A stretch of 64,000 nucleotides of DNA, taken from contig NC_018068.1 of NCBI RefSeq assembly GCF_000255115.2, positions 1,178,001-1,242,000 of the forward strand. The letters are read 5' to 3'. A program made the position numbers and the translations under genes. Below the pieces are notes generated by a model. The model was not told the DNA's origin. It searched no databases and saw nothing but the letters and a program-made list of their open reading frames with translations. The stretch comes from Desulfosporosinus acidiphilus SJ4. GTDB taxonomy: Bacteria > Bacillota > Desulfitobacteriia > Desulfitobacteriales > Desulfitobacteriaceae. Positions 1-64,000 of this stretch are shown here, piece after piece (positions within the stretch are counted from its first letter, which is position 1; each line of letters begins with the position of its first letter).

Positions 1-195
1 GGTGTCTGCTCACTTAAGATTGTCGGGAGAGAATCACCTCTCAAAAAGAAAACAGCAAGCGTCAGGTTATTGAAAAGATCATTAGATATCCTCGAAGGTG
101 AGGAAAATCCGGAAATTCTTAGGCTGTGCTTTCAAATGATGCGTGGTATTCCTAAATTATGTAATTGTAAATATATGTGTTATTATCGTGAGTAA
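1..195 (+). CDS. C-terminal end of probable U32-family peptidase (partial)
   Basis: Reading frame 1 is open from the window edge to a TAA at 193-195, giving 64 residues. It contains SLKIVGRESP followed by a charged helix, and ends in a cysteine-rich tail (CNCKYMCYYRE). From family knowledge, an LKIVGR segment followed by a helix and a short Cys/Tyr tail is typical of the C-terminus of U32 peptidase-like proteins, some of which act in collagen degradation or tRNA/ubiquinone hydroxylation with an Fe-S cluster. The start and the catalytic part lie outside the window, so activity cannot be judged. It is transcribed towards the S-layer genes and convergent with them. The family call is moderate; that it is a real coding end is likely, from the open frame and the composition. 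Confidence 0.55.
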   Translation, partial: GVCSLKIVGRESPLKKKTASVRLLKRSLDILEGEENPEILRLCFQMMRGIPKLCNCKYMCYYRE

Positions 196-210
196 ATCTA
201 AGGAAGAGAG

Positions 211-263
211 TTGCAATGACGCTCTCAACCTGCCTTTCAAGTGATTTAAGAGCATCATTGCAA
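211..263. other. Imperfect 15-bp inverted repeat downstream of the U32-like gene
   Basis: Arms 211-225 and 249-263 are complementary with one mismatch. No T-run follows on either strand, so it is a weak candidate for a terminator or a small dispersed hairpin. The rest of 196-328 holds nothing else I can recognise. Confidence 0.4.
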
Positions 264-328
264 GGTAAATGGAGTTAAAGATTTCTTAGTTTTCAAGTAT
301 TGCTATTTTAATGAAACCATGCAAAAGA

Positions 329-351
329 GTCCCTCACCGAAGGTGAAGGAC
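329..351. terminator. Bidirectional terminator between the U32-like gene and S-layer gene 1
   Basis: A 10-bp stem (329-338 with 342-351, one G-T pair) and a GAA loop. On the minus strand it is followed by CTCTTTT, and on the plus strand by CCCTTTGTTT. It lies about 75 bp past the stop of the minus-strand S-layer gene, so it probably ends both convergent transcripts. Confidence 0.6.
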
Positions 352-423
352 CCCTTTGTTTACCTATTACTTATACATTGACTCTGCCGAATGCCTGTTT
401 CTATTGGATGAGAGAGTTTGATT

Positions 424-3400
424 TTAGTAGTTTTTAACGATCTTGACAGTAGCCACTAAACCGTCTGTGGTTACACCGGACAGAACGACATAATCACCTT
501 TGTTTGTCAAACTGTTGGTATCAACTTTTCCGTTTGCAATGGTGAACAATGGAGTTGCAGAGGATCCGTTAACTGTTCCGCTGTCTACCACATAAACATT
601 TGCTAGATTCATACCCTTAGAACCATAAGAATCTGTAGCATAGAAGTAGATATCTTTGCGGCCGGTGTTAGTTTCATCTGTGTTATTGCGTTGTAACAGA
701 GCGCCATTACTCAGCTCATTCGTCATAGCGGTTGCATTGTCAATATAGATGGTATTTCCATCATCAGACAGGTGCATACCTTTTGTTGTGTCGCTGTGGA
801 CAGCAATTGTTTTAGCTACCGGATCTACGCTTGAAGAACTGATCGGTGTTGTTACGGTGTGGATTAAACCATCAGCACCTTTAATAGTTACTGTTAAATT
901 AGCTTTTGCGCTGGATACTGTGGGATCTAATTTTAATCCAACTACTTTTACAGTATCATAGGCATTGGTAGCCGCAGATTTGGAACCTGTTACGTTAGTT
1001 TCAACGGAGAAGTCTTTAGTGTCGTCAACATATGCGCCTTGTACAAAGCCAGGTGCCATCATTACTTTTGCTCCGCCGGATGTCTTTCCATAGACATAAG
1101 GATTAGCTGACCAATCATCTTGTTGTGCGGTAATAGCACTGCCCGCATTGGAGTCAAAAGCGTAGATCGGATTAGCAACGGAATCAATTGAGTAGTCGCT
1201 GATATCGCTGTTTTTCACAACTGAGAAGGTTACAGATTGAGAATCGATGGCTTTGCTTGTATCGCCGCCGAGTACTGCCGATTCATCAGCTTTGTTGATC
1301 AAGTAGAAGTTAACAGTTTGGGTTCTGCTTACAGAATCCGCAAGATTGCTGCCTGCTACTACTTCGATACCTTGTCCGCCGCTTGCTATAGCATTGGCCG
1401 TGGTAGTGGTTTTGTCGGATTCAATGCCGTTTAAGCTCAGAGCACTTCCGGTTGTGGTAGCGACAACTTCATAGTTGCCGGCATTACCTGTGAGACCTGT
1501 CATATCCATGGTACGGCCATATTGATCCTTAACAGCTAAGCCACCATAGTTTTCGCCAAAGTCTAAGCGCTCGTTAGCACCTTCCTGCATTGCAGTAATG
1601 ACTTTTGTGTTGTCTAAGGAGAAGGTATCAGCTTTAGCGGCCGGTTGAATATTCAAGGTGATGGTGCTGAATTTGCCGGTTGAAGTGCTTGCGGTAAGGA
1701 TTTGAGGAACACTTTGATTTGAAGTGCCTGAAACCGTGGTTGCTCTGACAAATAAGCTGGCAGTTCCATCGGGATTACGTTGGAATCCTACTTCAGAGGC
1801 ATCAGAGCCACTGCCGTCGAAACCACTCAAAGTAACGTTGCCTGCCAGATCGGAATATTTGGTGAGTTGTTTTCCATTTTGATCATAGGCGGTAAATGGA
1901 ATCTCTTTAAGTTCGCCGGAAGCAATATTATAGGAAGGAGCCATTAAGTTGAAGGAATCAACAGCGGACTGTTTCTTCAAGGTCAGATTTAAGGTTGAAG
2001 GAGCTCCTTGGTAACTCATAGCGGTGATGGTTACAGGAAGATCGTTCTGAATGTTGTCACTGGATACGGTCACTTGAATTGCAGCTTTGTTGCTGTCCGA
2101 AGGATCTCTTACGACTTTTGCTGTTACATAGGGGCTGGAAGATGACAATTGATCATTATTAGCTCCGCTTAAGATCAAGCCGCCGCTAACAAGGCTATAA
2201 TCCGTTGTATCGTTGCCACTCATATCTTTAGCACTGTAATTAATATACCAAGTGTCACTGGTATCAGCAGCGGTAAGAGCTGCATTGTTAGCATTCGTCA
2301 AGTTATTAAGTGTAATGCTGCTTAAGGTTCCAAGAGCCGTAGAAGTTGCCAATGTTGCACTGGCGGAAACTCCGGAAGTTGAATCATAACCTGTGATGCC
2401 CACTGTCGGGAAGGTAATAAGATTCGTAGAAGCGTTTGGAGTTACTTTCAGTACGCCCGTTGTTGGGACAGTGATGGTTCCGGCACCCGTTTGGAAGGTG
2501 ATATTATTAGCAAGATAGCTGCTGGTAATATCATTTCCATATTGGTCGAGAACCGTAAAGCTAGCATAACCTATACCATCTTGAGTAATAGCAAGTTTAC
2601 TGGAAGTAATGTTAATCTTAGCAATTTTTTGCTGGCTGATGGTAACATTGCTTGAGCCAAGATCCGTAGAGTCAGTCTTCACGTCAACACTATAAGTTCC
2701 TTCAGCGAAGTTAGCAGAATTGTTCAGTGTAGCGACCGTATTGTCGGAATTCCAAGTAGCGCTTACAGTTACAGGAACACCTGAATTGGTAACAGTAAAG
2801 GCAACTTTAGAGGTGTCAGCAGGAGCTTGATTGAATTTTACTTGTATAGCATCAGCGCTAACAGCATTTACAGAAGTGACAGCTAAATCACCTTGTGCAG
2901 GGGTTGTTGTGCCGGATTCAATGCCAGTACGAACAGCATCGGAAACCACAGCGGTTCCGCCAAGAGCCGTTACAACACCATTCGAGCCGAGCTTACTGTG
3001 AACAAAGGTTGCAGCCGCGGGAACCGTTCCGTCGGTGAGGACGATAGCAGAGTTGGTTTGAGCTGCAAGAGGTGCGCCAGCAAGAGCATCGATGCCGGTA
3101 TTGCCATTGGCGACATAGACGTTGTCAAATTTCAAAGATGAGCTGAAGTCTTGGATGACTTGGTTATTGGTGTCATAAGCAGTGGTTCCGAAGTGGCGGG
3201 TAGCATTCGGGAAGTCTGCTTTCACAGCATCGCTGATTACGCCTGTACCACCAATGACATCTGAAGACGTAATATTAGAATTTGAAGCTAAGAAAGATTG
3301 TACACTGGAAGGTACGGAATCTTTTTCAGTCAAAAGAATAGGTTCGTTGGCAGCGGAAGCGATGGAAGCAATGGAAAGAGCGTCTTGGTTTGACCAGCCA

Positions 3401-3897
3401 TAAGCAACAGCTACTTTAGAGACTGAAGCACCAAGTTTGATCATTTCCTTAGCGATGTTGGCAGAGGTTTCAAAACGGTCGTTTCCGCCGAGAGAAACAA
3501 CAGAGATGCCCATGCCGGATAATTGATCAAGAACCGATTGGCTGATGACAGCCGTTCCGCTGGTTACATAAACGGTTTTCACTTGAAGCTTTTGGAGTTC
3601 AGCTTTGGTGTCAGCGTTTAAGGTATTTCCGGCCCCTTGAAGAAGGATAGGAGCTTTGAGGAAAGAAGCAAGAGGTCCAGCAGTCAGAGCGTCAACCATG
3701 CCGTAAGAAGTGGATGAAGCCAGAACAGCAGCACCTGTCCAGCCGGTTTGATCAGCAATGGCGACAGCGGTTTGCTCAGCAGTAGTACCGGCTAAGCGGG
3801 TAGGAACGGTAGTAGCAGCGAAAGCATTGTAAGGAACTGCGCTTAATGCCATACCTGCGATTGCTAAAGAAGCTAAAGCCTTATTAGTCTTTTTCAT
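424..3897 (-). CDS. S-layer-type cell-surface protein with three CWB2 repeats, copy 1
   Basis: This is an exported 1157-residue surface protein. The signal peptide (about 1-27, MKK..., hydrophobic core, AFA cleavage motif) is followed by three cell-wall-binding repeat 2 (CWB2) units at about residues 30-330. These show the characteristic DRFETSANIA, DALSIAS, PILLTEKD and VIGGTGVIS segments. CWB2 units bind secondary cell-wall polymers such as PSII in clostridia. The remaining ~800 residues are Ser/Thr/Gly/Val-rich beta-type sequence with repeated QYG/DQYG turns, resembling Ig-like S-layer array domains, with no enzymatic motif. I place the start at the ATG at 3897 because GAGAGGAG lies 11 bases upstream and the signal peptide begins there; an upstream GTG at 3957 in frame falls in a leader hairpin. 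The protein is identical to the one encoded at 4837-8310. It is probably the major surface-layer protein. Confidence 0.88.
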   Translation of the reverse strand: MKKTNKALASLAIAGMALSAVPYNAFAATTVPTRLAGTTAEQTAVAIADQTGWTGAAVLASSTSYGMVDALTAGPLASFLKAPILLQGAGNTLNADTKAELQKLQVKTVYVTSGTAVISQSVLDQLSGMGISVVSLGGNDRFETSANIAKEMIKLGASVSKVAVAYGWSNQDALSIASIASAANEPILLTEKDSVPSSVQSFLASNSNITSSDVIGGTGVISDAVKADFPNATRHFGTTAYDTNNQVIQDFSSSLKFDNVYVANGNTGIDALAGAPLAAQTNSAIVLTDGTVPAAATFVHSKLGSNGVVTALGGTAVVSDAVRTGIESGTTTPAQGDLAVTSVNAVSADAIQVKFNQAPADTSKVAFTVTNSGVPVTVSATWNSDNTVATLNNSANFAEGTYSVDVKTDSTDLGSSNVTISQQKIAKINITSSKLAITQDGIGYASFTVLDQYGNDITSSYLANNITFQTGAGTITVPTTGVLKVTPNASTNLITFPTVGITGYDSTSGVSASATLATSTALGTLSSITLNNLTNANNAALTAADTSDTWYINYSAKDMSGNDTTDYSLVSGGLILSGANNDQLSSSSPYVTAKVVRDPSDSNKAAIQVTVSSDNIQNDLPVTITAMSYQGAPSTLNLTLKKQSAVDSFNLMAPSYNIASGELKEIPFTAYDQNGKQLTKYSDLAGNVTLSGFDGSGSDASEVGFQRNPDGTASLFVRATTVSGTSNQSVPQILTASTSTGKFSTITLNIQPAAKADTFSLDNTKVITAMQEGANERLDFGENYGGLAVKDQYGRTMDMTGLTGNAGNYEVVATTTGSALSLNGIESDKTTTTANAIASGGQGIEVVAGSNLADSVSRTQTVNFYLINKADESAVLGGDTSKAIDSQSVTFSVVKNSDISDYSIDSVANPIYAFDSNAGSAITAQQDDWSANPYVYGKTSGGAKVMMAPGFVQGAYVDDTKDFSVETNVTGSKSAATNAYDTVKVVGLKLDPTVSSAKANLTVTIKGADGLIHTVTTPISSSSVDPVAKTIAVHSDTTKGMHLSDDGNTIYIDNATAMTNELSNGALLQRNNTDETNTGRKDIYFYATDSYGSKGMNLANVYVVDSGTVNGSSATPLFTIANGKVDTNSLTNKGDYVVLSGVTTDGLVATVKIVKNY

Positions 3898-4432
3898 GCT
3901 AAATATTTCTCCTCTCAATGTTAGAAACGTTTTTTTGTCTTGTTTTGTTGGAACCACTTGTTTCTTTTTTAATTTTTAAAAAGGAAATCAGTTTAAGAAA
4001 GAAACCAGTTTCAATTAAAAGAAACAAGTGAAATCAAGGAATCAGTCTGGTGAACGAACCAATTTGCAGAGACGCTTAAATTCGCCTCTCACCTCCTTGA
4101 AGGTTTTAATGTTAATTCTTTAGACATTGCGCAGTATCTAAAGTATTCCACCGGAAAATTAATGGAAGCGTCCCTCCAAAAATGATGGTAAATCGCTCCG
4201 GTGGGTACCCTTTAGAAACTAAATAAGACGTGAAAGAGAGAATCCTCAAAAGTCCCAATAGCTTTACTTGTTTAACAGCTTAAATTTCATTTAAGATATT
4301 TGAGCTATTTTAATGTTTGAGCTATTGTTTGAAGTTTCGAGTTCGAGTTTTTTTAACCTTCAAACTCGGGACAAACAGATAATAACATATTAAAACCAAA
4401 AGTACACTTTAAACTTAATGGTTATGTTTCCA
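3898..4432 (-). promoter_or_regulatory. Long structured 5' leader of S-layer gene 1
   Basis: About 535 bp upstream of the start is conserved between both S-layer copies and has no gene. It contains a perfect 14-bp inverted repeat (3955-3968 with 4017-4030) just before the RBS, a perfect 8-bp pair (4148-4155 with 4197-4204), a perfect 8-bp pair near 4327-4366, and a direct repeat TTTGAGCTATT (4299-4309, 4316-4326). A perfect Shine-Dalgarno AAGGAGGTGA (minus strand, 4098-4089) lies about 190 nt from the real start with no ATG behind it. Long stable leaders are known for S-layer mRNAs. I could not fix the promoter with confidence; the AT-rich stretch at 4365-4400 is the likeliest place. Confidence 0.6.
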
Positions 4433-4713
4433 GGTTTTACTTGTATGTTGAAATATTTAATATATAAATGGGCAAATCTTAATAAAATCTAAAACAAATA
4501 ATTAAAATTCCATAAAAACTTATAAAAACATATATTGGAAATTATTATTGTTAAATATTTAACGTATTATTATGGAGCGAGTTGTTATTGTTTTCTAAAA
4601 TACAAATTACTCTTTTGCTTAATGATGTAGTAATTGATTAAACCCTAAATAGGAAAATGATAATATTATGTTAAATGAAGATGGTTCCAAGGGGAATGAG
4701 GTTTAGTGCAGCT
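4433..4713. other. AT-rich spacer with decayed similarity to the segment at 8846-9025
   Basis: There is no gene here. The stretch around 4525-4610 resembles 8938-9025 at nearly the same offset (4413-4414) but with many substitutions; for example both contain ATTTAACGTATTA. It is therefore an older, unhomogenised part of the duplication. Confidence 0.6.
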
Positions 4714-4762
4714 AAAAAAGGACCGCTGTTCCGCGAACTATCCGTTCGTTTAACAACGGTCC
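4714..4762 (-). terminator. Intrinsic terminator of S-layer gene 2
   Basis: An 11-bp stem (4720-4730 with 4752-4762, one mismatch) is followed on the minus strand by six T (4719-4714). It lies 75-125 bp past the stop of the second S-layer gene and insulates it from the leader of copy 1. It is not similar to the terminator of copy 1, which marks it as outside the homogenised repeat. Confidence 0.8.
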
Positions 4763-4836
4763 ATACTGTTTACTTACTAATAATTTATGGGTTGATTTAC
4801 AATGCTTGCTACTTCTGGATTTAAGATATTTAAATT

Positions 4837-7800
4837 TTAGTAGTTTTTAACGATCTTGACAGTAGCCACTAAACCGTCTGTGGTTACACCGGACAGAACG
4901 ACGTAATCACCTTTGTTTGTCAAACTGTTGGTATCAACTTTTCCGTTTGCAATGGTGAACAATGGAGTTGCAGAGGATCCGTTAACTGTTCCGCTGTCTA
5001 CCACATAAACATTTGCTAGATTCATACCCTTAGAACCATAAGAATCTGTAGCATAGAAGTAGATATCTTTGCGGCCGGTGTTAGTTTCATCTGTGTTATT
5101 GCGTTGTAACAGAGCGCCATTACTCAGCTCATTCGTCATAGCGGTTGCATTGTCAATATAGATGGTATTTCCATCATCAGACAGGTGCATACCTTTTGTT
5201 GTGTCGCTGTGGACAGCAATTGTTTTAGCTACCGGATCTACGCTTGAAGAACTGATCGGTGTTGTTACGGTGTGGATTAAACCATCAGCACCTTTAATAG
5301 TTACTGTTAAATTAGCTTTTGCGCTGGATACTGTGGGATCTAATTTTAATCCAACTACTTTTACAGTATCATAGGCATTGGTAGCCGCAGATTTGGAACC
5401 TGTTACGTTAGTTTCAACGGAGAAGTCTTTAGTGTCGTCAACATATGCGCCTTGTACAAAGCCAGGTGCCATCATTACTTTTGCTCCGCCGGATGTCTTT
5501 CCATAGACATAAGGATTAGCTGACCAATCATCTTGTTGTGCGGTAATAGCACTGCCCGCATTGGAGTCAAAAGCGTAGATCGGATTAGCAACGGAATCAA
5601 TTGAGTAGTCGCTGATATCGCTGTTTTTCACAACTGAGAAGGTTACAGATTGAGAATCGATGGCTTTGCTTGTATCGCCGCCGAGTACTGCCGATTCATC
5701 AGCTTTGTTGATCAAGTAGAAGTTAACAGTTTGGGTTCTGCTTACAGAATCCGCAAGATTGCTGCCTGCTACTACTTCGATACCTTGTCCGCCGCTTGCT
5801 ATAGCATTGGCCGTGGTAGTGGTTTTGTCGGATTCAATGCCGTTTAAGCTCAGAGCACTTCCGGTTGTGGTAGCGACAACTTCATAGTTGCCGGCATTAC
5901 CTGTGAGACCTGTCATATCCATGGTACGGCCATATTGATCCTTAACAGCTAAGCCACCATAGTTTTCGCCAAAGTCTAAGCGCTCGTTAGCACCTTCCTG
6001 CATTGCAGTAATGACTTTTGTGTTGTCTAAGGAGAAGGTATCAGCTTTAGCGGCCGGTTGAATATTCAAGGTGATGGTGCTGAATTTGCCGGTTGAAGTG
6101 CTTGCGGTAAGGATTTGAGGAACACTTTGATTTGAAGTGCCTGAAACCGTGGTTGCTCTGACAAATAAGCTGGCAGTTCCATCGGGATTACGTTGGAATC
6201 CTACTTCAGAGGCATCAGAGCCACTGCCGTCGAAACCACTCAAAGTAACGTTGCCTGCCAGATCGGAATATTTGGTGAGTTGTTTTCCATTTTGATCATA
6301 GGCGGTAAATGGAATCTCTTTAAGTTCGCCGGAAGCAATATTATAGGAAGGAGCCATTAAGTTGAAGGAATCAACAGCGGACTGTTTCTTCAAGGTCAGA
6401 TTTAAGGTTGAAGGAGCTCCTTGGTAACTCATAGCGGTGATGGTTACAGGAAGATCGTTCTGAATGTTGTCACTGGATACGGTCACTTGAATTGCAGCTT
6501 TGTTGCTGTCCGAAGGATCTCTTACGACTTTTGCTGTTACATAGGGGCTGGAAGATGACAATTGATCATTATTAGCTCCGCTTAAGATCAAGCCGCCGCT
6601 AACAAGGCTATAATCCGTTGTATCGTTGCCACTCATATCTTTAGCACTGTAATTAATATACCAAGTGTCACTGGTATCAGCAGCGGTAAGAGCTGCATTG
6701 TTAGCATTCGTCAAGTTATTAAGTGTAATGCTGCTTAAGGTTCCAAGAGCCGTAGAAGTTGCCAATGTTGCACTGGCGGAAACTCCGGAAGTTGAATCAT
6801 AACCTGTGATGCCCACTGTCGGGAAGGTAATAAGATTCGTAGAAGCGTTTGGAGTTACTTTCAGTACGCCCGTTGTTGGGACAGTGATGGTTCCGGCACC
6901 CGTTTGGAAGGTGATATTATTAGCAAGATAGCTGCTGGTAATATCATTTCCATATTGGTCGAGAACCGTAAAGCTAGCATAACCTATACCATCTTGAGTA
7001 ATAGCAAGTTTACTGGAAGTAATGTTAATCTTAGCAATTTTTTGCTGGCTGATGGTAACATTGCTTGAGCCAAGATCCGTAGAGTCAGTCTTCACGTCAA
7101 CACTATAAGTTCCTTCAGCGAAGTTAGCAGAATTGTTCAGTGTAGCGACCGTATTGTCGGAATTCCAAGTAGCGCTTACAGTTACAGGAACACCTGAATT
7201 GGTAACAGTAAAGGCAACTTTAGAGGTGTCAGCAGGAGCTTGATTGAATTTTACTTGTATAGCATCAGCGCTAACAGCATTTACAGAAGTGACAGCTAAA
7301 TCACCTTGTGCAGGGGTTGTTGTGCCGGATTCAATGCCAGTACGAACAGCATCGGAAACCACAGCGGTTCCGCCAAGAGCCGTTACAACACCATTCGAGC
7401 CGAGCTTACTGTGAACAAAGGTTGCAGCCGCGGGAACCGTTCCGTCGGTGAGGACGATAGCAGAGTTGGTTTGAGCTGCAAGAGGTGCGCCAGCAAGAGC
7501 ATCGATGCCGGTATTGCCATTGGCGACATAGACGTTGTCAAATTTCAAAGATGAGCTGAAGTCTTGGATGACTTGGTTATTGGTGTCATAAGCAGTGGTT
7601 CCGAAGTGGCGGGTAGCATTCGGGAAGTCTGCTTTCACAGCATCGCTGATAACGCCTGTACCACCAATGACATCTGAAGACGTAATATTAGAATTTGAAG
7701 CTAAGAAAGATTGTACACTGGAAGGTACGGAATCTTTTTCAGTCAAAAGAATAGGTTCGTTGGCAGCGGAAGCGATGGAAGCAATGGAAAGAGCGTCTTG

Positions 7801-8310
7801 GTTTGACCAGCCATAAGCAACAGCTACTTTAGAGACTGAAGCACCAAGTTTGATCATTTCCTTAGCGATGTTGGCAGAGGTTTCAAAACGGTCGTTTCCG
7901 CCGAGAGAAACAACAGAGATGCCCATGCCGGATAATTGATCAAGAACCGATTGGCTGATGACAGCCGTTCCGCTGGTTACATAAACGGTTTTCACTTGAA
8001 GCTTTTGGAGTTCAGCTTTGGTGTCAGCGTTTAAGGTATTTCCGGCCCCTTGAAGAAGGATAGGAGCTTTGAGGAAAGAAGCAAGAGGTCCAGCAGTCAG
8101 AGCGTCAACCATGCCGTAAGAAGTGGATGAAGCCAGAACAGCAGCACCTGTCCAGCCGGTTTGATCAGCAATGGCGACAGCGGTTTGCTCAGCAGTAGTA
8201 CCGGCTAAGCGGGTAGGAACGGTAGTAGCAGCGAAAGCATTGTAAGGAACTGCGCTTAATGCCATACCTGCGATTGCTAAAGAAGCTAAAGCCTTATTAG
8301 TCTTTTTCAT
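4837..8310 (-). CDS. S-layer-type cell-surface protein with three CWB2 repeats, copy 2
   Basis: The encoded 1157-residue protein is identical to that of 424-3897: signal peptide, three CWB2 units for anchoring to wall polymer, and a long beta-rich array domain. The start is the ATG at 8310, with GAGAGGAG 11 bases upstream, as in copy 1. The gene has its own leader and its own terminator (4714-4762), so the two are independent units rather than an operon. Only two synonymous differences from copy 1 were found by eye, a level that points to very recent duplication or to continued gene conversion. The copy most likely doubles the dosage of the surface protein. Differential use of the two promoters is possible, because the far-upstream sequences differ. 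Confidence 0.88.
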   Translation of the reverse strand: MKKTNKALASLAIAGMALSAVPYNAFAATTVPTRLAGTTAEQTAVAIADQTGWTGAAVLASSTSYGMVDALTAGPLASFLKAPILLQGAGNTLNADTKAELQKLQVKTVYVTSGTAVISQSVLDQLSGMGISVVSLGGNDRFETSANIAKEMIKLGASVSKVAVAYGWSNQDALSIASIASAANEPILLTEKDSVPSSVQSFLASNSNITSSDVIGGTGVISDAVKADFPNATRHFGTTAYDTNNQVIQDFSSSLKFDNVYVANGNTGIDALAGAPLAAQTNSAIVLTDGTVPAAATFVHSKLGSNGVVTALGGTAVVSDAVRTGIESGTTTPAQGDLAVTSVNAVSADAIQVKFNQAPADTSKVAFTVTNSGVPVTVSATWNSDNTVATLNNSANFAEGTYSVDVKTDSTDLGSSNVTISQQKIAKINITSSKLAITQDGIGYASFTVLDQYGNDITSSYLANNITFQTGAGTITVPTTGVLKVTPNASTNLITFPTVGITGYDSTSGVSASATLATSTALGTLSSITLNNLTNANNAALTAADTSDTWYINYSAKDMSGNDTTDYSLVSGGLILSGANNDQLSSSSPYVTAKVVRDPSDSNKAAIQVTVSSDNIQNDLPVTITAMSYQGAPSTLNLTLKKQSAVDSFNLMAPSYNIASGELKEIPFTAYDQNGKQLTKYSDLAGNVTLSGFDGSGSDASEVGFQRNPDGTASLFVRATTVSGTSNQSVPQILTASTSTGKFSTITLNIQPAAKADTFSLDNTKVITAMQEGANERLDFGENYGGLAVKDQYGRTMDMTGLTGNAGNYEVVATTTGSALSLNGIESDKTTTTANAIASGGQGIEVVAGSNLADSVSRTQTVNFYLINKADESAVLGGDTSKAIDSQSVTFSVVKNSDISDYSIDSVANPIYAFDSNAGSAITAQQDDWSANPYVYGKTSGGAKVMMAPGFVQGAYVDDTKDFSVETNVTGSKSAATNAYDTVKVVGLKLDPTVSSAKANLTVTIKGADGLIHTVTTPISSSSVDPVAKTIAVHSDTTKGMHLSDDGNTIYIDNATAMTNELSNGALLQRNNTDETNTGRKDIYFYATDSYGSKGMNLANVYVVDSGTVNGSSATPLFTIANGKVDTNSLTNKGDYVVLSGVTTDGLVATVKIVKNY

Positions 8311-8845
8311 GCTAAATATTTCTCCTCTCAATGTTAGAAACGTTTTTTTGTCTTGTTTTGTTGGAACCACTTGTTTCTTTTTTAATTTTTAAAAAGGAAA
8401 TCAGTTTAAGAAAGAAACCAGTTTCAATTAAAAGAAACAAGTGAAATCAAGGAATCAGTCTGGTGAACGAACCAATTTGCAGAGACGCTTAAATTCGCCT
8501 CTCACCTCCTTGAAGGTTTTAATGTTAATTCTTTAGACATTGCGCAGTATCTAAAGTATTCCACCGGAAAATTAATGGAAGCGTCCCTCCAAAAATGATG
8601 GTAAATCGCTCCGGTGGGTACCCTTTAGAAACTAAATAAGACGTGAAAGAGAGAATCCTCAAAAGTCCCAATAGCTTCACTTGTTAAACAGCTTAAATTT
8701 CATTTAAGATATTTGAGCTATTTTAATGTTTGAGCTATTGTTTGAAGTTTTGAGTTCGCGTTTTTTTAAGCTTCAAACTCGGGACAAACAGATAATAACA
8801 TATTAAAACCAAAAGTACACTTTAAACTTAATGGTTATGTTTCCA
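8311..8845 (-). promoter_or_regulatory. Long structured 5' leader of S-layer gene 2
   Basis: This is a near-copy of the leader of gene 1, with the 14-bp inverted repeat at 8368-8381/8430-8443 and the isolated AAGGAGGTGA (minus strand) at 8511-8502. Five substitutions relative to copy 1 are confined to its promoter-distal 100 bp or so. Confidence 0.6.
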
Positions 8846-9213
8846 TCTATTTCTTATTTACTTGAATCCTTCATATATAAGCTGTTAAGTCTTAATGGTT
8901 TCTAAACCATATTAATAAGATTTAATAATATCTTGTAAATACATATACTGGAAATAATTATAACTAAAATATTTAACGTATTAGTACTGAGCAAGACTTT
9001 ATTGTTTTTAAAATGGAATTATAATTTTTATTCAAAGTAAAAAGGTAAATATCATAAGGTTTATCGTTATCACTATTGGAATAGCTTAGGCACTCTTCAA
9101 CATTTACAATGAATTTAATCTGGAAAGCATACAACTGGAAGTTATACTTTCTGGCCTGGGAAATTAATTTCCATTGATCAGTGATACCCCTCAGCGGCAT
9201 GAAGGTCTGAAAG
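8846..9213. other. Intergenic, decayed duplication flank
   Basis: The part up to about 9025 is weakly similar to 4433-4612. The remainder is AT-rich and contains no gene I would support. A 75-codon minus-strand reading frame (8973-9200) lacks an RBS and overlaps the duplicated flank. Confidence 0.5.
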
Positions 9214-9254
9214 TATAAAAAAAGACAGGGTCAGTTTAAAACTACTGACCTGTC
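9214..9254 (-). terminator. Intrinsic terminator, minus strand
   Basis: The stem 9224-9235/9244-9254 (GACAGG...CCTGTC with one bulge) is followed on the minus strand by seven T. It probably ends the transcript of the small gene at 9558-9836. Confidence 0.7.
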
Positions 9255-9293
9255 ATACATACAGTTCTTTTTCCATTTCATTTCGCTTATTTT

Positions 9294-9475
9294 ATACTAT
9301 CGGAAAGTATAGGTTTCAGTTAAATACTGCAAGAAGGCTAATACGAGTGAAGACGGTATCTTCGTCCTCTAGCATAAGCGACCTAACCTGCTGCTTTCGC
9401 CGGAGGCTGCAAGAAGAGCTAATTCGTGCGAAGGACTGTGCCTTCGAGTGACGGCTAAGGTTTCTTTGTATAACT
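9294..9475. repeat. Dispersed intergenic repeat family 1, composite copy A
   Basis: Begins TACTATCGGAAAGTATAGG and carries two hairpin cores of the form GTGNGAAGAC..GTCTTCG, one at about 9343-9365 and one at about 9425-9446, each preceded by GCAAGAA..GCTAAT. Related copies occur at 14751-14815, 33251-33385 and 54297-54383. No coding capacity. Confidence 0.7.
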
Positions 9476-9557
9476 ATTTAAGCATTCTTCTTGAAATTGT
9501 GGCATTGCCTTTGATCGTTTGTTATTCTTTCATCTAAAATTAAGAATCTCGCTCGGA

Positions 9558-9836
9558 TTATTGAAGCTCATCATAATTTTGAAGATCATTTTTCACCTTA
9601 TATTGTCTCTGTATATCATTAACACGAGGTATCCATGAAACTAGTTTTTCCTTAACTTCCCAATTGTTAACTTGGTCTACAAGCAGTACCTGATTTTCAT
9701 CTAACTGTATCCCAATCCGATATTGCTTGTTTTCACTATCGGAACTGACCAGAATTCCTTCATAGGGTTCCTTCGCATAATCGGAATTCATGAGAAAAGC
9801 ATCTTTGCTGACTAATCGACCCTTGATGTTATTCAT
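9558..9836 (-). CDS. Small protein of unknown function (92 aa)
   Basis: The 92-residue acidic protein starts at ATG 9836 with AGAGGAGA seven bases upstream, which supports a genuine gene. There is no signal peptide, membrane segment or metal-binding motif. The middle (about residues 25-65) reads as a beta-rich small barrel (EGILVSSDSENKQYRIGIQL, then QVLLVDQVNNW). I do not recognise a family. It is monocistronic, oriented away from the HD hydrolase gene, with a terminator at 9214-9254 and a repeat element between gene and terminator. Confidence 0.6.
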   Translation of the reverse strand: MNNIKGRLVSKDAFLMNSDYAKEPYEGILVSSDSENKQYRIGIQLDENQVLLVDQVNNWEVKEKLVSWIPRVNDIQRQYKVKNDLQNYDELQ

Positions 9837-10087
9837 AAGGCAATCTCCTCTGCAGTACTAGAACTTACTGTAGATATTTTGTGCTTGTTCATAATATTTA
9901 TGTAGACCCAGTAGATGTATATGCTGCCAAAGTATCAACAGAGACTTAAATTAAAATATATTTGTTTATGACCCTTTGAAAAGATAGATTCAAAATAGAT
10001 TTGCTTTTTCAGTTTTATGGGGAGTGGTATAATTGAATATTATTATATTGGTTAAAAGTAAGTAAATTGATAACTGGAAGGTGTACC

Positions 10088-10639
10088 ATGTCTTCTGATT
10101 ATATTCTAACCTATACTAGGGTTAAGTTTTATCCGCTGGAACCACTCAGAGAAGATATTAAGATAGAAGATATTGCTCATTCGTTATCTTTGATGACTAG
10201 GGCTAATGGCCATAGCAGTCATTTTTACTCGGTGGCTCAGCACTCCTTGCAGTGCTGCTATGAGGCTAAAAGCAGAGCATATTCGGAGAGGGTACAGCTT
10301 GGCTGCCTTCTTCATGATGCCAGTGAAAGCTATATATCTGATTTAACCCGCCCAGTCAAACGCAATTTGCCTCAGTATTCCATGATCGAAGAAAGGCTGC
10401 AGCGAGTTATTTATGAGAGGTTTGGCCTGGGGGATCTAACTGAAGATGAGCAAAAACAGATCGAAAATGTTGACGATACCTTGTTGCATTACGAATTTGA
10501 AGCTATGATGGATTATCTAATTTTTGAAACACCTCCAGAAAAATCGATGAAGAAGCATGACTTTGCCCAGAGAGATTTCGCTTCAGTCGAACAGGAGTTT
10601 CTGACTGTATTTATGCAGTTGACAGGATCTCATAAATAG
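10088..10639 (+). CDS. HD-superfamily phosphohydrolase (YfbR-like)
   Basis: The 183-residue cytoplasmic protein has an HD metal-dependent phosphohydrolase fold. The first metal histidine region is NGHSSHFYSVAQHSL (about residues 41-55), the HD pair is in CLLHDASESYISDLTRPVK (about 81-99), and a downstream Asp lies in NVDDTLLHYEFEAM. The FYSVAQHS plus LLHDA(S/H)E(S/A)YI(S/G)D pattern is that of the COG1896 group, which includes 5'-nucleotidases acting on deoxynucleoside monophosphates. The substrate here is not known. I chose ATG 10088 because GGAAGGTG lies five bases before it; an in-frame TTG at 10067 has no RBS. It stands alone; no partner function is evident. Confidence 0.82.
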   Translation: MSSDYILTYTRVKFYPLEPLREDIKIEDIAHSLSLMTRANGHSSHFYSVAQHSLQCCYEAKSRAYSERVQLGCLLHDASESYISDLTRPVKRNLPQYSMIEERLQRVIYERFGLGDLTEDEQKQIENVDDTLLHYEFEAMMDYLIFETPPEKSMKKHDFAQRDFASVEQEFLTVFMQLTGSHK

Positions 10640-10761
10640 TTTTTCAACAAACAACACTAATAATGTGAAGTTTAAAAGTGGGCTATATATAAGGTACTGT
10701 GAATTCGGTTTGGAAATTATGAAATGGTGTTATTAAAATACTCTTTAAGAGGAAATGAGTA

Positions 10762-11835
10762 ATGAATAAAGAATCAATTTATGGTTTGACTTTTGATCAA
10801 TTGGCTGCTTGGTTCCTCAATCATGGACAGAAAAAACATCGTGCCTTGCAAGTTTGGGATTGGCTTTATCGAAAAAAAGCAACGCAATTCTCAGAGATGA
10901 CTGATGTTCATAGAGAGTGTATTCAACTATTAGCAGACAATTTTTATATTAAGACATTAAGTGAATATCAGAGGCAAGAATCTCAAGATGGAACCGTCAA
11001 GTTTTTGCTCAAACTGCAAGATGATCATTTAATTGAAACCGTTTTAATGAGGCATAAATTTGGTTTATCAGTTTGTGTTACGACCCAGGTTGGATGTAAC
11101 ATGGGATGCAGTTTTTGCGCCAGTGGGTTGTTGACTAAAAATCGTGACCTATCCGCCGGGGAAATCGTGGAACAGGTTATAGTTGTTCAAGACCATCTAA
11201 AGAGATTAGGACAACCTGAACAAGTAAGTCATGTTGTAGTGATGGGGATAGGTGAACCATTTGACAATTTTACGAGTGTTATAAATGCCATTGAGATTAT
11301 AAAGGACCACAAAGGTCTAGCTATTCCCGCCCGGCATATTACCGTATCGACCAGCGGTTTGGCCGATAAAATTTATCAGTTTGCGGACGCTAATTTGCAG
11401 GTTAATCTGGCAATTTCTTTGCACGCTCCCAATAATGAGCTGCGGACGCAGATCATGAAAATCAATCGTATCTTTTCAATTCAATCGATTATGGAGGCTG
11501 TGGACTATTATCTGCAAAAAACAAAGCGGAGAGTTACTTTGGAATACATCTTGCTCAAGGATCTTAATGATCAACAAATCCATGCCCGGCAAATTGCTGA
11601 ATTGATTGGAGAAAAGAGACAGCTCATTAATGTAAATTTAATTCCCTATAATCCTGTGGACGAGCACTCTCAGTACCAACGAAGTGATCACAAATCGATG
11701 CTTGTTTTTTATGATATTTTGAAAAAGCATAGAATTAATTGCAGCATTCGCCTTGAACATGGTGGGGATATTGATGCAGCTTGTGGACAATTACGAAGCA
11801 AACATAATCAAATGGCGGGGCGAAGTTTTCACTAA
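10762..11835 (+). CDS. rlmN: RlmN-family radical SAM rRNA/tRNA methyltransferase
   Basis: This 357-residue enzyme is of the RlmN/Cfr family, which methylates C2 of adenine 2503 in 23S rRNA (and A37 of some tRNAs) using two SAM molecules. The radical-SAM cluster motif C-x3-C-x2-C is at residues 112, 116 and 119 (GCNMGCSFC). The SAM-binding segment VVMGIGEPFDN and the C-terminal DIDAACGQLR with the resolving cysteine are present. The pattern follows Bacillus RlmN (MGIGEPFDN, HVTVSTSG-like, NLIPYNPV) rather than Cfr (MGMGEALAN), so methylation at C8 and drug resistance are unlikely. The start is ATG 10762 with AGAGGAAATG upstream. Gene neighbours are unrelated; clostridia often carry a second rlmN elsewhere, so this could be an accessory paralogue. 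Confidence 0.88.
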   Translation: MNKESIYGLTFDQLAAWFLNHGQKKHRALQVWDWLYRKKATQFSEMTDVHRECIQLLADNFYIKTLSEYQRQESQDGTVKFLLKLQDDHLIETVLMRHKFGLSVCVTTQVGCNMGCSFCASGLLTKNRDLSAGEIVEQVIVVQDHLKRLGQPEQVSHVVVMGIGEPFDNFTSVINAIEIIKDHKGLAIPARHITVSTSGLADKIYQFADANLQVNLAISLHAPNNELRTQIMKINRIFSIQSIMEAVDYYLQKTKRRVTLEYILLKDLNDQQIHARQIAELIGEKRQLINVNLIPYNPVDEHSQYQRSDHKSMLVFYDILKKHRINCSIRLEHGGDIDAACGQLRSKHNQMAGRSFH

Positions 11836-11873
11836 AATGGGATCATAAAGAGTAAGAAAATGGAGGAGGAGTA

Positions 11874-12707
11874 ATGGACTATACAATTGTGATGGACAGC
11901 GGCGCTGATCTCAATGAAGATATTAAAAGACAAATTCCTCTTCGGGTAGTACCGCTTAGTGTTGTATTAGGAGAGCACCATTTTCTCGACGAGAATGTAA
12001 ATATACAAGATTTCTTGGCAGAAATGAAACGTACTGAATCTGCACCGCAGACTGCCAGTCCATCACCGAGTGGTTTTCTCAAGTGGTTTGAGGAAGCTGA
12101 GAACATTTTCGTCGTAACTCTTTCCTCGAAAATTAGCAGTACCTATAATAACGCCCTGTTAGCAAAAACTATGTTTCTGGAACAACAAGGCAGACAGTTC
12201 ATTCATGTTTTTGATTCGCTCAGTGCTTCGGCGGGAGAAACTTTGGTTGGCCTAAAAATTGCGGAATTGGCTCATGATAACCTAAAGAAGGAAGAGATTG
12301 TAGGGAGAGTCAATCAATATATAAAAGAAATGAGAACTTTTTTCCTTTTAGATTCTCTGGAGCATTTAATTAAGTCCGGACGACTCAATCGTTTTGCCGG
12401 GACCGTCGCAACATGGCTCTCTATTAAACCTATTCTGGGTGCCTCTGATGAGGGAACAATTGACCTTTTTGAAAAAGTAAGAGGGTCCAAAAGGGCTTTT
12501 TCTCGCTTTCTCGAAATCATTGGAGAAAAGGGAGAAAAGCTGGAGGATAAGGTACTAGGGATTGCTCATTGTAATTGTCTGGATAAGGCTATGGCCTTAA
12601 AAGAAGAAGTGGTACAAAAGTATAGTTTTAAAGATGTGATTATTGTGGAGATGGGAGCGACAATTTCTGCCTATGCGGATGAAGGCGGACTCTTAATTGC
12701 TTTTTAA
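11874..12707 (+). CDS. DegV family fatty-acid-binding protein
   Basis: The 277-residue protein has the DegV fold. An N-terminal domain starts IVMDSGADLNEDI; the lipid-contact motif SPSPSGFLKWF (about 62-72) is the TSQPS-like loop; TLSSKISSTYNNA (about 82-94) and a C-terminal domain with LDSLEHLIKSGRLNR (about 158-172) complete the signature. Such proteins (FakB-type) bind an acyl chain and present it to the fatty acid kinase FakA. No fakA is visible in this window. The start is ATG 11874 behind GGAGGAGGAG. It lies 38 bp after rlmN and may be co-transcribed with it; a terminator follows at 12739. Confidence 0.87.
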   Translation: MDYTIVMDSGADLNEDIKRQIPLRVVPLSVVLGEHHFLDENVNIQDFLAEMKRTESAPQTASPSPSGFLKWFEEAENIFVVTLSSKISSTYNNALLAKTMFLEQQGRQFIHVFDSLSASAGETLVGLKIAELAHDNLKKEEIVGRVNQYIKEMRTFFLLDSLEHLIKSGRLNRFAGTVATWLSIKPILGASDEGTIDLFEKVRGSKRAFSRFLEIIGEKGEKLEDKVLGIAHCNCLDKAMALKEEVVQKYSFKDVIIVEMGATISAYADEGGLLIAF

Positions 12708-12738
12708 AATATTTGAACTTTTAGCTCCTTAGTCCCTT

Positions 12739-12774
12739 AGCCCCCAGTCTTAATGGACAAGGGGCTTTTGTTTT
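12739..12774 (+). terminator. Terminator after the DegV gene
   Basis: The stem AGCCCC (12739-12744) / GGGGCT (12761-12766) with a 16-nt loop is followed by TTTTGTTTT. Confidence 0.75.
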
Positions 12775-12837
12775 GGGATTATTCGATAAAAACGTTTAAA
12801 CTTTTAGCTGTTTATTAATTACTATTTACCTAAATCA

Positions 12838-12956
12838 GAAGACCCTCATTTCTACAAGCGGGAGTGGTACTCCTTATTCTGCTTCGGTGGGGTAGAGTCC
12901 CCCTATTGAGGACTAGAGGTTCAACTTTAGTTGAACGAGTTCATAACGAGTTCATA
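12838..12956 (+). repeat. Dispersed hairpin element, family 2, copy 1
   Basis: The element contains TTCTACAAGCGGGAGT, a GCTTCGGTGGGGTAGAGTCC segment, and a perfect terminal hairpin GTTCAAC-TTTA-GTTGAAC (12919-12936) followed by GAGTTCAT. The 11-mer AACGAGTTCAT is then tandemly duplicated (12935-12956). Related copies lie at 19764-19933 and, inverted, at 34638-34702. The hairpin plus a fixed tail resembles ends of IS200/IS605-derived non-autonomous elements; that origin is inference. Confidence 0.65.
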
Positions 12957-12966
12957 ACGCACAAGT

Positions 12967-13010
12967 ATATCTTAATATAATTAACATACATATTAATTAT
13001 ATTAAGATAT
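12967..13010 (+). promoter_or_regulatory. Perfect 18-bp inverted repeat (operator candidate)
   Basis: Arms ATATCTTAATATAATTAA (12967-12984) and its exact complement (12993-13010) are separated by 8 bp. The right arm ends 3 bp before the -35 hexamer of the DUF2089 operon. An arm this long suggests a binding site for a dimeric or tetrameric regulator, possibly the HTH protein encoded by the first gene of the operon. Confidence 0.75.
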
Positions 13011-13013
13011 TTA

Positions 13014-13042
13014 TTGACATTATTAATATAAAGCTGTATTAT
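13014..13042 (+). promoter_or_regulatory. Sigma-A-type promoter of the DUF2089 operon
   Basis: TTGACA (13014-13019), a 17-bp spacer and TATTAT (13037-13042). This is close to consensus and lies about 58 bp upstream of the first start codon. Confidence 0.8.
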
Positions 13043-13099
13043 CTAATAAAAGATCTAAGAAAAGCAGTACTTAAGAATATTCTCTGAGAGGTGATAAGT

Positions 13100-13555
13100 T
13101 TGAATTATAAGATGCCCCATCGCTGTCCGGTTTGTGATCATGAATTAAAGATCAGCAAATTAACCTGTACTCACTGCCCGACTAAGATTGAAGGGGAATT
13201 TTCTTCCTGTAAATTTTGCAGACTCCCACGCAAACAGATTGTTTTTATAGAAGCATTTATAAAATGCCGGGGGAATATAAAAGAGGTTGAAAAAGAGCTT
13301 GGAATATCCTATCCTACCGTACGAAGCCGCTTAGACAGTGTTATTGAGGCTCTAAGTTACAGTTTTGAAAACGTCAAAGAATCTGCCCCTGAAAATTCAA
13401 TAGCAGATGAAGAACGATTGCGCAGGCAAGAGATACTTGAAGCTCTCAATCGAGGGGATATATCAGCCCAAGAAGCAACACGTCAGATGAGGAAACAGAA
13501 AGGTATAAATTCTGAAGAGGAAAACGGAACAGAAAGGAGCAACAACGGAGAATGA
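13100..13555 (+). CDS. DUF2089-family zinc-ribbon/HTH regulator
   Basis: The protein has about 151 residues. An N-terminal zinc ribbon (CPVCDHEL ... CTHC, then CKFC; two CxxC-type pairs within the first 45 residues) is followed by a helix-turn-helix (about 55-85, with KEVEKELGISYPTVRSRLDSV), the arrangement of DUF2089 proteins. The C-terminus (ILEALNRGDISAQEATRQM) is a short SHOCT-like helical hairpin, as in the next gene. The TTG at 13100 is preferred as start because GAGAGGTG ends six bases upstream; GTG 13091 overlaps that RBS. It is the first gene of a four-gene operon and a likely autoregulator at the palindrome 12967-13010. The stop overlaps the next start (ATGA). Confidence 0.8.
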   Translation: MNYKMPHRCPVCDHELKISKLTCTHCPTKIEGEFSSCKFCRLPRKQIVFIEAFIKCRGNIKEVEKELGISYPTVRSRLDSVIEALSYSFENVKESAPENSIADEERLRRQEILEALNRGDISAQEATRQMRKQKGINSEEENGTERSNNGE

Positions 13556-14007
13556 GCAGCGAAAAAATGAAGATTCTTGAGATGATTCAGGAGGGAAAAC
13601 TTACAGCTGCGGAGGGCATGGAACTATTGAAGGTTATGGAGGAAGAGTCTTCCTCCGAGAAGGAACCAGGGACTCAAGAGTTTGATCTGGAGAAAAAGGA
13701 AGTGCTTAGATCGGCCACGGGAGATCGATTCTTACGTGTTCGTGTTCTGGGGGAAAAAGCCCTGAAGGTCAATGTCAATGTCCCCTTGAGCCTAATTCGA
13801 TCCGCCTCTAAGCTTTTGGTTTATGCCATGAGTTTTGTCCCTGCCGATAAGCGAGCAGAACTGGAACAAAAGGGTCTTGATTTGCAGGCTTTGGATATTG
13901 AGGAACTGGTTCGTTTAGTTGAAGAAACCGTAGATGGCAAGATTGTGGATGTGGAAGTTACAGATCCTATGGAGGGCAGAATCAAGGTGGAAGTGTGTGT
14001 GGAGTAA
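13552..14007 (+). CDS. SHOCT-like domain protein of the YvlB type
   Basis: The 151-residue protein starts with a SHOCT-like helical hairpin (about 5-32, MKILEMIQEGKLTAAEGMELL), a sequence common at the N-terminus of envelope-stress proteins next to DUF2089 regulators. The remainder has a strand-rich part (RFLRVRVLGEKALKVNVNVP) and helices (LIRSASKLLVYAMSFVP, IEELVRLVEET). It shares the RVRV..VNVNVPL pattern with domains in YvlB-like proteins. There is no membrane segment. Translational coupling with the regulator upstream (ATGA overlap) supports a common role. The precise function is unknown; a part in sensing envelope state together with the YvlD-like membrane protein is inferred from context. 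Confidence 0.65.
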   Translation: MSSEKMKILEMIQEGKLTAAEGMELLKVMEEESSSEKEPGTQEFDLEKKEVLRSATGDRFLRVRVLGEKALKVNVNVPLSLIRSASKLLVYAMSFVPADKRAELEQKGLDLQALDIEELVRLVEETVDGKIVDVEVTDPMEGRIKVEVCVE

Positions 14008-14323
14008 TTATGCCAAGGTATTAATCATCAGAGTAAAGTTAAAAGGGAGCTGGGGTTTGCTGTTTCCTGTTCCTGTCTTGGTCGTAGATGAATTTCTTGA
14101 AACCTTGACGGAATTGGTATGGGTAGGGGAAATGACATTAAAATGTCTTCCCCTTCATAAAGATCATAAGACCCGGAAACTAATGAGTTGGACTAAAGCT
14201 ATTTCTCCAAGCGGCCTGATGGAAAGTTTTCAGGGAGTGATTAAAGAATTGGGCAGATACAAGGGTCTGAACATTGTTGAGGTGAAAACCGGAGAAGTTT
14301 GGGTTAAAATTAGCTTAAAGTGA
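13997..14323 (+). CDS. Small protein of the DUF2089/SHOCT operon, unknown function
   Basis: This reading frame of about 108 residues follows the SHOCT protein with an 11-bp overlap. GTG 13997 is taken as the start because AAGGTGG precedes it by six bases; the same frame continues upstream inside the previous gene, which is probably not translated. The sequence (VLIIRVKLKGSWGLLFPVPVLVVDEFLETL, split by a Trp-rich turn, then a C-terminal strand LNIVEVKTGEVWVKISL) has the same strand-helix-strand order as the second half of the preceding protein. It may therefore be a diverged repeat of that domain. No family is recognised with confidence. Confidence 0.55.
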   Translation: MWSNYAKVLIIRVKLKGSWGLLFPVPVLVVDEFLETLTELVWVGEMTLKCLPLHKDHKTRKLMSWTKAISPSGLMESFQGVIKELGRYKGLNIVEVKTGEVWVKISLK

Positions 14324-14337
14324 AACGGGGGTATTCG

Positions 14338-14673
14338 ATGAAACGACCTATTTATCGTATAATAGTAAACACACTTGTATTTATGGTGGCTGCACAATTT
14401 CTCCCAATTCACGCATCTAGCCCTCTGCATTATTTAGGAGCCGGTATAATTCTCTGGATCGTTAATTTGTTGATTCGTCCGGTCTTGATTGTCTTAACTA
14501 TTCCTTTAAATCTCCTCACATTAGGAATTTTCACTTTTATTATTAATACGTGGATGATCTTGCTTACGAGCGGACTTGTGCCTGGTTTTTATGTTCATGG
14601 TTTCGGGACGGCCCTTTTAGTATCGCTGATGGTGTCTTTGGCCAACTGGGGGATTAAAAAAATAGGCAGCTAG
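14338..14673 (+). CDS. YvlD-like phage-holin-IV family membrane protein
   Basis: The small integral membrane protein of 111 residues has four hydrophobic segments (about 5-22, 30-48, 55-80 and 86-105). Segment two contains the family-typical LGAGIILWIVNLLIRPVL, and the third PLNLLTLGIFTFIINTWMI. Both match the pfam04020/YvlD group of phage holin IV-like proteins. In Bacillus, yvlD lies with yvlB and yvlC in an operon controlled by envelope-stress signals; the gene order here is analogous. The ATG at 14338 is the chosen start because GGGGG precedes it; the in-frame GTG at 14320 overlaps the upstream stop. This is the last gene of the operon; its stop codon lies in the terminator stem-loop. Confidence 0.82.
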   Translation: MKRPIYRIIVNTLVFMVAAQFLPIHASSPLHYLGAGIILWIVNLLIRPVLIVLTIPLNLLTLGIFTFIINTWMILLTSGLVPGFYVHGFGTALLVSLMVSLANWGIKKIGS

Positions 14674-14705
14674 TAACTTTTGCAGTTACCGGCTGCTTTT
14701 CTTTT
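14666..14705 (+). terminator. Terminator of the DUF2089-yvlD-like operon
   Basis: A stem GCAGC..GTAAC / GTTAC..GCTGC (14666-14696) with a two-base internal bulge is followed by TTTTCTTTT. The stop codon TAG (14671-14673) is inside the stem. Confidence 0.8.
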
Positions 14706-14750
14706 ACGATCAGAATCCCATGCCGCTTAGCAGCATCGCAATGGAAAATT

Positions 14751-14815
14751 GACTGCGCCAGAGACTAACAAGTGCGAAGAAAGTGTCTTCGGGAACCCCG
14801 CCAAGTTTCTTAACG
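14751..14815. repeat. Dispersed intergenic repeat family 1, copy D
   Basis: Contains GACTGCGCCAGAGACTAAC, AAGTGCGAAGAAAGTGTCTTCG and a final GCCAAGTTTCTTA that match the cores at 9294-9475, 33251-33385 and 54297-54383. The surrounding sequence 14706-14860 has no gene. Confidence 0.6.
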
Positions 14816-14860
14816 ATTTCTTAGCGAAAATGAATAGACATTTTAATAGACATATTAAAG

Positions 14861-14900
14861 AAATGGCAAAGGCAGCGTTCTATCCAATAGTTCGCTGCCT
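14861..14900 (-). terminator. Terminator-like hairpin after the CWB2 amidase
   Basis: A perfect 8-bp stem AGGCAGCG (14870-14877) / CGCTGCCT (14893-14900) lies immediately after the stop codon of the minus-strand gene. The T-rich tract on the minus strand is interrupted. Confidence 0.6.
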
Positions 14901-14906
14901 TACTGC

Positions 14907-17201
14907 TTAGTTATTAGGTGTTGGGTTAGTGTAATAGTTATAAATTCCATGAAAGACTGCCGTGGCAACGTTTTTTCGGAAGGTGTCGTTCTGTAACCTT
15001 GCTTCTTCATAGGGACTGGAAATGAAGGCGGCTTCTAATAAGACGGCGGGCATTGTTGTGTATTTTATAACATAAAAGTTTGCTGCTTTAACTCCACGGC
15101 TGTTGGTTTTTACGGTGTCAATCATGGCATTTTCAATACTGCTGGCAAGTTGCTGGCTCTTTTGCTCCTGAGGGTTGTCCTGGGAATAATAAGTTGTTGT
15201 TCCTTGAACAGAAGGATTGCTAAAGGAGTCGTTATGGATAGATATAAAAAGGTCGGGGTTGCTTTTGGAAGCTTCGTCCACCCGGGCTTGCAGATCATTA
15301 ATTTCAGAATAACTGCTAGCCGGAGAGGAGTCATCGCTGCGGGTTAAAATAACCTTTGCCCCTGCTTGCTGCAGGATCGAACTTAAATCTTGAGCAATAG
15401 CTAACGTGTTGTCTTTTTCATAGGTATGGTTAGGGCCGACTGCTCCGGTATCGGGACCTCCGTGTCCGGGGTCTACCATGATGGTCTTGCCGCTTAAACA
15501 ATTTGCCGGGATTCCAGAAAAAGGATCTGCCAGTACTTCTTTAGAAGGATCGTAATTCGACGTTGAGGAAGAATCACTCGAGGAAGAATTACCTGTCGAA
15601 GAATCACCTGAAGAAGGAGAAGAGGGTGGTTGAACTGTAGTGGGAAGCGAGGGGAAATCTTTTAAATTAGAGCTGTAACTAGAGGAAGCTTTTCCTTCCA
15701 TAATGGCTTCGGAGGTTGCACTAATAATACCTGTTCCTCCAAGAATATAGATCTTACCATTCGGACTCAGGTCAATGGCAGATGTTGAGGCTGCAGACGT
15801 TGGTGAGCCGCTGGACACAGTCGAGAGTGTAATATAACTGTCAGATACCCAACCGGTTGTTGATTGATAAGTGGTTTGGTACCAATGGTTCTGATAGTTA
15901 GTGAGAGTGAGTGTTGTGCCTTGAGGTATGGTTGTCAGAAGTTTCCCGGATGCGGAGGGAGTATCTCTTAGGTTTAATCCACCGGATGCATTGACGGTTC
16001 CTGATTTAGAGTCACTGCTGGGTGTAGCAGCCGAAGAAGACCCTGACGTCGAGGAGATACTGAGGTATTGATCAGATACCCAGCCGGTTTGGGATTGGTA
16101 GGTTGTTTGATACCAGTGATTGTTATAACTCCCGAGTTCAAGGGTTGTCCCTTTAGGGATAGTTACCAATAGTTTTCCTGAAGAGGAAGGCGTGTCACGA
16201 AGATTTAATCCGGCTGAAGAAGTAACGACCCCGGTTTCGGATCCGCTGCTGGAAGCTGATGTGGATGAGGAAGTTGAAGTTGAAACCTTTGAGGCAGGAG
16301 GTTCTACAACCATATGTAAACGCATGATGCTATAAACAGAAGAAGGAATGTCATTTTGTTCTGTAAGTAAAAGAGGAGCCTTTTCTTTGGAGGCTAGAAC
16401 GGTTCCGGCGACAGCGTCCGGAAAGGTGACTCCGGAGGCCAAGAAGAGATCATTGGATTGGTAGATATCCTTCATAGTTGAAACAACTTGGGCGTTAGTA
16501 TCATAGCGGTCCTGACCACCAATACGTGTTTCAATGGTAAAGTTATTTTTAGTTAATTCTGCAGATGGTACGACAACCTCTCCTCCGATGACGGTGATAT
16601 GTTTAGGCGAAGTTTCGTTTAAGTATTTTAGGTCAGAGTCGGGCAAGGTGGTTGAAGTAAGTACGATGGGTATTTGTTTAATCCCGGCATAGGTTGCTGC
16701 TGACAGAGCATCGGGGAAATTATCTCCATTAACGATAATCAAAGAATCCGAGGACAAACGTTTGGCAAGGAGAACGGAGGTCTCATAGCGATCAACCCCT
16801 CCGATACGTTCCCAGGTTAACGATAATTGTTCAAGGTCTTTCTCAATCTTGGGCTTTAAGCAGGCAGTTCCGCCAAGAAGAACGATTTTCGTAGGTTTTA
16901 GGCGCTGCAATTCTTGAATGACCCTGGGGTCAAGCGTATCCCCGCCTGTCAAAAGGATTGGAGCATCCAAGCAGACGGCATAAGGAGTGGCAGCAATGGA
17001 ATCCGGATAATCAGAGGCTTCGCATAAGATAACCGTTTGCGCCGAATCCCAGCCTTTCTGCGAGATTTTAAGGGCTGTTTCAATCTGGTCCTGCCCAGCT
17101 ATTCTCTCGGTCACATAAGCCAAAGGACTTGCTTGAGTAACTATGGGCATACAAAATATAACTGCAAGCGATACAATCATCGCTGTTATGATTTTTTTCA
17201 C
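14907..17201 (-). CDS. Cell-wall N-acetylmuramoyl-L-alanine amidase with CWB2 and SH3 domains
   Basis: The exported 764-residue autolysin has a signal peptide (1-24), CWB2 unit 1 (about 30-128), unit 2 (130-225) and the first part of unit 3 (226-300). Two bacterial SH3 domains follow (about 325-381 and 400-457, each with GLNLRDTPS..GKLL and WYQTTYQS.TGWVSD). The missing end of CWB2 unit 3 (GKIYILGGTGIIS, 482-494) comes next, then a Ser-rich linker and an Amidase_3 domain (571-755). The zinc ligands His580, Glu595 and His656 and the catalytic Glu723 are visible (VDPGHGG, YEKDN, ISIHND, LLEAAF). It cleaves the MurNAc-L-Ala bond. The start is GTG 17201 with AAAGGATGA before it. The insertion of SH3 domains within a CWB2 unit is unusual. 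Confidence 0.9.
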   Translation of the reverse strand: MKKIITAMIVSLAVIFCMPIVTQASPLAYVTERIAGQDQIETALKISQKGWDSAQTVILCEASDYPDSIAATPYAVCLDAPILLTGGDTLDPRVIQELQRLKPTKIVLLGGTACLKPKIEKDLEQLSLTWERIGGVDRYETSVLLAKRLSSDSLIIVNGDNFPDALSAATYAGIKQIPIVLTSTTLPDSDLKYLNETSPKHITVIGGEVVVPSAELTKNNFTIETRIGGQDRYDTNAQVVSTMKDIYQSNDLFLASGVTFPDAVAGTVLASKEKAPLLLTEQNDIPSSVYSIMRLHMVVEPPASKVSTSTSSSTSASSSGSETGVVTSSAGLNLRDTPSSSGKLLVTIPKGTTLELGSYNNHWYQTTYQSQTGWVSDQYLSISSTSGSSSAATPSSDSKSGTVNASGGLNLRDTPSASGKLLTTIPQGTTLTLTNYQNHWYQTTYQSTTGWVSDSYITLSTVSSGSPTSAASTSAIDLSPNGKIYILGGTGIISATSEAIMEGKASSSYSSNLKDFPSLPTTVQPPSSPSSGDSSTGNSSSSDSSSTSNYDPSKEVLADPFSGIPANCLSGKTIMVDPGHGGPDTGAVGPNHTYEKDNTLAIAQDLSSILQQAGAKVILTRSDDSSPASSYSEINDLQARVDEASKSNPDLFISIHNDSFSNPSVQGTTTYYSQDNPQEQKSQQLASSIENAMIDTVKTNSRGVKAANFYVIKYTTMPAVLLEAAFISSPYEEARLQNDTFRKNVATAVFHGIYNYYTNPTPNN

Positions 17202-17294
17202 ATTAATTCATCCTTTCTTTTGCCGTTATGTCGATTATATCATAGAAAGCGAATCTATTTGATCAAATTTTGCAAAACCTATTTTTATGAGTAT

Positions 17295-17323
17295 TCTGTA
17301 CGATTAGGATATTGTGCTATAAT
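17295..17323 (+). promoter_or_regulatory. Probable promoter of ilvBN
   Basis: A perfect TATAAT at 17318-17323 has only a weak -35 (TCTGTA, 17295-17300) at 17 bp. No T-box or leader peptide with branched-chain codons is apparent in the 74-bp leader. Confidence 0.45.
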
Positions 17324-17397
17324 AGAGTTTAAAATTATCGAATGTCTTAATGACAGACAACATGGTCGAGCAGAATTAGAAGGGGAGGGTCAAGGAT

Positions 17398-19086
17398 ATG
17401 ATAATGACGGGTGCAGAGGCAATTATTGAATCGCTAAGAAATGAAAATGTTGATGTAGCCTTCGGTTATCCCGGAGGTGCAGTGCTGACACTGTATGATG
17501 CTTTATATAAAGCAGATTTCAGGCATATTTTAACGAAACATGAGCAAGGTGCTGTTCACGCCGCTGATGGTTATGCCAGGGCTACAGGCAAAGTTGGAGT
17601 AGTCATTGCAACCTCAGGTCCTGGGGCCACAAATCTGGTAACTGGGATAGCTACTGCCTATATGGATTCAATCCCTATGGTGGCAATTACCGGTCAAGTC
17701 GCCGTGCCTTTAATTGGGAGGGATTCTTTTCAAGAGGCAGATATACGGGGAATTACCACTCCAATAACGAAACACAACTATTTGGTTAAAACCGTTGAAG
17801 AGCTGCCCCGGGCTTTAAAAGAAGCCTTTTATATTGCACGTACTGGCCGCCCCGGTCCTGTCGTAGTCGATATCGCCAAGGATGTTTTTGCTGCGACCTT
17901 TGACTACGAATACCCGTCAGAAGTCAAGCTGCGCGGCTACCGTCCTGTTTTTGAAGGAAACCCGACTGTTATAAGTCAGGTTTTTGAGGAATTGCGCTCT
18001 TCTCGCAAACCCTTGCTTTTTATAGGCGGGGGAGTCAATTTATCCGACTCTTCTCAGGAACTGAGAAACTTTGTGGAGCAAACCGGATTTCCGGTAATAA
18101 GCAGTTTGATGGGTTTGGGTTGTATCCCTTATGACCATCCTCAGTTTTTAGGAATGGTGGGAATGCATGGGACTTATGCAGCCAATATGGCCACTACAGA
18201 ATGCGATTTGCTTTTAGGGATAGGGGTTCGTTTTGATGATCGTGTAACTGGCTTATTAAGTGATTTTGCTTCGAAAGCAAAGATTGTTCATTTCGATATT
18301 GATCCTGCGGAAATTAACAAAAACGTTATAGCTCAAATACGGGTTATTGGGGATTTGAAATGGTCCTTGCCGGCTCTCATTAAGCGAATTGGAGATGCCG
18401 CCAGTGAATTAAAAGAACAAGTTCAGCCATGGCTGGAAAGAGTTTCGAGTTGGAGGCGAGATTTTCCGCTGACTTACGAACAGAAGAAGGATCTCGTGAT
18501 GCCGCAGGCTGTGGTGGAAAAGGTAAGCCATCTCACTCAGGGCGATGTCGTGGTTGTTACCGATGTGGGGCAGAATCAAATTTGGGCAGCCCAATTCTAT
18601 GGTTTCAGACATCCGCGTACGTTTCTTACGTCGGGCGGGCTGGGAACCATGGGGTATGGCTTGCCGGCAGCCTTAGGAGCGCAATGTGGATTACCCGATA
18701 AAAAGGTGGTTCTTTTTGTTGGCGATGGCGGTTTCATGATGAACTGTCAGGAGTTAGCAACTCTTGCGGACTGTAATTTTCCAGTGATAGTTTTAGTCCT
18801 GAACAACCAAACGTTAGGGATGGTGGCCCAGTGGCAAAGAATGTTTTATGGCGGCCGTTATTCTCATACCAGCCTCAAAGGTCATACGGATTTTGTGAAG
18901 CTGGCAGAAGCTATGGGAGTAACAGGCTTGAGGGTAACTAAACCTGAAGAATTAGATCAAGTCCTGACAGAGGCTTTAGCAATCCGGGGACCGGTTTTGG
19001 TGGACATACGAACTCCGGAGATAGAGGATGTCTTACCAATGGTTCCGGCGGGAGCGCGCCTGGATCAGATGATTATGGGAGGTTAA
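17398..19086 (+). CDS. ilvB: Acetolactate synthase, catalytic subunit
   Basis: The 562-residue thiamin-diphosphate enzyme of valine, leucine and isoleucine synthesis condenses pyruvate with pyruvate or 2-oxobutyrate. The N-terminal PYR domain (about 1-165) carries the ThDP-activating Glu in TKHEQGAVHAADGYA (about residue 50). The central FAD/DHAP-type domain is at 190-325. The C-terminal PP domain has GDGGFMMNCQELATL and the following NNQTLGMV as the ThDP/Mg motif (about 440-475). The length is normal for AHAS large subunits. ATG 17398 follows GGGGAGGG. It is four bases from ilvN, so the two subunits are co-expressed; ilvC and leu genes are not adjacent in the window. Confidence 0.95.
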   Translation: MIMTGAEAIIESLRNENVDVAFGYPGGAVLTLYDALYKADFRHILTKHEQGAVHAADGYARATGKVGVVIATSGPGATNLVTGIATAYMDSIPMVAITGQVAVPLIGRDSFQEADIRGITTPITKHNYLVKTVEELPRALKEAFYIARTGRPGPVVVDIAKDVFAATFDYEYPSEVKLRGYRPVFEGNPTVISQVFEELRSSRKPLLFIGGGVNLSDSSQELRNFVEQTGFPVISSLMGLGCIPYDHPQFLGMVGMHGTYAANMATTECDLLLGIGVRFDDRVTGLLSDFASKAKIVHFDIDPAEINKNVIAQIRVIGDLKWSLPALIKRIGDAASELKEQVQPWLERVSSWRRDFPLTYEQKKDLVMPQAVVEKVSHLTQGDVVVVTDVGQNQIWAAQFYGFRHPRTFLTSGGLGTMGYGLPAALGAQCGLPDKKVVLFVGDGGFMMNCQELATLADCNFPVIVLVLNNQTLGMVAQWQRMFYGGRYSHTSLKGHTDFVKLAEAMGVTGLRVTKPEELDQVLTEALAIRGPVLVDIRTPEIEDVLPMVPAGARLDQMIMGG

Positions 19087-19090
19087 GAAG

Positions 19091-19588
19091 ATGAAACACA
19101 CGTTAGCCGTTTTAGTTGAAAACCGGCCGGGCGTTTTAACACATATTTCGGGGTTAATTAGCCGCAGGGCCTTTAACATTGAAAGTATTGCCGCCGGTTA
19201 CACGGAAGAACCAGATACAACCCGAATTACCATCGTCGTGGAAGGCAATGAAATAGAACAGGAGCAAGTCGTAAATCAGCTGTCGAAATTGATTGACGTT
19301 ATTAAAATCAGTGATCTGACGGCAGTTGAATCAATTCAGCGGGAGCTGGCTCTGATAAAGGTCAAAGCAAGTTTGGAGACCCGTTCGGATATCATCAATA
19401 TCGTTAATATTTTTAGGGCCAGTATTGTGGATGTCAGTCGAGAGACGATGGTGATAGAACTTTCCGGGGATGAAACAAAGATCGATGCCCTTTGTCAAGT
19501 CCTTGAGGAAGATCATGGAATTATTGAAATTGTGCGAACAGGCAAAATTGCTTTATCGCGTGGCCCGAAACCTGCTAAAGAACAATAA
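19091..19588 (+). CDS. ilvN: Acetolactate synthase, regulatory subunit
   Basis: The 165-residue small subunit of AHAS has an N-terminal ACT domain (about 3-75, LAVLVENRPGVLTHISGLIS followed by RRAFNIESI) that binds valine for feedback inhibition. The C-terminal domain (about 80-160, RELALIKVKA, then VDVSRETMVIELSG) contacts and activates the large subunit. The length and motif order match IlvN/IlvH of clostridia. The start ATG 19091 has GGAGGTTAAG just upstream, partly in the ilvB stop region. Confidence 0.94.
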   Translation: MKHTLAVLVENRPGVLTHISGLISRRAFNIESIAAGYTEEPDTTRITIVVEGNEIEQEQVVNQLSKLIDVIKISDLTAVESIQRELALIKVKASLETRSDIINIVNIFRASIVDVSRETMVIELSGDETKIDALCQVLEEDHGIIEIVRTGKIALSRGPKPAKEQ

Positions 19589-19657
19589 GTAAATCTAATT
19601 GCACTATGCGGAAAAATAGACCAATATTCTACCAAAACAATATAGCTTAAATGAAAT

Positions 19658-19696
19658 GGGTTGTAACCCCTTGATTTTATTCGGGGATTACAACCC
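19658..19696. terminator. Stem-loop after ilvN
   Basis: GGGTTGTAACCCC (19658-19670) pairs with GGGGATTACAACCC (19683-19696) with one bulge. No T-run follows. The arms share GGGTTGTAA with the larger hairpin element at 54158-54265, so it might be a relic of that element reused as a terminator. Confidence 0.55.
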
Positions 19697-19740
19697 TAAT
19701 TAGTTGGCTGAGGAACTCAAAGCTCATAATGGATTGCACG

Positions 19741-19935
19741 GTCTCACCCTTTGATCCAATCGTGAGACTCTCACTTCTATAAGTGGGAGTGATCCCCGTT
19801 CTCTGTTTCGGTGGGGGGAATCCATCCTTCAGCGTGATAGCATTTGTTATTGGCTAGGCGTTTTGGCGAAACTGTCCACAGGACACTTTCGTACCGAAGC
19901 CCCGATGTTCAGCTTTAGCTGAACGAGTTCACTCT
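19741..19935 (+). repeat. Composite intergenic hairpin element, family 2 copy with nested insert
   Basis: A 7-bp stem GTCTCAC/GTGAGAC (19741-19768) is followed by TCACTTCTATAAGTGGGAGT and GTTTCGGTGGGG, and the tail TTCAGCTTTAGCTGAACGAGTTCA, given here as TTCAGCTTTAGCTG then AACGAGTTCA (19908-19931). The same blocks occur at 12838-12956. Between them (about 19845-19905) sits a second hairpin, CGAAACTGTCC-ACA-GGACACTTTCG (19867-19891), which recurs at 27899-27923. No coding capacity. Confidence 0.65.
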
Positions 19936-19953
19936 GTTAAACTAAAGAGTCCT

Positions 19954-22581
19954 TTACTGGAAAATCCCATTAATCTGCTTTATGACTGTATCAGGTACAA
20001 CCGCCGCACCTCCAAAGACGTAGACGGATTTTCCCTGCCAGGTTTTGATAGCGGCTAGTTCCGGGGAACTAGGACCCGTTAACGGGATAATAACCAGGTT
20101 TGTTTGGTTCATAGCCGCTACAACTCCACCTGTGAGGGCATCCGGAAAGTTTTCGCCCGTTGCCATAAATACAAAGTTTCCTTGAGGAGGGAAGGCTTGT
20201 AAGACGGCGGCAGCAGTGTCATAGCGGGTAGATCCGGAGAATCGCGTGGCAGTTGGCAGGCTGCTGTATACAGTTGGAGTCACAACGGCTTCTCCGCCGA
20301 CAACCGTTGTTTCGGTGATAAGAAGCTGCCGCATGATGGTATCGGTTTCTGAAGGCAAGGAATCGGCCTCAGTTAAAAGAATAGGTATTCCTTGCTGAGC
20401 GGCAATGGGCGCGATGGAAATGGCATCGGGAAAGCTGGTTCCGTTGACTAGAACAGCCCTTCCAAGAGTTCCAAGAGCAGAGGCGATTTGAGCCGCAGTC
20501 CCATAACGGGTAACTCCGGCAAGACGCTGCAGTGAATAAGACGTCTGAAGCTGCTGTTCAATTGTTTGGGAAATGACAGCGGTTCCTCCCAGAAGGATAA
20601 TTTTCCTGGGGGCCAAACGCTGAAGTTCCATTAATACAGCTTCGGGCAACTGAGCAGGAGTTGTCAGGAGAATAGGACCATGAACTTTGAAGGCCAGGGG
20701 CACGCCGCTGAGAGCGTCAGAAAAATCATTGGCAGTAGCTAAGATTACCGTATCCGCTCCATTGGGGAATTCAGTCTGGGAAATTTGCAGGGCAGTCTGA
20801 ATTTTGTCGTATCCGGCAATACGCTGGTTTTCCGGTGGTAAGGAAAAACCAACGCGATAAACTCCCGGCTCCGTAATTCCGGCAGTGACGGTTGAGGTTT
20901 TAACTCCTCCACCGATCAAAATCCAGCGTGACCCGGACCAGTGAAAAATGTACCCTACACGGCTTGAATCAGGTGGGCTGGCGGCAGAGGATATGTTTAA
21001 CCCCAGAAGTTTTGCAGGAGTTCCGTTCCATTGGAGGGAAATTGCATCTCCCAACGGCAAAATTCCGGGAGGAAGGTCGGAGACATCGGAGGCTTGCCCG
21101 ATTGATACAGTGGTATTTAGCGTAGGATTTAGACCGAAAGCACGATTAGGAATTGTCAATGTTACCGAGGTAGTGGTTGTTCCCCCTTGCACCGAACCGC
21201 CTGCCCAATCAAGATTTGCAGGAGAAGTAAAGGATGGTGACTTGCCCGCGAAGCGTATTGCCCAATAGGCATCGACTCGTCCATAACCGTAGGAATTATC
21301 TCGACCGGCGGGGCCTAAGTCTAAAGAAGAATTTTCTAAAGCGACTTTCACTTGTTGAGAACTTAAGTTGGGGTAGGCGCCCCAAACTAGAGCAGCGACT
21401 CCTGAAACAAAGGGCGAGGCCATAGAAGTGCCGTCTAAGGAAGCGTAGTCCGAAGAATACTGCCAATAGTCGCTTGTAATATCGACTCCGGGGGCTGCCA
21501 GAGCAGCCGAAGGGCCTGGCAGAGAAAATGGGGCAATTGTATCCGTGGTGTCTGTAGCTGTCACAGCCATTACCAACGGGTCAGCCGCTGGGTAGGCAAT
21601 GGTAGTTAAATTGTCTTCTTGATTTCCTCCGGCCGCGACGATTAAACATCCTTTAGCAGAAGCATACTGGATGGCTTCTTTTAGGACGTCTCCCTCGCTG
21701 TCCGAGCCCAAACTAAGATTGATGATTTTTGCACCGTGATCAGCGGCCCAGGCGATGCCATCGGCAATACAGTCGTCGGTTCCTTCCCCTTGCTTGGTCA
21801 AAGCTTTTACGGGTAAGATTTTGGCATTGTAGGCAACGCCGACAATGCCAATTCCGTTTGCTTCGGCGGCGATGATCCCGGAAACGTGGGTTCCGTGGCC
21901 GTTTTGATCCTGAGCTGTTGTGCTGCCGGCAACTCCGGTGATGGCGTTATAGCCGGGTAAGATATTGTCCTTTAAGTCGGGGTGATTTAAATCGACTCCC
22001 GTATCCACCACAGCGACGATAATCCCATTGCCCGTATATCCTAAACTCCAGGCCTTTTGTGCTTCGATCTTGCCGAGTCCCCATTGCTGCGGATATAAGG
22101 GGTCCGTGGGATTAGTGCTCATAGTTTTCACTGCCGTTGTTTTGATGACTCGAACCGGCTCAACACTCAAAACTCCGCTTGTTTTCTTAAGTTGTTCGAC
22201 GATGCTCTGATATTGGTTGGCGGGAAGGGCTAAGGTGACGAATTGGAGGGGCCCTTTTCTTACGATTTCAGCTTTAAACATTTTGGCTAATGTGTCAGGG
22301 TCGGTTCCGGGGCTGAGCTTTACAACAACACGGTTGGAAACATCGTCGGGATTTAGGCTGTCCTCGTTTGAGTATTTGGGATTAACCATCGTCTGAGTTG
22401 CTTTATCCTGTCTGTTTGTTGTGATTTCGGAGCTGCTCTGAGATTGAGTTTTCGCTCCTCCCGAATCTAAAGAAATGTTCCGGGGAGTAAGCGGTTTGGT
22501 GTTACGGGTAAGCAGTATAAATCCACTTATGAAGATGACGATGCAAATACTAAACAAAACGGTAATTTTTTTCCTAGTCAT
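19954..22581 (-). CDS. Subtilisin-like (S8) serine protease with C-terminal CWB2 repeats
   Basis: The 875-residue exported protease has an N-terminal hydrophobic segment (6-25, signal peptide or anchor), a propeptide-like domain (about 80-145) and a peptidase S8 domain (about 165-445). The catalytic triad is Asp193 (VVDTGVDLNHPDL), His229 (NGHGTHVSG) and Ser386 (GTSMASPFVSG), with oxyanion Asn320. A beta-rich linker domain (about 450-590) follows, then three CWB2 units (about 595-875, RIAGYDKIQTAL, RLAGVTRYGTAA and RFSGSTRYDTAA) that fix it to the wall polymer. It probably processes surface proteins, possibly the S-layer proteins nearby; clostridial Cwp84 is an unrelated cysteine protease with that role. 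The start is ATG 22581 with AGGAG six bases upstream. Confidence 0.92.
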   Translation of the reverse strand: MTRKKITVLFSICIVIFISGFILLTRNTKPLTPRNISLDSGGAKTQSQSSSEITTNRQDKATQTMVNPKYSNEDSLNPDDVSNRVVVKLSPGTDPDTLAKMFKAEIVRKGPLQFVTLALPANQYQSIVEQLKKTSGVLSVEPVRVIKTTAVKTMSTNPTDPLYPQQWGLGKIEAQKAWSLGYTGNGIIVAVVDTGVDLNHPDLKDNILPGYNAITGVAGSTTAQDQNGHGTHVSGIIAAEANGIGIVGVAYNAKILPVKALTKQGEGTDDCIADGIAWAADHGAKIINLSLGSDSEGDVLKEAIQYASAKGCLIVAAGGNQEDNLTTIAYPAADPLVMAVTATDTTDTIAPFSLPGPSAALAAPGVDITSDYWQYSSDYASLDGTSMASPFVSGVAALVWGAYPNLSSQQVKVALENSSLDLGPAGRDNSYGYGRVDAYWAIRFAGKSPSFTSPANLDWAGGSVQGGTTTTSVTLTIPNRAFGLNPTLNTTVSIGQASDVSDLPPGILPLGDAISLQWNGTPAKLLGLNISSAASPPDSSRVGYIFHWSGSRWILIGGGVKTSTVTAGITEPGVYRVGFSLPPENQRIAGYDKIQTALQISQTEFPNGADTVILATANDFSDALSGVPLAFKVHGPILLTTPAQLPEAVLMELQRLAPRKIILLGGTAVISQTIEQQLQTSYSLQRLAGVTRYGTAAQIASALGTLGRAVLVNGTSFPDAISIAPIAAQQGIPILLTEADSLPSETDTIMRQLLITETTVVGGEAVVTPTVYSSLPTATRFSGSTRYDTAAAVLQAFPPQGNFVFMATGENFPDALTGGVVAAMNQTNLVIIPLTGPSSPELAAIKTWQGKSVYVFGGAAVVPDTVIKQINGIFQ

Positions 22582-22735
22582 AGACTGCTCCTCGTCCGGA
22601 ATTATAATCTGATGATTAGTATTTCCAAATAATCCAGTTGATTTGCAGTCCTAGGCTGGAAAAATGCTGACAATTAGTTATAAAAGTAGTGAATAAACAT
22701 GAAAAGTAGAAACATCCTGTATCGAGGCTCAATCC

Positions 22736-23965
22736 TTACTGATTTTGCCTCTTTTCTCTCAACACGATGTAACAGAGAATTGCCCCAACCTCCGCAACGG
22801 CAATGACACTCCCCATAGGTACTGCTGTATTTCCGCCTCCAAGCCCTACAAGCGGTGCAACTACGGCACCGATAACAAAAGAAAATAATCCTAGCAAGGC
22901 TGAGGCACTGCCCGCCGAATGACCGTAATTTTCCATGGCCAATGAAGAGCCGGCTGTTGTGACGATTCCCACGCTTGAAACCACCAAAAATAAGGGAATT
23001 AAAATGGCAGTCAGTCCTGCCCTCAGGAGGATTGTTGTGAGTAAACACAAGCCTCCCAGAGCAGCCAAGATGAGACCTGTGGAAAAAAGTTTCGTTCCGG
23101 CAATGCGGCTTGCCAGTCTGCCGGTGATTTGGCCGGCAATGATTATCCCCAGACCGTTAATGGCAAAAAACAGGCTGAACAATTGGGGAGATGCTCCGAA
23201 AATATCTTGGATAACAAAAGGGGAACCGGAGATATAGGCAAACATAGCGGCCATGACAAGGCCTTGAGGCAAAGCATATCCCATAAAAACTCTGTCTCCC
23301 ATTAGACCGCGGAAAGTGAGTAGAATATTCATTAGCCCCGCCTCTGAGCGGTGTTCAGAAGGCAAGGTCTCTGGTAAGGAGAAAAACACTGCCAGGAGCA
23401 TGATAATTCCAACGACCGTCAGAACAAGAAATACTCCCCGCCATGAAGTGAATTCTAAAAGCTGTCCGCCAATAATTGGCGCAACAATAGGTCCTACGCC
23501 ATTGATTAACATCAAAAGAGCAAAGAATCTTGTCATTTCCGAACCCGAATAGAGATCCCTCACAACAGCCCTCGAAATAGCGATACCGGCAGAACCGGCG
23601 AAACCCTGAATGAAGCGGAGTAAAATCAGCGTCCAGATGGAGGGACTGACTGCGCATAACAAGGATGAGACGGTGTAACCGGCAAGTCCTATCAATAAGG
23701 GGATGCGCCGTCCGCGAACGTCACTCTGCGAGCCTGATACTAATTGTCCGAAAGCGAGTCCGAGAAGACAAGCCGTCAGGCTAAATTGGGCCAGAGAGGT
23801 GCTGGTGTGCAAATCTCTGGTTAAGATAGGGAGTGAAGGTAAGTACATATCGATGGACAATGGCCCGAAGGCAGATAAAGCTCCTAAAATGAATGCGGTC
23901 CATAAGCGGCGCGAACGGGAAAAGGTAGTGCTGGTACTGGTAGTATGACTGTGACTGTTGTTCAC
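22736..23965 (-). CDS. Bcr/CflA-family multidrug efflux MFS transporter
   Basis: The 409-residue major facilitator has 12 predicted membrane helices. The first helix region LGALSAFGPLSIDMYLPSLP and the segment SGSQSDVRGRRIPLLIGL (MFS motif A in loop 2-3) are typical of the Bcr/CflA drug-resistance group. IQGFAGSAGIAISRAVVRDL in helix 4-5 is the antiporter-type motif. Members export bicyclomycin, chloramphenicol, sulfonamides or cysteine; the substrate is not predictable. The start is GTG 23965 with AAAGGAGG eight bases upstream. The gene lies behind no other minus-strand gene and 154 bp before the subtilase start, and it may share read-through with that gene. Confidence 0.88.
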   Translation of the reverse strand: MNNSHSHTTSTSTTFSRSRRLWTAFILGALSAFGPLSIDMYLPSLPILTRDLHTSTSLAQFSLTACLLGLAFGQLVSGSQSDVRGRRIPLLIGLAGYTVSSLLCAVSPSIWTLILLRFIQGFAGSAGIAISRAVVRDLYSGSEMTRFFALLMLINGVGPIVAPIIGGQLLEFTSWRGVFLVLTVVGIIMLLAVFFSLPETLPSEHRSEAGLMNILLTFRGLMGDRVFMGYALPQGLVMAAMFAYISGSPFVIQDIFGASPQLFSLFFAINGLGIIIAGQITGRLASRIAGTKLFSTGLILAALGGLCLLTTILLRAGLTAILIPLFLVVSSVGIVTTAGSSLAMENYGHSAGSASALLGLFSFVIGAVVAPLVGLGGGNTAVPMGSVIAVAEVGAILCYIVLREKRQNQ

Positions 23966-24214
23966 GTAAATTTCTGCCTCCTTTTGTTTCTGGGAATATT
24001 TGCAGTAGAACCAAGCAAAAAATATAAGATGTTATGTAATGTGATAATATGCTTATTATAGCATTCTTAAGTTAAATATAAGGTTAGAACAATTGACTTT
24101 CAGGATAAATATATGCGCAATTAAATAATTCACACTAGAAATTTATTTTCAACTGTCACAAAATAGCTTTCATATTTGTTATATAAGTAGTTACTTAACC
24201 TTAACGTTCTGGAG

Positions 24215-24742
24215 GTGCCGGTTCTGTTCGCCGAAAAGAAACCTTCTCTCAACAACAAAGAGTTTAAAAACATCTTTGAAAAACACTATCTTAGAGTTTA
24301 TCGTCTGCTCACTTGTTTCTTAAGTAATCGTTCAACCGCGGAGGACATTGCTCAAGAAACCTTTCTTAGGTTCTATCTCACCCCTCCCCGTGATTTTGAT
24401 AATGTTGGGGGATGGTTGACGCAGGTTGCTAAAAATTTAGCGTTTAATTACCTGCACCGGGAGAAAAGCAGGGCTGTGCGAGAATCTCATCTGGAACTGC
24501 CTCTGATTACAGAACCGGAACTTCGCCTTGAAGAGGAGGAAGAAAAAAATGTAATCAGCCAAGCCTTACATTCCTTATCGGAGCGGGACCGAGTATGCCT
24601 TACCCTTCGCCTTTCGGGAATGAGTTATTCTGAAATCGCCCAGGCGATTGAGGTTAAAGAAACGTCGGTGGGGACGATATTGGCCAGAGCTAAAGAGCGA
24701 TTTAAGGCTGAATATCTCAAACTCAAAGGGAGGGATGATTAA
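24215..24742 (+). CDS. ECF-type RNA polymerase sigma factor
   Basis: The 175-residue sigma-70 factor has only region 2 (about 15-85, FEKHYLRVYRLLTCFL, AEDIAQETFLRFY) and region 4 (about 112-165, LSERDRVCLTLRLSGMSYSE with IAQAIEVKETSV as the HTH). It has the size and order of extracytoplasmic-function sigma factors, close to SigX/SigW-like groups. GGAGG at 24211-24215 overlaps the GTG given as start; a CTG at 24224 (six bases from the RBS) may be the true start. It overlaps the anti-sigma gene by one base (TAATG), which indicates a sigma/anti-sigma operon that also reads into the ABC transporter. Confidence 0.9.
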   Translation: MPVLFAEKKPSLNNKEFKNIFEKHYLRVYRLLTCFLSNRSTAEDIAQETFLRFYLTPPRDFDNVGGWLTQVAKNLAFNYLHREKSRAVRESHLELPLITEPELRLEEEEEKNVISQALHSLSERDRVCLTLRLSGMSYSEIAQAIEVKETSVGTILARAKERFKAEYLKLKGRDD

Positions 24743-25857
24743 TGTGTTACGATTCAGGTATGCTTCAGGCTTACTTAGATCATGAGCTCAAAGACTCTGA
24801 GCGGGAGGAAATTGACAGGCACCTGACCGGTTGTGCAGGATGTCGAAAGAAACTGCAGCAACTTATGGATAATCAACAATTTACTGAGCAAATACTCTTG
24901 CCTTATTTCGGTTCCCAAGAACTGAATCATCAGGATAAAGTATGGCTTAATTTGCAGAAGACTCTTGGCAAAAAGAAAGGAGTATTAACTATGTTAAGAA
25001 AATACCGTACCGCAACCGCAGCCGCGGCTGTCATTTTAGCTGTTTCATTCAGTTTGAGTTTTGCACCGGTGCGTGCTTTGGCCAGTGATTTATTGAGTAT
25101 TTTCCGTGTAAATAACTTCCAGACTGTCTCTATTGACAGCAATGACCTCGCGCAAATTCAAAAAACCATGCGCAAAGGTGCGGGGAAAGTAGCATTGGGT
25201 GATCTTGGACATGTCGATATGAGACAATCGGGTGCGAATGGCGGAGTTACTCTTGCTGAGGCTAAAGAATCTGTAGATTTCCCCCTGCTTGTTCCCCAAA
25301 GTTTGACGAACGGATATACCTTAAAACATATTCAACGAACCGCGGGAACTACTCTGGACTTTACTTTGGATACTCACAAAACGAACGATGTCTTAAAAAG
25401 TTTTGGAGCGACAACATTACTTCCAGATTCAATTAACGGTAAAACCTTCACTGCAGCGATACCCGTGGTAATCAGTGCTTCCTATGTGGGACCGGAAAAT
25501 CAAAATCTTATGCTTACCCAAACACGCAGTCCTCAACTGACGGCTCCCTCTCAAGATGTGGATACAATTCGAGATGCCATCTTAGCTCTTCCCTTTCTGC
25601 CGGATAATTTAAGAAAACAATTAGCCTCAGTGAATGATTGGCAGCATACCTTTATCATCCCCAGTTTTAACGGCTCAAGTCAAACAGTGACTGTTGACGG
25701 TTCCCAGGGAGTTTATATGAGTGCGCCCCAGGGCACAAATAAGGAGTCAAATTCTGAGCGGAATGCACTTCTCTGGCAAAATAACGGGGTAATTTATGCT
25801 CTTGCCGGGAACTTTACAGAAGAACAAGGCTTAGGGCTGGCTAATTCTCTAAAGTAA
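24742..25857 (+). CDS. Membrane-anchored zinc-finger anti-sigma factor
   Basis: The 371-residue protein has an N-terminal ZAS (zf-HC2) domain with His-x3-Cys-x2-Cys (RHLTGCAGCRKKL, about residues 27-39) that holds the cognate ECF sigma factor. A single membrane helix (about 93-112, TAAAAVILAVSFSLSFAPV) is followed by a ~250-residue extracytoplasmic sensor domain with no recognised fold. Such proteins are inactivated by proteolysis or by ligand binding on envelope stress. It is translationally coupled to the sigma gene (shared TAATG). The target regulon is unknown, but the ABC transporter 38 bp downstream is the obvious candidate. Confidence 0.88.
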   Translation: MCYDSGMLQAYLDHELKDSEREEIDRHLTGCAGCRKKLQQLMDNQQFTEQILLPYFGSQELNHQDKVWLNLQKTLGKKKGVLTMLRKYRTATAAAAVILAVSFSLSFAPVRALASDLLSIFRVNNFQTVSIDSNDLAQIQKTMRKGAGKVALGDLGHVDMRQSGANGGVTLAEAKESVDFPLLVPQSLTNGYTLKHIQRTAGTTLDFTLDTHKTNDVLKSFGATTLLPDSINGKTFTAAIPVVISASYVGPENQNLMLTQTRSPQLTAPSQDVDTIRDAILALPFLPDNLRKQLASVNDWQHTFIIPSFNGSSQTVTVDGSQGVYMSAPQGTNKESNSERNALLWQNNGVIYALAGNFTEEQGLGLANSLK

Positions 25858-25895
25858 ATAGGGATACCAAGAAGTAGTTAGGGGATACAAATGGA

Positions 25896-26810
25896 ATGAT
25901 TTTAGAAACGTTCAATCTAACCAAACGTTATGGCACTAAAATTGGCTGTGAGAAGATTTGCCTCTCCATTGATCAGGGGCAAATCTTCGGATTCCTTGGC
26001 CCCAATGGTGCCGGTAAAAGTACATTGGTCAAAATGCTGGTTGGCTTGCTGACACCAACTTCAGGGACTGCGAAACTTCTGGGTTTTCCTTTGGGAAGTA
26101 TCGAAGCCAGAAAAAAGATAGGTTTTCTGCCGGAGACGTTTCGCTATCAACCCTGGTTAACCGGAGAAGAACTGCTTTCTTTTCACGCGTCTTTAGCCAA
26201 GATGACCTCGGCGCAAAAAAAAGAGAGGATTCCTGAGGTCATAAAATTAGTCGGTTTGTGGGGAAAAGAAACCCTTAAAGTCGGTTCTTACAGTAAAGGC
26301 ATGCAGCAGAGAATCGGTTTGGCCTGTGCTTTACTTCCCGATCCGGAACTCTTGTTTCTTGATGAACCTTCTTCAGCCCTGGATCCCTTGGGCCGGCGGG
26401 AAGTGCGAGAAATAATGCTGAAATTGCGGGAGCGGGGGAAAACAGTTTTTCTAAACAGCCATTTGCTGAGCGAAGTTGAGATGATTTGCGACCGCGTAGA
26501 GATTATTAAGGATGGGCATATTTTACTGGGAGGGACCCTGGAGGAACTTTTGTCTAAGACCACAGAAGTGGAAATGGTCATCGAAGGTATGACAGATGAG
26601 TTGTTTCGAGGGCTATCTGCAATGAGTCAAGCTATTAAGAGAGACGGCAAAGGCATTCAAATGACCCTTGAAAATCGTTCGGATATACCACGCCTGGCGA
26701 CTGAAGTTGTCAAACAGGGTGGAGAGCTATATTCCCTGACAACCAGGCATACTTCTCTGGAGGATCTTTATGTTACACTAATTGGGGGGGAGGGGGATGG
26801 CTCATGTTAA
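25896..26810 (+). CDS. ABC transporter ATP-binding protein (ABC-2 type)
   Basis: The 304-residue ATPase has Walker A GPNGAGKST (about residues 36-44), a Q-loop near FLPETF, signature YSKGMQQR (about 130-137), Walker B LLFLDEPSSALD (about 150-161) and the switch His in LNSHLLSE. It belongs to the DRA/ABC-2 class that pairs with a separate permease for export of drugs, lipids or peptides. Its C-terminal 80 residues form the usual regulatory extension. The start is ATG 25896; the RBS is weak. It overlaps the permease gene by seven bases and lies in the sigma/anti-sigma operon, so it is probably induced by envelope stress. Confidence 0.9.
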   Translation: MILETFNLTKRYGTKIGCEKICLSIDQGQIFGFLGPNGAGKSTLVKMLVGLLTPTSGTAKLLGFPLGSIEARKKIGFLPETFRYQPWLTGEELLSFHASLAKMTSAQKKERIPEVIKLVGLWGKETLKVGSYSKGMQQRIGLACALLPDPELLFLDEPSSALDPLGRREVREIMLKLRERGKTVFLNSHLLSEVEMICDRVEIIKDGHILLGGTLEELLSKTTEVEMVIEGMTDELFRGLSAMSQAIKRDGKGIQMTLENRSDIPRLATEVVKQGGELYSLTTRHTSLEDLYVTLIGGEGDGSC

Positions 26811-27631
26811 CCATCCTGCGGCTCACTCTCAAGGAAGTGGTTCGACGCCGAATTCTCCATGTTACAATCTTGCTTTCGATCTTGTTTTTAGCCCTTTTCG
26901 GAACCGGAGTCCATTATGCCTTTCAAAACATGTCTGCTGAAGGTTCGGCCTTGCGTGCCATGATTATCCCCCAGTTTCTTTCCTTGGGGTTGTTTTTTGG
27001 CAGCTTTCTCATTTCCTTCCTAGCCATAATGTCTTCGGTGGGATCGGTCTCCCTGGAAATCGAGAATGGGATTATCCTGGCAATTATCCCCCGTCCCATA
27101 CGGCGTGCGGAGATCCTGCTGGGAAAATTCTTAGGTTATGCTGTACTGCTGATGAGCTTTGCTGTTATTTTCTATGTCACCGTCATCGTAATACTTCAGC
27201 AAACGACGGGCCTGTCTGTTGTACTGAGGCCTGGCACTGTTTTCCTTTATGCCTGTCAACCGTTAGTGCTTCTTGCTTTGACTCTGTACGGAACAACGTT
27301 TCTTTCAACGTTAGCCAATGGAATCGTCGTTTTCATGCTCTATATGCTGGGAGTCATGGGCGGTATGATTGAGCAAATCGGTTTCATGCTGAAGAACCAA
27401 ACTCTTCTCCAAATGGGGATCATCTCCAGTTTAATCATGCCGGCTGATTCTCTCTACCGTAAAATTGTATCCTCGGTCCTTTCGGCCGCCGGAATAAATT
27501 TTTCTACTTTCTTTTTGGGCCCCTTTGGGAGCAGCTCCGAACCAAGCAATAATATGCTGATTTATACTGCTCTTTATATCATAGGTTTTCTTGCCTTGGC
27601 AATTCGAAGGTTCTCGAAACGAGATATTTAA
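26804..27631 (+). CDS. ABC-2 type transporter permease
   Basis: The 275-residue membrane protein has about six hydrophobic helices (about 18-40, 60-88, 106-130, 142-162, 172-190 and 247-265). The cytoplasmic segment EIENGIILAIIPRPIRRAEILLGKF (split here: EIENGIILAIIP and RPIRRAEILLGKF) between helices 2 and 3 is the ABC-2 coupling region. It forms the transporter with the ATPase upstream (seven-base overlap). The substrate is unknown. A strong terminator follows 29 bp after the stop and closes the operon. Confidence 0.86.
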   Translation: MLTILRLTLKEVVRRRILHVTILLSILFLALFGTGVHYAFQNMSAEGSALRAMIIPQFLSLGLFFGSFLISFLAIMSSVGSVSLEIENGIILAIIPRPIRRAEILLGKFLGYAVLLMSFAVIFYVTVIVILQQTTGLSVVLRPGTVFLYACQPLVLLALTLYGTTFLSTLANGIVVFMLYMLGVMGGMIEQIGFMLKNQTLLQMGIISSLIMPADSLYRKIVSSVLSAAGINFSTFFLGPFGSSSEPSNNMLIYTALYIIGFLALAIRRFSKRDI

Positions 27632-27659
27632 TGAAGCCCAATGATAGATAAACAAAACA

Positions 27660-27713
27660 AAATCCAAGGGTTCTCCCAATGATGTCAGTGAGGGGGGAAT
27701 CCTTGGATTTTTT
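27660..27713 (+). terminator. Strong terminator of the sigma/ABC operon
   Basis: A perfect 10-bp stem AAATCCAAGG (27660-27669) / CCTTGGATTT (27701-27710), extended by TTCTCCC/GGGGGAA inside, is followed by a T-run. It is nearly symmetrical and might act in both directions. Confidence 0.85.
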
Positions 27714-27720
27714 ACCCAGT

Positions 27721-28090
27721 ATTATTGGGGCAGCCCGCCATGCCATTGCGGAGCATCAGCGGATGATGAGAACAGGTCATGCCTTCGGGTCGGGCAGCTT
27801 CGCCCACACCATTCCCCCGACATTCCGAGGCTAGCCCACTCAATTGCGCGGGAGCTATCTTCAGCGGATATGTTTTCTTTGGAAATGACCGTTTCGAGCG
27901 AAAATGTCCACCGGACATTTTCGTGCCGAACCTCAGGGCAGTACCTGATGTGAACCGCTGGCCAGGACGGCCGAGTGTCCTCGAAGCCAAGGACGGCGAG
28001 AGGGGACCGCTGGCCAGACGATAAGCGGACGAGCTTATCGCCGCACTGCAACTGATTAAGCAGACCCCTGCAGTGTGGATCGGCCGAGTG
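27721..28090. repeat. GC-rich palindromic intergenic island
   Basis: This stretch of about 370 bp is clearly richer in G+C than its surroundings and packed with short palindromes and direct repeats. It contains CGAAAATGTCC-ACC-GGACATTTTCG (27899-27923, perfect 11-bp stem), CGATAAGC/GCTTATCG (about 28019-28040), GACCGCTGGCCAG twice in near-identical form and GGCCGAGTGTCC twice. One hairpin recurs at 19867-19891. Overlapping reading frames on both strands here have no RBS or protein-like character. It is probably an accumulated cluster of small mobile or REP-like repeats. Confidence 0.65.
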
Positions 28091-28093
28091 TCC

Positions 28094-29719
28094 CTAACGA
28101 ACTATTAGTTGCCCTTCACTTGGACTTAAGAGTTCACCTTTAGCTAAAACAATCCGGCCGTTAAGAATTGTATAATCTATGCCTTGCAGGGGTTGTTCAG
28201 GGTTGTTGTAATCTTCGAGTATATTAATTTCATCGGGGTTGAAAATAACAAGATCAGCGGAATATCCTTCTTTGATTAGGCCTTTTTGCCTTAAGTTTAA
28301 GCGCTGTGCAGGGGTCCCTGTAACTCTTTTAATCGCTTCTTCCCAAGTTAAGAGCTTTTTCTCCCGTACATATTCCCCCAGAAACTTAGGAAAGGTCCCG
28401 AATAGGCGAGGATGAGGTTTTCCGGTGGGAATGCCGTCAGATCCTATTTGACATAAAGGATGTTGGAGTAAGGTGACCATATCTTCTTCGGCAAATAAAT
28501 GATGCATAACCATAGAACTTTGGCAGTCCTCACTGATCAAGAGCTTTGCGATCTGATCAATAACGTCCTCCGCAGGTGCTTTTACCGTTTGGAAGTGCCG
28601 GGAGATTAGTTGATCAGCTCTAAGCCCCTCAGCCCATTTGTTTTGTTCTTTGAAGGTGGAGCTTATCATGATATTAGGCCATTCTACCATACCAACAAAG
28701 TTATCCCAACCTGGATATTCAGGTCCATCTTCCTTAAGTTCATTTTTCAGTCTTGTCCTGAGAACTGGGTCTTTTAGTCTTTTAATAATTTCCGGGCTTC
28801 CGCCTTCCTTGGCCCAAGGCGGAAGAACCTGAGAAAGCAGAGTGCTTCCCGCCTGATAGGGGTGTTCATCAAATGTGACGTCGATCCCTTCCGAGCGAGC
28901 TTTTTCCACCATGTGGATGAGTTCTGGACCTGAAATGCCGAAATGGCGGTTGGCATAGGAACGCATATGAGAAATTTGCAATTTAACTCCGGATTCTTGG
29001 GCGATTTTAAGGGCCTCAGTCATTGCTTCCCGGACTTGAAGAGAATGACTTCGAATGTGGATCATCATGATGCCGTCATGAGATGCCACGACAGAACTTA
29101 GAGCAACAAGCTCTTCGTGAGATGCGAACATGCCCGGCAAGTATGCTAAGCCATAGGAAATCCCCAGCGCTCCTGCCGACATGGCTTCAGCTACGAGGGA
29201 GCACATATTGGCCAGGTCTTTGGCAGAAGGCAAATGGTTATTCAACCCTAAAACTTTGGCGCGTACTGCCCCGTGGCCTAGGAGATAAGCAACGTTATTA
29301 GTTTTGGCAGATCGTTGGATATCATGAAGAAATGTTGAAAAAACGGGCCAATTCCAATTTTGCGGACCCTGTCCCAGGATCGGTGTAAGGTAGCTGCGCC
29401 AAGCTTCCATCCCTGAGGAATAAGGGGCAGGACCGAGGCCGCATTGGCCTGCAATCTCCGTAGTAACACCTTGGCGTATTCGACTTTCCCGAATGGAACC
29501 GGAAGTAAACGGTACTAAGTCGCAATGACTGTGGACGTCAATAAAACCCGGTGTAACCATATGCCCTTCGGCATTAATCACCTGAGCAGCAGGCGAAGCC
29601 GATGACAGGTCCCGTTTTATCTCTGCGATCCTGCCATTCATAATTCCAAGATCCAATATTTCCGGGGGGGTTCCTGATCCATCTACAACAAGGCCGCCGA
29701 TGATCGCAAGATCCAACAT
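28094..29719 (-). CDS. N-acyl-D-amino-acid deacylase (D-aminoacylase) family amidohydrolase
   Basis: The 541-residue amidohydrolase has the metal motif HSHCD (about 63-67), the zinc-bridging Cys in AGQCGLGPAP (about 91-100), HIRSHS (about 221-226), ISHM (about 250-253) and a late DGIPTGKPHPR containing the catalytic Asp. This order is that of D-aminoacylase/N-acyl-D-glutamate deacylase. The reaction removes an acyl group from N-acyl-D-amino acids, or cleaves related dipeptides or hydantoin-like compounds; the substrate cannot be fixed. ATG 29719 is used; AAGGAGAAAGG is somewhat far upstream (about 15 bases). It may be co-transcribed with the MFS gene upstream on the same strand (stop 122 bp away), suggesting uptake plus deacylation. 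Confidence 0.85.
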   Translation of the reverse strand: MLDLAIIGGLVVDGSGTPPEILDLGIMNGRIAEIKRDLSSASPAAQVINAEGHMVTPGFIDVHSHCDLVPFTSGSIRESRIRQGVTTEIAGQCGLGPAPYSSGMEAWRSYLTPILGQGPQNWNWPVFSTFLHDIQRSAKTNNVAYLLGHGAVRAKVLGLNNHLPSAKDLANMCSLVAEAMSAGALGISYGLAYLPGMFASHEELVALSSVVASHDGIMMIHIRSHSLQVREAMTEALKIAQESGVKLQISHMRSYANRHFGISGPELIHMVEKARSEGIDVTFDEHPYQAGSTLLSQVLPPWAKEGGSPEIIKRLKDPVLRTRLKNELKEDGPEYPGWDNFVGMVEWPNIMISSTFKEQNKWAEGLRADQLISRHFQTVKAPAEDVIDQIAKLLISEDCQSSMVMHHLFAEEDMVTLLQHPLCQIGSDGIPTGKPHPRLFGTFPKFLGEYVREKKLLTWEEAIKRVTGTPAQRLNLRQKGLIKEGYSADLVIFNPDEINILEDYNNPEQPLQGIDYTILNGRIVLAKGELLSPSEGQLIVR

Positions 29720-29840
29720 AGTTCTTTCACGCCTTTCTCCTTTGAAAACGCTTTATTATTAGTACTTGCAGCTAATACAAAAGTTATTAGTATTTCTAAT
29801 GTGCTCAAAAAAGCTGCATAAAGTTTTAACAGTATAGGGT

Positions 29841-31073
29841 TTAATTATCCTTATTTATATTGTTTTTATTTATATTGTTTTTGCGGCCTATTCCCCAAGT
29901 GATTAAACTGGCAAGAATGAGCAGACTGCCGCTGAGGCAAACGCCCTTCCACTGCCAGAGACTCCAAGCATGCATCCCTAGAAAAGACCCAAATGATCCT
30001 CCAATAAAGTAACTTACCATATAAATTGTGTTCAGCCTGCTTTTTGCTTCAGGGATCAAAGCATACACCCGTGCTTGATTTGATATTTGAGCACTTTGGA
30101 TGCCCAGGTCCAACAAGATAACTCCAAGGATTAAGCCCCACAACTGCTGACCTAGAAACCAGAAGATACAATAAGCAAGCAATGTGACTGCTGCGGCTAT
30201 TCCGACAACAATTCGCGGGCCTTTTTTATCCGCCAAACGTCCGGCAATAGGAGCAAATGAGGCGCCTGCAACTCCGATTAAGCCAAATAGGCCGGCAATT
30301 TCGGTGCCATAATAATATGGCGGTTGCTTTATAAAGAAGGCTAAGGTTGTCCAAAAGACACTGAAAGTTCCAAAGAGGAGTCCGCCCATCAGAGAAGCTT
30401 CGCGTAACAAAGGCAGTTGGGTGATATATCCTCCTAAGGATTTAAGAGTCTGACCGTAAGATAAACGTGAATTAGATCCGGTCTTTGGCAGAACTCCCCA
30501 CAGCATTAGAGCTAAAACCAACATCAAACAGGCCGCGATATAAAACATGGTACGCCAGCCCCATATGCTGCCGATGATTCCGCTGATGGTTCGCGCTAAG
30601 AGAATTCCAAAAAACAAACCGCTCATGACGATCCCAACGATTCGACCTTGTTGGTTCGGGGCTGCCAGCTGGGCGGCCAGAGGGACTATGATTTGAGGTA
30701 CGACAGTTGTTGTTCCGACAGCGAAACTGGCGGCTCCTAACATAGTCAAATTATTAGATGAAGCAACAAACAATAGGGAAAGGGTTACTGCGCCCAGTAA
30801 GATAACAATTAGAGACTTTTTTTCTTTAATATCTCCTAAAGGGACAAATAAAAAAAGTCCCAAGGCATAGCCTAATTGCGTAAGCATAGAAATGCTTCCA
30901 ATTTGAGCGGCAGATAAGTGAAAAGTTTGGGCCATGTCCGCTAACAAAGGTTGGTTGTAATATAAGTTGGCAACGGACAATCCGCAACTGACAGCCAGAA
31001 TTAAAAGAAGGCTGCGTGAAAGTACGGGGAGGTTTGAGCTATTAGAAGAATAAGTGCTGCGGTCGGCGTTCAT
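29841..31073 (-). CDS. MFS permease
   Basis: The 410-residue transporter has 12 hydrophobic helices. The first helix, CGLSVANLYYNQPLLADMAQ, is typical of the YgaY/YnfM-like branch of MFS. Motif A appears in modified form as FVPLGDIKEKKSLI, and a second one as GRLADKKGPRIVVGI in the C-terminal half. The start is taken as ATG 31073, where AGAGAGGAT precedes by a few bases; the same frame extends 28 codons upstream without an RBS. The substrate is unknown. Its neighbour on the same strand is the D-aminoacylase, so import or efflux of an acylated amino acid is conceivable but unproven. Confidence 0.84.
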   Translation of the reverse strand: MNADRSTYSSNSSNLPVLSRSLLLILAVSCGLSVANLYYNQPLLADMAQTFHLSAAQIGSISMLTQLGYALGLFLFVPLGDIKEKKSLIVILLGAVTLSLLFVASSNNLTMLGAASFAVGTTTVVPQIIVPLAAQLAAPNQQGRIVGIVMSGLFFGILLARTISGIIGSIWGWRTMFYIAACLMLVLALMLWGVLPKTGSNSRLSYGQTLKSLGGYITQLPLLREASLMGGLLFGTFSVFWTTLAFFIKQPPYYYGTEIAGLFGLIGVAGASFAPIAGRLADKKGPRIVVGIAAAVTLLAYCIFWFLGQQLWGLILGVILLDLGIQSAQISNQARVYALIPEAKSRLNTIYMVSYFIGGSFGSFLGMHAWSLWQWKGVCLSGSLLILASLITWGIGRKNNINKNNINKDN

Positions 31074-31507
31074 AATATCCTCTCTTGTTTGCTTTTTTGA
31101 CTTAAGGGATTGTATTTGATCATTATTTAGTGTACGCGGTATGCGGCCTGAAGGCAAGTTGAAAGATCAATGAGAGAACATCGCTGGAATGGGGACTAAA
31201 ATAAAACTGCAATATCGAAAGACAATATAATATAAAGAAGTTTAATGCGAAAATTGGAATATTCTCTCGCTAAGATCTAGCATAAGACTCAATTAACCAT
31301 TGAAATTTATTATATCGGAGTGTTATAATGTGAAAAAATAAATAAATACGAATAATTTAAATATTAATTTTTCTTCGGTACTAACACAGAAAAGTTTTCC
31401 AAAATAAAGATAATTCCTCTAGGTAATTGAAGATTTGAATTAGGAGGCGATGTTTCTTAACTGAAAAAAGTCTATCCCCAAATACCGAGTTAGTATTTTA
31501 GAAAAAA

Positions 31508-31557
31508 TCGTAATACAAAAAGCATTTTAACTATTATTCGTAATACGAAAAGCATTT
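31508..31557 (+). promoter_or_regulatory. Two direct repeats upstream of the unknown gene at 31597
   Basis: TCGTAATACAAAAAGCATTT (31508-31527) and TCGTAATACGAAAAGCATTT (31538-31557) differ at one base and are spaced exactly 30 bp, about three helical turns. They end 40 bp before the start codon and are probably a tandem regulator site. The rest of 31074-31507 is AT-rich, with nothing recognised. Confidence 0.55.
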
Positions 31558-31596
31558 CTATGTATAAAAATAACTTATAACAAGGGGTGGGATAGG

Positions 31597-32067
31597 ATGG
31601 AAAAGAGAAACATAGTTATTGGCGTTACCCCGGTGGAGTTTGATGGCATGCCTGAGTCATTGCGCGGAAAATATACTCTTGCTGTTGAAGGAGTACGAGA
31701 TCTTTATAACAAAATGGAAAATGAGTGGCTTGAAGAGCATAACTTAATCTCAGATGCCAAAATTTCAAACAAATGTAACATGCAAAAAGCGATATCCATT
31801 TCAATGACTAGCAAATGCGTTTCTCTGGAGGCTTTAAGTATTCTAATGAGAATAGGAAGAAAGCCGGTCTTGGCTTCACTAGCCAAGAAAAGTGAGATAC
31901 CCCATGTCACTTATCACGTAAAAAATAAAGTATTATTTAGTTATACTCTTCTAATATTTGATACGTTAGAAGATGGAATTAAACTGGCAGAGTATTTCGT
32001 TGATCAAGCCAACAATCATTCCAGCGTCATAGAAAGGTGTTCATACGCTGCGACTGGGCTGTTATAA
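31597..32067 (+). CDS. Protein of unknown function (156 aa)
   Basis: The 156-residue protein starts at ATG 31597 behind GGGGTGGGATAGG. It opens with IVIGVTPVEFDGMPESLRGKY, followed by a helical part and a central helix pair (CVSLEALSILMRIGRKPVLA). The C-terminus (LLIFDTLEDGIKLAEYFVDQ) looks like a small alpha/beta domain. There are three cysteines and no signal or membrane segment. I recognise no family. It is a single-gene unit: an own upstream pair of direct repeats (31508-31557) and an own terminator at 32125-32170. It is flanked by metabolism genes, so no role can be inferred from context. Confidence 0.6.
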   Translation: MEKRNIVIGVTPVEFDGMPESLRGKYTLAVEGVRDLYNKMENEWLEEHNLISDAKISNKCNMQKAISISMTSKCVSLEALSILMRIGRKPVLASLAKKSEIPHVTYHVKNKVLFSYTLLIFDTLEDGIKLAEYFVDQANNHSSVIERCSYAATGLL

Positions 32068-32124
32068 ATTCTTATATATTAAATTTTAACAAACGAATCA
32101 ATTCCACAATGCTCAAAATCGATC

Positions 32125-32170
32125 CTCCATGGCAAAACACAAATTATTGCTATGGGGGAGATTTTTATTT
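32125..32170 (+). terminator. Terminator of the unknown gene
   Basis: CTCCATGGCAA (32125-32135) pairs with TTGCTATGGGGGAG (32147-32160) with a two-base bulge, followed by ATTTTTATTT. Confidence 0.7.
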
Positions 32171-32320
32171 CTTCGACAGGGAAGAGATAACAATGATATA
32201 ATTAGTTAACCTTTAGTTAGCACAAGTTCTCTTTGGTGGATGAGGAAGAATTATAATAGAATAGAATAGAATTCTTATATGATCGTCAGTATGTTATACG
32301 ATTCAGAACAGGGGGGCTTT

Positions 32321-33157
32321 ATGCTTAAAATAGGTTATCTTGGACCGGAAGGAACCTTTACCCAACAGGCTGCTCTGCATTATCTTCATAATAAACAGGA
32401 AGCGGATTTAAACGCTATGCCTAATATTCGTGATACTCTTTTAGCAGTGCAGCGCGGTGATTTGGATTTAGCGGTAATTCCCTTTGAAAATTCTATAGAG
32501 GGTTCAGTTAATATCGTTTTGGATGTCTTAGCTTGGGAAGTTAACTTGAAGATAATTGACGAACTTATCCTTCGAATTTCTCAAACATTGATGGTTACCC
32601 CTGGCGCAAAATGGCAAGATATTACTGAGGTATATACTCATCCCCAATCTGCAGGGCAATGCCGCCTCTTTTTAGATACTCATTTACCCCAGGCAAAATT
32701 GTATTTGACCAGCAGTAATGCTGAGGGTGCTCGACAAGCTCAGAGGGCGGGAAGGACTGCAGGAGCCATCGGACCGGAAGCAGCGGCGGATAAATTCGGT
32801 CTTCAAGTAGTTCTGCGAGATATTCAAGATAACGATAATAACTTCACTCGCTTTGTGGTGGCGGGCAATGAGACGAGCCGTCTCCCAGCGGCTAGAAATA
32901 GGACTTCTATAGTTTTCTCTACGGAACATAAGCCAGGGAGTTTAGCGTGCATCTTGGATATTTTTAATTTATGGGATATTAATATGACAAAAATCGAATC
33001 ACGCCCCTCACGTGGTCAGCTTGGACGTTACATCTTCTTTATTGACATTGATGGGCATATGTCTGATCCTGACGTCCGCGATGCCTTAACCATGATTCAG
33101 CGTAAAACGAATTTCTACAAATTTCTGGGTTCCTATCCTATGGCTGAGATTGATTAA
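32321..33157 (+). CDS. pheA: Prephenate dehydratase
   Basis: The 278-residue enzyme converts prephenate to phenylpyruvate in phenylalanine synthesis. The catalytic PDT domain (about 1-180) starts LKIGYLGPEGTFTQQAAL, includes AVIPFENSIEGSVN (about 60-73), and carries the conserved Thr-Arg-Phe motif in NNFTRFVV (about 172-179). The C-terminal ACT domain (about 192-270, with GSLACILDIFNLWDINMTKI followed by ESRPSR) binds phenylalanine for feedback control. The start ATG 32321 is just behind AGGGGGG; the frame extends 14 codons further upstream without RBS. It is monocistronic with a terminator at 33216; it is not fused to chorismate mutase, as usual in Gram-positives. Confidence 0.93.
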   Translation: MLKIGYLGPEGTFTQQAALHYLHNKQEADLNAMPNIRDTLLAVQRGDLDLAVIPFENSIEGSVNIVLDVLAWEVNLKIIDELILRISQTLMVTPGAKWQDITEVYTHPQSAGQCRLFLDTHLPQAKLYLTSSNAEGARQAQRAGRTAGAIGPEAAADKFGLQVVLRDIQDNDNNFTRFVVAGNETSRLPAARNRTSIVFSTEHKPGSLACILDIFNLWDINMTKIESRPSRGQLGRYIFFIDIDGHMSDPDVRDALTMIQRKTNFYKFLGSYPMAEID

Positions 33158-33215
33158 GTGATCTATTCTTAAGAACTATCTGCGAAACCGATCCTAGGGT
33201 ATGTATTTGAACTCA

Positions 33216-33243
33216 GGGGCTTTATGTGCAGTCATAAAGCCCC
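33216..33243 (+). terminator. Terminator of pheA
   Basis: A perfect 9-bp stem GGGGCTTTA (33216-33224) / TAAAGCCCC (33235-33243) is followed by TTATTGT. Confidence 0.75.
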
Positions 33244-33250
33244 TTATTGT

Positions 33251-33385
33251 ACTATCCTAAAGTATAATTTTCGGTTGTATACTGCAAGAAGGCTCTACGT
33301 GCGAGACAGTGTTTTCGTTCAAGCATAAGTGCAGCACATTGGCCCCTGTGCCAGAGCTTAGCGCCAGTCAAGTTCTCTTTACGTA
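33251..33385. repeat. Dispersed intergenic repeat family 1, copy B
   Basis: Begins TACTATCCTAAAGTATAATT and continues TACTGCAAGAAGGCT, GTGCGAGACAGTGTTTTCG and GCATAAGTGC, aligning with copy A at 9294-9475 for most of its first 95 bp. The end matches the GTCAAGTTCTCTTTA-type tail of the other copies. Confidence 0.7.
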
Positions 33386-33485
33386 CTTAGATAGTAAGGA
33401 AGAAAAACAATGGATTCGTTAATAACTGTATAGTAATGATTTGTTTTTTAATTTGATGTTGAATATTGTAATTCACTGCTAATTG

Positions 33486-33812
33486 TTATTTAAGAGATTC
33501 AAAATAGGCGACAGCAACTTCATATAAAAAATTAATCGGGATCGGATCTTTTCCTATCAGAAGAGCATTAAGTTTTTTGAGTATGGGTTCGGTCTCTTCT
33601 GAAGAACCAGCAAGCAATACGGTTGGTTCAACATCCAGGGCAGTGCCTATCCTTGCTAAGAGGTCTAATGAAGGAGACCTCAGGCCTCGTTCAAGATAAC
33701 CGATATATGAAGTGCTGACGTTAACAAGTTCTGCGAGTCTTTCTTGTGTAAGTCCCTTAGTCTGGCGGAATAACTTTATGTTTTTTCCGACAACCTCTTG
33801 AATGTTAGACAC
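33486..33812 (-). CDS. Xre-family HTH transcriptional regulator
   Basis: The 108-residue regulator has a Cro/CI-type HTH at residues 8-62 (IKLFRQTKGLTQERLAELVN, then VSTSYIGYLERGLRSPSLD). The C-terminus (about 70-108, EPILKKLNALLIGKDPIPINF) is a short helical dimerisation part like those in SinR-type proteins. It starts at GTG 33812 with GGAGGTGA upstream. It is divergent from the response regulator at 33991, sharing a 178-bp intergenic region, so it may control itself and that gene. Confidence 0.82.
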   Translation of the reverse strand: MSNIQEVVGKNIKLFRQTKGLTQERLAELVNVSTSYIGYLERGLRSPSLDLLARIGTALDVEPTVLLAGSSEETEPILKKLNALLIGKDPIPINFLYEVAVAYFESLK

Positions 33813-33990
33813 TCTATCACCTCCTCTTCCAATTTTAAGGTAGTCACTTGAAACATCTTAGCGACTGTGTGTGTGTAATTATATTGAAAATACGTACAAA
33901 TAGTTATACAATGTGAAAGTAATGTAGTAAAAAATCAAATTTAAGTTAAGTTGTGTAATATAACGGACATTATGTTAAGGAGAGAGAAAA

Positions 33991-34413
33991 TTGTCGCAAT
34001 ATATACTTGTTGTTGACGATCAATTTGCGGTTAGACTTTTTATCCAAAAGGCTTTGGAAGAATCAGGGTATCAGGTGAAGGCGGTGGCAAGCGGTTCAGA
34101 GTGTTTGAGTCTTGCAACGTCTGTTCCCAGACCTGCCTTGATTCTTCTGGACCAGAGCATGCCTGGGATGACAGGGCTGCAGGTATTAGCACAACTGGTT
34201 CAGGATGAAAGGGCCAAACATATTCCGGTGATTATGATCAGTGCGGAAGATGATTTTGAAGATGCTGCACGAAGTTTAGGTGTCCGTGATCTCTTAAGTA
34301 AACCTCTTGATTTAGATTATTTCCTAGAAACTGTTGAGGCAACTTTAAAAAGAGAAAATTTAAGGAATGTAAATGCGAATTGTTTTCCAAATCAGGAGGT
34401 AATTGCTGAATAA
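33991..34413 (+). CDS. Single-domain response regulator receiver protein
   Basis: The 140-residue protein is one receiver (CheY-like) domain: acidic pocket Asp9-Asp10, phosphoacceptor Asp54 (ILLDQSMPG), Ser84 and Lys104 (LLSKPLDL). The last 20 residues are a polar tail without an output domain. It may act like Spo0F or CheY in a phosphorelay or by protein-protein contact. The start is TTG 33991, behind AAGGAGAGAG. No histidine kinase is adjacent, so the cognate kinase is elsewhere. It is divergently arranged with the Xre gene. Confidence 0.88.
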   Translation: MSQYILVVDDQFAVRLFIQKALEESGYQVKAVASGSECLSLATSVPRPALILLDQSMPGMTGLQVLAQLVQDERAKHIPVIMISAEDDFEDAARSLGVRDLLSKPLDLDYFLETVEATLKRENLRNVNANCFPNQEVIAE

Positions 34414-34637
34414 TACTAACATAGATACCAGTAATTTACATAACGAAGAATTTCTTGTATACTTCATGAGCTAAGTATACTTAATAAATATGTCGAAAAA
34501 AAGAGAAAAATAGTTTAGAGAAATTGCTGGTTTTTTATTATTTAAATATGAACTAAAAGTTTTCATGCCTTTCGATTCAAACTATTATCCATAAAAATTG
34601 CTTTATCTTCTCAGAATGATGAAGTAGAATAAAAGGA

Positions 34638-34702
34638 ATGAACTCATTCAGCTAATGCTGACCTTGGGACTTCGTTGGGGGACTCTAACCCTACTGAAGA
34701 AA
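34638..34702 (-). repeat. Dispersed hairpin element, family 2, inverted copy 3
   Basis: The reverse complement reads CTTCAGTAGGGTTAGAGTCC, then CAGCATTAGCTGAATGAGTTCAT-type tail blocks (AGCATTAGCTGAATGAG), matching the second half of 12838-12956. The left part of the element is missing or diverged. It sits in the 400-bp gap before the agmatine genes. Confidence 0.6.
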
Positions 34703-34766
34703 TCGAAGGATTAAGGGACTGTGTAAAAACGTAACCCGAAAAACCCAAAGTGAGTTCAAATAGCCA

Positions 34767-34812
34767 AAGGCGTTATCATTTCACTTCTAGAGTGGAGTGA
34801 CAACACCTTTCT
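34767..34812 (+). promoter_or_regulatory. Stem-loop in the leader of aguA
   Basis: AAAGGCGTT pairs with AACACCTTT (one G-T) with an inner stem CACTT/AGTG around TTCTAGAGTG. It lies about 110 bp before the aguA start and may be a relic element or an attenuator. The remainder of 34414-34815 has no gene. Confidence 0.4.
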
Positions 34813-34920
34813 TTAATGATAAGGGAAGCAAATGTGGGAATACAATCAGGGCTACAACTTTTGGTACAGCCCCTTGTAGATGGGGATAAAATGCGAATGA
34901 ACGATATGCGAGGGAATGTA

Positions 34921-35964
34921 ATGTATCCTATAGATTTAAATTACCGTATGCCTGCTGAATGGTCTGAACATAGGCGGACTTTTATTTCTTGGCCTGTTCG
35001 CGAATCTATGTGTCATCCGGAGGATTATGAAACCGTGTGCAAGGGCTATTCGGAGATAATTAAAGCTATTGCCGAATTTGAGCCCATATCCGTTATTGCA
35101 AACCCCTCTGATTCAAAAACTCTATCTCTAGGTTTTGCCGACGAGAGAATTGAGATCTTAGTAATTGAACACAATGATGCCTGGCTTAGAGATAACGGTC
35201 CAACGTTTTTGGTCAATGACTTAGGAAATCTTGCCGGTGTAAATTGGCGGTTTAATGCCTGGGGCGGAAAATACAAACCTTGGGATTTAGATGATCAAGT
35301 GGCTGCTAGGCTCTTAGAGTTTTTAGAAGTAAGACGCTTTGATGCTCCTTTTGTAATGGAAGGAGGCTCTTTTCATGTTGATGGAGAAGGTACTCTTTTG
35401 ACCACCGAAGAGTGTCTTCTTAATCAGAACCGAAATTCAGAACTGACAAAGGAGCAGATTGAAAATAAACTAAAAAGTTATCTGAATGTCCATAAAGTAA
35501 TCTGGCTGAAAAAGGGATTGGATGGAGACGAGACGGACGGTCATGTGGATAACTTAGCCTGTTTTGCGGCACCAGGCAAAATTCTTTTGCAGCTCTGTAA
35601 TGATCCTGAGGATGGAAATTATGAGATTACCCAGACAAACTTGAAGTTACTTCAGCGGGAAACCGATGCCCAGGGAAGACCTTTCGAAATTATCCCTATC
35701 AAACAGCCTCCAAAAGTAGTCGATCCCAAGACAGGGGGGCGTCTAACTTTAAGCTATCTCAATTTCTATTTTGTGAACGGGGGAATCATTCTCCCGGTTT
35801 TTGGCGGTTCGGCAGCTGAGACAGATCATTTAGCGAAATTAACCTTGAGTGAAGTTTTTCCGGAACGGAGGATTCGTACCATTAATGGCATGGCTGTTAT
35901 CAGTGAAGGCGGCAATGTTCATTGCACCACCCAGCAGATGCCGGTTGGGAATACTGGAATTTAA
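34921..35964 (+). CDS. aguA: Agmatine deiminase
   Basis: The 347-residue enzyme of the guanidino-group-modifying family converts agmatine to N-carbamoylputrescine and ammonia. Recognisable segments are YRMPAEWSEHRRTFISWPVR at the N-terminus, DAWLRDNGPTFL with the substrate-binding Asp (about 85-96), DGDETDGHVDNLACF with the catalytic Asp/His (about 200-214), and the nucleophile Cys in GGNVHCTTQQMP near the C-terminus (about 330-341). The frame extends upstream to 34816. I prefer ATG 34921 (RBS GAGGGA six bases before); ATG 34891 is the alternative. It is followed 13 bp later by aguB. No arginine decarboxylase is in the window. Confidence 0.93.
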   Translation: MYPIDLNYRMPAEWSEHRRTFISWPVRESMCHPEDYETVCKGYSEIIKAIAEFEPISVIANPSDSKTLSLGFADERIEILVIEHNDAWLRDNGPTFLVNDLGNLAGVNWRFNAWGGKYKPWDLDDQVAARLLEFLEVRRFDAPFVMEGGSFHVDGEGTLLTTEECLLNQNRNSELTKEQIENKLKSYLNVHKVIWLKKGLDGDETDGHVDNLACFAAPGKILLQLCNDPEDGNYEITQTNLKLLQRETDAQGRPFEIIPIKQPPKVVDPKTGGRLTLSYLNFYFVNGGIILPVFGGSAAETDHLAKLTLSEVFPERRIRTINGMAVISEGGNVHCTTQQMPVGNTGI

Positions 35965-35977
35965 GAAAGGAATTAAT

Positions 35978-36853
35978 ATGAGAACTGTAAAGGTCGCTGC
36001 CACCCAAATGAGTTGTTCTGCTGACTTGGCTGAAAATATAGCTAAAGCAGATCGGCTGGTTCGTGAAGCAGCCGGAAAGGGAGCTCAAATTATTTTACTG
36101 CAAGAACTCTTTGAAACACCGTATTTTTGCCAAAAGGAGAAAGCGAAGTATTATAGTTATGCCTCAGAATTGGAAGAGAATAAGGCAGTGCTGCATTTTC
36201 AAAAGGTTGCTAAAGAGCTTCAGGTAGTCTTGCCCATTAGCTTTTATGAAAAGAAAAACAACGCTCGTTACAATTCTTTGGCTATTATTGACGCTGATGG
36301 AGAAATATTAGGAAAGTATCGGAAAAGTCATATACCGGACGGTCCCGGATATGAAGAGAAATTTTACTTTAATCCCGGAGATACGGGGTTTAAAGTGTGG
36401 AAGACCCGCTATGCCAGGATCGGGGTTGGGGTGTGTTGGGATCAATGGTATCCCGAAGCAGCGCGCTGTATGGCCATAATGGGTGCTGAACTGTTATTTT
36501 ACCCCACTGCCATAGGTTCTGAGCCGCAAGATGGTTCTATTGATTCCCGGGATCACTGGCAGGCCTGTATGTTAGGCCATGCTGCAGCTAATTTGGTTCC
36601 AGTGATCGCCTCCAATCGGGTTGGAGTTGAAGAAGATGATGATTCCAATATAACTTTCTACGGTTCTTCCTTCATTGCGGGCCCCCAAGGGAATAAGCTT
36701 CTTGAAGCCGGCCGTTCAGAGGAGACTGTTCTTGTGACGGAGTTTGATTTAGAATTATTGGAGACGCAGCGATTAGAATGGGGAATCTTCCGCGACAGGC
36801 GGCCTGATTTATACAAGATTATCTCATCTTATGATGGGGAGACTATGATTTAA
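35978..36853 (+). CDS. aguB: N-carbamoylputrescine amidase
   Basis: The 291-residue nitrilase-superfamily enzyme hydrolyses N-carbamoylputrescine to putrescine, CO2 and ammonia. The catalytic triad is visible: Glu in ILLQELFETPYF (about residue 41), Lys in LGKYRKSHIPDGPGY (about 115) and Cys in GVGVCWDQWYPEAAR (about 152). The FETPYFCQ and HIPDGPGYEEKFYF segments are typical of AguB. The start ATG 35978 is behind GAAAGGAATTA. It forms a two-gene putrescine operon with aguA and ends in a strong terminator at 36882. Confidence 0.94.
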   Translation: MRTVKVAATQMSCSADLAENIAKADRLVREAAGKGAQIILLQELFETPYFCQKEKAKYYSYASELEENKAVLHFQKVAKELQVVLPISFYEKKNNARYNSLAIIDADGEILGKYRKSHIPDGPGYEEKFYFNPGDTGFKVWKTRYARIGVGVCWDQWYPEAARCMAIMGAELLFYPTAIGSEPQDGSIDSRDHWQACMLGHAAANLVPVIASNRVGVEEDDDSNITFYGSSFIAGPQGNKLLEAGRSEETVLVTEFDLELLETQRLEWGIFRDRRPDLYKIISSYDGETMI

Positions 36854-36881
36854 GGGATATTATCCACGGGAGACAAATCGA

Positions 36882-36917
36882 TAGGCACTTCGCTATTTTA
36901 AAGAAGCGAAGTGCCTA
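36882..36917 (+). terminator. Terminator of aguAB
   Basis: A perfect 13-bp stem TAGGCACTTCGCT (36882-36894) / AGCGAAGTGCCTA (36905-36917), followed by TGTTGTGTTTT. Confidence 0.8.
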
Positions 36918-36989
36918 TGTTGTGTTTTAGTGCTCAGTTTTGAGGCTTTCATAGTAAAAGGAAACCCAGAATCGTAACAGCTAGGACAA

Positions 36990-37285
36990 CTAGTGATTTT
37001 TCAACAAAGCATAATCCTTAATGGCTTCCAGTTCTTGTAGATTCATGATGCGCGCCGTGGAAAGTTCCGTTACTACCAGTTTTTTGCGGTAAATAATTTT
37101 TAGAATTAACATGGTTGCTAGAAAAATAACCGTTATGGGTATGAAAAGATTGCGGCGAAATCTATGAAACTCAACCCGGCTGCACTGCCAATCATAATAT
37201 TCGGAGGATCACCGATCAAAGTTGCGGTCCCACCTATATTAGAGGCAAGAATTTGACTGATAATGCCGGATCAATTGCTAACTCC
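36990..37285 (-). pseudogene. Remnant of an ArsB/NhaD-superfamily anion permease
   Basis: On the minus strand one frame reads [20 protein letters not shown] followed by [18 protein letters not shown], the signature loop of the ArsB/NhaD/citrate-type ion permeases. After one missing base, another frame continues [20 protein letters not shown] and TARIMNLQELEAIKDYALL, which is the part that follows in intact members, and stops at 36990. A further frameshift lies near 37265 (MELAIDP before the loop). Both ends are missing compared with the ~420-residue family, so this is a decayed fragment of about 95 codons. It directly abuts the stop of the PII gene. Confidence 0.75.
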
Positions 37286-37289
37286 ATAA

Positions 37290-37646
<357 letters not shown>

Positions 37647-37686
37647 TTATGGGTTTCGCCAAACAGTTGTTAGTTAATGCCAGAGA

Positions 37687-37850
37687 CTATTCTCCGGTAG
37701 AAGACTGCATGACGAATTCAGGATATGCCAGCATCCCCATTTCCGGAATGTCCAACCCGGCTATTTCGTCTTCAGGTTTTACACGCATACCCTGGGTAGC
37801 GTTAAGGATACCGCTAACCATATGAACAGATATTGCGCCGACAGAATCAC
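37687..37850 (-). pseudogene. amt: Remnant of an Amt-family ammonium transporter
   Basis: On the minus strand the frame reads DSVGAISVHMVSGI, which corresponds to the conserved DDPVGAISVHG of Amt proteins. It jumps directly to NATQGMRVKPEDEIAGLDIP and EMGMLAYPEFVM, the cytoplasmic C-terminal tail, ending at TAG 37687. The helices in between (roughly 80-100 residues) and the whole N-terminal part are missing, so an internal deletion has removed most of the gene. A perfect AAGGAGGTGA stands just upstream (37858-37849, minus strand). The fragment precedes the PII gene by about 60 bp, the normal amt-glnK order. Confidence 0.78.
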
Positions 37851-37910
37851 CTCCTTAAAATAGAAGAAGACACTCGGACATTTTGCCCAAGCGTCTTTGC
37901 TTGAATAAAT

Positions 37911-37943
37911 AAGGCGCCCTCGAAATTAATTCGAGAGCGCCTT
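37911..37943. terminator. Bidirectional stem-loop upstream of the amt remnant
   Basis: AAGGCGCCCTCGAA (37911-37924) pairs with TTCGAGAGCGCCTT (37930-37943) with one mismatch. Few T residues follow on either side. Confidence 0.55.
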
Positions 37944-38209
37944 TGCTCATTACGGTTATTATAAGGAGTTATCTCTCTTGCGTCTAGATGGTTTTGCAAA
38001 AAACATTGTATACATTACAGAGTTGGACCCGTAACAATTTCGGTATAAGAGCTAGGAGCTAAGAAGCCTGAGATTCTGTTACGTTAATGCAGCTAAAGAA
38101 AATTGTATGATGAATTTGATTTACGGAAACACTGGTATTACCTGCTTTGTAACAGTCAGATAACAGCCGAGTTTATATTATGAAAGCTGAATTGTTTAAA
38201 AAATGTATA

Positions 38210-38259
38210 TTGACAAAAATCTTGAGGATTATTATTATGTTGATGTAAACCGGTTTACA
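38210..38259 (+). promoter_or_regulatory. Promoter and palindromic operator of the LacI-type regulator
   Basis: TTGACA (38210-38215), 17-bp spacer, TATTAT (38233-38238). The perfect 16-bp palindrome TGTAAACCGGTTTACA (38244-38259) lies at the expected transcription start. Central CG palindromes of this kind are LacI-family operators, so autorepression is likely. The palindrome also contains a CRE-like core, so carbon catabolite control cannot be excluded. Confidence 0.8.
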
Positions 38260-38327
38260 AAACTGATTTCTACAAACTATTAAGAATGACAATGACATGG
38301 GTGTCATTGAGAGGAGGTGGAATTAAG

Positions 38328-39359
38328 ATTAAGCAAACGAAAACGACCATTGATGAAGTCGCAAGCAAAGCGGGGGTTTCGAAAACAACGATTTCCCGCT
38401 ATTTAAATGGTCATTTTGAATTTATGTCCGAAGAAACACGTAAACGTATTGAAGAGGTTGTTGAAACATTAGGTTATAGGCCAAATAATTTGGCCAGAGG
38501 TTTAAAATCTAACAAGAGTGGATTGATCGGCGCTATAATATCAGACATTACCAATCCTTTTTTTGCAATAGTACTTAAAGGGATTGGCGATTATTGTCAA
38601 AGAAAGGGCTATCAAATAATTATTGCCAATACGGACAATGAGCCTGAGCTTGAAAAGAAGTACATTCAATCCTTGATTGATAATCGAATTGAAGGCTTAA
38701 TCGTCAACAGTACAGGTCAAAATATTGATTATTTGCTTTCCCTTCAAGAACAGGGCTTACCTATTGTTTTGACAGACCGTGCCCTTCCCGAATTGAAGTT
38801 TGATACTGTAACGAGTAACAATTTCGAGATGACAACGCAGACTGTTCAATATCTTTTCGACGTTGGCTTCCAACGAGTAGCCTTCTTTACCGAGGAAACT
38901 AATTGGAGCAGTTCCCGTCATATCCGACAGAATGCATTTTTGCATGCTTATCAATTGTCTAAAAAGGTTGATGCTCATGACCTTGTCTATATCATAGATA
39001 ACAGCAATCCAAAATCCATTGTGGATGCCCTGCAACGCTTTCGCTTGACAGGTGAAACAAACAAACAAGCAGTTATGGCTGTCAATGGCGTAACCTTGCT
39101 CAATCTTCTCCAAGAAATTCGTAAATTAAATTTAACCATGCCAGAGGATTTGGGTGTTTGCGGTTATGATGATATGGGGTGGGCAACACTAATTCCTCCT
39201 GGAATAACAGCGATTTCTCAGCCTTCTTACATGATTGGAGTTGAGAGCGCTAAAATGCTGATCACTCGAATTATGGGTAAACGACGTAAGGCCAAACCGA
39301 AATTGCTGGAATTACCTTCGGAATTGATTTTACGGGGATCAACAAGCTTGCTAAGATAA
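38328..39359 (+). CDS. kdgR: LacI-family regulator of galacturonate/KDG metabolism (KdgR-like)
   Basis: The repressor of about 344 residues has an N-terminal LacI HTH (TIDEVASKAGVSKTTISRYL, about 7-26) with the hinge helix NNLARGLKSNKSGLIG. The periplasmic-binding-protein-like effector domain runs from about 60 to 335 (IGAIISDITNPFFAIVLKGI ... LGVCGYDDMGWATLIPPGIT). Placement beside the galacturonate operon suggests it senses KDG or a related intermediate. The start is unclear: the only strong RBS (AGAGGAGGTGG, 38310-38320) is followed in frame by ATT codons at 38322 and 38328, not ATG/GTG/TTG. ATG 38286 is in frame but lies before a perfect 8-bp hairpin (38290-38309) and has no RBS. It has its own promoter and terminator. 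Confidence 0.85.
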   Translation: MKQTKTTIDEVASKAGVSKTTISRYLNGHFEFMSEETRKRIEEVVETLGYRPNNLARGLKSNKSGLIGAIISDITNPFFAIVLKGIGDYCQRKGYQIIIANTDNEPELEKKYIQSLIDNRIEGLIVNSTGQNIDYLLSLQEQGLPIVLTDRALPELKFDTVTSNNFEMTTQTVQYLFDVGFQRVAFFTEETNWSSSRHIRQNAFLHAYQLSKKVDAHDLVYIIDNSNPKSIVDALQRFRLTGETNKQAVMAVNGVTLLNLLQEIRKLNLTMPEDLGVCGYDDMGWATLIPPGITAISQPSYMIGVESAKMLITRIMGKRRKAKPKLLELPSELILRGSTSLLR

Positions 39360-39394
39360 AAATTATTCCCCCACAAATGTGGTAATAATTTTTT
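39359..39394 (+). terminator. Terminator between the regulator and the TRAP operon
   Basis: AAAATTATT (39359-39367) pairs with AATAATTTT (39384-39392), with inner CCACA/TGTGG, and ends in six T. Confidence 0.8.
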
Positions 39395-39402
39395 ACGCTT
39401 TT

Positions 39403-39440
39403 AGAAACCGATTAACAAAACCGTTACCTAAAGTGTTATT
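39403..39440 (+). promoter_or_regulatory. Promoter and candidate KdgR sites of the galacturonate operon
   Basis: AGAAACCGATTAACA (39403-39417) and AAAACCGTTACC (39417-39428) each resemble half to two thirds of the palindrome at 38244-38259. A weak promoter TTAACA (39412-39417) - 17 bp - GTTATT (39435-39440) overlaps them, which is what repression of the operon would require. Confidence 0.5.
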
Positions 39441-39494
39441 AATTTCATTTTTTTGGGAAATATAAAGATACAAACGTTTGAGGAGGAAATAATA

Positions 39495-40523
39495 GTGAAA
39501 ATGAAAAAAGCTAAACGATTGGCAATTGTTGGATTGACGGTTGCGGCTATGTTAACTCTTACAGCCTGTGGCACCTCAACGGGTCAAAATACCGGCAGCA
39601 CTGGGAGTGCTTCAAGCGGCGCTCATCTTACCTTGCGTTTAGCGGATGACCAGCCCACCAATTATCCGACAGTTGTTGGGGATCAAAAGTTTGCAGATCT
39701 CGTTAAGCAACGCAGTAATGGCCGGATTACGGTTACAGTTTATCCTAATGCCCAGTTAGGTGACGAGGCTACAGTCGCTGAACAAGTTCAACTTGGGGCT
39801 ATCGATTTTGCTCGGATCAATGCTTCACCTTTGGCCAGCTTTGATAAACAGCTTAATGTTTTAAATTTACCCTATCTTTTTAACTCCAGTCAGCAAATGT
39901 GGAATGTCCTTAATGGACCCATTGGAGATCAAATCCTTTCTACGTTAACTACGGCCAAAATGGTTGGTTTAACCTATTATGACTCTGGAGCCAGAAGCTT
40001 CTATAATTCCAAACATGCGGTAGTTCATCCCAGTGATTTAAAAGGCATGAAGATTCGTGTTCAGCAATCTCCCATGTATATTGATCTGGTGAAGGCTCTG
40101 GGTGCTTCACCTACCCCGATGGCTTATGGCGATGTTTATGGTGCTCTGCAAACAGGTGTTATCGACGGAGCAGAGAACAACTGGCCAAGTTATTACTCCA
40201 CTAACCATTATCAAGTCGCCAAATATTTTACGGAAGACGATCACACCCGGACTCCTGAAATCCTCTTAGCCAGCCAAACTTCTTGGAATAAACTTTCAGC
40301 GGATGACCAAAAGTTAATTATGCAAGCTGCTAAGGATTCTCAAGCCGCAGAACGTTCCTCCTGGACTCAATTGGAAAACAAAGCTAAAAAAGAAGTTACT
40401 GCTCATGGTAATACTATCAGCCAAGTCGATGTTTCAGAATGGCAAAAGGCAGTTCAACCTTTATACGACAAATACGGTTCTGAATTCAAAGATATCATCG
40501 CTAAAATCAGAGCTACAAAATAA
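39495..40523 (+). CDS. TRAP transporter substrate-binding lipoprotein (DctP family)
   Basis: The exported 342-residue solute-binding protein has a lipoprotein signal with lipobox LTAC (Cys about residue 26), then a low-complexity Ser/Gly/Thr linker and the DctP fold (about 45-330). Typical segments are LRLADDQPTNYPTVVGDQKF at the start of lobe one, YPNAQLGDEATVAEQVQLGA, and the binding-site region LKGMKIRVQQSP (about 185-196) with the conserved carboxylate-binding Arg. The following GVIDGAENNW closes the site. It delivers an acidic sugar, most likely galacturonate or a related uronate, to the DctQM permease. The start is GTG 39495, eight bases after GAGGAGG. Confidence 0.9.
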   Translation: MKMKKAKRLAIVGLTVAAMLTLTACGTSTGQNTGSTGSASSGAHLTLRLADDQPTNYPTVVGDQKFADLVKQRSNGRITVTVYPNAQLGDEATVAEQVQLGAIDFARINASPLASFDKQLNVLNLPYLFNSSQQMWNVLNGPIGDQILSTLTTAKMVGLTYYDSGARSFYNSKHAVVHPSDLKGMKIRVQQSPMYIDLVKALGASPTPMAYGDVYGALQTGVIDGAENNWPSYYSTNHYQVAKYFTEDDHTRTPEILLASQTSWNKLSADDQKLIMQAAKDSQAAERSSWTQLENKAKKEVTAHGNTISQVDVSEWQKAVQPLYDKYGSEFKDIIAKIRATK

Positions 40524-40531
40524 AAGGTATT

Positions 40532-40556
40532 GGGTGGCCAGGTGACTGGCCATCCC
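40532..40556 (+). other. Intercistronic stem-loop between dctP and dctQ genes
   Basis: GGGTGGCCAG (40532-40541) pairs with CTGGCCATCCC (40546-40556) around GTGA, without a T-run. Such hairpins stabilise the upstream message or partly terminate, giving more binding protein than permease. A similar GGGTGGCC hairpin follows dctM at 42390-42416. Confidence 0.6.
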
Positions 40557-40587
40557 CCTCTACAGTTCTATATGAAAGGAGTCAGTC

Positions 40588-41076
40588 ATGTCATCCATTA
40601 AAAGAACTTTAAAATTCTTCGTCGACGGATTTGATAATGTCGTCGAGTCTATTGGCTCCTATATGATGGCCGTAATGGTTATTATAGTGTTCTGTCAGGT
40701 ATTTAGTCGTTATGTTTTACGTAACACACCGGCATGGTCCGAAGAAGTAGCGCTTTTGTTTATGACAGCGTATGGTTTCCTCAGCATTGCCACTGGTATT
40801 GGTCGGAAAGTTCACTTGAGTATCACTGTTCTCTATGATCACTTTCCGCCCGTTGTTCAAAAGGTTTTGAATATATTATCTGATGTATTAAGTGTACTCT
40901 TTGGCCTATTTCTAATGATTGAAGGCTACAAATTTACGGTTCTAACCTGGAGTTCACAGCTTCCTGCTACAGGACTGCCTAACGGAGTTCAATATATGGT
41001 GATTCCCTTTACTGGTCTCGTAATTGTCATTGATCGGCTCTTAGGTCCTTTCTTGGATGAAGGAGGCAAAATATGA
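40588..41076 (+). CDS. TRAP transporter small permease subunit (DctQ)
   Basis: The 162-residue membrane protein has four helices (about 20-42, 52-72, 90-112 and 128-150). The second holds the family signature TPAWSEEVALLFMTAYGFLS (about 47-66, with AWSEE and the small residues after it), and RKVHLSI marks the third segment. It bridges the binding protein and the large DctM permease. The start ATG 40588 follows AAAGGAGT. It overlaps the dctM gene by four bases (ATGA), so the subunits are translationally coupled. Confidence 0.9.
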   Translation: MSSIKRTLKFFVDGFDNVVESIGSYMMAVMVIIVFCQVFSRYVLRNTPAWSEEVALLFMTAYGFLSIATGIGRKVHLSITVLYDHFPPVVQKVLNILSDVLSVLFGLFLMIEGYKFTVLTWSSQLPATGLPNGVQYMVIPFTGLVIVIDRLLGPFLDEGGKI

Positions 41077-42365
41077 GTACAGGTATAGCTATTGCATTGT
41101 TAATAGGGACTTTTTTAATCTTAAGTTTTTTGCATGTGCCGGTAGCTCTCAGTCTCGCAGTTTCTTCAGTCTTAACGGGTATATATCTAGGCGTTCCTCT
41201 GGAAGTTGTGGGTCAGCGTATGTTGACCGGGCTCAATTCAACCTCTATGATGGCCATTCCCTTGTTTATTTTCGCGGGTGAAATTATGGGGGAGGGCGGC
41301 ATTTCGGAAAGGCTCATTAAACTTTCCAATCTTTTGGTCGGTCGTTTCAGAGGCGGCTTAGCAATAGTGAACGTTCTCTCAACCATGTTTTTTGGAGGAA
41401 TTACAGGTTCAGCCGTAGCTGATGCTTCATCCATTGGCAGTATTATGATCCCCATGATGAGGATGCGCGGTTATGATGATGATTACGCTGTCAGTGTAAC
41501 TTGCACTGGTGCTATACAGGGAGTTTTGCTCCCGCCAAGTCATAATATGATTCTATATTCTTTAGTAGCCGGTGGAGTATCCATTGCCGGATTATTTGCG
41601 GCTGGATTAATCCCGGGAATCGCCTTGGGTTTATCTCTGATGGTTACCAGTTATGTCATTGCAGTGCGCCGTAATTATCCACGAGGGGATGTCATTCCCA
41701 AGAATCAACGCTTGCGTGTTATTGCCGAAGGACTGTTAAGCCTGTCCACAGCGGGAATTATCATGTTAGGAGTTTTGGGCGGCGTTTTTACCGCTAATGA
41801 ATCCGCAGCAATCGCGGTAGTTTATGCTTTGATTATCGTTACCTTTGTCTTCCGGGAAGTTGGACCTAAAGGTGTCCATAATATTTTAGTCAAGACTTTC
41901 CGCAAACTTTCGGTGGTACTGTTTTTGATTTCTGCATCCTCTGCATTTTCTTGGTTTCTTTCCTATCTTCATATTCCTGATGCAGTCATGAGTTTTATCA
42001 CTGGGTTATCCAGTAACCCTCATGTGGTTATTCTATTGATCGATCTTATCTTACTTGCTTTTGCTTTAATTATGGATATGGCACCATTAATTTTGGTAGC
42101 TACCCCAATTCTTCTCCCCATTGCTCAAAAGGTTGGCGTCGATCCAATCCAATTTGGTGTTATGATGATGTTAGCTTTAGGAATGGGCCTTTTGCTGCCG
42201 CCAATCGGAGCTGCCATTTATGTAGGCTGTTCCATGGGCAATTTGAAACTTGAACAGGCCTTTAAAGCCATGTTGCCCTTTTTGGCAGTTATGTTTTGTA
42301 TGTTAATGTTATTATCCTATGTGCCAGCAATTTCTTTAACGTTACCCAAAATTTTAGTTCACTGA
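41073..42365 (+). CDS. TRAP transporter large permease subunit (DctM)
   Basis: The 430-residue DctM-type permease has about 12 membrane helices and hairpin loops. Helix 2-3 contain LNSTSMMAIPLFIFAGEIMG; FFGGITGSAVADASSIGSIM (about 108-127) is the conserved ion/substrate-binding region, and VLLPPSHNMILYSLVAG a second one. GMGLLLPPIGAAIYVG near the C-terminus is the mirror motif. It uses a Na+ gradient to import the acid delivered by DctP. The start is ATG 41073, overlapping dctQ. Confidence 0.92.
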   Translation: MSTGIAIALLIGTFLILSFLHVPVALSLAVSSVLTGIYLGVPLEVVGQRMLTGLNSTSMMAIPLFIFAGEIMGEGGISERLIKLSNLLVGRFRGGLAIVNVLSTMFFGGITGSAVADASSIGSIMIPMMRMRGYDDDYAVSVTCTGAIQGVLLPPSHNMILYSLVAGGVSIAGLFAAGLIPGIALGLSLMVTSYVIAVRRNYPRGDVIPKNQRLRVIAEGLLSLSTAGIIMLGVLGGVFTANESAAIAVVYALIIVTFVFREVGPKGVHNILVKTFRKLSVVLFLISASSAFSWFLSYLHIPDAVMSFITGLSSNPHVVILLIDLILLAFALIMDMAPLILVATPILLPIAQKVGVDPIQFGVMMMLALGMGLLLPPIGAAIYVGCSMGNLKLEQAFKAMLPFLAVMFCMLMLLSYVPAISLTLPKILVH

Positions 42366-42389
42366 CGAGGGAAACTTTGAATGCATGTT

Positions 42390-42416
42390 GGGTGGCCATT
42401 TTTAAAATGGTCACCC
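42390..42416 (+). other. Intercistronic hairpin after the TRAP genes
   Basis: GGGTGGCCATTTT (42390-42402) and AAAATGGTCACCC (42404-42416) are complementary with one G-T pair. It may separate TRAP transport mRNA from the catabolic genes or act as a partial terminator. Confidence 0.55.
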
Positions 42417-42474
42417 GATTACTTATAACGCAGTTTTGAAAAAATTATAAAAATTAATAATGGTGGTGAATAAT

Positions 42475-43536
42475 TTGAGCAAACTAATTGAAGTTGGCTT
42501 AGTGGGTTATGGAATGGCAGGACAGGCGTTTCATGCCCCGATTATTTCTTCTGTTAATGGCTTAAATTTAAAAACGGTGGTTGAGCGTCATGAGCAAAAA
42601 GCTAAGGATCGTTATCCTTGGATTTCTTCGGTAAAGAGTGTTGAAGAACTTTTAGCAGATCCTGAGCTTGAACTTGTCGTTATTGCTACCCCTAATGCAA
42701 CACACTTTGATTATGCCCGGCTGGCCTTAGAAGCAGGAAAACATGTCGTCGTAGACAAACCCTTTACTGCAACGTCTGCTGAAGCTAAGGCTTTGATCAA
42801 GCTGGCTCAGGAAAAAAACTGTCTGCTTAGTGTCTTTCAAAATCGACGCTGGGATGGCGATTTTCAAACAGTGCGTCAGCTGATAGAGCAGGGGCTGCTG
42901 GGGCGGATCGTCGAAGTTGAAGTTCATTATGACCGATATATTAACTATTTGCGGCCTAATACCTGGAAAGAGGAAGAGAACCCCGCTGCAGGTATTGTTT
43001 TTGATTTAGGTTCACATCTCATTGATCAGGCCCAAGTTCTTTTTGGCTTGCCAAAGTCTGTAACCGCAGATATTCGGCGACAAAGAGAGGAAAGCCAAAT
43101 TGATGATGCCTTCGAGTTAATCTTAAATTACGAGAAGGGAATTAAGGTTACCTTAAAGGCCGGCATGATAGTAAGAGAAAAAGGACCCCATTTTATCGTC
43201 CACGGTACAAATGGTTCATTTGTAAAATACGGTCTAGATCCACAAGAAGCAGCCTTAAAATTAGGGCTAATGCCTAATGATGATCCTTTGTGGGGACAAG
43301 AGCCAACAGAGGATTGGGGTGAGTTAAATACTGAGGCTAATGGTTTGCATTTTATTGGCAAGGTAGAAACCATCAGGGGTGATTATCGAGCTTATTATGA
43401 AAATATTGCTGCTGTTCTTAGTCAGGGAAATAAGTTAGCAGTCAAACCCGAAGAGGCCTTGAATACTATTCGCATTATTGAGTTAGCTTTAGACAGTCAA
43501 AGACAGCAGCGGACTTTAACCTATTCACCCGGGTGA
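42475..43536 (+). CDS. Gfo/Idh/MocA family oxidoreductase
   Basis: The 353-residue NAD(P)-dependent sugar or inositol-type oxidoreductase has a Rossmann domain (about 1-120, GLVGYGMAGQAFHAPII with the nucleotide loop, then VVIATPNATHFDYARLALEA). The catalytic Lys sits in EAGKHVVVDKPFTATSAEAK (about residues 82-101) and the C-terminal alpha/beta domain contains DLGSHLIDQAQVLFG. Strong similarity to YvaA/YdgJ-like members is suggested by the N-terminus. Its role in a galacturonate operon is not obvious; it could reduce or oxidise an intermediate or a related sugar acid. TTG 42475 is preferred (RBS GGTGGTGA) over ATG 42460, which lacks an RBS. Confidence 0.87.
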   Translation: MSKLIEVGLVGYGMAGQAFHAPIISSVNGLNLKTVVERHEQKAKDRYPWISSVKSVEELLADPELELVVIATPNATHFDYARLALEAGKHVVVDKPFTATSAEAKALIKLAQEKNCLLSVFQNRRWDGDFQTVRQLIEQGLLGRIVEVEVHYDRYINYLRPNTWKEEENPAAGIVFDLGSHLIDQAQVLFGLPKSVTADIRRQREESQIDDAFELILNYEKGIKVTLKAGMIVREKGPHFIVHGTNGSFVKYGLDPQEAALKLGLMPNDDPLWGQEPTEDWGELNTEANGLHFIGKVETIRGDYRAYYENIAAVLSQGNKLAVKPEEALNTIRIIELALDSQRQQRTLTYSPG

Positions 43537-43632
43537 AAAACATTTGTCGTATAAATTCAGCGGTTATATTTAAACAACAGTAGTAGCAATGAATGGCAGA
43601 AAGAACAAATTTACAAAAGGAAGATGGTAACA

Positions 43633-45039
43633 ATGACAACCTTTATGGATGAGAATTTTCTTTTAACTAATGAAACAGCTATCGATTTATATCACAATTA
43701 TGCCAAAACTATGCCGATCATTGATTACCATTGTCATATTAGCCCGAAAGAAATTTTTGACAACAAACAGTTTAAAAATATTACGGATGCTTGGCTCTAT
43801 GGAGACCATTATAAATGGCGTGCCATGCGAAGTGTTGGCGTTGATGAAAGATATATTACCGGGGATTCCAGTGACTATGAAAAGTTTATGGCCTGGGCTC
43901 AAACCATGCCGAAGCTGCTGGGGAATCCTCTTTATCATTGGACCCATCTGGAATTGCAGCGCTATTTTCAAGTCTATGAAGTTTTAAGCGAAAAGACGGC
44001 ACCGGCGATTTGGGAAAAGGTAAATTCCTTACTGGCAGGGGAAGGCTTTAGGGTAAGAGACATCATCAGGAAGTCCAATGTCAAGGCGATTTGTACCACG
44101 GATGATCCAACAGATTCCCTGGAATATCATCTCAAACTCAAAGACTGTGTCGATTTTGAGGTTAAAGTTTATCCGGCTTTCCGGCCTGATAAGGCTCTTG
44201 GCATTGATAAAGAAGGTTTTAAAGATTGGTTGGGTAAGTTAGCCCAGGTATCTGAGGTAACTATCGAAACTTATTCTGAATTTCTCGCGGCCTTAAAAAA
44301 ACGCCTGGATTTCTTTCATGCTGTCGGCGGAAGAGTAGCGGATCATGCTTTAGATTATGTTCCTTTCCAAGAGACCTCTGAGACAGAAGTCCGTGAAATA
44401 TTTGCTAAAGCGCTCCAGGGCCAAGCAATTAGTTTTGAGGAAGAACAAAAATTCAGAACTCATACCTTGCAATTCTTAGGTCAAAAGTACACGGAACTCG
44501 GTTGGACCATGCAGCTTCATATAAATGCCTATCGCAATAACAACTCTCGCATGCTTAAGCTGTTGGGGCCTGATACAGGTTTTGATTCTGTTAATGACAG
44601 TAAAGTTGCTTATCCTCTTTCTCGACTGTTAGACTCCTTAGAGGCCCAAAATGCCCTGCCGAAAACTATTCTCTACAGCTTAAATCCTAATGATTTCTAT
44701 GGTTTAGCTACTTTGATGGGATGTTTCCAAGGCAGTGGCATTGCCGGCAAGATACAGTTGGGAGCAGCTTGGTGGTTTATTGATCACAAAGAGGGTATGT
44801 TGGAACAAATGAAGACTTTGGCCAATTTAGGAGCCCTGGGTACCTTTGTGGGCATGTTGACAGATTCCCGCAGTTTCTTGTCTTATACGAGGCATGAGTA
44901 TTTTAGAAGAATACTTTGCCAAATGCTTGGAGTGTGGGTTGAAAACGGTGAGGCTCCTAAGGATCGAGAGCTTCTCGGTACTTATGTTGAAAATATCAGC
45001 TTTAAGAATGCTAAAGAGTACTTTGGCATGAAATTTTAA
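43633..45039 (+). CDS. uxaC: Uronate isomerase
   Basis: The 468-residue enzyme of the amidohydrolase fold isomerises D-galacturonate to D-tagaturonate and D-glucuronate to D-fructuronate. It begins with ETAIDLYHNYAKTMPIIDYH and CHISPKEI, carrying the HxH-type metal pair, and shows CTTDDPTDSLEYH (about 153-165), MQLHINAYRNNNSRM with the catalytic His/Arg region (about 295-309), and DSRSFLSYTRHEYFRRILC near the end. The length fits UxaC (about 465-470). The start ATG 43633 has AAGGAAGATGG upstream. It is the first catabolic step in the operon. Confidence 0.94.
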   Translation: MTTFMDENFLLTNETAIDLYHNYAKTMPIIDYHCHISPKEIFDNKQFKNITDAWLYGDHYKWRAMRSVGVDERYITGDSSDYEKFMAWAQTMPKLLGNPLYHWTHLELQRYFQVYEVLSEKTAPAIWEKVNSLLAGEGFRVRDIIRKSNVKAICTTDDPTDSLEYHLKLKDCVDFEVKVYPAFRPDKALGIDKEGFKDWLGKLAQVSEVTIETYSEFLAALKKRLDFFHAVGGRVADHALDYVPFQETSETEVREIFAKALQGQAISFEEEQKFRTHTLQFLGQKYTELGWTMQLHINAYRNNNSRMLKLLGPDTGFDSVNDSKVAYPLSRLLDSLEAQNALPKTILYSLNPNDFYGLATLMGCFQGSGIAGKIQLGAAWWFIDHKEGMLEQMKTLANLGALGTFVGMLTDSRSFLSYTRHEYFRRILCQMLGVWVENGEAPKDRELLGTYVENISFKNAKEYFGMKF

Positions 45040-45066
45040 GGTAAGGATTAATTGAGGTGTGCAGTA

Positions 45067-45720
45067 ATGAAGAGACTTAAAATGATCGAAAAGATCCTAG
45101 ATGCCGGTGTTATCGCTGTTATACGTTCGGAATCTAAGGAAAAAGCCATTCAAGTTGTCGAGGCTGTCAAAAGAGGCGGCATCAGGGGTATTGAATTAAC
45201 GATGACCGTTCCAGGTGCAGTAGATATTATTAAAGAGCTATGTGAAGCTAATACAGACCATGAGCTGATTATCGGGGCTGGAACGGTCTTAGATACAGAA
45301 ACTGCCGCAGCCTGTATAAGGGCAGGCGCCGATTTTATAGTAAGTCCCAGCCTGAATCCAGAGGTGCTTAAACTCTGCAACCGCTACCGAGTGGCTGTTA
45401 TGCCTGGAGTGGTTACGGTTAGAGATGCTGTCGAAGCTTTAGAGTATGGTGTGGAAATTATCAAGGTCTTTCCAGCCAGCTTATTTGGTCCGGGGATTCT
45501 CAGCGCCCTCAAGGGGCCTCTGCCACAAGCTAATTTTATGCCAACCGGCGGAGTTACATTGGACAATATTAAGAATTGGGTTAAGGCTGGTGCAGTAGCT
45601 GTTGGAATAGGCAGTGAATTGACTAAGGGAGCTAAAACTGGAGATTATGAACTTGTTGAAAAAACGGCAGCCCAGTTTGTCGAGAGGTTTCAAAAGGCCA
45701 TAGCCGAGGAGAGGAAATAA
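45067..45720 (+). CDS. eda: 2-dehydro-3-deoxyphosphogluconate (KDPG) aldolase
   Basis: The 217-residue class I aldolase splits KDPG into pyruvate and glyceraldehyde-3-phosphate; it may also act on 4-hydroxy-2-oxoglutarate. Motifs include GVIAVIRSE near the N-terminus, RGIELTMTVPGAV (about 40-52), IIGAGTVLD, the Schiff-base Lys in VEIIKVFPASLFGPG (about 130), and MPTGGVTLDNIKNW. The length is normal for a Bacillus-type KdgA. The start is ATG 45067 behind GAGGTG. It is two bases from kdgK, whose product it consumes. Confidence 0.93.
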   Translation: MKRLKMIEKILDAGVIAVIRSESKEKAIQVVEAVKRGGIRGIELTMTVPGAVDIIKELCEANTDHELIIGAGTVLDTETAAACIRAGADFIVSPSLNPEVLKLCNRYRVAVMPGVVTVRDAVEALEYGVEIIKVFPASLFGPGILSALKGPLPQANFMPTGGVTLDNIKNWVKAGAVAVGIGSELTKGAKTGDYELVEKTAAQFVERFQKAIAEERK

Positions 45721-45722
45721 CC

Positions 45723-46670
45723 ATGGACGTCGTCAGTTTTGGAGAATCTTTGGTAGTTTTTAATCCTGACACACCTGGGCCTCTAAGGCAGGTGAATGGT
45801 TTTCGCAAATCCTTAGGCGGAGCGGAGTCAAATGTCCTTATCGCCCTTGCCAGATTAGGCCATAAGGTAGGTTGGTTTTCCAAGCTTGGTGACGATGAAT
45901 TTGGACGCTATATTTTAAATTCCATACGAGCGGAAGGGGTCGACACCTCCCAGGTTAAAATGCTTAAACAAGAGAGTACAGGCCTATTATTTAAGGAAAA
46001 TTATCAAAGCTCTAACCCTAATGTCATTTATTACCGTAAAAACTCTGCTGCCAGTACTCTTAATATTGATGATATTAATGAAGACTACCTAAAACAAGCG
46101 AAAATATTGCACTTTACAGGAATTACTCCGGCTCTTTCCTCAAGTGCCCGCGAAGCTGTTTTTAAAGCCGTTGAAATAGCCAAAACTAATGGAGTTTTAG
46201 TGTCCTTTGACCCGAATTTGCGCTTGAAGCTTTGGAGCCTTGATGAAGCAAGAAGTACAATTTTAGAACTCGCTCATTACGCGGACATTATTATGCCTGG
46301 TATCGATGAAGCTGAGCTTCTGCTTGGCATAAAGGATGTAGAAGCAATTGCCGATTATTTTATTGCTCAAGGAAGTAAAACAGTCGCAATCAAGCTCGGG
46401 AGTGAAGGGTGCTATCTGCGCCAGGAATCCGAATCTCGATATATCCCTGGTTTTAAAGTAGAGAAAGTGATTGATACCGTCGGAGCCGGCGATGGGTTTG
46501 CTGCAGGTCTCTTAGCAGGGATTTTGAGAAAGGAAAGCTTGGAGGAAACCGGTAAATATGCCAACGGAATAGGGGCCATGGCTACTCTAGCACAGGGGGA
46601 TTCCGATGGCTACCCATATTTTGAACAATTATTAGAGTTCATGGGTCGCAAACAACGCATTGAACGATAG
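45723..46670 (+). CDS. kdgK: 2-dehydro-3-deoxygluconokinase (PfkB family)
   Basis: The 315-residue sugar kinase of the ribokinase/PfkB family phosphorylates KDG to KDPG with ATP. The N-terminal substrate lid region FRKSLGGAESNVLIALARLG (about 27-46), the substrate-site segment IYYRKNSAAS, and the catalytic DTVGAGDGFAAGLLAG (about 252-267, with catalytic Asp and the anion hole GAGD) are visible. The YYRK...A pattern in the middle is the mark of KDG-type kinases. It follows eda by two bases. Confidence 0.92.
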   Translation: MDVVSFGESLVVFNPDTPGPLRQVNGFRKSLGGAESNVLIALARLGHKVGWFSKLGDDEFGRYILNSIRAEGVDTSQVKMLKQESTGLLFKENYQSSNPNVIYYRKNSAASTLNIDDINEDYLKQAKILHFTGITPALSSSAREAVFKAVEIAKTNGVLVSFDPNLRLKLWSLDEARSTILELAHYADIIMPGIDEAELLLGIKDVEAIADYFIAQGSKTVAIKLGSEGCYLRQESESRYIPGFKVEKVIDTVGAGDGFAAGLLAGILRKESLEETGKYANGIGAMATLAQGDSDGYPYFEQLLEFMGRKQRIER

Positions 46671-46700
46671 CCATAAAGACAAGTAACGGAGGTCTTGAAT

Positions 46701-48149
46701 ATGAAATTAAGCAAAGAGAGTTTTCCTGAGTATAAGAAAAATCCGGAAAGAGTTCTTCAGTTCGGGGAAGGGAACTTTTTAAGGGCTTTTGTTGACTGGC
46801 AAATTGATATAATGAATAAATCTGTAGGTTTTGGCGGAAGTGTTATTGTAGTTCAACCGATTGAACAGGGGCTTGTTGACAAGTTAAACGACCAGGATGG
46901 TTTGTATACCCTCTACCTGCAAGGCATTAAAGAGGGAAAAGCTGTCAAAGAACATTCCGTGATTAACAGTATAAGCCGGGGTATCAATCCCTACACTCAG
47001 TATAACGAATATTTGCAAGCAGCTGAAAAACCAGAATTACGCTTTATCATTTCCAATACGACGGAATCAGGGATCGCTTTTGAGGAAAACGATCAATTGA
47101 CTGACGCTCCTCAGAAAAGTTATCCAGGGAAGTTAACGGCCTTTTTATATCATAGGTTTAGGACTTTTGGTGGTGACAAGAATAGAGGGCTGATCATCAT
47201 ACCATGCGAATTGATCGACCGAAATGGTGAAAAACTTAAGGAAATTGTCCTAAAGTATGTTGAGTTCTGGAAACTTGGGGAAGAGTTTAAGACCTGGCTG
47301 GAAAATTCCAATACCTTCTGCTGTTCTCTCGTCGATCGAATTGTCACCGGCTACCCAAGGGATACGATTAAGGAGATCACAGAAGAACTGGGTTATGAGG
47401 ACAATTTAGTTGTGGTCGGCGAGCAATTTCATCTCTGGGTTATTGAAGGCCCAGAGTGGGTGAAGAAAGAATTCCCGGCGGAAGAGGCGGGACTTAACGT
47501 TAAGTTTGTCAGTGACATGACTCCTTACAGAACGAGAAAAGTAAGAATTTTAAACGGAGCCCACACTTCCTTAGTTCCGGTAGCTTATCTTTATGGCCTT
47601 GATACCGTCGGGCAATCTGTTGAAGATCCAATCATTGGTCAATTTATCAAAGACGTTATTTATGAGGAAATTATTCCGACTTTGGATCTGCCTCAAGAAG
47701 AGCTAAAATATTTTGCAGGTGCTGTGCTGGAGAGATTTGCTAATCCTTTCGTCCAACACTATTTGCTCAGTATTGCTTTAAACTCAATGTCTAAATTCGA
47801 GACCAGGGTATTACCGACGCTCTTGGAATATGTCAAGAGAAATCAGCAGCTGCCGAGAAGAATTGTCTTTTCCCTGGCTGCGTTAATAGAATTCTATAAG
47901 GGCAAACGAGGGGAAGAAGCGATTAAACTAGCTGATGATGCAGATATTCTGGAGCTCTACCAGGAAGCCTGGCAGAAGTATGAGGGTTCTGAGGCGGCTC
48001 TTAGTGAGCTGGTCCGCACCATTCTTGGTTACCAAAAGAACTGGAAGATGGACTTAAATGAAGTAGCGGGGCTAACTGAAGCAGTTACCAAGGATTTGGC
48101 AGCCATTGAAAAGCTTGGCATGCAAGAAGCCGTTAAAAATTTACTGTAA
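46701..48149 (+). CDS. uxaB: Tagaturonate reductase (altronate oxidoreductase)
   Basis: The 482-residue NAD-dependent polyol/mannitol dehydrogenase-superfamily enzyme reduces D-tagaturonate to D-altronate. It opens with [20 protein letters not shown] (about 19-38), which is the dinucleotide-binding start in this family. It shows [37 protein letters not shown] (about 280-298) with the catalytic Lys/Asn/His region upstream, and [20 protein letters not shown] towards the C-terminus. The [12 protein letters not shown] start and TESG separate it from fructuronate reductases (UxuB). The start is ATG 46701 after GGAGGTC. Confidence 0.93.
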
Positions 48150-48162
48150 GAGTGGATTAATT

Positions 48163-49653
48163 ATGAAAAAGGATTTAATGAAGATTCATCAAGCCGATAA
48201 TGTCGCTATTGCCTTACGAAAATTGAATAATGGTGACGTTGTTGATCTGGACGGCCAAGCCATTCCTATTCATGCAGATATAAACCGGGGGCATAAAGTT
48301 GCTGTTCAAGATATTAAACAGGGCGAAAATGTCGTGAAATACGGTTTCCCCATAGGCCATGCTTTACAGGATATTTCTGTGGGTGATCATGTTCATACTC
48401 ATAACCTCAAAACAAATTTAGAAGGTATCAGTGAGTATTCCTATCAGCCCCAATGGATTCAGCAGAAAGACCTTCAGCGTAATTTGAACTTCCAAGGCTA
48501 TCGCAGAGAGGATGGCCGGGTAGGAATAAGGAATGAGCTATGGATTGTTCCCACGGTGGGCTGTGTCAATGGAACGGCAGAACAGATTATTGAGCGTTTT
48601 AAAGAAGAAGTGAAGGATGCTGCCGTCGACAATATTATGGTTCTCAAGCATAATTATGGTTGTTCTCAGCTGGGCGATGATCATCTCAATACACGGACGA
48701 TCTTAGGCGACGTAGTGAAACATCCCAATGCCGGAGGGGTTTTGGTTTTAGGATTGGGCTGTGAAAATAACACCATGCCCGAATTTATAAAATCCTTAGG
48801 GGATTATAATCAACAGAGAATTAAGTATTTGGTTTCTCAGGAAGTGTCGGATGAAGTGGCCGAAGGGGTCAACATTCTGAAACAACTGTATAAGCAGATG
48901 ATCAAAGATCAGCGGGAGGAGATACCTCTTTCTGAGCTTAAGGTAGGGCTAAAATGCGGAGCCTCCGATGGGTTTTCCGGGATAACAGCTAATCCTCTGC
49001 TGGGAAAATTCACGGATTTCTTGGTAGCTCAGGGAGGAACAGCTGTCCTTACTGAAGTTCCGGAAATGTTTGGCGCGGAGACGTTGCTTATGGCGAGGGC
49101 TAAGGATAACGAAGTTTTTGCTAAAACGGTGGATTTAATCAATAACTTTAAAGAGTATTTTATTGAATATAAGCAGCCGGTCTATGAAAATCCTTCGCCA
49201 GGCAATAAAGCAGGGGGAATTACTACTCTGGAAGACAAGTCCTTGGGCTGTACCCAAAAAGCGGGATCTGCCACTGTTATGGATGTTCTTAAATATGGCG
49301 ATACTTTGCAAACCAAGGGATTGAATCTCCTCAGTGCACCGGGCAATGATCTAGTAGCTTCCTCAGCCTTGGCCGCGGCAGGCTGTCAGATGGTTCTCTT
49401 TACCACAGGACGAGGAACTCCTTTTGGCAGCTTTGTTCCGACCATGAAAATATCTTCCAATAGCCAGATTTATGAGCTTAAGCCCCATTGGATCGATTTC
49501 AATGCCGGAAGCCTGATCGAAGATGTCACCCTGGAGAATTTGCTTGAGGATTTTATCAGTTATGTCCTTGAAGTTGCCAGTGGACGCTGGGTTAATAATG
49601 AGAAAAATCAATTCAGGGAGTTAGCTATTTTTAAAAAAGGTGTTACGTTGTAA
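48163..49653 (+). CDS. uxaA: Altronate dehydratase
   Basis: The 496-residue Fe-dependent enzyme dehydrates D-altronate to KDG. The N-terminal SAF domain (about 1-95) reads KYGFPIGHALQDISVGDHVH. The large catalytic domain has GYRREDGRVGIRNELWIVPT (about 112-131), LKHNYGCSQLGDDHLNTRT (about 163-181), GLGCENN, KCGASDGFSGITANPLLG (about 263-280) and, near the end, GRGTPFGSFVPTMKIS. These segments are conserved through the UxaA/GarD family. The start is ATG 48163; the RBS is poor, and ATG 48178 is possible. It is the last gene of the operon, which ends at the hairpin 49716-49746. Confidence 0.94.
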   Translation: MKKDLMKIHQADNVAIALRKLNNGDVVDLDGQAIPIHADINRGHKVAVQDIKQGENVVKYGFPIGHALQDISVGDHVHTHNLKTNLEGISEYSYQPQWIQQKDLQRNLNFQGYRREDGRVGIRNELWIVPTVGCVNGTAEQIIERFKEEVKDAAVDNIMVLKHNYGCSQLGDDHLNTRTILGDVVKHPNAGGVLVLGLGCENNTMPEFIKSLGDYNQQRIKYLVSQEVSDEVAEGVNILKQLYKQMIKDQREEIPLSELKVGLKCGASDGFSGITANPLLGKFTDFLVAQGGTAVLTEVPEMFGAETLLMARAKDNEVFAKTVDLINNFKEYFIEYKQPVYENPSPGNKAGGITTLEDKSLGCTQKAGSATVMDVLKYGDTLQTKGLNLLSAPGNDLVASSALAAAGCQMVLFTTGRGTPFGSFVPTMKISSNSQIYELKPHWIDFNAGSLIEDVTLENLLEDFISYVLEVASGRWVNNEKNQFRELAIFKKGVTL

Positions 49654-49715
49654 CTAAAGCTCCCGAAACTTCATTTACGCTGCCTTTGAAGTGCTGGTTA
49701 TTTTGGAGAGATAAG

Positions 49716-49746
49716 TTGGCGCGCTCGCATGTTACGAGCGCGCCAA
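49716..49746 (+). terminator. Terminator of the galacturonate operon
   Basis: A perfect 12-bp stem TTGGCGCGCTCG (49716-49727) / CGAGCGCGCCAA (49735-49746) with a seven-base loop. No T-run follows. Confidence 0.7.
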
Positions 49747-49890
49747 TTATGTTGCAAGGGCTTCAGAAAATCTTGTTTACTTAACTTTAGGATAAAAATC
49801 ATTAGCAAGAATATAAAAGGATTATAGAATTAGATAGTGTCTTGATAATTGTTTATAATCCCTATTTGCCAGTAACTGTTGTTAATTGAC

Positions 49891-52800
49891 TTAATTTAAC
49901 TCAAAGAGCTCTTTCAGTTCCTCCTCAGACAATTTGGAGAGAAACGTTTCACCGGGCTGAATCACAGAATCTACAAGGGCCTTTTTTTTCGTTTGCAAAG
50001 CACTGATTTTTTCTTCAACAGTGCCCTGGGCAATGAGCCGGATCACCTGAACGGCGTTTTTCTGGCCGATGCGGTGTGCTCTGTCAGTGGCTTGATCTTC
50101 TACTGCCGGGTTCCACCAGGGATCATAATGAATCACCATATCGGCACCGACTAAATTAAGACCTGTCCCCCCAGCTTTTAATGAGATTAAGAAGACCTGG
50201 CCGGTTCCTGCATTGAAGGAATTGGCCATTTTTAGGCGGTCGGCAGCTTTTGTTATCCCCGAAAGATAGAAATGTTCAATGCCCTGAGTATTTAGGAATT
50301 TCTGGATAAGGTCAAGCATCGTTGTGAATTGGGAGAAAAGGAGGATTCGGTGCCCGCTGTCCAGAGCGTCTGTTAAAACCTCTTGTAAGAGAAGCATCTT
50401 CCCGCTGTCCCCGTCATAATCTTCGACAAACATGGCTGGGTGGCCGCAAATTTGCCGGAGTCTGGTGAGGACCGCCAGAATCTTAATGTGACTTTTGTTA
50501 AACCCTGCTACAGCAAGTTCCTGAGCTAGCTGCCCTTTTGCTTCCTGTAAATAGGCCAGGTATAACTTTTTCTGCCGTTCTGTTAAGGGAGCATAAAGAT
50601 GGGTTTCGATTTTATCCGGCAATTCTTTGAGAACATCCTTTTTCAGACGGCGTAAGATGAAGGGATTGACATGACGGCTTAACTCCATGAGAGGAATATC
50701 TTCACCTTTAGCAATGGGCAGCTCAAATTTTTGGCGAAATTCCTGGTAGCTGAGGAGATAGCCGGGCATTATAAAATTAAAGAGGGACCATAACTCAGAA
50801 AGAGAATTTTCGATGGGGGTTCCGGTTAAAGCGAAATATCCTTTGGCTTGAATTTGTTGAACGGATTTTGCATTCAACGTTTGAGCATTTTTAATATGCT
50901 GGGCTTCATCGAGAAAACAATATGAAAACATGACATCCCTTAAATTGTCGATCTCGCGGCGAATAATGGGATAGGAAATTACAACAAGGTCCCACTCCCT
51001 GATACTTTCTATTTGGGCTTGTCTTTCCTGAGGAGTTCCATCCACAACAAGAATCTTTAAGGAGGGCGTGAATTTCTGAGCTTCTGTTTGCCAGTTATAA
51101 ATCAAGGAAGTGGGGGCGATGACTAGGGCGGGTTCTGGCGATGAAGGTTTCTCCGATAGTAAAAAGGTAAGAATCTGGAGGGTCTTGCCTAAGCCCATGT
51201 CGTCTGCCAATATACCGCCTAGGCCATAGGCCGCTAATGTTTTCAGCCAGCGAAACCCTGTTTTCTGGTAATCTCGTAAAACAGGATTCACTTCCTTGGG
51301 AATCTCGTACTCGCCGTCCTGAGGCTCAAGAATGTTTTGAACCAACTGTTTAAAGGCTTTGTTGCGCTGCACACCGGGAAGATTTACCTGGCGAAGAAAA
51401 CTGTCAAGGTATAAAGCCCGGTATTTTGGCAGACTAATAATTGGTTGGTCCAGATCTTTAACTTTGAGATTTAAATTGTCAAGAAGTTGAGCCACTGAGA
51501 TTAACTCAGGTTGGCTTAAATCGAGAAAAGAACCGTCACGAAGGCGGTGATATTTTTTCTTTAAATGAAGGGAATGAAATAAATCTGTTAACTCGTCTGC
51601 ATCAATATCAGTGTATTGGAATGATATTTCAAGGATATCCAGATTCTCATCTAGGCGAACTTGACCCGAAAACGACGGTGCAGAACGAATTTTCAGTTTG
51701 AATCGATCAGAATAGTATATTTCGGCTAGGTCTTGCAGCAGGGGAAGTCCTTTGGCAGCAAAATCAAAGATTTTATCATCCTCTGCAAGGTAGATGCTGC
51801 CTTTGGAGACAATGAATTCAGCTTGTTCCAGAATGCTTAATATGGTTCGTTCTTGTTCAATAGAACGAACAAGGATGGTGTCCTCGGCATAGTCATAGTT
51901 GGTTTCCCGAGTTGAAGTAAAGGGATTTATGGAAACATTTCCGTAATGAAATTCTAAGCGAGCCGTAATTCCCATATCTTCAGATCGGTCGAAGTATATC
52001 TTAGCTTGTAATATATCCTGACAAAATTTGTCTTCCAGCAAGGGATCTATGGAGATGGACCCTATTTTTTCGATTAAGGGCAGGGATTCTGAGACAAAAA
52101 TCTCCCTCTGAGCTGCCGGAATAACAATATCTGTCATAAAATCCTTGTTCAGACTGCCTATAAGAGAAGGAAGCAGGTTCTTTTGGGCAGCAGTTGCCTG
52201 ATAAATGCTTTGACGATACAAATAGTAACTGCCGTCAGGGGTCAGTTGGAGGGGGATTTCAGATGAACCAAGGGCCAAGGACAGGTCTTTGTCTTGCTGG
52301 TTAAGAGAAAATTCCAAGGGTAATCCATCTTTGATGATGTGCATTGTTTGCGGGCGGGAAGTATTTATCTGACAGAGGAATTCTTTGTCTCCCAGAGCAT
52401 CAAATAATTTAGCCAGATAATAACCGGATAAAGGCATCGATTTCTGCTTTAACAGATTGGTATTGTAATAAAATCCTTGCATCTCATTCAGAGAAGTATG
52501 TTGGTCAAACATCTCTTTCAGCATGGATATTAATCCTTGATCTTGCAAATTAAAGGTTTGACGCAGGGGTTCAAAAACAAATTGCTTGCCAAATTCTAAA
52601 GGCTCGCCAGTTTTAAGAGAGGAAAGGAACTGCTCAAAGTCTTTAACAATATAGAGACGCTGCAGGCCCACTTTAAGCTGTAAATGTGCAGATACCCTGT
52701 AGGTAGTTCCGATCATGAGTTCAGCGTTTAAGGTTAGCTCTTCTAAGTGAAAATCCTGTTGTTGGTGCGAGAAGGTTTGTAAGAATTTCTCAATAACCCG

Positions 52801-53124
52801 ATTCTGAGTGGAAGGTTTTAACCAAGCCGCAGTTTTTTGCTGAACGCTTTTTAAAACCGCTACCACATGTTTACAAGCACCATGATACTCCGTAAAGGCA
52901 GGACAGGTACAGTGATAGGAGTGTAGGCTCCCCTCTTCTTCAAACACTAACTGGACTTCATAACGTAAACTGCCGACGACAGAAGCGCAGACAGTGCCAT
53001 TATCGGGTGTATAGCTAAAATTACGAACCCTATTGGTTAAAAAATAGGATACTCCCCTCCGATAGACACGGTCATTATCAGCCAGATTCATGATTTGTGC
53101 TTCCGAAATTGTAATGTGAGGCAT
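49891..53124 (-). CDS. SNF2-family helicase with SWIM zinc finger
   Basis: The 1077-residue protein has an N-terminal SWIM zinc finger (Cys72, Cys74, Cys84, His86). A ~500-residue helical middle domain typical of bacterial SNF2 proteins follows. The SNF2 ATPase core has Walker A DDMGLGKT (about 639-646), the DEAQ box (about 737-740) and SALTGTPIENS. The Helicase_C lobe ends in the AHRIGQ motif (about 1016-1021). These proteins are ATP-dependent DNA translocases, often remodelling RNA polymerase or DNA-protein complexes; the cellular role here is unknown. The start is ATG 53124 with AAAGGAG upstream. It is an isolated gene, without restriction or methylase partners nearby, so a DISARM-type defence role is not supported. 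Confidence 0.9.
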   Translation of the reverse strand: MPHITISEAQIMNLADNDRVYRRGVSYFLTNRVRNFSYTPDNGTVCASVVGSLRYEVQLVFEEEGSLHSYHCTCPAFTEYHGACKHVVAVLKSVQQKTAAWLKPSTQNRVIEKFLQTFSHQQQDFHLEELTLNAELMIGTTYRVSAHLQLKVGLQRLYIVKDFEQFLSSLKTGEPLEFGKQFVFEPLRQTFNLQDQGLISMLKEMFDQHTSLNEMQGFYYNTNLLKQKSMPLSGYYLAKLFDALGDKEFLCQINTSRPQTMHIIKDGLPLEFSLNQQDKDLSLALGSSEIPLQLTPDGSYYLYRQSIYQATAAQKNLLPSLIGSLNKDFMTDIVIPAAQREIFVSESLPLIEKIGSISIDPLLEDKFCQDILQAKIYFDRSEDMGITARLEFHYGNVSINPFTSTRETNYDYAEDTILVRSIEQERTILSILEQAEFIVSKGSIYLAEDDKIFDFAAKGLPLLQDLAEIYYSDRFKLKIRSAPSFSGQVRLDENLDILEISFQYTDIDADELTDLFHSLHLKKKYHRLRDGSFLDLSQPELISVAQLLDNLNLKVKDLDQPIISLPKYRALYLDSFLRQVNLPGVQRNKAFKQLVQNILEPQDGEYEIPKEVNPVLRDYQKTGFRWLKTLAAYGLGGILADDMGLGKTLQILTFLLSEKPSSPEPALVIAPTSLIYNWQTEAQKFTPSLKILVVDGTPQERQAQIESIREWDLVVISYPIIRREIDNLRDVMFSYCFLDEAQHIKNAQTLNAKSVQQIQAKGYFALTGTPIENSLSELWSLFNFIMPGYLLSYQEFRQKFELPIAKGEDIPLMELSRHVNPFILRRLKKDVLKELPDKIETHLYAPLTERQKKLYLAYLQEAKGQLAQELAVAGFNKSHIKILAVLTRLRQICGHPAMFVEDYDGDSGKMLLLQEVLTDALDSGHRILLFSQFTTMLDLIQKFLNTQGIEHFYLSGITKAADRLKMANSFNAGTGQVFLISLKAGGTGLNLVGADMVIHYDPWWNPAVEDQATDRAHRIGQKNAVQVIRLIAQGTVEEKISALQTKKKALVDSVIQPGETFLSKLSEEELKELFELN

Positions 53125-53453
53125 GAAAATACTCCTTTAGCGGCATAATTCAACGTTATCAGTTATGCGGTGAACGAGTTAAGAATATCATAGTTGATGT
53201 TTTACGTCTAATGAACTTTTGGTTACTAACTTGGTGTCCTTGATCAAGTCCGCGGGGCCGGTACAGCCGTCTCTCCATGCGTCCTTCGTCAGGATCGGTC
53301 GAAATAACGATTACAATAGAGTATTGCAGCCGATTTTTAGTGTATCTTGTTAAATCCTCAGGATATTGTCTCGGAGTTCATTGCAGGATAAATGAGTCAT
53401 GATGTAGAAAAGATAGACAAGCTGGAATACGAAGCTTTGGGGGGAGATGTGCT
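53125..53453. other. Intergenic region between divergent genes
   Basis: This 329-bp gap separates the helicase (minus) and the unknown gene at 53454 (plus). It must hold both promoters, but I see no convincing promoter pair. A short GC-rich patch lies near 53250-53300; no gene is supported. Confidence 0.4.
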
Positions 53454-54041
53454 ATGCTTATCACTTGTGACAACAATATGCAAATGGGCTATATTTACCT
53501 GATGCCCAGTGAGGCAACTGTTGAGTATACCCTCGAGGAAAGCGACATTGGATTGTATTACGACCTCGAAAGTCTCAGCATACCTAGAATCAAATGGTTG
53601 GGTATGGGCCAGATCTTAAGTCAAATGCGATTGTCGGTTAAGACTTATCGGGAAGCTGTCAATAATGTATTCCATTGTGAATATTGGAATGATCTTGACA
53701 GTGAAGGTTATATGATGGGGATTGAACTTTATTTAACTGAAGATATTCTGTTGCCCCTTGTGGCCCATCAGGCGTTTAAAGTCTACGATATCCGCTGGCG
53801 TAACCAAGATTTCAGAGTCCTTACCCTGGATGCTTATCTTGATGTTTTAAATAAGAACAACGTCATCTATCCCTTAACCCCAGAGAAAGACGCCTTTGTT
53901 ATTCTTTCCATAGATCCTGCTTCCAAGGTAGCGAGGGTTATGGCCTTAATTTCCGGAAGAGACGATCTTTATCCCGTAGATTATCTGCGGCAGCCGTTGT
54001 TTGTTTTGGCTAATTCAAGCCGAAGTTTTGAGAGACAATAA
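53454..54041 (+). CDS. Protein of unknown function (195 aa)
   Basis: The 195-residue soluble protein starts at ATG 53454 with GGGGGGAGATG upstream. The N-terminal half begins MGYIYLMPSEATVEYTLEES and has strands ending in GYMMGIELYL. That resembles the short beta-rich proteins in which a Y(I)xL strand is followed by DxxG..xGIEL, as in DUF2283, but it is far from a full match. The second half (LDAYLDVLNKNNVIYPLTPE) is mixed alpha/beta. It has no membrane segment. It is single, followed by a large hairpin element at 54158 and a repeat at 54297. The function is unknown. Confidence 0.55.
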   Translation: MLITCDNNMQMGYIYLMPSEATVEYTLEESDIGLYYDLESLSIPRIKWLGMGQILSQMRLSVKTYREAVNNVFHCEYWNDLDSEGYMMGIELYLTEDILLPLVAHQAFKVYDIRWRNQDFRVLTLDAYLDVLNKNNVIYPLTPEKDAFVILSIDPASKVARVMALISGRDDLYPVDYLRQPLFVLANSSRSFERQ

Positions 54042-54157
54042 TCATTTGGGTTCTTCGTATTCAAAGATAGGATTAGGCCTAGGGATTTAAGGTTTAAGTT
54101 TTAGGATCAAGTTTTCTGGTTTGAAATTTGTTTATAATTTAAGATCAAAAAATAAAA

Positions 54158-54265
54158 AGGGTTGTAACATCTGTATGATATGCTCACCCTGAGCAAACAG
54201 TTTCACGAAGGAAACTGTTTATCTCTGGGGGACGGCTTAAATCATATGATACGTGTTACAACCCT
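54158..54265. repeat. 108-bp element folding into one long hairpin
   Basis: Outer arms AGGGTTGTAACA (54158-54169) and TGTTACAACCCT (54254-54265) match perfectly. The next layer is GTATGATATG/CATATGATAC with one mismatch, and inside are CCCTGAG/CTCTGGG and AAACAGTTTC/GAAACTGTTT. The smaller stem-loop at 19658-19696 shares GGGTTGTAA arms. A miniature mobile element or bulky bidirectional terminator is likely; no coding capacity. Confidence 0.7.
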
Positions 54266-54296
54266 TAATGTTTTGTCTAATTTTCAAGAGGGGTTT

Positions 54297-54383
54297 GAAA
54301 GTATATCTTTCGATTAAATACATGTAAGCAGGGCTAATCCGTGTGAAGACTGCGTCTTCGGAGAGTCAGCCAAGTTTTCTTTA
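54297..54383. repeat. Dispersed intergenic repeat family 1, copy C
   Basis: Starts GAAAGTATATCTTTCGATTA, continues GCAGGGCTAATCCGTGTGAA and GACTGCGTCTTCGGAGAGTC, and ends AGCCAAGTTTTCTTTA. It matches the cores of copies A, B and D and runs up to the stop codon of the aldo/keto reductase gene. Confidence 0.7.
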
Positions 54384-55511
54384 AAAGGTTTTTTGGATTT
54401 CCTTCAGATATTCTCGGATCGGCAGCTGCTGGGGACATGCTTCTTCGCAGGCCCCGCATTCAGTACAGGCTGAAGCTTTACTTTCGGGGGTAAAGAAGGT
54501 ATTATACGCAAAATGGGAGGAAGCAAGATCATCATAGATGTGGGTGTCATTATAAAGGGCAAAATTGCCGGGGATGTTTACACCGGAAGGACAGGGCTGA
54601 CAATAACCACAAGCTGTACAGTCAACCTTAGTTAAGGATAAGTATTGTTTTTTAACCTCTTCAATTAAGCTATGCTCTTGGTCCGTTAAGGTGCTAGGTT
54701 CAGAAACATTCGCCAGGAGCAAATTTTCTTCGACTTGTTCCTTGGTGCCCATGCCGCTTAAAAGCAACGTGACTTCAGGGTGGTTCCAGACCCAGCGCAA
54801 GGCCCATTCAGCCGGGGTGCGCTTTACTTCCGCTTTGTCCCAGAGCTTAAGTATGGATGATGGGGGATTTTTAACGAGTTTTCCTCCCTTGAGGGGCTCC
54901 ATGACGATGACGGCTAACCCTTTTTCTGCGGCATACTTTAAACCTTTTGTGCCGGCTTGAAATTCCGTATCCATGTAGTTATATTGAATTTGACAGAAGG
55001 TCCAGGGATAAGCATCAACGATTTCTTGAAAGACAGGAAACTTATCGTGAAATGAGAATCCGACATACTTAATTCGGCCATCGGCCAGAGCCCTTTTCAA
55101 AAAGCTTCTATAGTCAAGGTTTTTAGCCTTTTCCCAGGTAGCTTTGCTGAGTCCGTGCAAAAGATAAAAATCAATGTGATCTGTTTGGAGTTTTTGGAGC
55201 TGCTCGTTAAGGATGCGGTCAAAGTCATCGTGACTCTGGCAGCGGAAAAGAGGAAGTTTTGTAGCCAGTTTTACTTTTTCCCGGTAACCATTTTGCAGCG
55301 CTTTTCCCACCAATAGTTCGCTTTGGCCCTGATGATAGGGATAGGCGGTATCTATATAGTTGACACCGTTATCAACGGCGTAACGGATCAAGGAGATAGC
55401 TTCCGGCTCATTAATCTTGCTGGGGTCTCCGTCTAGAGTAGGGAGACGCATACAGCCAAAACCTAAGATTGAAGCTTGATAGTCTAAAGAGCCAAATTTA
55501 CGGTATTTCAT
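54381..55511 (-). CDS. Aldo/keto reductase with C-terminal ferredoxin-type domain
   Basis: The 376-residue protein has an AKR TIM barrel (about 1-270: FGSLDYQASILGFGCMRLPT, DTAYPYHQGQSELLVGKAL with the catalytic Asp/Tyr, FYLLHGL with the active-site His, then KLATKLPL). A C-terminal domain has two clusters of cysteines: CTACGYCQPCPSGVNIP (about 298-314) and CTECGACEEACPQQLPI (about 350-366). These bind two [4Fe-4S] clusters. Such fusions occur in anaerobes and use ferredoxin-like electron transfer; the natural carbonyl substrate is unknown. The second ATG (55511) is preferred because AAAGGAAG is seven bases ahead; the first ATG (55517) is too close. Confidence 0.88.
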   Translation of the reverse strand: MKYRKFGSLDYQASILGFGCMRLPTLDGDPSKINEPEAISLIRYAVDNGVNYIDTAYPYHQGQSELLVGKALQNGYREKVKLATKLPLFRCQSHDDFDRILNEQLQKLQTDHIDFYLLHGLSKATWEKAKNLDYRSFLKRALADGRIKYVGFSFHDKFPVFQEIVDAYPWTFCQIQYNYMDTEFQAGTKGLKYAAEKGLAVIVMEPLKGGKLVKNPPSSILKLWDKAEVKRTPAEWALRWVWNHPEVTLLLSGMGTKEQVEENLLLANVSEPSTLTDQEHSLIEEVKKQYLSLTKVDCTACGYCQPCPSGVNIPGNFALYNDTHIYDDLASSHFAYNTFFTPESKASACTECGACEEACPQQLPIREYLKEIQKTF

Positions 55512-55780
55512 AGACATGCTTCCTTTCGTTCTTTCCTTTATTTGTGTATTTTGAGCTAATAGCTATAGCGTATACTCTCGAGTAACAGATTGCAAGGGGA
55601 CTGCTCCGATTCCTTCGGTTATCGAATAAATGGGTTACGGCGATCAGGCAAAATTAGGAATCGTATTTTAAGGGTGGACAATTGTCGCTGATAGAGGTAT
55701 AACTAAGTTACGCTGTCATCATAAGTTATTTAGTTTTAGCTTCTGTTATTTAGAATTAAGAAGAGGGGTTCAGGACAACA

Positions 55781-57169
55781 ATGCTAACTGTAGAAAAAAT
55801 CGGCGGAACATCCATGTCTCAGTTTCAAAATGTGCTTAACGACATTATTGGTTACCCGGATTCGGAAGGTTTTCGATATGGCAGAGTTTTTGTAGTTTCT
55901 GCCTATGCCGGGGTAACGAATTGGTTGTTAGAAGATAAAAAGACTAAAGCCCCTGGAGTGTACCAGCATTTTATAAAAGGTGAGGGCCATGAAGCTTCAA
56001 TTAATCAGCTGCTGGAACGACTGCTCCAGATTAATGAATCTTTCGTAGAAATTGGTTTAGATTTTCAAGTTTGCCGTGATTTCCTGATCGAGAGAATTGA
56101 TCAGACGAAAGCCTATTTAAGCAGTATGGAAGATATTATTGCTTCAGGGTATGTTGAACGGGGGAGTATTTTATCAGCAGCCAGGGAATTGCTGGCTTCC
56201 ATTGGAGAAGCGCATTCGGCTTTCAACACCGTAAATATCCTGCGTAACCGGGGAATACGTGCCGAGCTTGTTGATTTAACCGGTTTTCAAGATTCCAAGC
56301 AACTGTCCATCAGTGAGCGCATTGAGCGGACCTTCAGAACTATCAATCCCTTTGAGGCAATTATTGTGGCCACGGGCTATACCAAAGGGGTGGAAGGGAT
56401 CATGCGGCAATATGAGCGAGGGTACTCAGAAATCACCTTTTCCAAGATTGCCACTCATCTGCAAGCGGATGAAGCGATTATTCACAAAGAGTTTCATCTT
56501 TCCTCAGCAGATCCTAAAATCGTGGGAGTCGAAAAGGCCATTCCCGTGGGAAAAACAAATTATGATGTTGCAGACCAGCTGGCAGACATCGGAATGGAGG
56601 CGATTCATCCCAATGCTTCCAAGCCTTTAGAAATGGCTGGCATCAACCTGCGTATTAAGAATACCTTTGAACCGAACCATCCGGGAACTCTTATTTCTAA
56701 AGACTATATTGGTCCCAAGGCCAGAATTGAAATCGTCGCCGGTTCTGACAAAATTGTTGTCGTGGAGATCCACGATACATTAATGGTAGGAGAAATCGGC
56801 TTTGATTATGAGATTATGAAGAAATTTAAAGAATACAATATCAGCTATATTACTAAAGCTACCAATGCCAACAGCATTTCCCTCATCATCTGGGAATCAG
56901 ATCTCAATCATCAACTGGTAGCTGAACTGGAAGAGAAATATCAAACGGTGACGGTCCAAGAAGCAGCGATTGTCTGCGTCATTGGTTCAAATATTGCGAT
57001 GCCCAGAATTCTTGCCCGCGCGGCGAACGCTTTGGCTAAGAACGACATTAATATCAAGTGTGTCTCTCAATCCCTTCGCCAGGTAAATATGCAATTTGTG
57101 ATTGACCGGAAGCTGTATGCCAAAGCGATTGTTTGTCTCAATGAAGATTTGTGTGTCGCTGAATATTAG
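55781..57169 (+). CDS. Aspartate kinase of the ectoine-cluster type
   Basis: The 462-residue aspartokinase has an N-terminal amino-acid-kinase domain. It begins VEKIGGTSMSQF instead of the usual VxKFGGTS of LysC, has GYVERGSILSARELLA (written here GYVERGSILS then AARELLA), a phosphoacceptor region RGYSEITFSK, and SADPKIV near 250. Two ACT domains follow (about 320-390 and 395-460, IEIVAGSDKIVVVEIHDTLM and VCVIGSNIAMPRILARAANA). The VEKIGGTSMS start and the low similarity to LysC are as in the specialised aspartokinases (Ask_Ect) found in ectoine operons. No ectABC genes are near, so its pathway is open. It is ten bases before ybaK and likely shares an mRNA. Confidence 0.85.
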   Translation: MLTVEKIGGTSMSQFQNVLNDIIGYPDSEGFRYGRVFVVSAYAGVTNWLLEDKKTKAPGVYQHFIKGEGHEASINQLLERLLQINESFVEIGLDFQVCRDFLIERIDQTKAYLSSMEDIIASGYVERGSILSAARELLASIGEAHSAFNTVNILRNRGIRAELVDLTGFQDSKQLSISERIERTFRTINPFEAIIVATGYTKGVEGIMRQYERGYSEITFSKIATHLQADEAIIHKEFHLSSADPKIVGVEKAIPVGKTNYDVADQLADIGMEAIHPNASKPLEMAGINLRIKNTFEPNHPGTLISKDYIGPKARIEIVAGSDKIVVVEIHDTLMVGEIGFDYEIMKKFKEYNISYITKATNANSISLIIWESDLNHQLVAELEEKYQTVTVQEAAIVCVIGSNIAMPRILARAANALAKNDINIKCVSQSLRQVNMQFVIDRKLYAKAIVCLNEDLCVAEY

Positions 57170-57178
57170 GGGGAAGTT

Positions 57179-57634
57179 ATGTCTGCTGAACGTGTAAAAG
57201 AGTTTTTAAAGGAGAGTCAAAAACACATTGAGATCTTAACCTTTGAGGATACCAGCACCGTTGCTAAAGCAGCCGAGTCCTTACAGGTAACTCCCGGAGA
57301 GATTGCAAAATCCTTACTGTTTAAAGTTAAAGATCAATTCGTCATGATTTTGATGGCCGGTGATAAGCGTTTGGATAACAGGAAGTTTAAGGATGTCTTT
57401 GCCGCAAAGGCAAAGATGCCTGAAGCTGAGGAAGTAATCAGTGTAACAGGACACCCGGTAGGCGGGGTTTGTCCCTTCGGCTTGAAGCAGCCTATTCCTG
57501 TGTATCTGGATAATTCCTTAAAAGTATATACCCATGTGTTTCCGGCGGCCGGTGAACCCAATACGGCCATTAAGTTAACAGTGGATGCTCTGCAGGAATT
57601 AACAGACGGACAATGGATTGATGTTGTTCAATGA
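57179..57634 (+). CDS. YbaK/EbsC-family aminoacyl-tRNA deacylase
   Basis: The 151-residue single-domain protein belongs to the YbaK/ProX editing superfamily, which hydrolyses mischarged Cys-tRNA(Pro) or Ala-tRNA(Pro). The family marks seen are TFEDTSTVAKAAESLQVTPG, AKSLLFKVKDQFVMILMAGD with the conserved Lys (about residue 49) and VTGHPVGGVCPFGLKQPIPV (about 87-106). The protein is likely cytoplasmic. It lies 10 bp after the aspartokinase gene, and the pair may have been combined by chance; co-regulation with amino-acid supply is conceivable. A terminator follows at 57739. Confidence 0.88.
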   Translation: MSAERVKEFLKESQKHIEILTFEDTSTVAKAAESLQVTPGEIAKSLLFKVKDQFVMILMAGDKRLDNRKFKDVFAAKAKMPEAEEVISVTGHPVGGVCPFGLKQPIPVYLDNSLKVYTHVFPAAGEPNTAIKLTVDALQELTDGQWIDVVQ

Positions 57635-57738
57635 GCTGTTCATAAGTGGACAATATTGGTAGAACTCCTGGATACACCTGCATAGTTACAGATAATAGTA
57701 CCTTAAATCTAATCCAACAGTGTTAAATTAAAACAAGA

Positions 57739-57780
57739 AAGTGGCACGTATTGCAAAATGAGGTATACGTGTCACTTTTT
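57739..57780 (+). terminator. Terminator after the YbaK-like gene
   Basis: AAGTGGCACGTAT (57739-57751) pairs with ATACGTGTCACTT (57765-57777) with one G-T pair, then TTTTT. The preceding 57635-57738 has no gene. Confidence 0.75.
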
Positions 57781-57869
57781 CTGCTTATAAACAAAAAGAG
57801 AGAAGTTGTGAAACCTTAATTAATTGACCATTTGTCAACAAAGATTTAATATTGACGAATAGGTAATTA

Positions 57870-58232
57870 ATGATCATGACAGCCTGGCAAATGCTGACGG
57901 GTTCAATTCTTTTAATGGCTGTGGGATTGCCGGGCTTGAGGCCGCAAAGTATGATCTTTACGGAAAAAGCAGTCCTTCTTCTTATATATTCCGGGTTCAT
58001 ATCAGCCACGGCCTTTTCTCTTTGGTATGCTATACTAAAATATAATAAAGCAGGAGAAATTAGTGTCTATAAGTTTATGACTCCTGTATCCGGGGCCTTT
58101 TTAGCAGTTCTGTTTATTCCCGGTGAACGGCTGACTCAAAATATGTTCATCGCTTTGATACTTGTAGCCCTGGGTGTGATTATTGTGAACCAGCGGAGCA
58201 AAGTTTCAGAAAAGGGAGATACTCTGGGTTGA
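57870..58232 (+). pseudogene. Truncated EamA/DMT-family transporter (C-terminal half)
   Basis: The 120-residue reading frame corresponds to the last four helices of EamA (DMT) permeases: TAWQMLTGSILLMAVGLPGL, LLIYSGFISATAFSLWYAIL (with the typical Trp/Tyr), VYKFMTPVSGAFLAVLFIPG, and a last helix NMFIALILVALGVIIVNQ. Full members have ten helices and about 300 residues. No matching N-terminal half occurs upstream, and no RBS precedes ATG 57870. The upstream side is a terminator and AT-rich DNA, so a deletion has removed the first half. It is probably non-functional, though four-helix DMT proteins of the SMR type exist. Confidence 0.65.
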
Positions 58233-58275
58233 AGAAGACTGTGCAGGCAAGAAATAATTGTGTTAGGAGCATGAA

Positions 58276-60462
58276 ATGGGGAAGACATTAGTATTAACTG
58301 AAAAACCATCGGTTGGAAGAGAGGTTGCAAGGATTTTAAAATGCTCCCGGCAGGGAAATGGCTGCCTTATAGGTGAAAAATATATTGTGGTTTGGGCCTT
58401 AGGTCACTTGGTAACTTTGGCCGACCCTGAAGCGTATGATGCAAGCTATAAAATATGGAGAGCCGAAGATCTGCCTATGCTGCCGGCTAAAATGGAATTG
58501 GTGGTCATTAGGGAAACAGCTAAGCAGTTTGGGATTGTTAAGAATATGATGAGAAATCCGGAAGTGGATGAGCTTATTATCGCCACGGATGCAGGGCGTG
58601 AAGGAGAACTGGTGGCACGCTGGATTATCAAAAAGGCCGGTTGGCGTAAACCTATTAAACGGCTGTGGATTTCTTCTCTTACTGAAAGGGCAATAAGGGA
58701 CGGCTTTAATCACCTGCGTCCTGGGAAAGATTTCGAAACGCTGTATGCGGCAGCAGAATGCCGTGCCGAGGCAGATTGGCTGGTGGGTTTAAATGTCACG
58801 CGGGCTTTAACTTGTAAGTTCAATGCCCAACTTTCTGCCGGACGAGTACAAACCCCAACCTTGGCAATGATCGTTGAGCGGGAAAAGGAAATTAAGGAAT
58901 TTGTTCCGCAGGATTATTGGTCAGTGGCAGCTTCCGCACAATCCTTCGATCTGCGCTGGCAGGATAAAAATGGTCAAACCCGCATATTTAATAAAATTAA
59001 AGCAGATGAGATTTTAACAAAGGTTAAAGGTCATCCCGGAGAGATTATTGACATTAAAAAAGAGGCCAAGCACGAGCCGCCGCCTTTGGCCTATGACCTC
59101 ACAGAATTACAGAGGGATGCCAATCGCAAATTTGGCTTTTCTGCCAAAACAACCTCCAATATCATGCAGCAGCTCTATGAAAACCATAAGTTGGTGACCT
59201 ATCCGCGCACAGATTCCCGCTATATCAGTGATGACATTGTGCCGACGCTTCCGGAACGATTGAAAAGTGTGGCGCAAGGTCCTTATGTTAACCTAGCGCG
59301 AGGAATCCTAAGAACTAAACCGAACGTTACAAAGAGGTTTGTTGACAATTCCAAAGTTTCAGATCACCATGCGATCATCCCGACAGAACAGCCTGCTATG
59401 TTGAATAGGCTTAGTTCAGATGAACTTAAGATTTATGACTTAATTGTGCGCAGATTTCTAGCCGTTCTCCTACCGCCCTTTGAATACCAGCAAACCACCG
59501 TGAAGATGAAAGTCAATGGCGAGGTGTTTACCACCAAAGGAAGAATTGTCTTGAAAAAAGGGTGGAAAGATGTTTATGCGGGAGATTATACAGGGGCTGA
59601 AGATGAGGATGAAGGAGAAGCTCAAGGATTGCAAACCTTGCCGGAAATAAGCCTCGGTGACAGGCTGAAGAGTTTGTCCATACGACTGGATTCTCATAAA
59701 ACGAAGCCCCCTTCAAGGCATACGGAGGCCACCTTGCTTTATGCCATGGAGCACCCCGCTCAGATGATCGAGGATCGCCAGTTGAGGGATATCATGGCTC
59801 AAAGCCATGGTTTGGGTACACCGGCAACGCGGGCTGAGATCATTGAAAAGCTCTTTAATTCCTTCTACATGAATCGCCAAGGCAAAGAGATTGTTCCCAC
59901 TTCCAAAGGAATTCAACTTATTAACTTAGTGCCGGAGGAACTTAAATCTCCGGAATTAACTGCCCAATGGGAACAACAATTAAATGAGATAAGTAAAGGA
60001 AGGGTAAATGCTCAGACTTTCTTAAAAGATATGCGTCAGTATGCTGCACAGCTTGTCTCGACAGTTAACGGCAGCAGTCAATTTTTCAAACATGATAACT
60101 TAACAAGAACAAAGTGTCCCAATTGCGGAAAGTTTCTCTTGCAGGTGAAAGGCAAGAAAGGCGAAATGTATGTTTGTCAAGACCGCGAATGTGGCTATAG
60201 ACAGAATATTTCTCAGATGTCTAATGCTCGCTGCCCGGAATGCCACAAAAAGATGGAGCTTCGGGGAGAGGGCGAAAGTAAATTGTTCTTTTGTACTTGC
60301 GGTTATCGGGAAAAACTTTCTGCCTTTAAGAAACGAAAAGAGGCTGGAAATACAACCGGTAATAAAAAAGAAGTTAGCGCTTATTTAAGGAAACAAAATG
60401 AAGATGCGCTGAAAAATACAGCCTTAGCAGACGCCTTGGCTAAACTTCAACTAAAAAAATAA
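58276..60462 (+). CDS. topB: DNA topoisomerase III
   Basis: The 728-residue type IA topoisomerase has a Toprim domain (1-150: LTEKPSVGREVARIL with the acidic Glu, IIATDAGREGELVARWII with DxD-equivalent) and the topoisomerase IA core to about 590. The catalytic Tyr309 sits in KLVTYPRTDSRYIS; QLSAGRVQTPTLAMI and LPPLAYDLTELQRDANRKFG-like segments mark the gate. The C-terminus has two zinc ribbons (CPNCGKFLL, CQDRECGYRQ, CPECHKKM, CTCGYR), which are usual for TopB of clostridia. It relaxes or decatenates DNA at replication intermediates. The start is ATG 58276, RBS AGGAGC. A terminator follows at 60475. Confidence 0.95.
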   Translation: MGKTLVLTEKPSVGREVARILKCSRQGNGCLIGEKYIVVWALGHLVTLADPEAYDASYKIWRAEDLPMLPAKMELVVIRETAKQFGIVKNMMRNPEVDELIIATDAGREGELVARWIIKKAGWRKPIKRLWISSLTERAIRDGFNHLRPGKDFETLYAAAECRAEADWLVGLNVTRALTCKFNAQLSAGRVQTPTLAMIVEREKEIKEFVPQDYWSVAASAQSFDLRWQDKNGQTRIFNKIKADEILTKVKGHPGEIIDIKKEAKHEPPPLAYDLTELQRDANRKFGFSAKTTSNIMQQLYENHKLVTYPRTDSRYISDDIVPTLPERLKSVAQGPYVNLARGILRTKPNVTKRFVDNSKVSDHHAIIPTEQPAMLNRLSSDELKIYDLIVRRFLAVLLPPFEYQQTTVKMKVNGEVFTTKGRIVLKKGWKDVYAGDYTGAEDEDEGEAQGLQTLPEISLGDRLKSLSIRLDSHKTKPPSRHTEATLLYAMEHPAQMIEDRQLRDIMAQSHGLGTPATRAEIIEKLFNSFYMNRQGKEIVPTSKGIQLINLVPEELKSPELTAQWEQQLNEISKGRVNAQTFLKDMRQYAAQLVSTVNGSSQFFKHDNLTRTKCPNCGKFLLQVKGKKGEMYVCQDRECGYRQNISQMSNARCPECHKKMELRGEGESKLFFCTCGYREKLSAFKKRKEAGNTTGNKKEVSAYLRKQNEDALKNTALADALAKLQLKK

Positions 60463-60474
60463 GGGACTCTGGAC

Positions 60475-60530
60475 AAAGGGAGGTCGAAGAACTGCTTTTC
60501 ATAGTAGTGAGCGACACTCCCTTTCTTTTA
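60475..60530 (+). terminator. Terminator of topB
   Basis: AAAGGGAG (60475-60482) pairs with CTCCCTTT (about 60516-60523), with an inner GTCG/CGAC, followed by CTTTTA. Confidence 0.7.
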
Positions 60531-60620
60531 TGAACAGAAATCAAGAAAATCAGCCTTTGGAACGATTATTCCTCTCCAAACATAAATCATATTATGGGAT
60601 TTCTTAAAGGAGAGGGTGCT

Positions 60621-62213
60621 ATGGAGCTAAAAAGTGATGTCAACGAATGCCTCGCCAAAGCCAGAAGTTATGTAGCCGAAGGCATAGAACAAATCTTAAC
60701 AGGAAATCTCACTGAAATGTATGGAGTATCTCCAAGTCCGGGAGCTTCAGCCCTTGCTGCCCTTGCTCTTCTGGCAATAGGGCGGGGGTTTGAGAAGGCC
60801 CAGAGGCAAGGAGTTCAATGGTTATGGCAGAACCGCCGCGGTGGATGGGGGAAGTTTCCCGGTGATAAGCCTGACCCGGAAATAACGCAAATTGTAAATG
60901 CTGTTTTGCAAGGCAGTGAAGGCGGGTGGATGGCCAAAATCCGTCTTTTATCACAGGCAAGGCAATTTTCGGAGATGGTTTTATCTTTAGGACAAAGGGT
61001 AGTGCCCGGTTTGGAAGGTCCTACACCTGAGGAAACCATTCTTCCCAATATACTTGAAGAGAAAGTTTTGGCTAAATTGCCCCTCTATGGCCGCCCCGTT
61101 GTTGTAGCGGCTTCGATCCTAGCTTCGGATTCCCCGGAAGGAATTAGTCGAGGAATCCGCTATCTTCTGGAAAATCAAATGTCTGACGGTTCCTGGGCTG
61201 AGGATATTGTAGCAACAAGCTTAGGCATTTTGGGCCTCCTGCGCCGCGGCGGCAATTCTACAGCTGTAGAAAAAGCGGGACAATGGTTAGCCTCGAAACA
61301 GTACTCCAGTGGAGGATGGCCGGCTTTTGACCAGCTTAAGATCTGGTCAGTGGGCTGGGCAGTATGTATCTTTGGCGAACAAATGAAAAGAAACGAAGCG
61401 ACTCCTTGGCTTGCTCGGGCAATCGATTATCTTAAAGAGGGCCAGAATTCAGACGGAAGCTATGGAAGTACTCCCCCACATACACATCCGGATTTGGACG
61501 ATACCTCGGTTGCCTTAACCGCTTTGCATCAGGTACTTCGGAAGCAGAATAAGCAGGGAATAGAGCTCCTAAGAAGGCTGCAAAATCCTGACGGGAGCTG
61601 GGGGACGTTCCCAAGTTTCACAGGGTTACCTCCGTCTATTTCCTCAGAGTTTCCTGTCTATATTGCCAGCGTTGATGTTACGATTCATGCTCTGGAAGCT
61701 TTATGGGGTTCATCCCAAGCAGACGATCAAACATTTTGGCGAGGATTAAATTGGCTTATTTCTCAGCAGGATGAGCAGGGAGCCTTTCCGGCTTCGTGGT
61801 TTGAAGGAAAAATCTACAGTACTGCCCAGGTCCTTGAACTTCTCGGCAAATGGAAACTTAGCTGGGAACACTGGATGATTCCGCGCAAAATTCAAGCCGC
61901 CCGCAAAAAAGGATTGGAATTTTTGCTGAAGGCACAGAACCATGGAGATTGGGGCTCTGTTGCTGAGACAGGATTAGCCCTATCGGGATTATGGCGGTAT
62001 GGGCGATTCGTCCCGAGAGATCTCATGGATAATGGAGTAAAGAACCTTCTCAACGCTCAGAAAGCCAATGGTTCCTTTAAGCCGTCATATGGCGGGATTT
62101 ATGCTAAGGGATGGAATTATGAAGAACCCCTTACAACGGCTTTAACAGCTATCCGGGCTCTGGGGCGCTATCAAACGTTATATGTCACCAAACGAGCATT
62201 TCTCGGCTTTTAA
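60621..62213 (+). CDS. Class-II terpene-cyclase-like protein (squalene-hopene cyclase superfamily)
   Basis: The 530-residue protein is built of alpha/alpha-barrel prenyltransferase-like repeats. QW-type motifs (GSWAED, GGWPAF, GSYGS, GSWGTF, GDWGS, GSF) are spread from about 70 to 510. The sequence HPDLDDTSVALTAL places a DxDD motif at residues 291-294 (D291, D293, D294), the proton donor of class-II cyclases; squalene-hopene cyclases use the same motif. It is about 100 residues shorter than SHC and lacks a clear signal peptide, so the substrate may be a shorter prenyl diphosphate or another polyprenyl chain. ATG 60621 is preferred (AAAGGAGAGGG ahead) over 60594. It is followed by a UbiB kinase and an ABC ATPase in the same direction. 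Confidence 0.75.
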   Translation: MELKSDVNECLAKARSYVAEGIEQILTGNLTEMYGVSPSPGASALAALALLAIGRGFEKAQRQGVQWLWQNRRGGWGKFPGDKPDPEITQIVNAVLQGSEGGWMAKIRLLSQARQFSEMVLSLGQRVVPGLEGPTPEETILPNILEEKVLAKLPLYGRPVVVAASILASDSPEGISRGIRYLLENQMSDGSWAEDIVATSLGILGLLRRGGNSTAVEKAGQWLASKQYSSGGWPAFDQLKIWSVGWAVCIFGEQMKRNEATPWLARAIDYLKEGQNSDGSYGSTPPHTHPDLDDTSVALTALHQVLRKQNKQGIELLRRLQNPDGSWGTFPSFTGLPPSISSEFPVYIASVDVTIHALEALWGSSQADDQTFWRGLNWLISQQDEQGAFPASWFEGKIYSTAQVLELLGKWKLSWEHWMIPRKIQAARKKGLEFLLKAQNHGDWGSVAETGLALSGLWRYGRFVPRDLMDNGVKNLLNAQKANGSFKPSYGGIYAKGWNYEEPLTTALTAIRALGRYQTLYVTKRAFLGF

Positions 62214-62327
62214 GGAAACAGTGATCTCGTTTAAAAACATGTTGATACTGGATAAAGGGTCATTATTAGGTATCTTGGAATATTATAGGTTATGACGTCA
62301 GGAAGCTTGAAAAGGAGCGCTTTTCCT

Positions 62328-63671
62328 GTGTTTGGAATGATTTTTCAGCATTTTGGCCGCTATCAAGAGATTGTATCTGTGCTGATTCGCCATGGATTTG
62401 GTTTTATTCTTTTTGAGAGCATGGGTCTAAAAAGTCAGGGCAAAACAGATATTGTCATGGCACGTCTTGGCCAACGCATTCGACTTGTGTTGAGTGAGCT
62501 GGGTCCAACGTTTATCAAGCTTGGTCAATTTGCCAGTACGCGCCCGGACATTATCCCCATGCCTATTATTTATGAATTGGAACAGCTTCAAGACAGAGTC
62601 CGGCAAGTCCCTTTTGCAGTTATGCGCCGGACCGTGGAACAGGAATTAGGGGCTTCGCTGGAAGACCTTTTTCAAGAGTTTGATCCCTCTCCGCTGGCAT
62701 CAGCTTCAATTGGTCAAGTCCATTTTGCCCGCCTGAAAACCGGCGAATCTGTTGCAGTTAAAGTGCAGCGCCCGAATTTGGAAATAATCCGGACAGATTT
62801 AGAAATTCTTAAAGAAATTATTCCCTTAATAGAAAATCGTTTTCCAAAATTAAAATCCTATTCTCTCCGGGGAATCCTAGGGGAATTTTCAAGATGGCTG
62901 GAAGCCGAGCAAGATTATTTGGCAGAAGGTAAAAATGCTGAGACCATAGCCAAGGGATTTGCCAGAGATTCTCAAGTGATTTTTCCTCGAATCTTTTGGA
63001 CTCACACTACCAGGCGCGTTCTGACCATGTCGTATCTTGAGGGGATCAAACTCAATGAGCGGGAGAAAATCTTAACCCTCTATGATGGCCGAACCATCGC
63101 CGAACTTCTCGGCGGCGCGTTGCTCCGGCAAATTTTAAGAGATGGTTTTTTTCATGGAGATCCTCATCCCGGAAATATCATTGTCTTGTCTAAGGAGAAG
63201 ATTGGGTTAATCGATTTCGGGATTGTGGGAGTTTTGAATCAGCGTTTAAAACGCAAATTATTGAAGGTCATCTTGGCTTTAAAGAGACGCGATTCCAAAG
63301 CCATGGCTGAATCTTTGCTGCGTCTGGGAATCTCGCCGAAAAAGGTGGACTTTGGAGGCTTATGCCAAGATCTGACGGAGATTTGCAGAAGTCATTTGGA
63401 TGTTCCTTTCTGTCAAGTAGATTTACGGAAAGTCATTAATGACTGTATGAACTTGGCGTTTCGATATGAGATTCAATTTCCGCCTGAGTTTGTCTTATTA
63501 GGAAAATCGCTCCTAACCCTCGAAGGAATCATCCATAAACTGGACCCTTCCATGAGCTTAGCGGAGTTAATCAAACCTTTTCGGAGTTACTGGTTTTTAG
63601 AGCATTGGAGTATTAAAGAGTGGTTTAAAAGTTTTTTGTCTAAGAAGGTGTTAAACCATGATCCAGGTTAA
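62328..63671 (+). CDS. AarF/UbiB (ABC1) family atypical kinase
   Basis: The 447-residue protein of the ABC1/ADCK/UbiB family has the signature KxGQ motif [16 protein letters not shown] (KLGQ about 64-67), [20 protein letters not shown] with the Ala-rich nucleotide loop and the Lys in [22 protein letters not shown] holds the catalytic-loop Asp/Asn (about 273-282) and LIDFGIVG the metal-binding DFG (about 292-299). Members support isoprenoid-lipid (quinone) metabolism by extracting or moving lipids. Start: GTG 62328 has AAAAGGAG nine bases upstream; ATG 62292 lies in the same frame with a poor RBS. There is a 14-bp overlap with the ABC ATPase gene, and the preceding gene is a cyclase-like protein, so a lipid-related role is plausible. 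Confidence 0.88.
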
Positions 63672-64000
63672 CGGATTGTCAAAAGTGTATACAAACCTTC
63701 GACGAAGGAATACGAAGGCAATCTCAAACTATGTTGCGGGGCTTAAAGAAATCACGTTTCATGTCCGACAGGGAGAAGTGTTTGGTTTATTAGGACCAAA
63801 CGGTGCAGGAAAAACGACCGTGATTCGTCACCTTATGGGGTTTATTAAACCGGACTCCGGATATGCCCGGATCAATGGCTTAGATTGTTGGGAAGAATCT
63901 AAGGACGTAAAGGCCTTAGTGGGATATCTTCCGGGGGAAATGAATTTTCTCAGAGAGATGACAGGCCATGAGTTTTTGAACCTTATGGCCGGAATGCATG
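63658..64000 (+). CDS. ABC transporter ATP-binding protein (partial, 3' end outside window)
   Basis: The open frame from ATG 63658 runs to the window end, 114 codons. It contains an N-terminal strand [16 protein letters not shown], a short variable insert ([14 protein letters not shown]) and Walker [21 protein letters not shown] (about 44-63), followed by the strand-turn [13 protein letters not shown] and [10 protein letters not shown] before the Q-loop region. The last residues seen are FLNLMAGMH. Members of this ABC-2 type class export drugs, lipids or peptides with a permease downstream. The start has AAGAAGGTG ahead and overlaps the UbiB gene by 14 bp, which ties it to the cyclase/UbiB cluster. 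The permease is not visible. Confidence 0.85.

Follow-up and report, generated by a model that had tools for sequence, protein, structure and literature searches.

Tandem TTAA-N5-TTAA boxes with a 21-bp period over the promoter of a DUF2089 operon in Desulfosporosinus acidiphilus, a probable operator of its own regulator

The DUF2089/SHOCT-like/Toastrack gene context has been linked to the phage-shock-protein network (PMC11237479). Following the domain division of that paper, the regulator of this system shares its architecture with the DUF2089 protein of the window (the 64-kb stretch of D. acidiphilus DNA analysed here), namely a zinc ribbon, an HTH and possibly a SHOCT-like end, and a SHOCT-like partner gene stands beside the DUF2089 gene in both cases. 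A role in transducing membrane signals was predicted, and the parts of the paper available to us give no operator or DNA target (PMC11237479).

DUF2089 genes are also found in the leaderless bacteriocin clusters of bawcin (PMC10707071), enterocin DD14 (PMC7332713) and thucin A (PMC9484092). DUF2089 proteins of 89–98 residues are described there (98 for bawcin, PMC10707071; 89 for enterocin DD14, PMC7332713). The function of the enterocin DD14 protein was given as unknown (PMC7332713), and the thucin A protein and its membrane neighbour were listed as possibly involved in immunity (PMC9484092). No operator for DUF2089 is reported in the available parts of these three papers. One of them predicted an mRNA secondary structure just 5' of the DUF2089 gene ddC, between ddB and ddC (PMC7332713). 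Although DUF2089 is found over the Pfam cut-off in at least 139 of 398 genomes of the phylum, no operator or DNA target for it was found in the open-access literature searched.

Phased tandem operators are a general kind of site through which autorepressors act on their own promoter: repeated symmetric sites lie on one helix face and overlap the −35 and −10 elements. The array in the window differs from this general kind in its regulator family and in the sequence of its boxes.

The DUF2089 operon and its products

The DUF2089 gene follows degV and is succeeded by genes for a SHOCT-like partner, a small unnamed protein and a PF04020 protein with four transmembrane (TM) segments (Table 1). An earlier note on this DNA had described the first product as a zinc-ribbon/HTH DUF2089 protein, and both domains scored over their cut-offs (84.1 bits against 33.4 for the HTH, PF09862, and 52.5 against 27.6 for the zinc ribbon, PF22747). 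The zinc-ribbon residues C9, C12, C23 and C26 are invariant in 13 aligned sequences and in a further alignment of 70 that were pre-selected for the zinc-ribbon pattern. The C-terminus gave an E value of 0.081 with PF22746, which is below the cut-off; two helices are modeled there at residues 100–134.

Table 1. Coordinates of the promoter elements and genes, numbered from the first base of the window
Feature	Coordinates	Strand	Description
Perfect inverted repeat	12967-12984 / 12993-13010	no strand	18-bp arms (left arm ATATCTTAATATAATTAA), exact reverse complements; 8-bp spacer
Box 1	12972..12984	no strand	TTAATATAATTAA; TTAA-N5-TTAA; inner part of left arm
Box 2	12993..13005	no strand	TTAATTATATTAA; 21 bp past box 1; inner part of right arm
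Box 3	13014..13026	no strand	TTGACATTATTAA; 21 bp past box 2; first six bases are the −35 hexamer
Box 4	13035..13047	no strand	TGTATTATCTAAT; degenerate in the window; contains the −10 TATTAT; genus consensus TTTATTATCTTAA
Sigma-A-type promoter	13014..13042	+	TTGACA-N17-TATTAT (−10 at 13037-13042); 11/12 to consensus; conserved in the genus
DUF2089 protein	13100..13555	+	Zinc ribbon PF22747, HTH PF09862, two C-terminal helices possibly SHOCT-like
Partner	13552..14007	+	N-terminal SHOCT-like domain PF22746 and unnamed alpha/beta domain; 4-bp overlap with DUF2089 gene
Third gene	13934..14323	+	Mechanical ORF, true start probably after 14007; small unnamed conserved family, 22/116 loci
4-TM protein	14338..14673	+	PF04020 family; sequence cluster in 32/116 loci

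The structure model of the DUF2089 protein has a mean pLDDT of 86, and the HTH helices span residues 44–55, 60–67 and 71–84. Residues 37–87 were superimposed on DosR (Z 7.0, rmsd 1.7, 50 residues aligned), CbnR (Z 7.0, rmsd 1.3, 44 aligned), Fis (Z 6.7, rmsd 4.4, 46 aligned) and FliA (Z 6.5, rmsd 1.7, 51 aligned). The model therefore suggests an HTH of a common DNA-binding fold, and tied Z scores of about 7 or less may mean a common arrangement only. The likeness to LuxR-type, LysR-type, Fis and sigma-4 HTH domains is one of fold; DUF2089 differs from them in its probable tandem TTAA-N5-TTAA target, and its zinc ribbon and C-terminal helices are not covered by the match. A sequence search for solved DUF2089 homologues returned none that was convincing (best E 0.003, over 18 residues), and a Foldseek search with the model returned none at E ≤ 0.001.

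The SHOCT-like domain of the partner scored 36.0 bits against a cut-off of 27, and a fold search with this protein gave no match at E ≤ 0.001. Toastrack (DUF4097, PF13349) was not matched in the partner of the window, unlike in the described Toastrack context (PMC11237479, as far as available), and was found in the partners of 4 of 7 hand-picked relatives. SHOCT-like proteins of one single-linkage cluster are encoded in 98 of 116 loci, and in 92 loci the first gene downstream belongs to this cluster; of 112 proteins encoded first downstream, 77 carry near the N-terminus a SHOCT-like motif as defined in this analysis. No Pfam match was obtained for the two members of the third-gene family that were scanned. 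Relatives of the third gene were seen at L049:1046-1372 and in L041, and once seemingly fused behind a SHOCT-like segment (L239, 3077-3481). Downstream on the opposite strand lies a large gene (14907-17201), the translation of which ends in what we take to be an N-acetylmuramoyl-L-alanine amidase domain.

From a palindrome to an array within the genus

The earlier note had pointed to a perfect 18-bp palindrome next to a near-consensus promoter, and the sequence agrees on both counts: all 18 bp are paired (18/18) across the 8-bp spacer, the palindrome ends 3 bp before TTGACA (13014-13019), and the promoter matches the consensus at 11 of 12 positions with a 17-bp spacer. No other inverted repeat in the window has perfect arms of at least 18 bp and a spacer of at most 20 bp. 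With up to three mismatches allowed, the full pattern had no match in 100 dinucleotide shuffles of the window, and its 34-bp core occurs at one place in the 4.99-Mb genome; the palindrome is therefore not a chance occurrence.

DUF2089 genes are present in 26 of the 29 genomes of the genus, including this one; upstream DNA was usable for all but L002, which is truncated by a contig edge, and this left 25 loci. The 18-bp palindrome did not hold up as the operator unit among these 25. The pairing is 18/18 in the locus of the window only, the next best loci having 16 and 15 paired positions, and the average is 10.7 of 18 (own locus included). A search for the palindrome upstream of orthologous operons had been set beforehand as a test, and the long palindrome is absent there. 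The TTAA positions of the arms pair well (7.12 of 8 on average). Within loci, the N5 positions pair no better than arms taken from different genomes (2.04 vs 2.15 of 5), nor do the outer flanks (1.56 vs 1.70 of 5). Because pairing beyond TTAA does not exceed that between genomes, the dyad is best read as two boxes of a longer array, made perfect by chance or by recent change. By the same comparison, its perfection is a species-specific extension of boxes 1 and 2.

The palindrome consists of two copies of a 13-bp box, TTAA-N5-TTAA. The boxes recur with a period of exactly 21 bp, which is two helical turns, and these symmetric elements overlap both the −35 and the −10 of the DUF2089 gene's own promoter, the −10 box being degenerate in the window. 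The upstream DNA of the 25 loci aligns on TTGACA, with boxes 42 and 21 bp before it and the −35 as the third box. Boxes 2 and 3 are in register in 25/25 loci. Box 2 is the best conserved, with at most one mismatch of 8 in all 25, and box 1 reaches this level in 21 of 25 (two or three mismatches in L004, L011, L013 and L022). TTGACA is exact in every locus; in 21 of the 25 the second TTAA of box 3 is intact, and in 21 box 3 departs from the template solely by the G of TTGACA. The genus logo contains a fourth box, TTTATTATCTTAA, which holds the −10 and is weak in this window. As judged from these alignments, the conserved element is the tandem box array, which reaches past the reported palindrome into the promoter.

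A looser pattern was searched across the genus. It found a site at the DUF2089 promoter with at most one mismatch in 22 of 26 DUF2089 genomes and with two mismatches in three, the remaining one being cut off. The sole site in the genus with at most one mismatch that lies away from DUF2089 is G028:C1:5123622-5123655 (one mismatch), a possible second target. The three genus genomes that lack DUF2089 also lack the partner gene (3/3) and so cannot separate the regulator from the operon. No partner match was found in 37 class genomes without an over-cut-off DUF2089, in a search that had no positive control.

In the D. acidiphilus genome, a two-box search with up to two mismatches returned 12 rows, of which 4 are at this promoter and 8 are elsewhere with two mismatches; the reversed control returned 7. 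A two-box array with at most one mismatch occurs at this promoter only. A wider regulon in this genome was rejected on the comparison of the 8 rows elsewhere with the 7 of the reversed control.

The stretch just 5' of the array (12920-12957) contains a short inverted repeat, TTCAACT-TT-AGTTGAA, and after it two tandem copies of CGAGTTCATAA.

Arrays at DUF2089 genes across Bacillota

DUF2089 was matched in 38 of 45 genomes of the family, 50 of 82 of the class and at least 158 of 398 of the phylum. Upstream DNA was drawn for 107 further matches and for named loci, of which the best 80 among 580 were kept. In total, 251 loci gave 230 distinct upstream DNAs; once the proteins had been clustered at 75% identity, 115 loci from beyond the genus remained. 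The promoter sets exclude L002, which is at a contig edge, L029, which scores below the cut-off, and the pattern locus L001, and ten over-cut-off matches fall outside the sample (G043, G134, G184, G246, G258, G282, the second of G422, G436, the second of G045 and G462). The loci were chosen as the best family matches, genomes are shared between samples, and metagenome-assembled genomes (MAGs) dominate some clades.

Distances between TTAA words were counted in 88 non-redundant upstream regions outside the genus, a procedure that presumes no motif beyond TTAA. Compared with dinucleotide shuffles, the main peaks were at 21 bp (67 vs 4.3) and 9 bp (56 vs 4.0), followed by 30 bp (35 vs 3.7) and 12 bp (27 vs 4.1), with lesser ones at 31, 42, 13 and 22 bp. 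The peaks at 21, 9, 30 and 12 bp are those expected from a repeated TTAA-N5-TTAA-N8. Among 23 testable frequent four-letter words in the 115 loci, TTAA was the most 21-periodic, with 111 pairs at 21 bp against a mean of 20 per distance.

Three-box arrays with the 21-bp period were scored against 300 shuffles for each locus. They reached p ≤ 0.01 in 68 and p ≤ 0.05 in 84 of the 115 non-redundant DUF2089 loci, compared with 5 and 13 of 196 control promoters (DNA 5' of other genes from the named loci). Two of the five control positives are the two sides of the intergenic region before the L239 operon, in which DUF2089 is the second gene. Scores of 20 or higher, out of 24, were obtained for 44 of the 115 loci with DUF2089 and for 3 of the 196 controls. 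The mean best score was highest at a period of 21 bp (17.6; shuffled 13.4), followed by 22 bp (15.7) and 15 bp (15.5), and was at most 14.6 at 20 and 23 bp. Rows without the zinc ribbon are possibly under-scored, owing to start positions, in both this scoring and the TTAA-distance count. A weight matrix of the box, for which boxes fitting the template were chosen, is descriptive only.

In 31 of the 115 loci the array had p > 0.05, and in one of these, L239, another gene precedes DUF2089 in the operon, which accounts for the result. In L182 (Acididesulfobacillus), which is outside the 31, the boxes are at −313, −292 and −271, further than 250 bp from the gene, because a tandem repeat lies between the gene and the array. 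The repeat in this 5' leader, between the promoter array and the start codon, is a tandem array of ~17-bp CTTTGTCAGACGAATAC-like units. In L204 (Pelosinus), a further example of a very long palindrome, AT-rich and made up of the same box in opposite orientations (GACATTAACAAAATTAATT...AATTAATTTTGTTAATGTC), lies 5' of DUF2089.

The placement of the array relative to the promoter varies. TTGAC is in register with the boxes in 40 of the 68 significant arrays outside the genus. It mostly represents a −35 with a good second TTAA, although not in a few loci (L063, L064 and L072). In L063, L106 and L114, the scored array starts at the −10 and runs downstream.

A second subfamily of DUF2089 proteins, of about 100 residues and without the zinc ribbon, has other neighbours and two boxes of the same type. 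The best spacing was 22 bp in 11 of 15 of these loci and 21 bp in 2 of 15. In 7 of 15 the boxes come directly after TTGACT, and in 13 of 15 the end of the second box is 10–29 bp from the start codon that follows. A small membrane protein, not a SHOCT-like one, is the product of the next gene in at least eight loci. The bacteriocin clusters, as far as described in the parts available, resemble this subfamily in having DUF2089 beside a small membrane protein (PMC10707071, PMC7332713, PMC9484092). A two-box array (p 0.026) was found at a plasmid DUF2089 copy close to a gene of the aureocin A53 family. The predicted structure between ddB and ddC (PMC7332713) might be an operator like the arrays described here.

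Plasmid homologues were scored at periods of 21 and 22 bp with 500 mononucleotide shuffles; eight were opened of the 48 matches listed (81 and 8 records held a match). Two- or three-box arrays were found for those of Niallia, Paraclostridium and Priestia (p ≤ 0.01) and of Staphylococcus (p about 0.02), and the array of the Lactococcus homologue was not significant. The homologues opened from outside Bacillota gave no convincing array: none was found for Phocaeicola and Legionella, and two boxes of the Embleya homologue had p 0.01 with 11 of 16 positions matching. The short form of DUF2089 had no match in the phage collection searched.

The association was also examined in the reverse direction, from site to gene. 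A strict pattern, in which a box and a −35 box stand 21 bp apart and mismatches are disallowed, was searched in 398 genomes and gave 9 sites in 9 genomes, compared with none for the reversed control. Eight of the nine begin 204–230 bp before a DUF2089 HTH. The ninth (G233) reads towards a contig end about 16 bp away, in a genome that is 85% complete and has no DUF2089 among the matches listed. The pattern recovers 8 of at least 139 genomes with an over-cut-off DUF2089, which speaks for specificity, not universality. From these sequence comparisons, the TTAA-N5-TTAA array with its 21-bp period tracks DUF2089 genes across many Bacillota, and it is very probably the DNA site through which DUF2089 proteins control their own membrane-associated operon.

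Autorepression and competing readings

We consider the array to be, most probably, the operator of an autoregulated operon in which DUF2089 acts as an autorepressor stacked on its own promoter. The earlier note had proposed a self-recognised operator that would define a DNA target for this family. The operator idea is well supported by the comparison, but the 18-bp palindrome as its unit is not. Each 13-bp box is symmetric about its centre and would take one DUF2089 dimer through the HTH. Because the period is 21 bp, successive dimers would lie on the same face of the DNA, where they may bind cooperatively. Since the boxes include the −35 and −10, bound DUF2089 would exclude RNA polymerase and repress its own operon. 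With a SHOCT-like partner and a 4-TM protein among the products of the operon, its signal is probably related to the envelope. More speculatively, these two proteins might relay an envelope signal that lifts the repression, and the SHOCT-like domain of the partner might pair with the C-terminal helices of DUF2089. Such an anti-repressor role, suggested by domain resemblance, is speculative.

The main competitor is that DUF2089 binds the array to activate the promoter, alone or in combination with repression, and that boxes 1 and 2 recruit the polymerase. These boxes precede the −35, where activator sites are commonly located, and box 2 is the best conserved of all. However, a promoter with 11 of 12 consensus positions and a 17-bp spacer should need no help, boxes 3 and 4 contain the −35 and −10 in the genus, and the array extends downstream from the −10 in three loci (L063, L106 and L114). 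Autorepression is favoured because an activator is not expected over the −35 and −10 of a near-consensus promoter or downstream of the −10, and we regard activation as unlikely.

It is less likely still that another transcription factor binds the boxes and controls the operon. The tie between array and DUF2089 is a comparative one, which leaves some room for such a factor. Against it, the boxes go with DUF2089 genes in two subfamilies that have different neighbours, all eight interpretable sites among the nine strict ones in 398 genomes precede DUF2089 genes, and good copies were not found elsewhere in the D. acidiphilus genome. That the tract is an UP element or generic AT-rich promoter DNA is very improbable: it is A+T-rich and upstream of a strong promoter, but dinucleotide shuffles abolish the 21-bp periodicity, few control promoters show it, and there are arrays downstream of the −10. 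An RNA hairpin (the degV terminator) or cruciform-forming element, to which the perfect 18-bp dyad downstream of degV could point, was rejected as scarcely credible, given that the genus as a whole does not keep the dyad, which also lacks a G-C stem, and that a separate G+C-rich hairpin with a T-rich tail (12716-12775, −17.5 kcal/mol as RNA, absent from the terminator scan) sits 5' of the palindrome, between it and degV.

A defined operator would make DUF2089, a domain of unknown function, a testable regulator and supply probes for gel-shift and reporter assays. It would also offer a handle on the signal sensed by the SHOCT-like/4-TM modules and suggests a control point in leaderless bacteriocin clusters. 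A broader and tentative proposal, which may or may not hold as a whole, is that DUF2089 proteins are Bacillota-wide autorepressors reading TTAA-N5-TTAA, at 21 bp in the zinc-ribbon form and mostly at 22 bp in the short form, from an operator woven into the −35 and −10. They would govern membrane-surveillance modules, among them the SHOCT/Toastrack operons and, in leaderless bacteriocin clusters, the immunity side, and the switch would be SHOCT-SHOCT pairing of the regulator with its partner.

More than one DUF2089 gene, with zinc-ribbon and short forms included, was seen in G014 (L025 and L028), G032, G068 and G307. Genomes with both forms are suited to tests of cross-talk between the 21- and 22-bp arrays.
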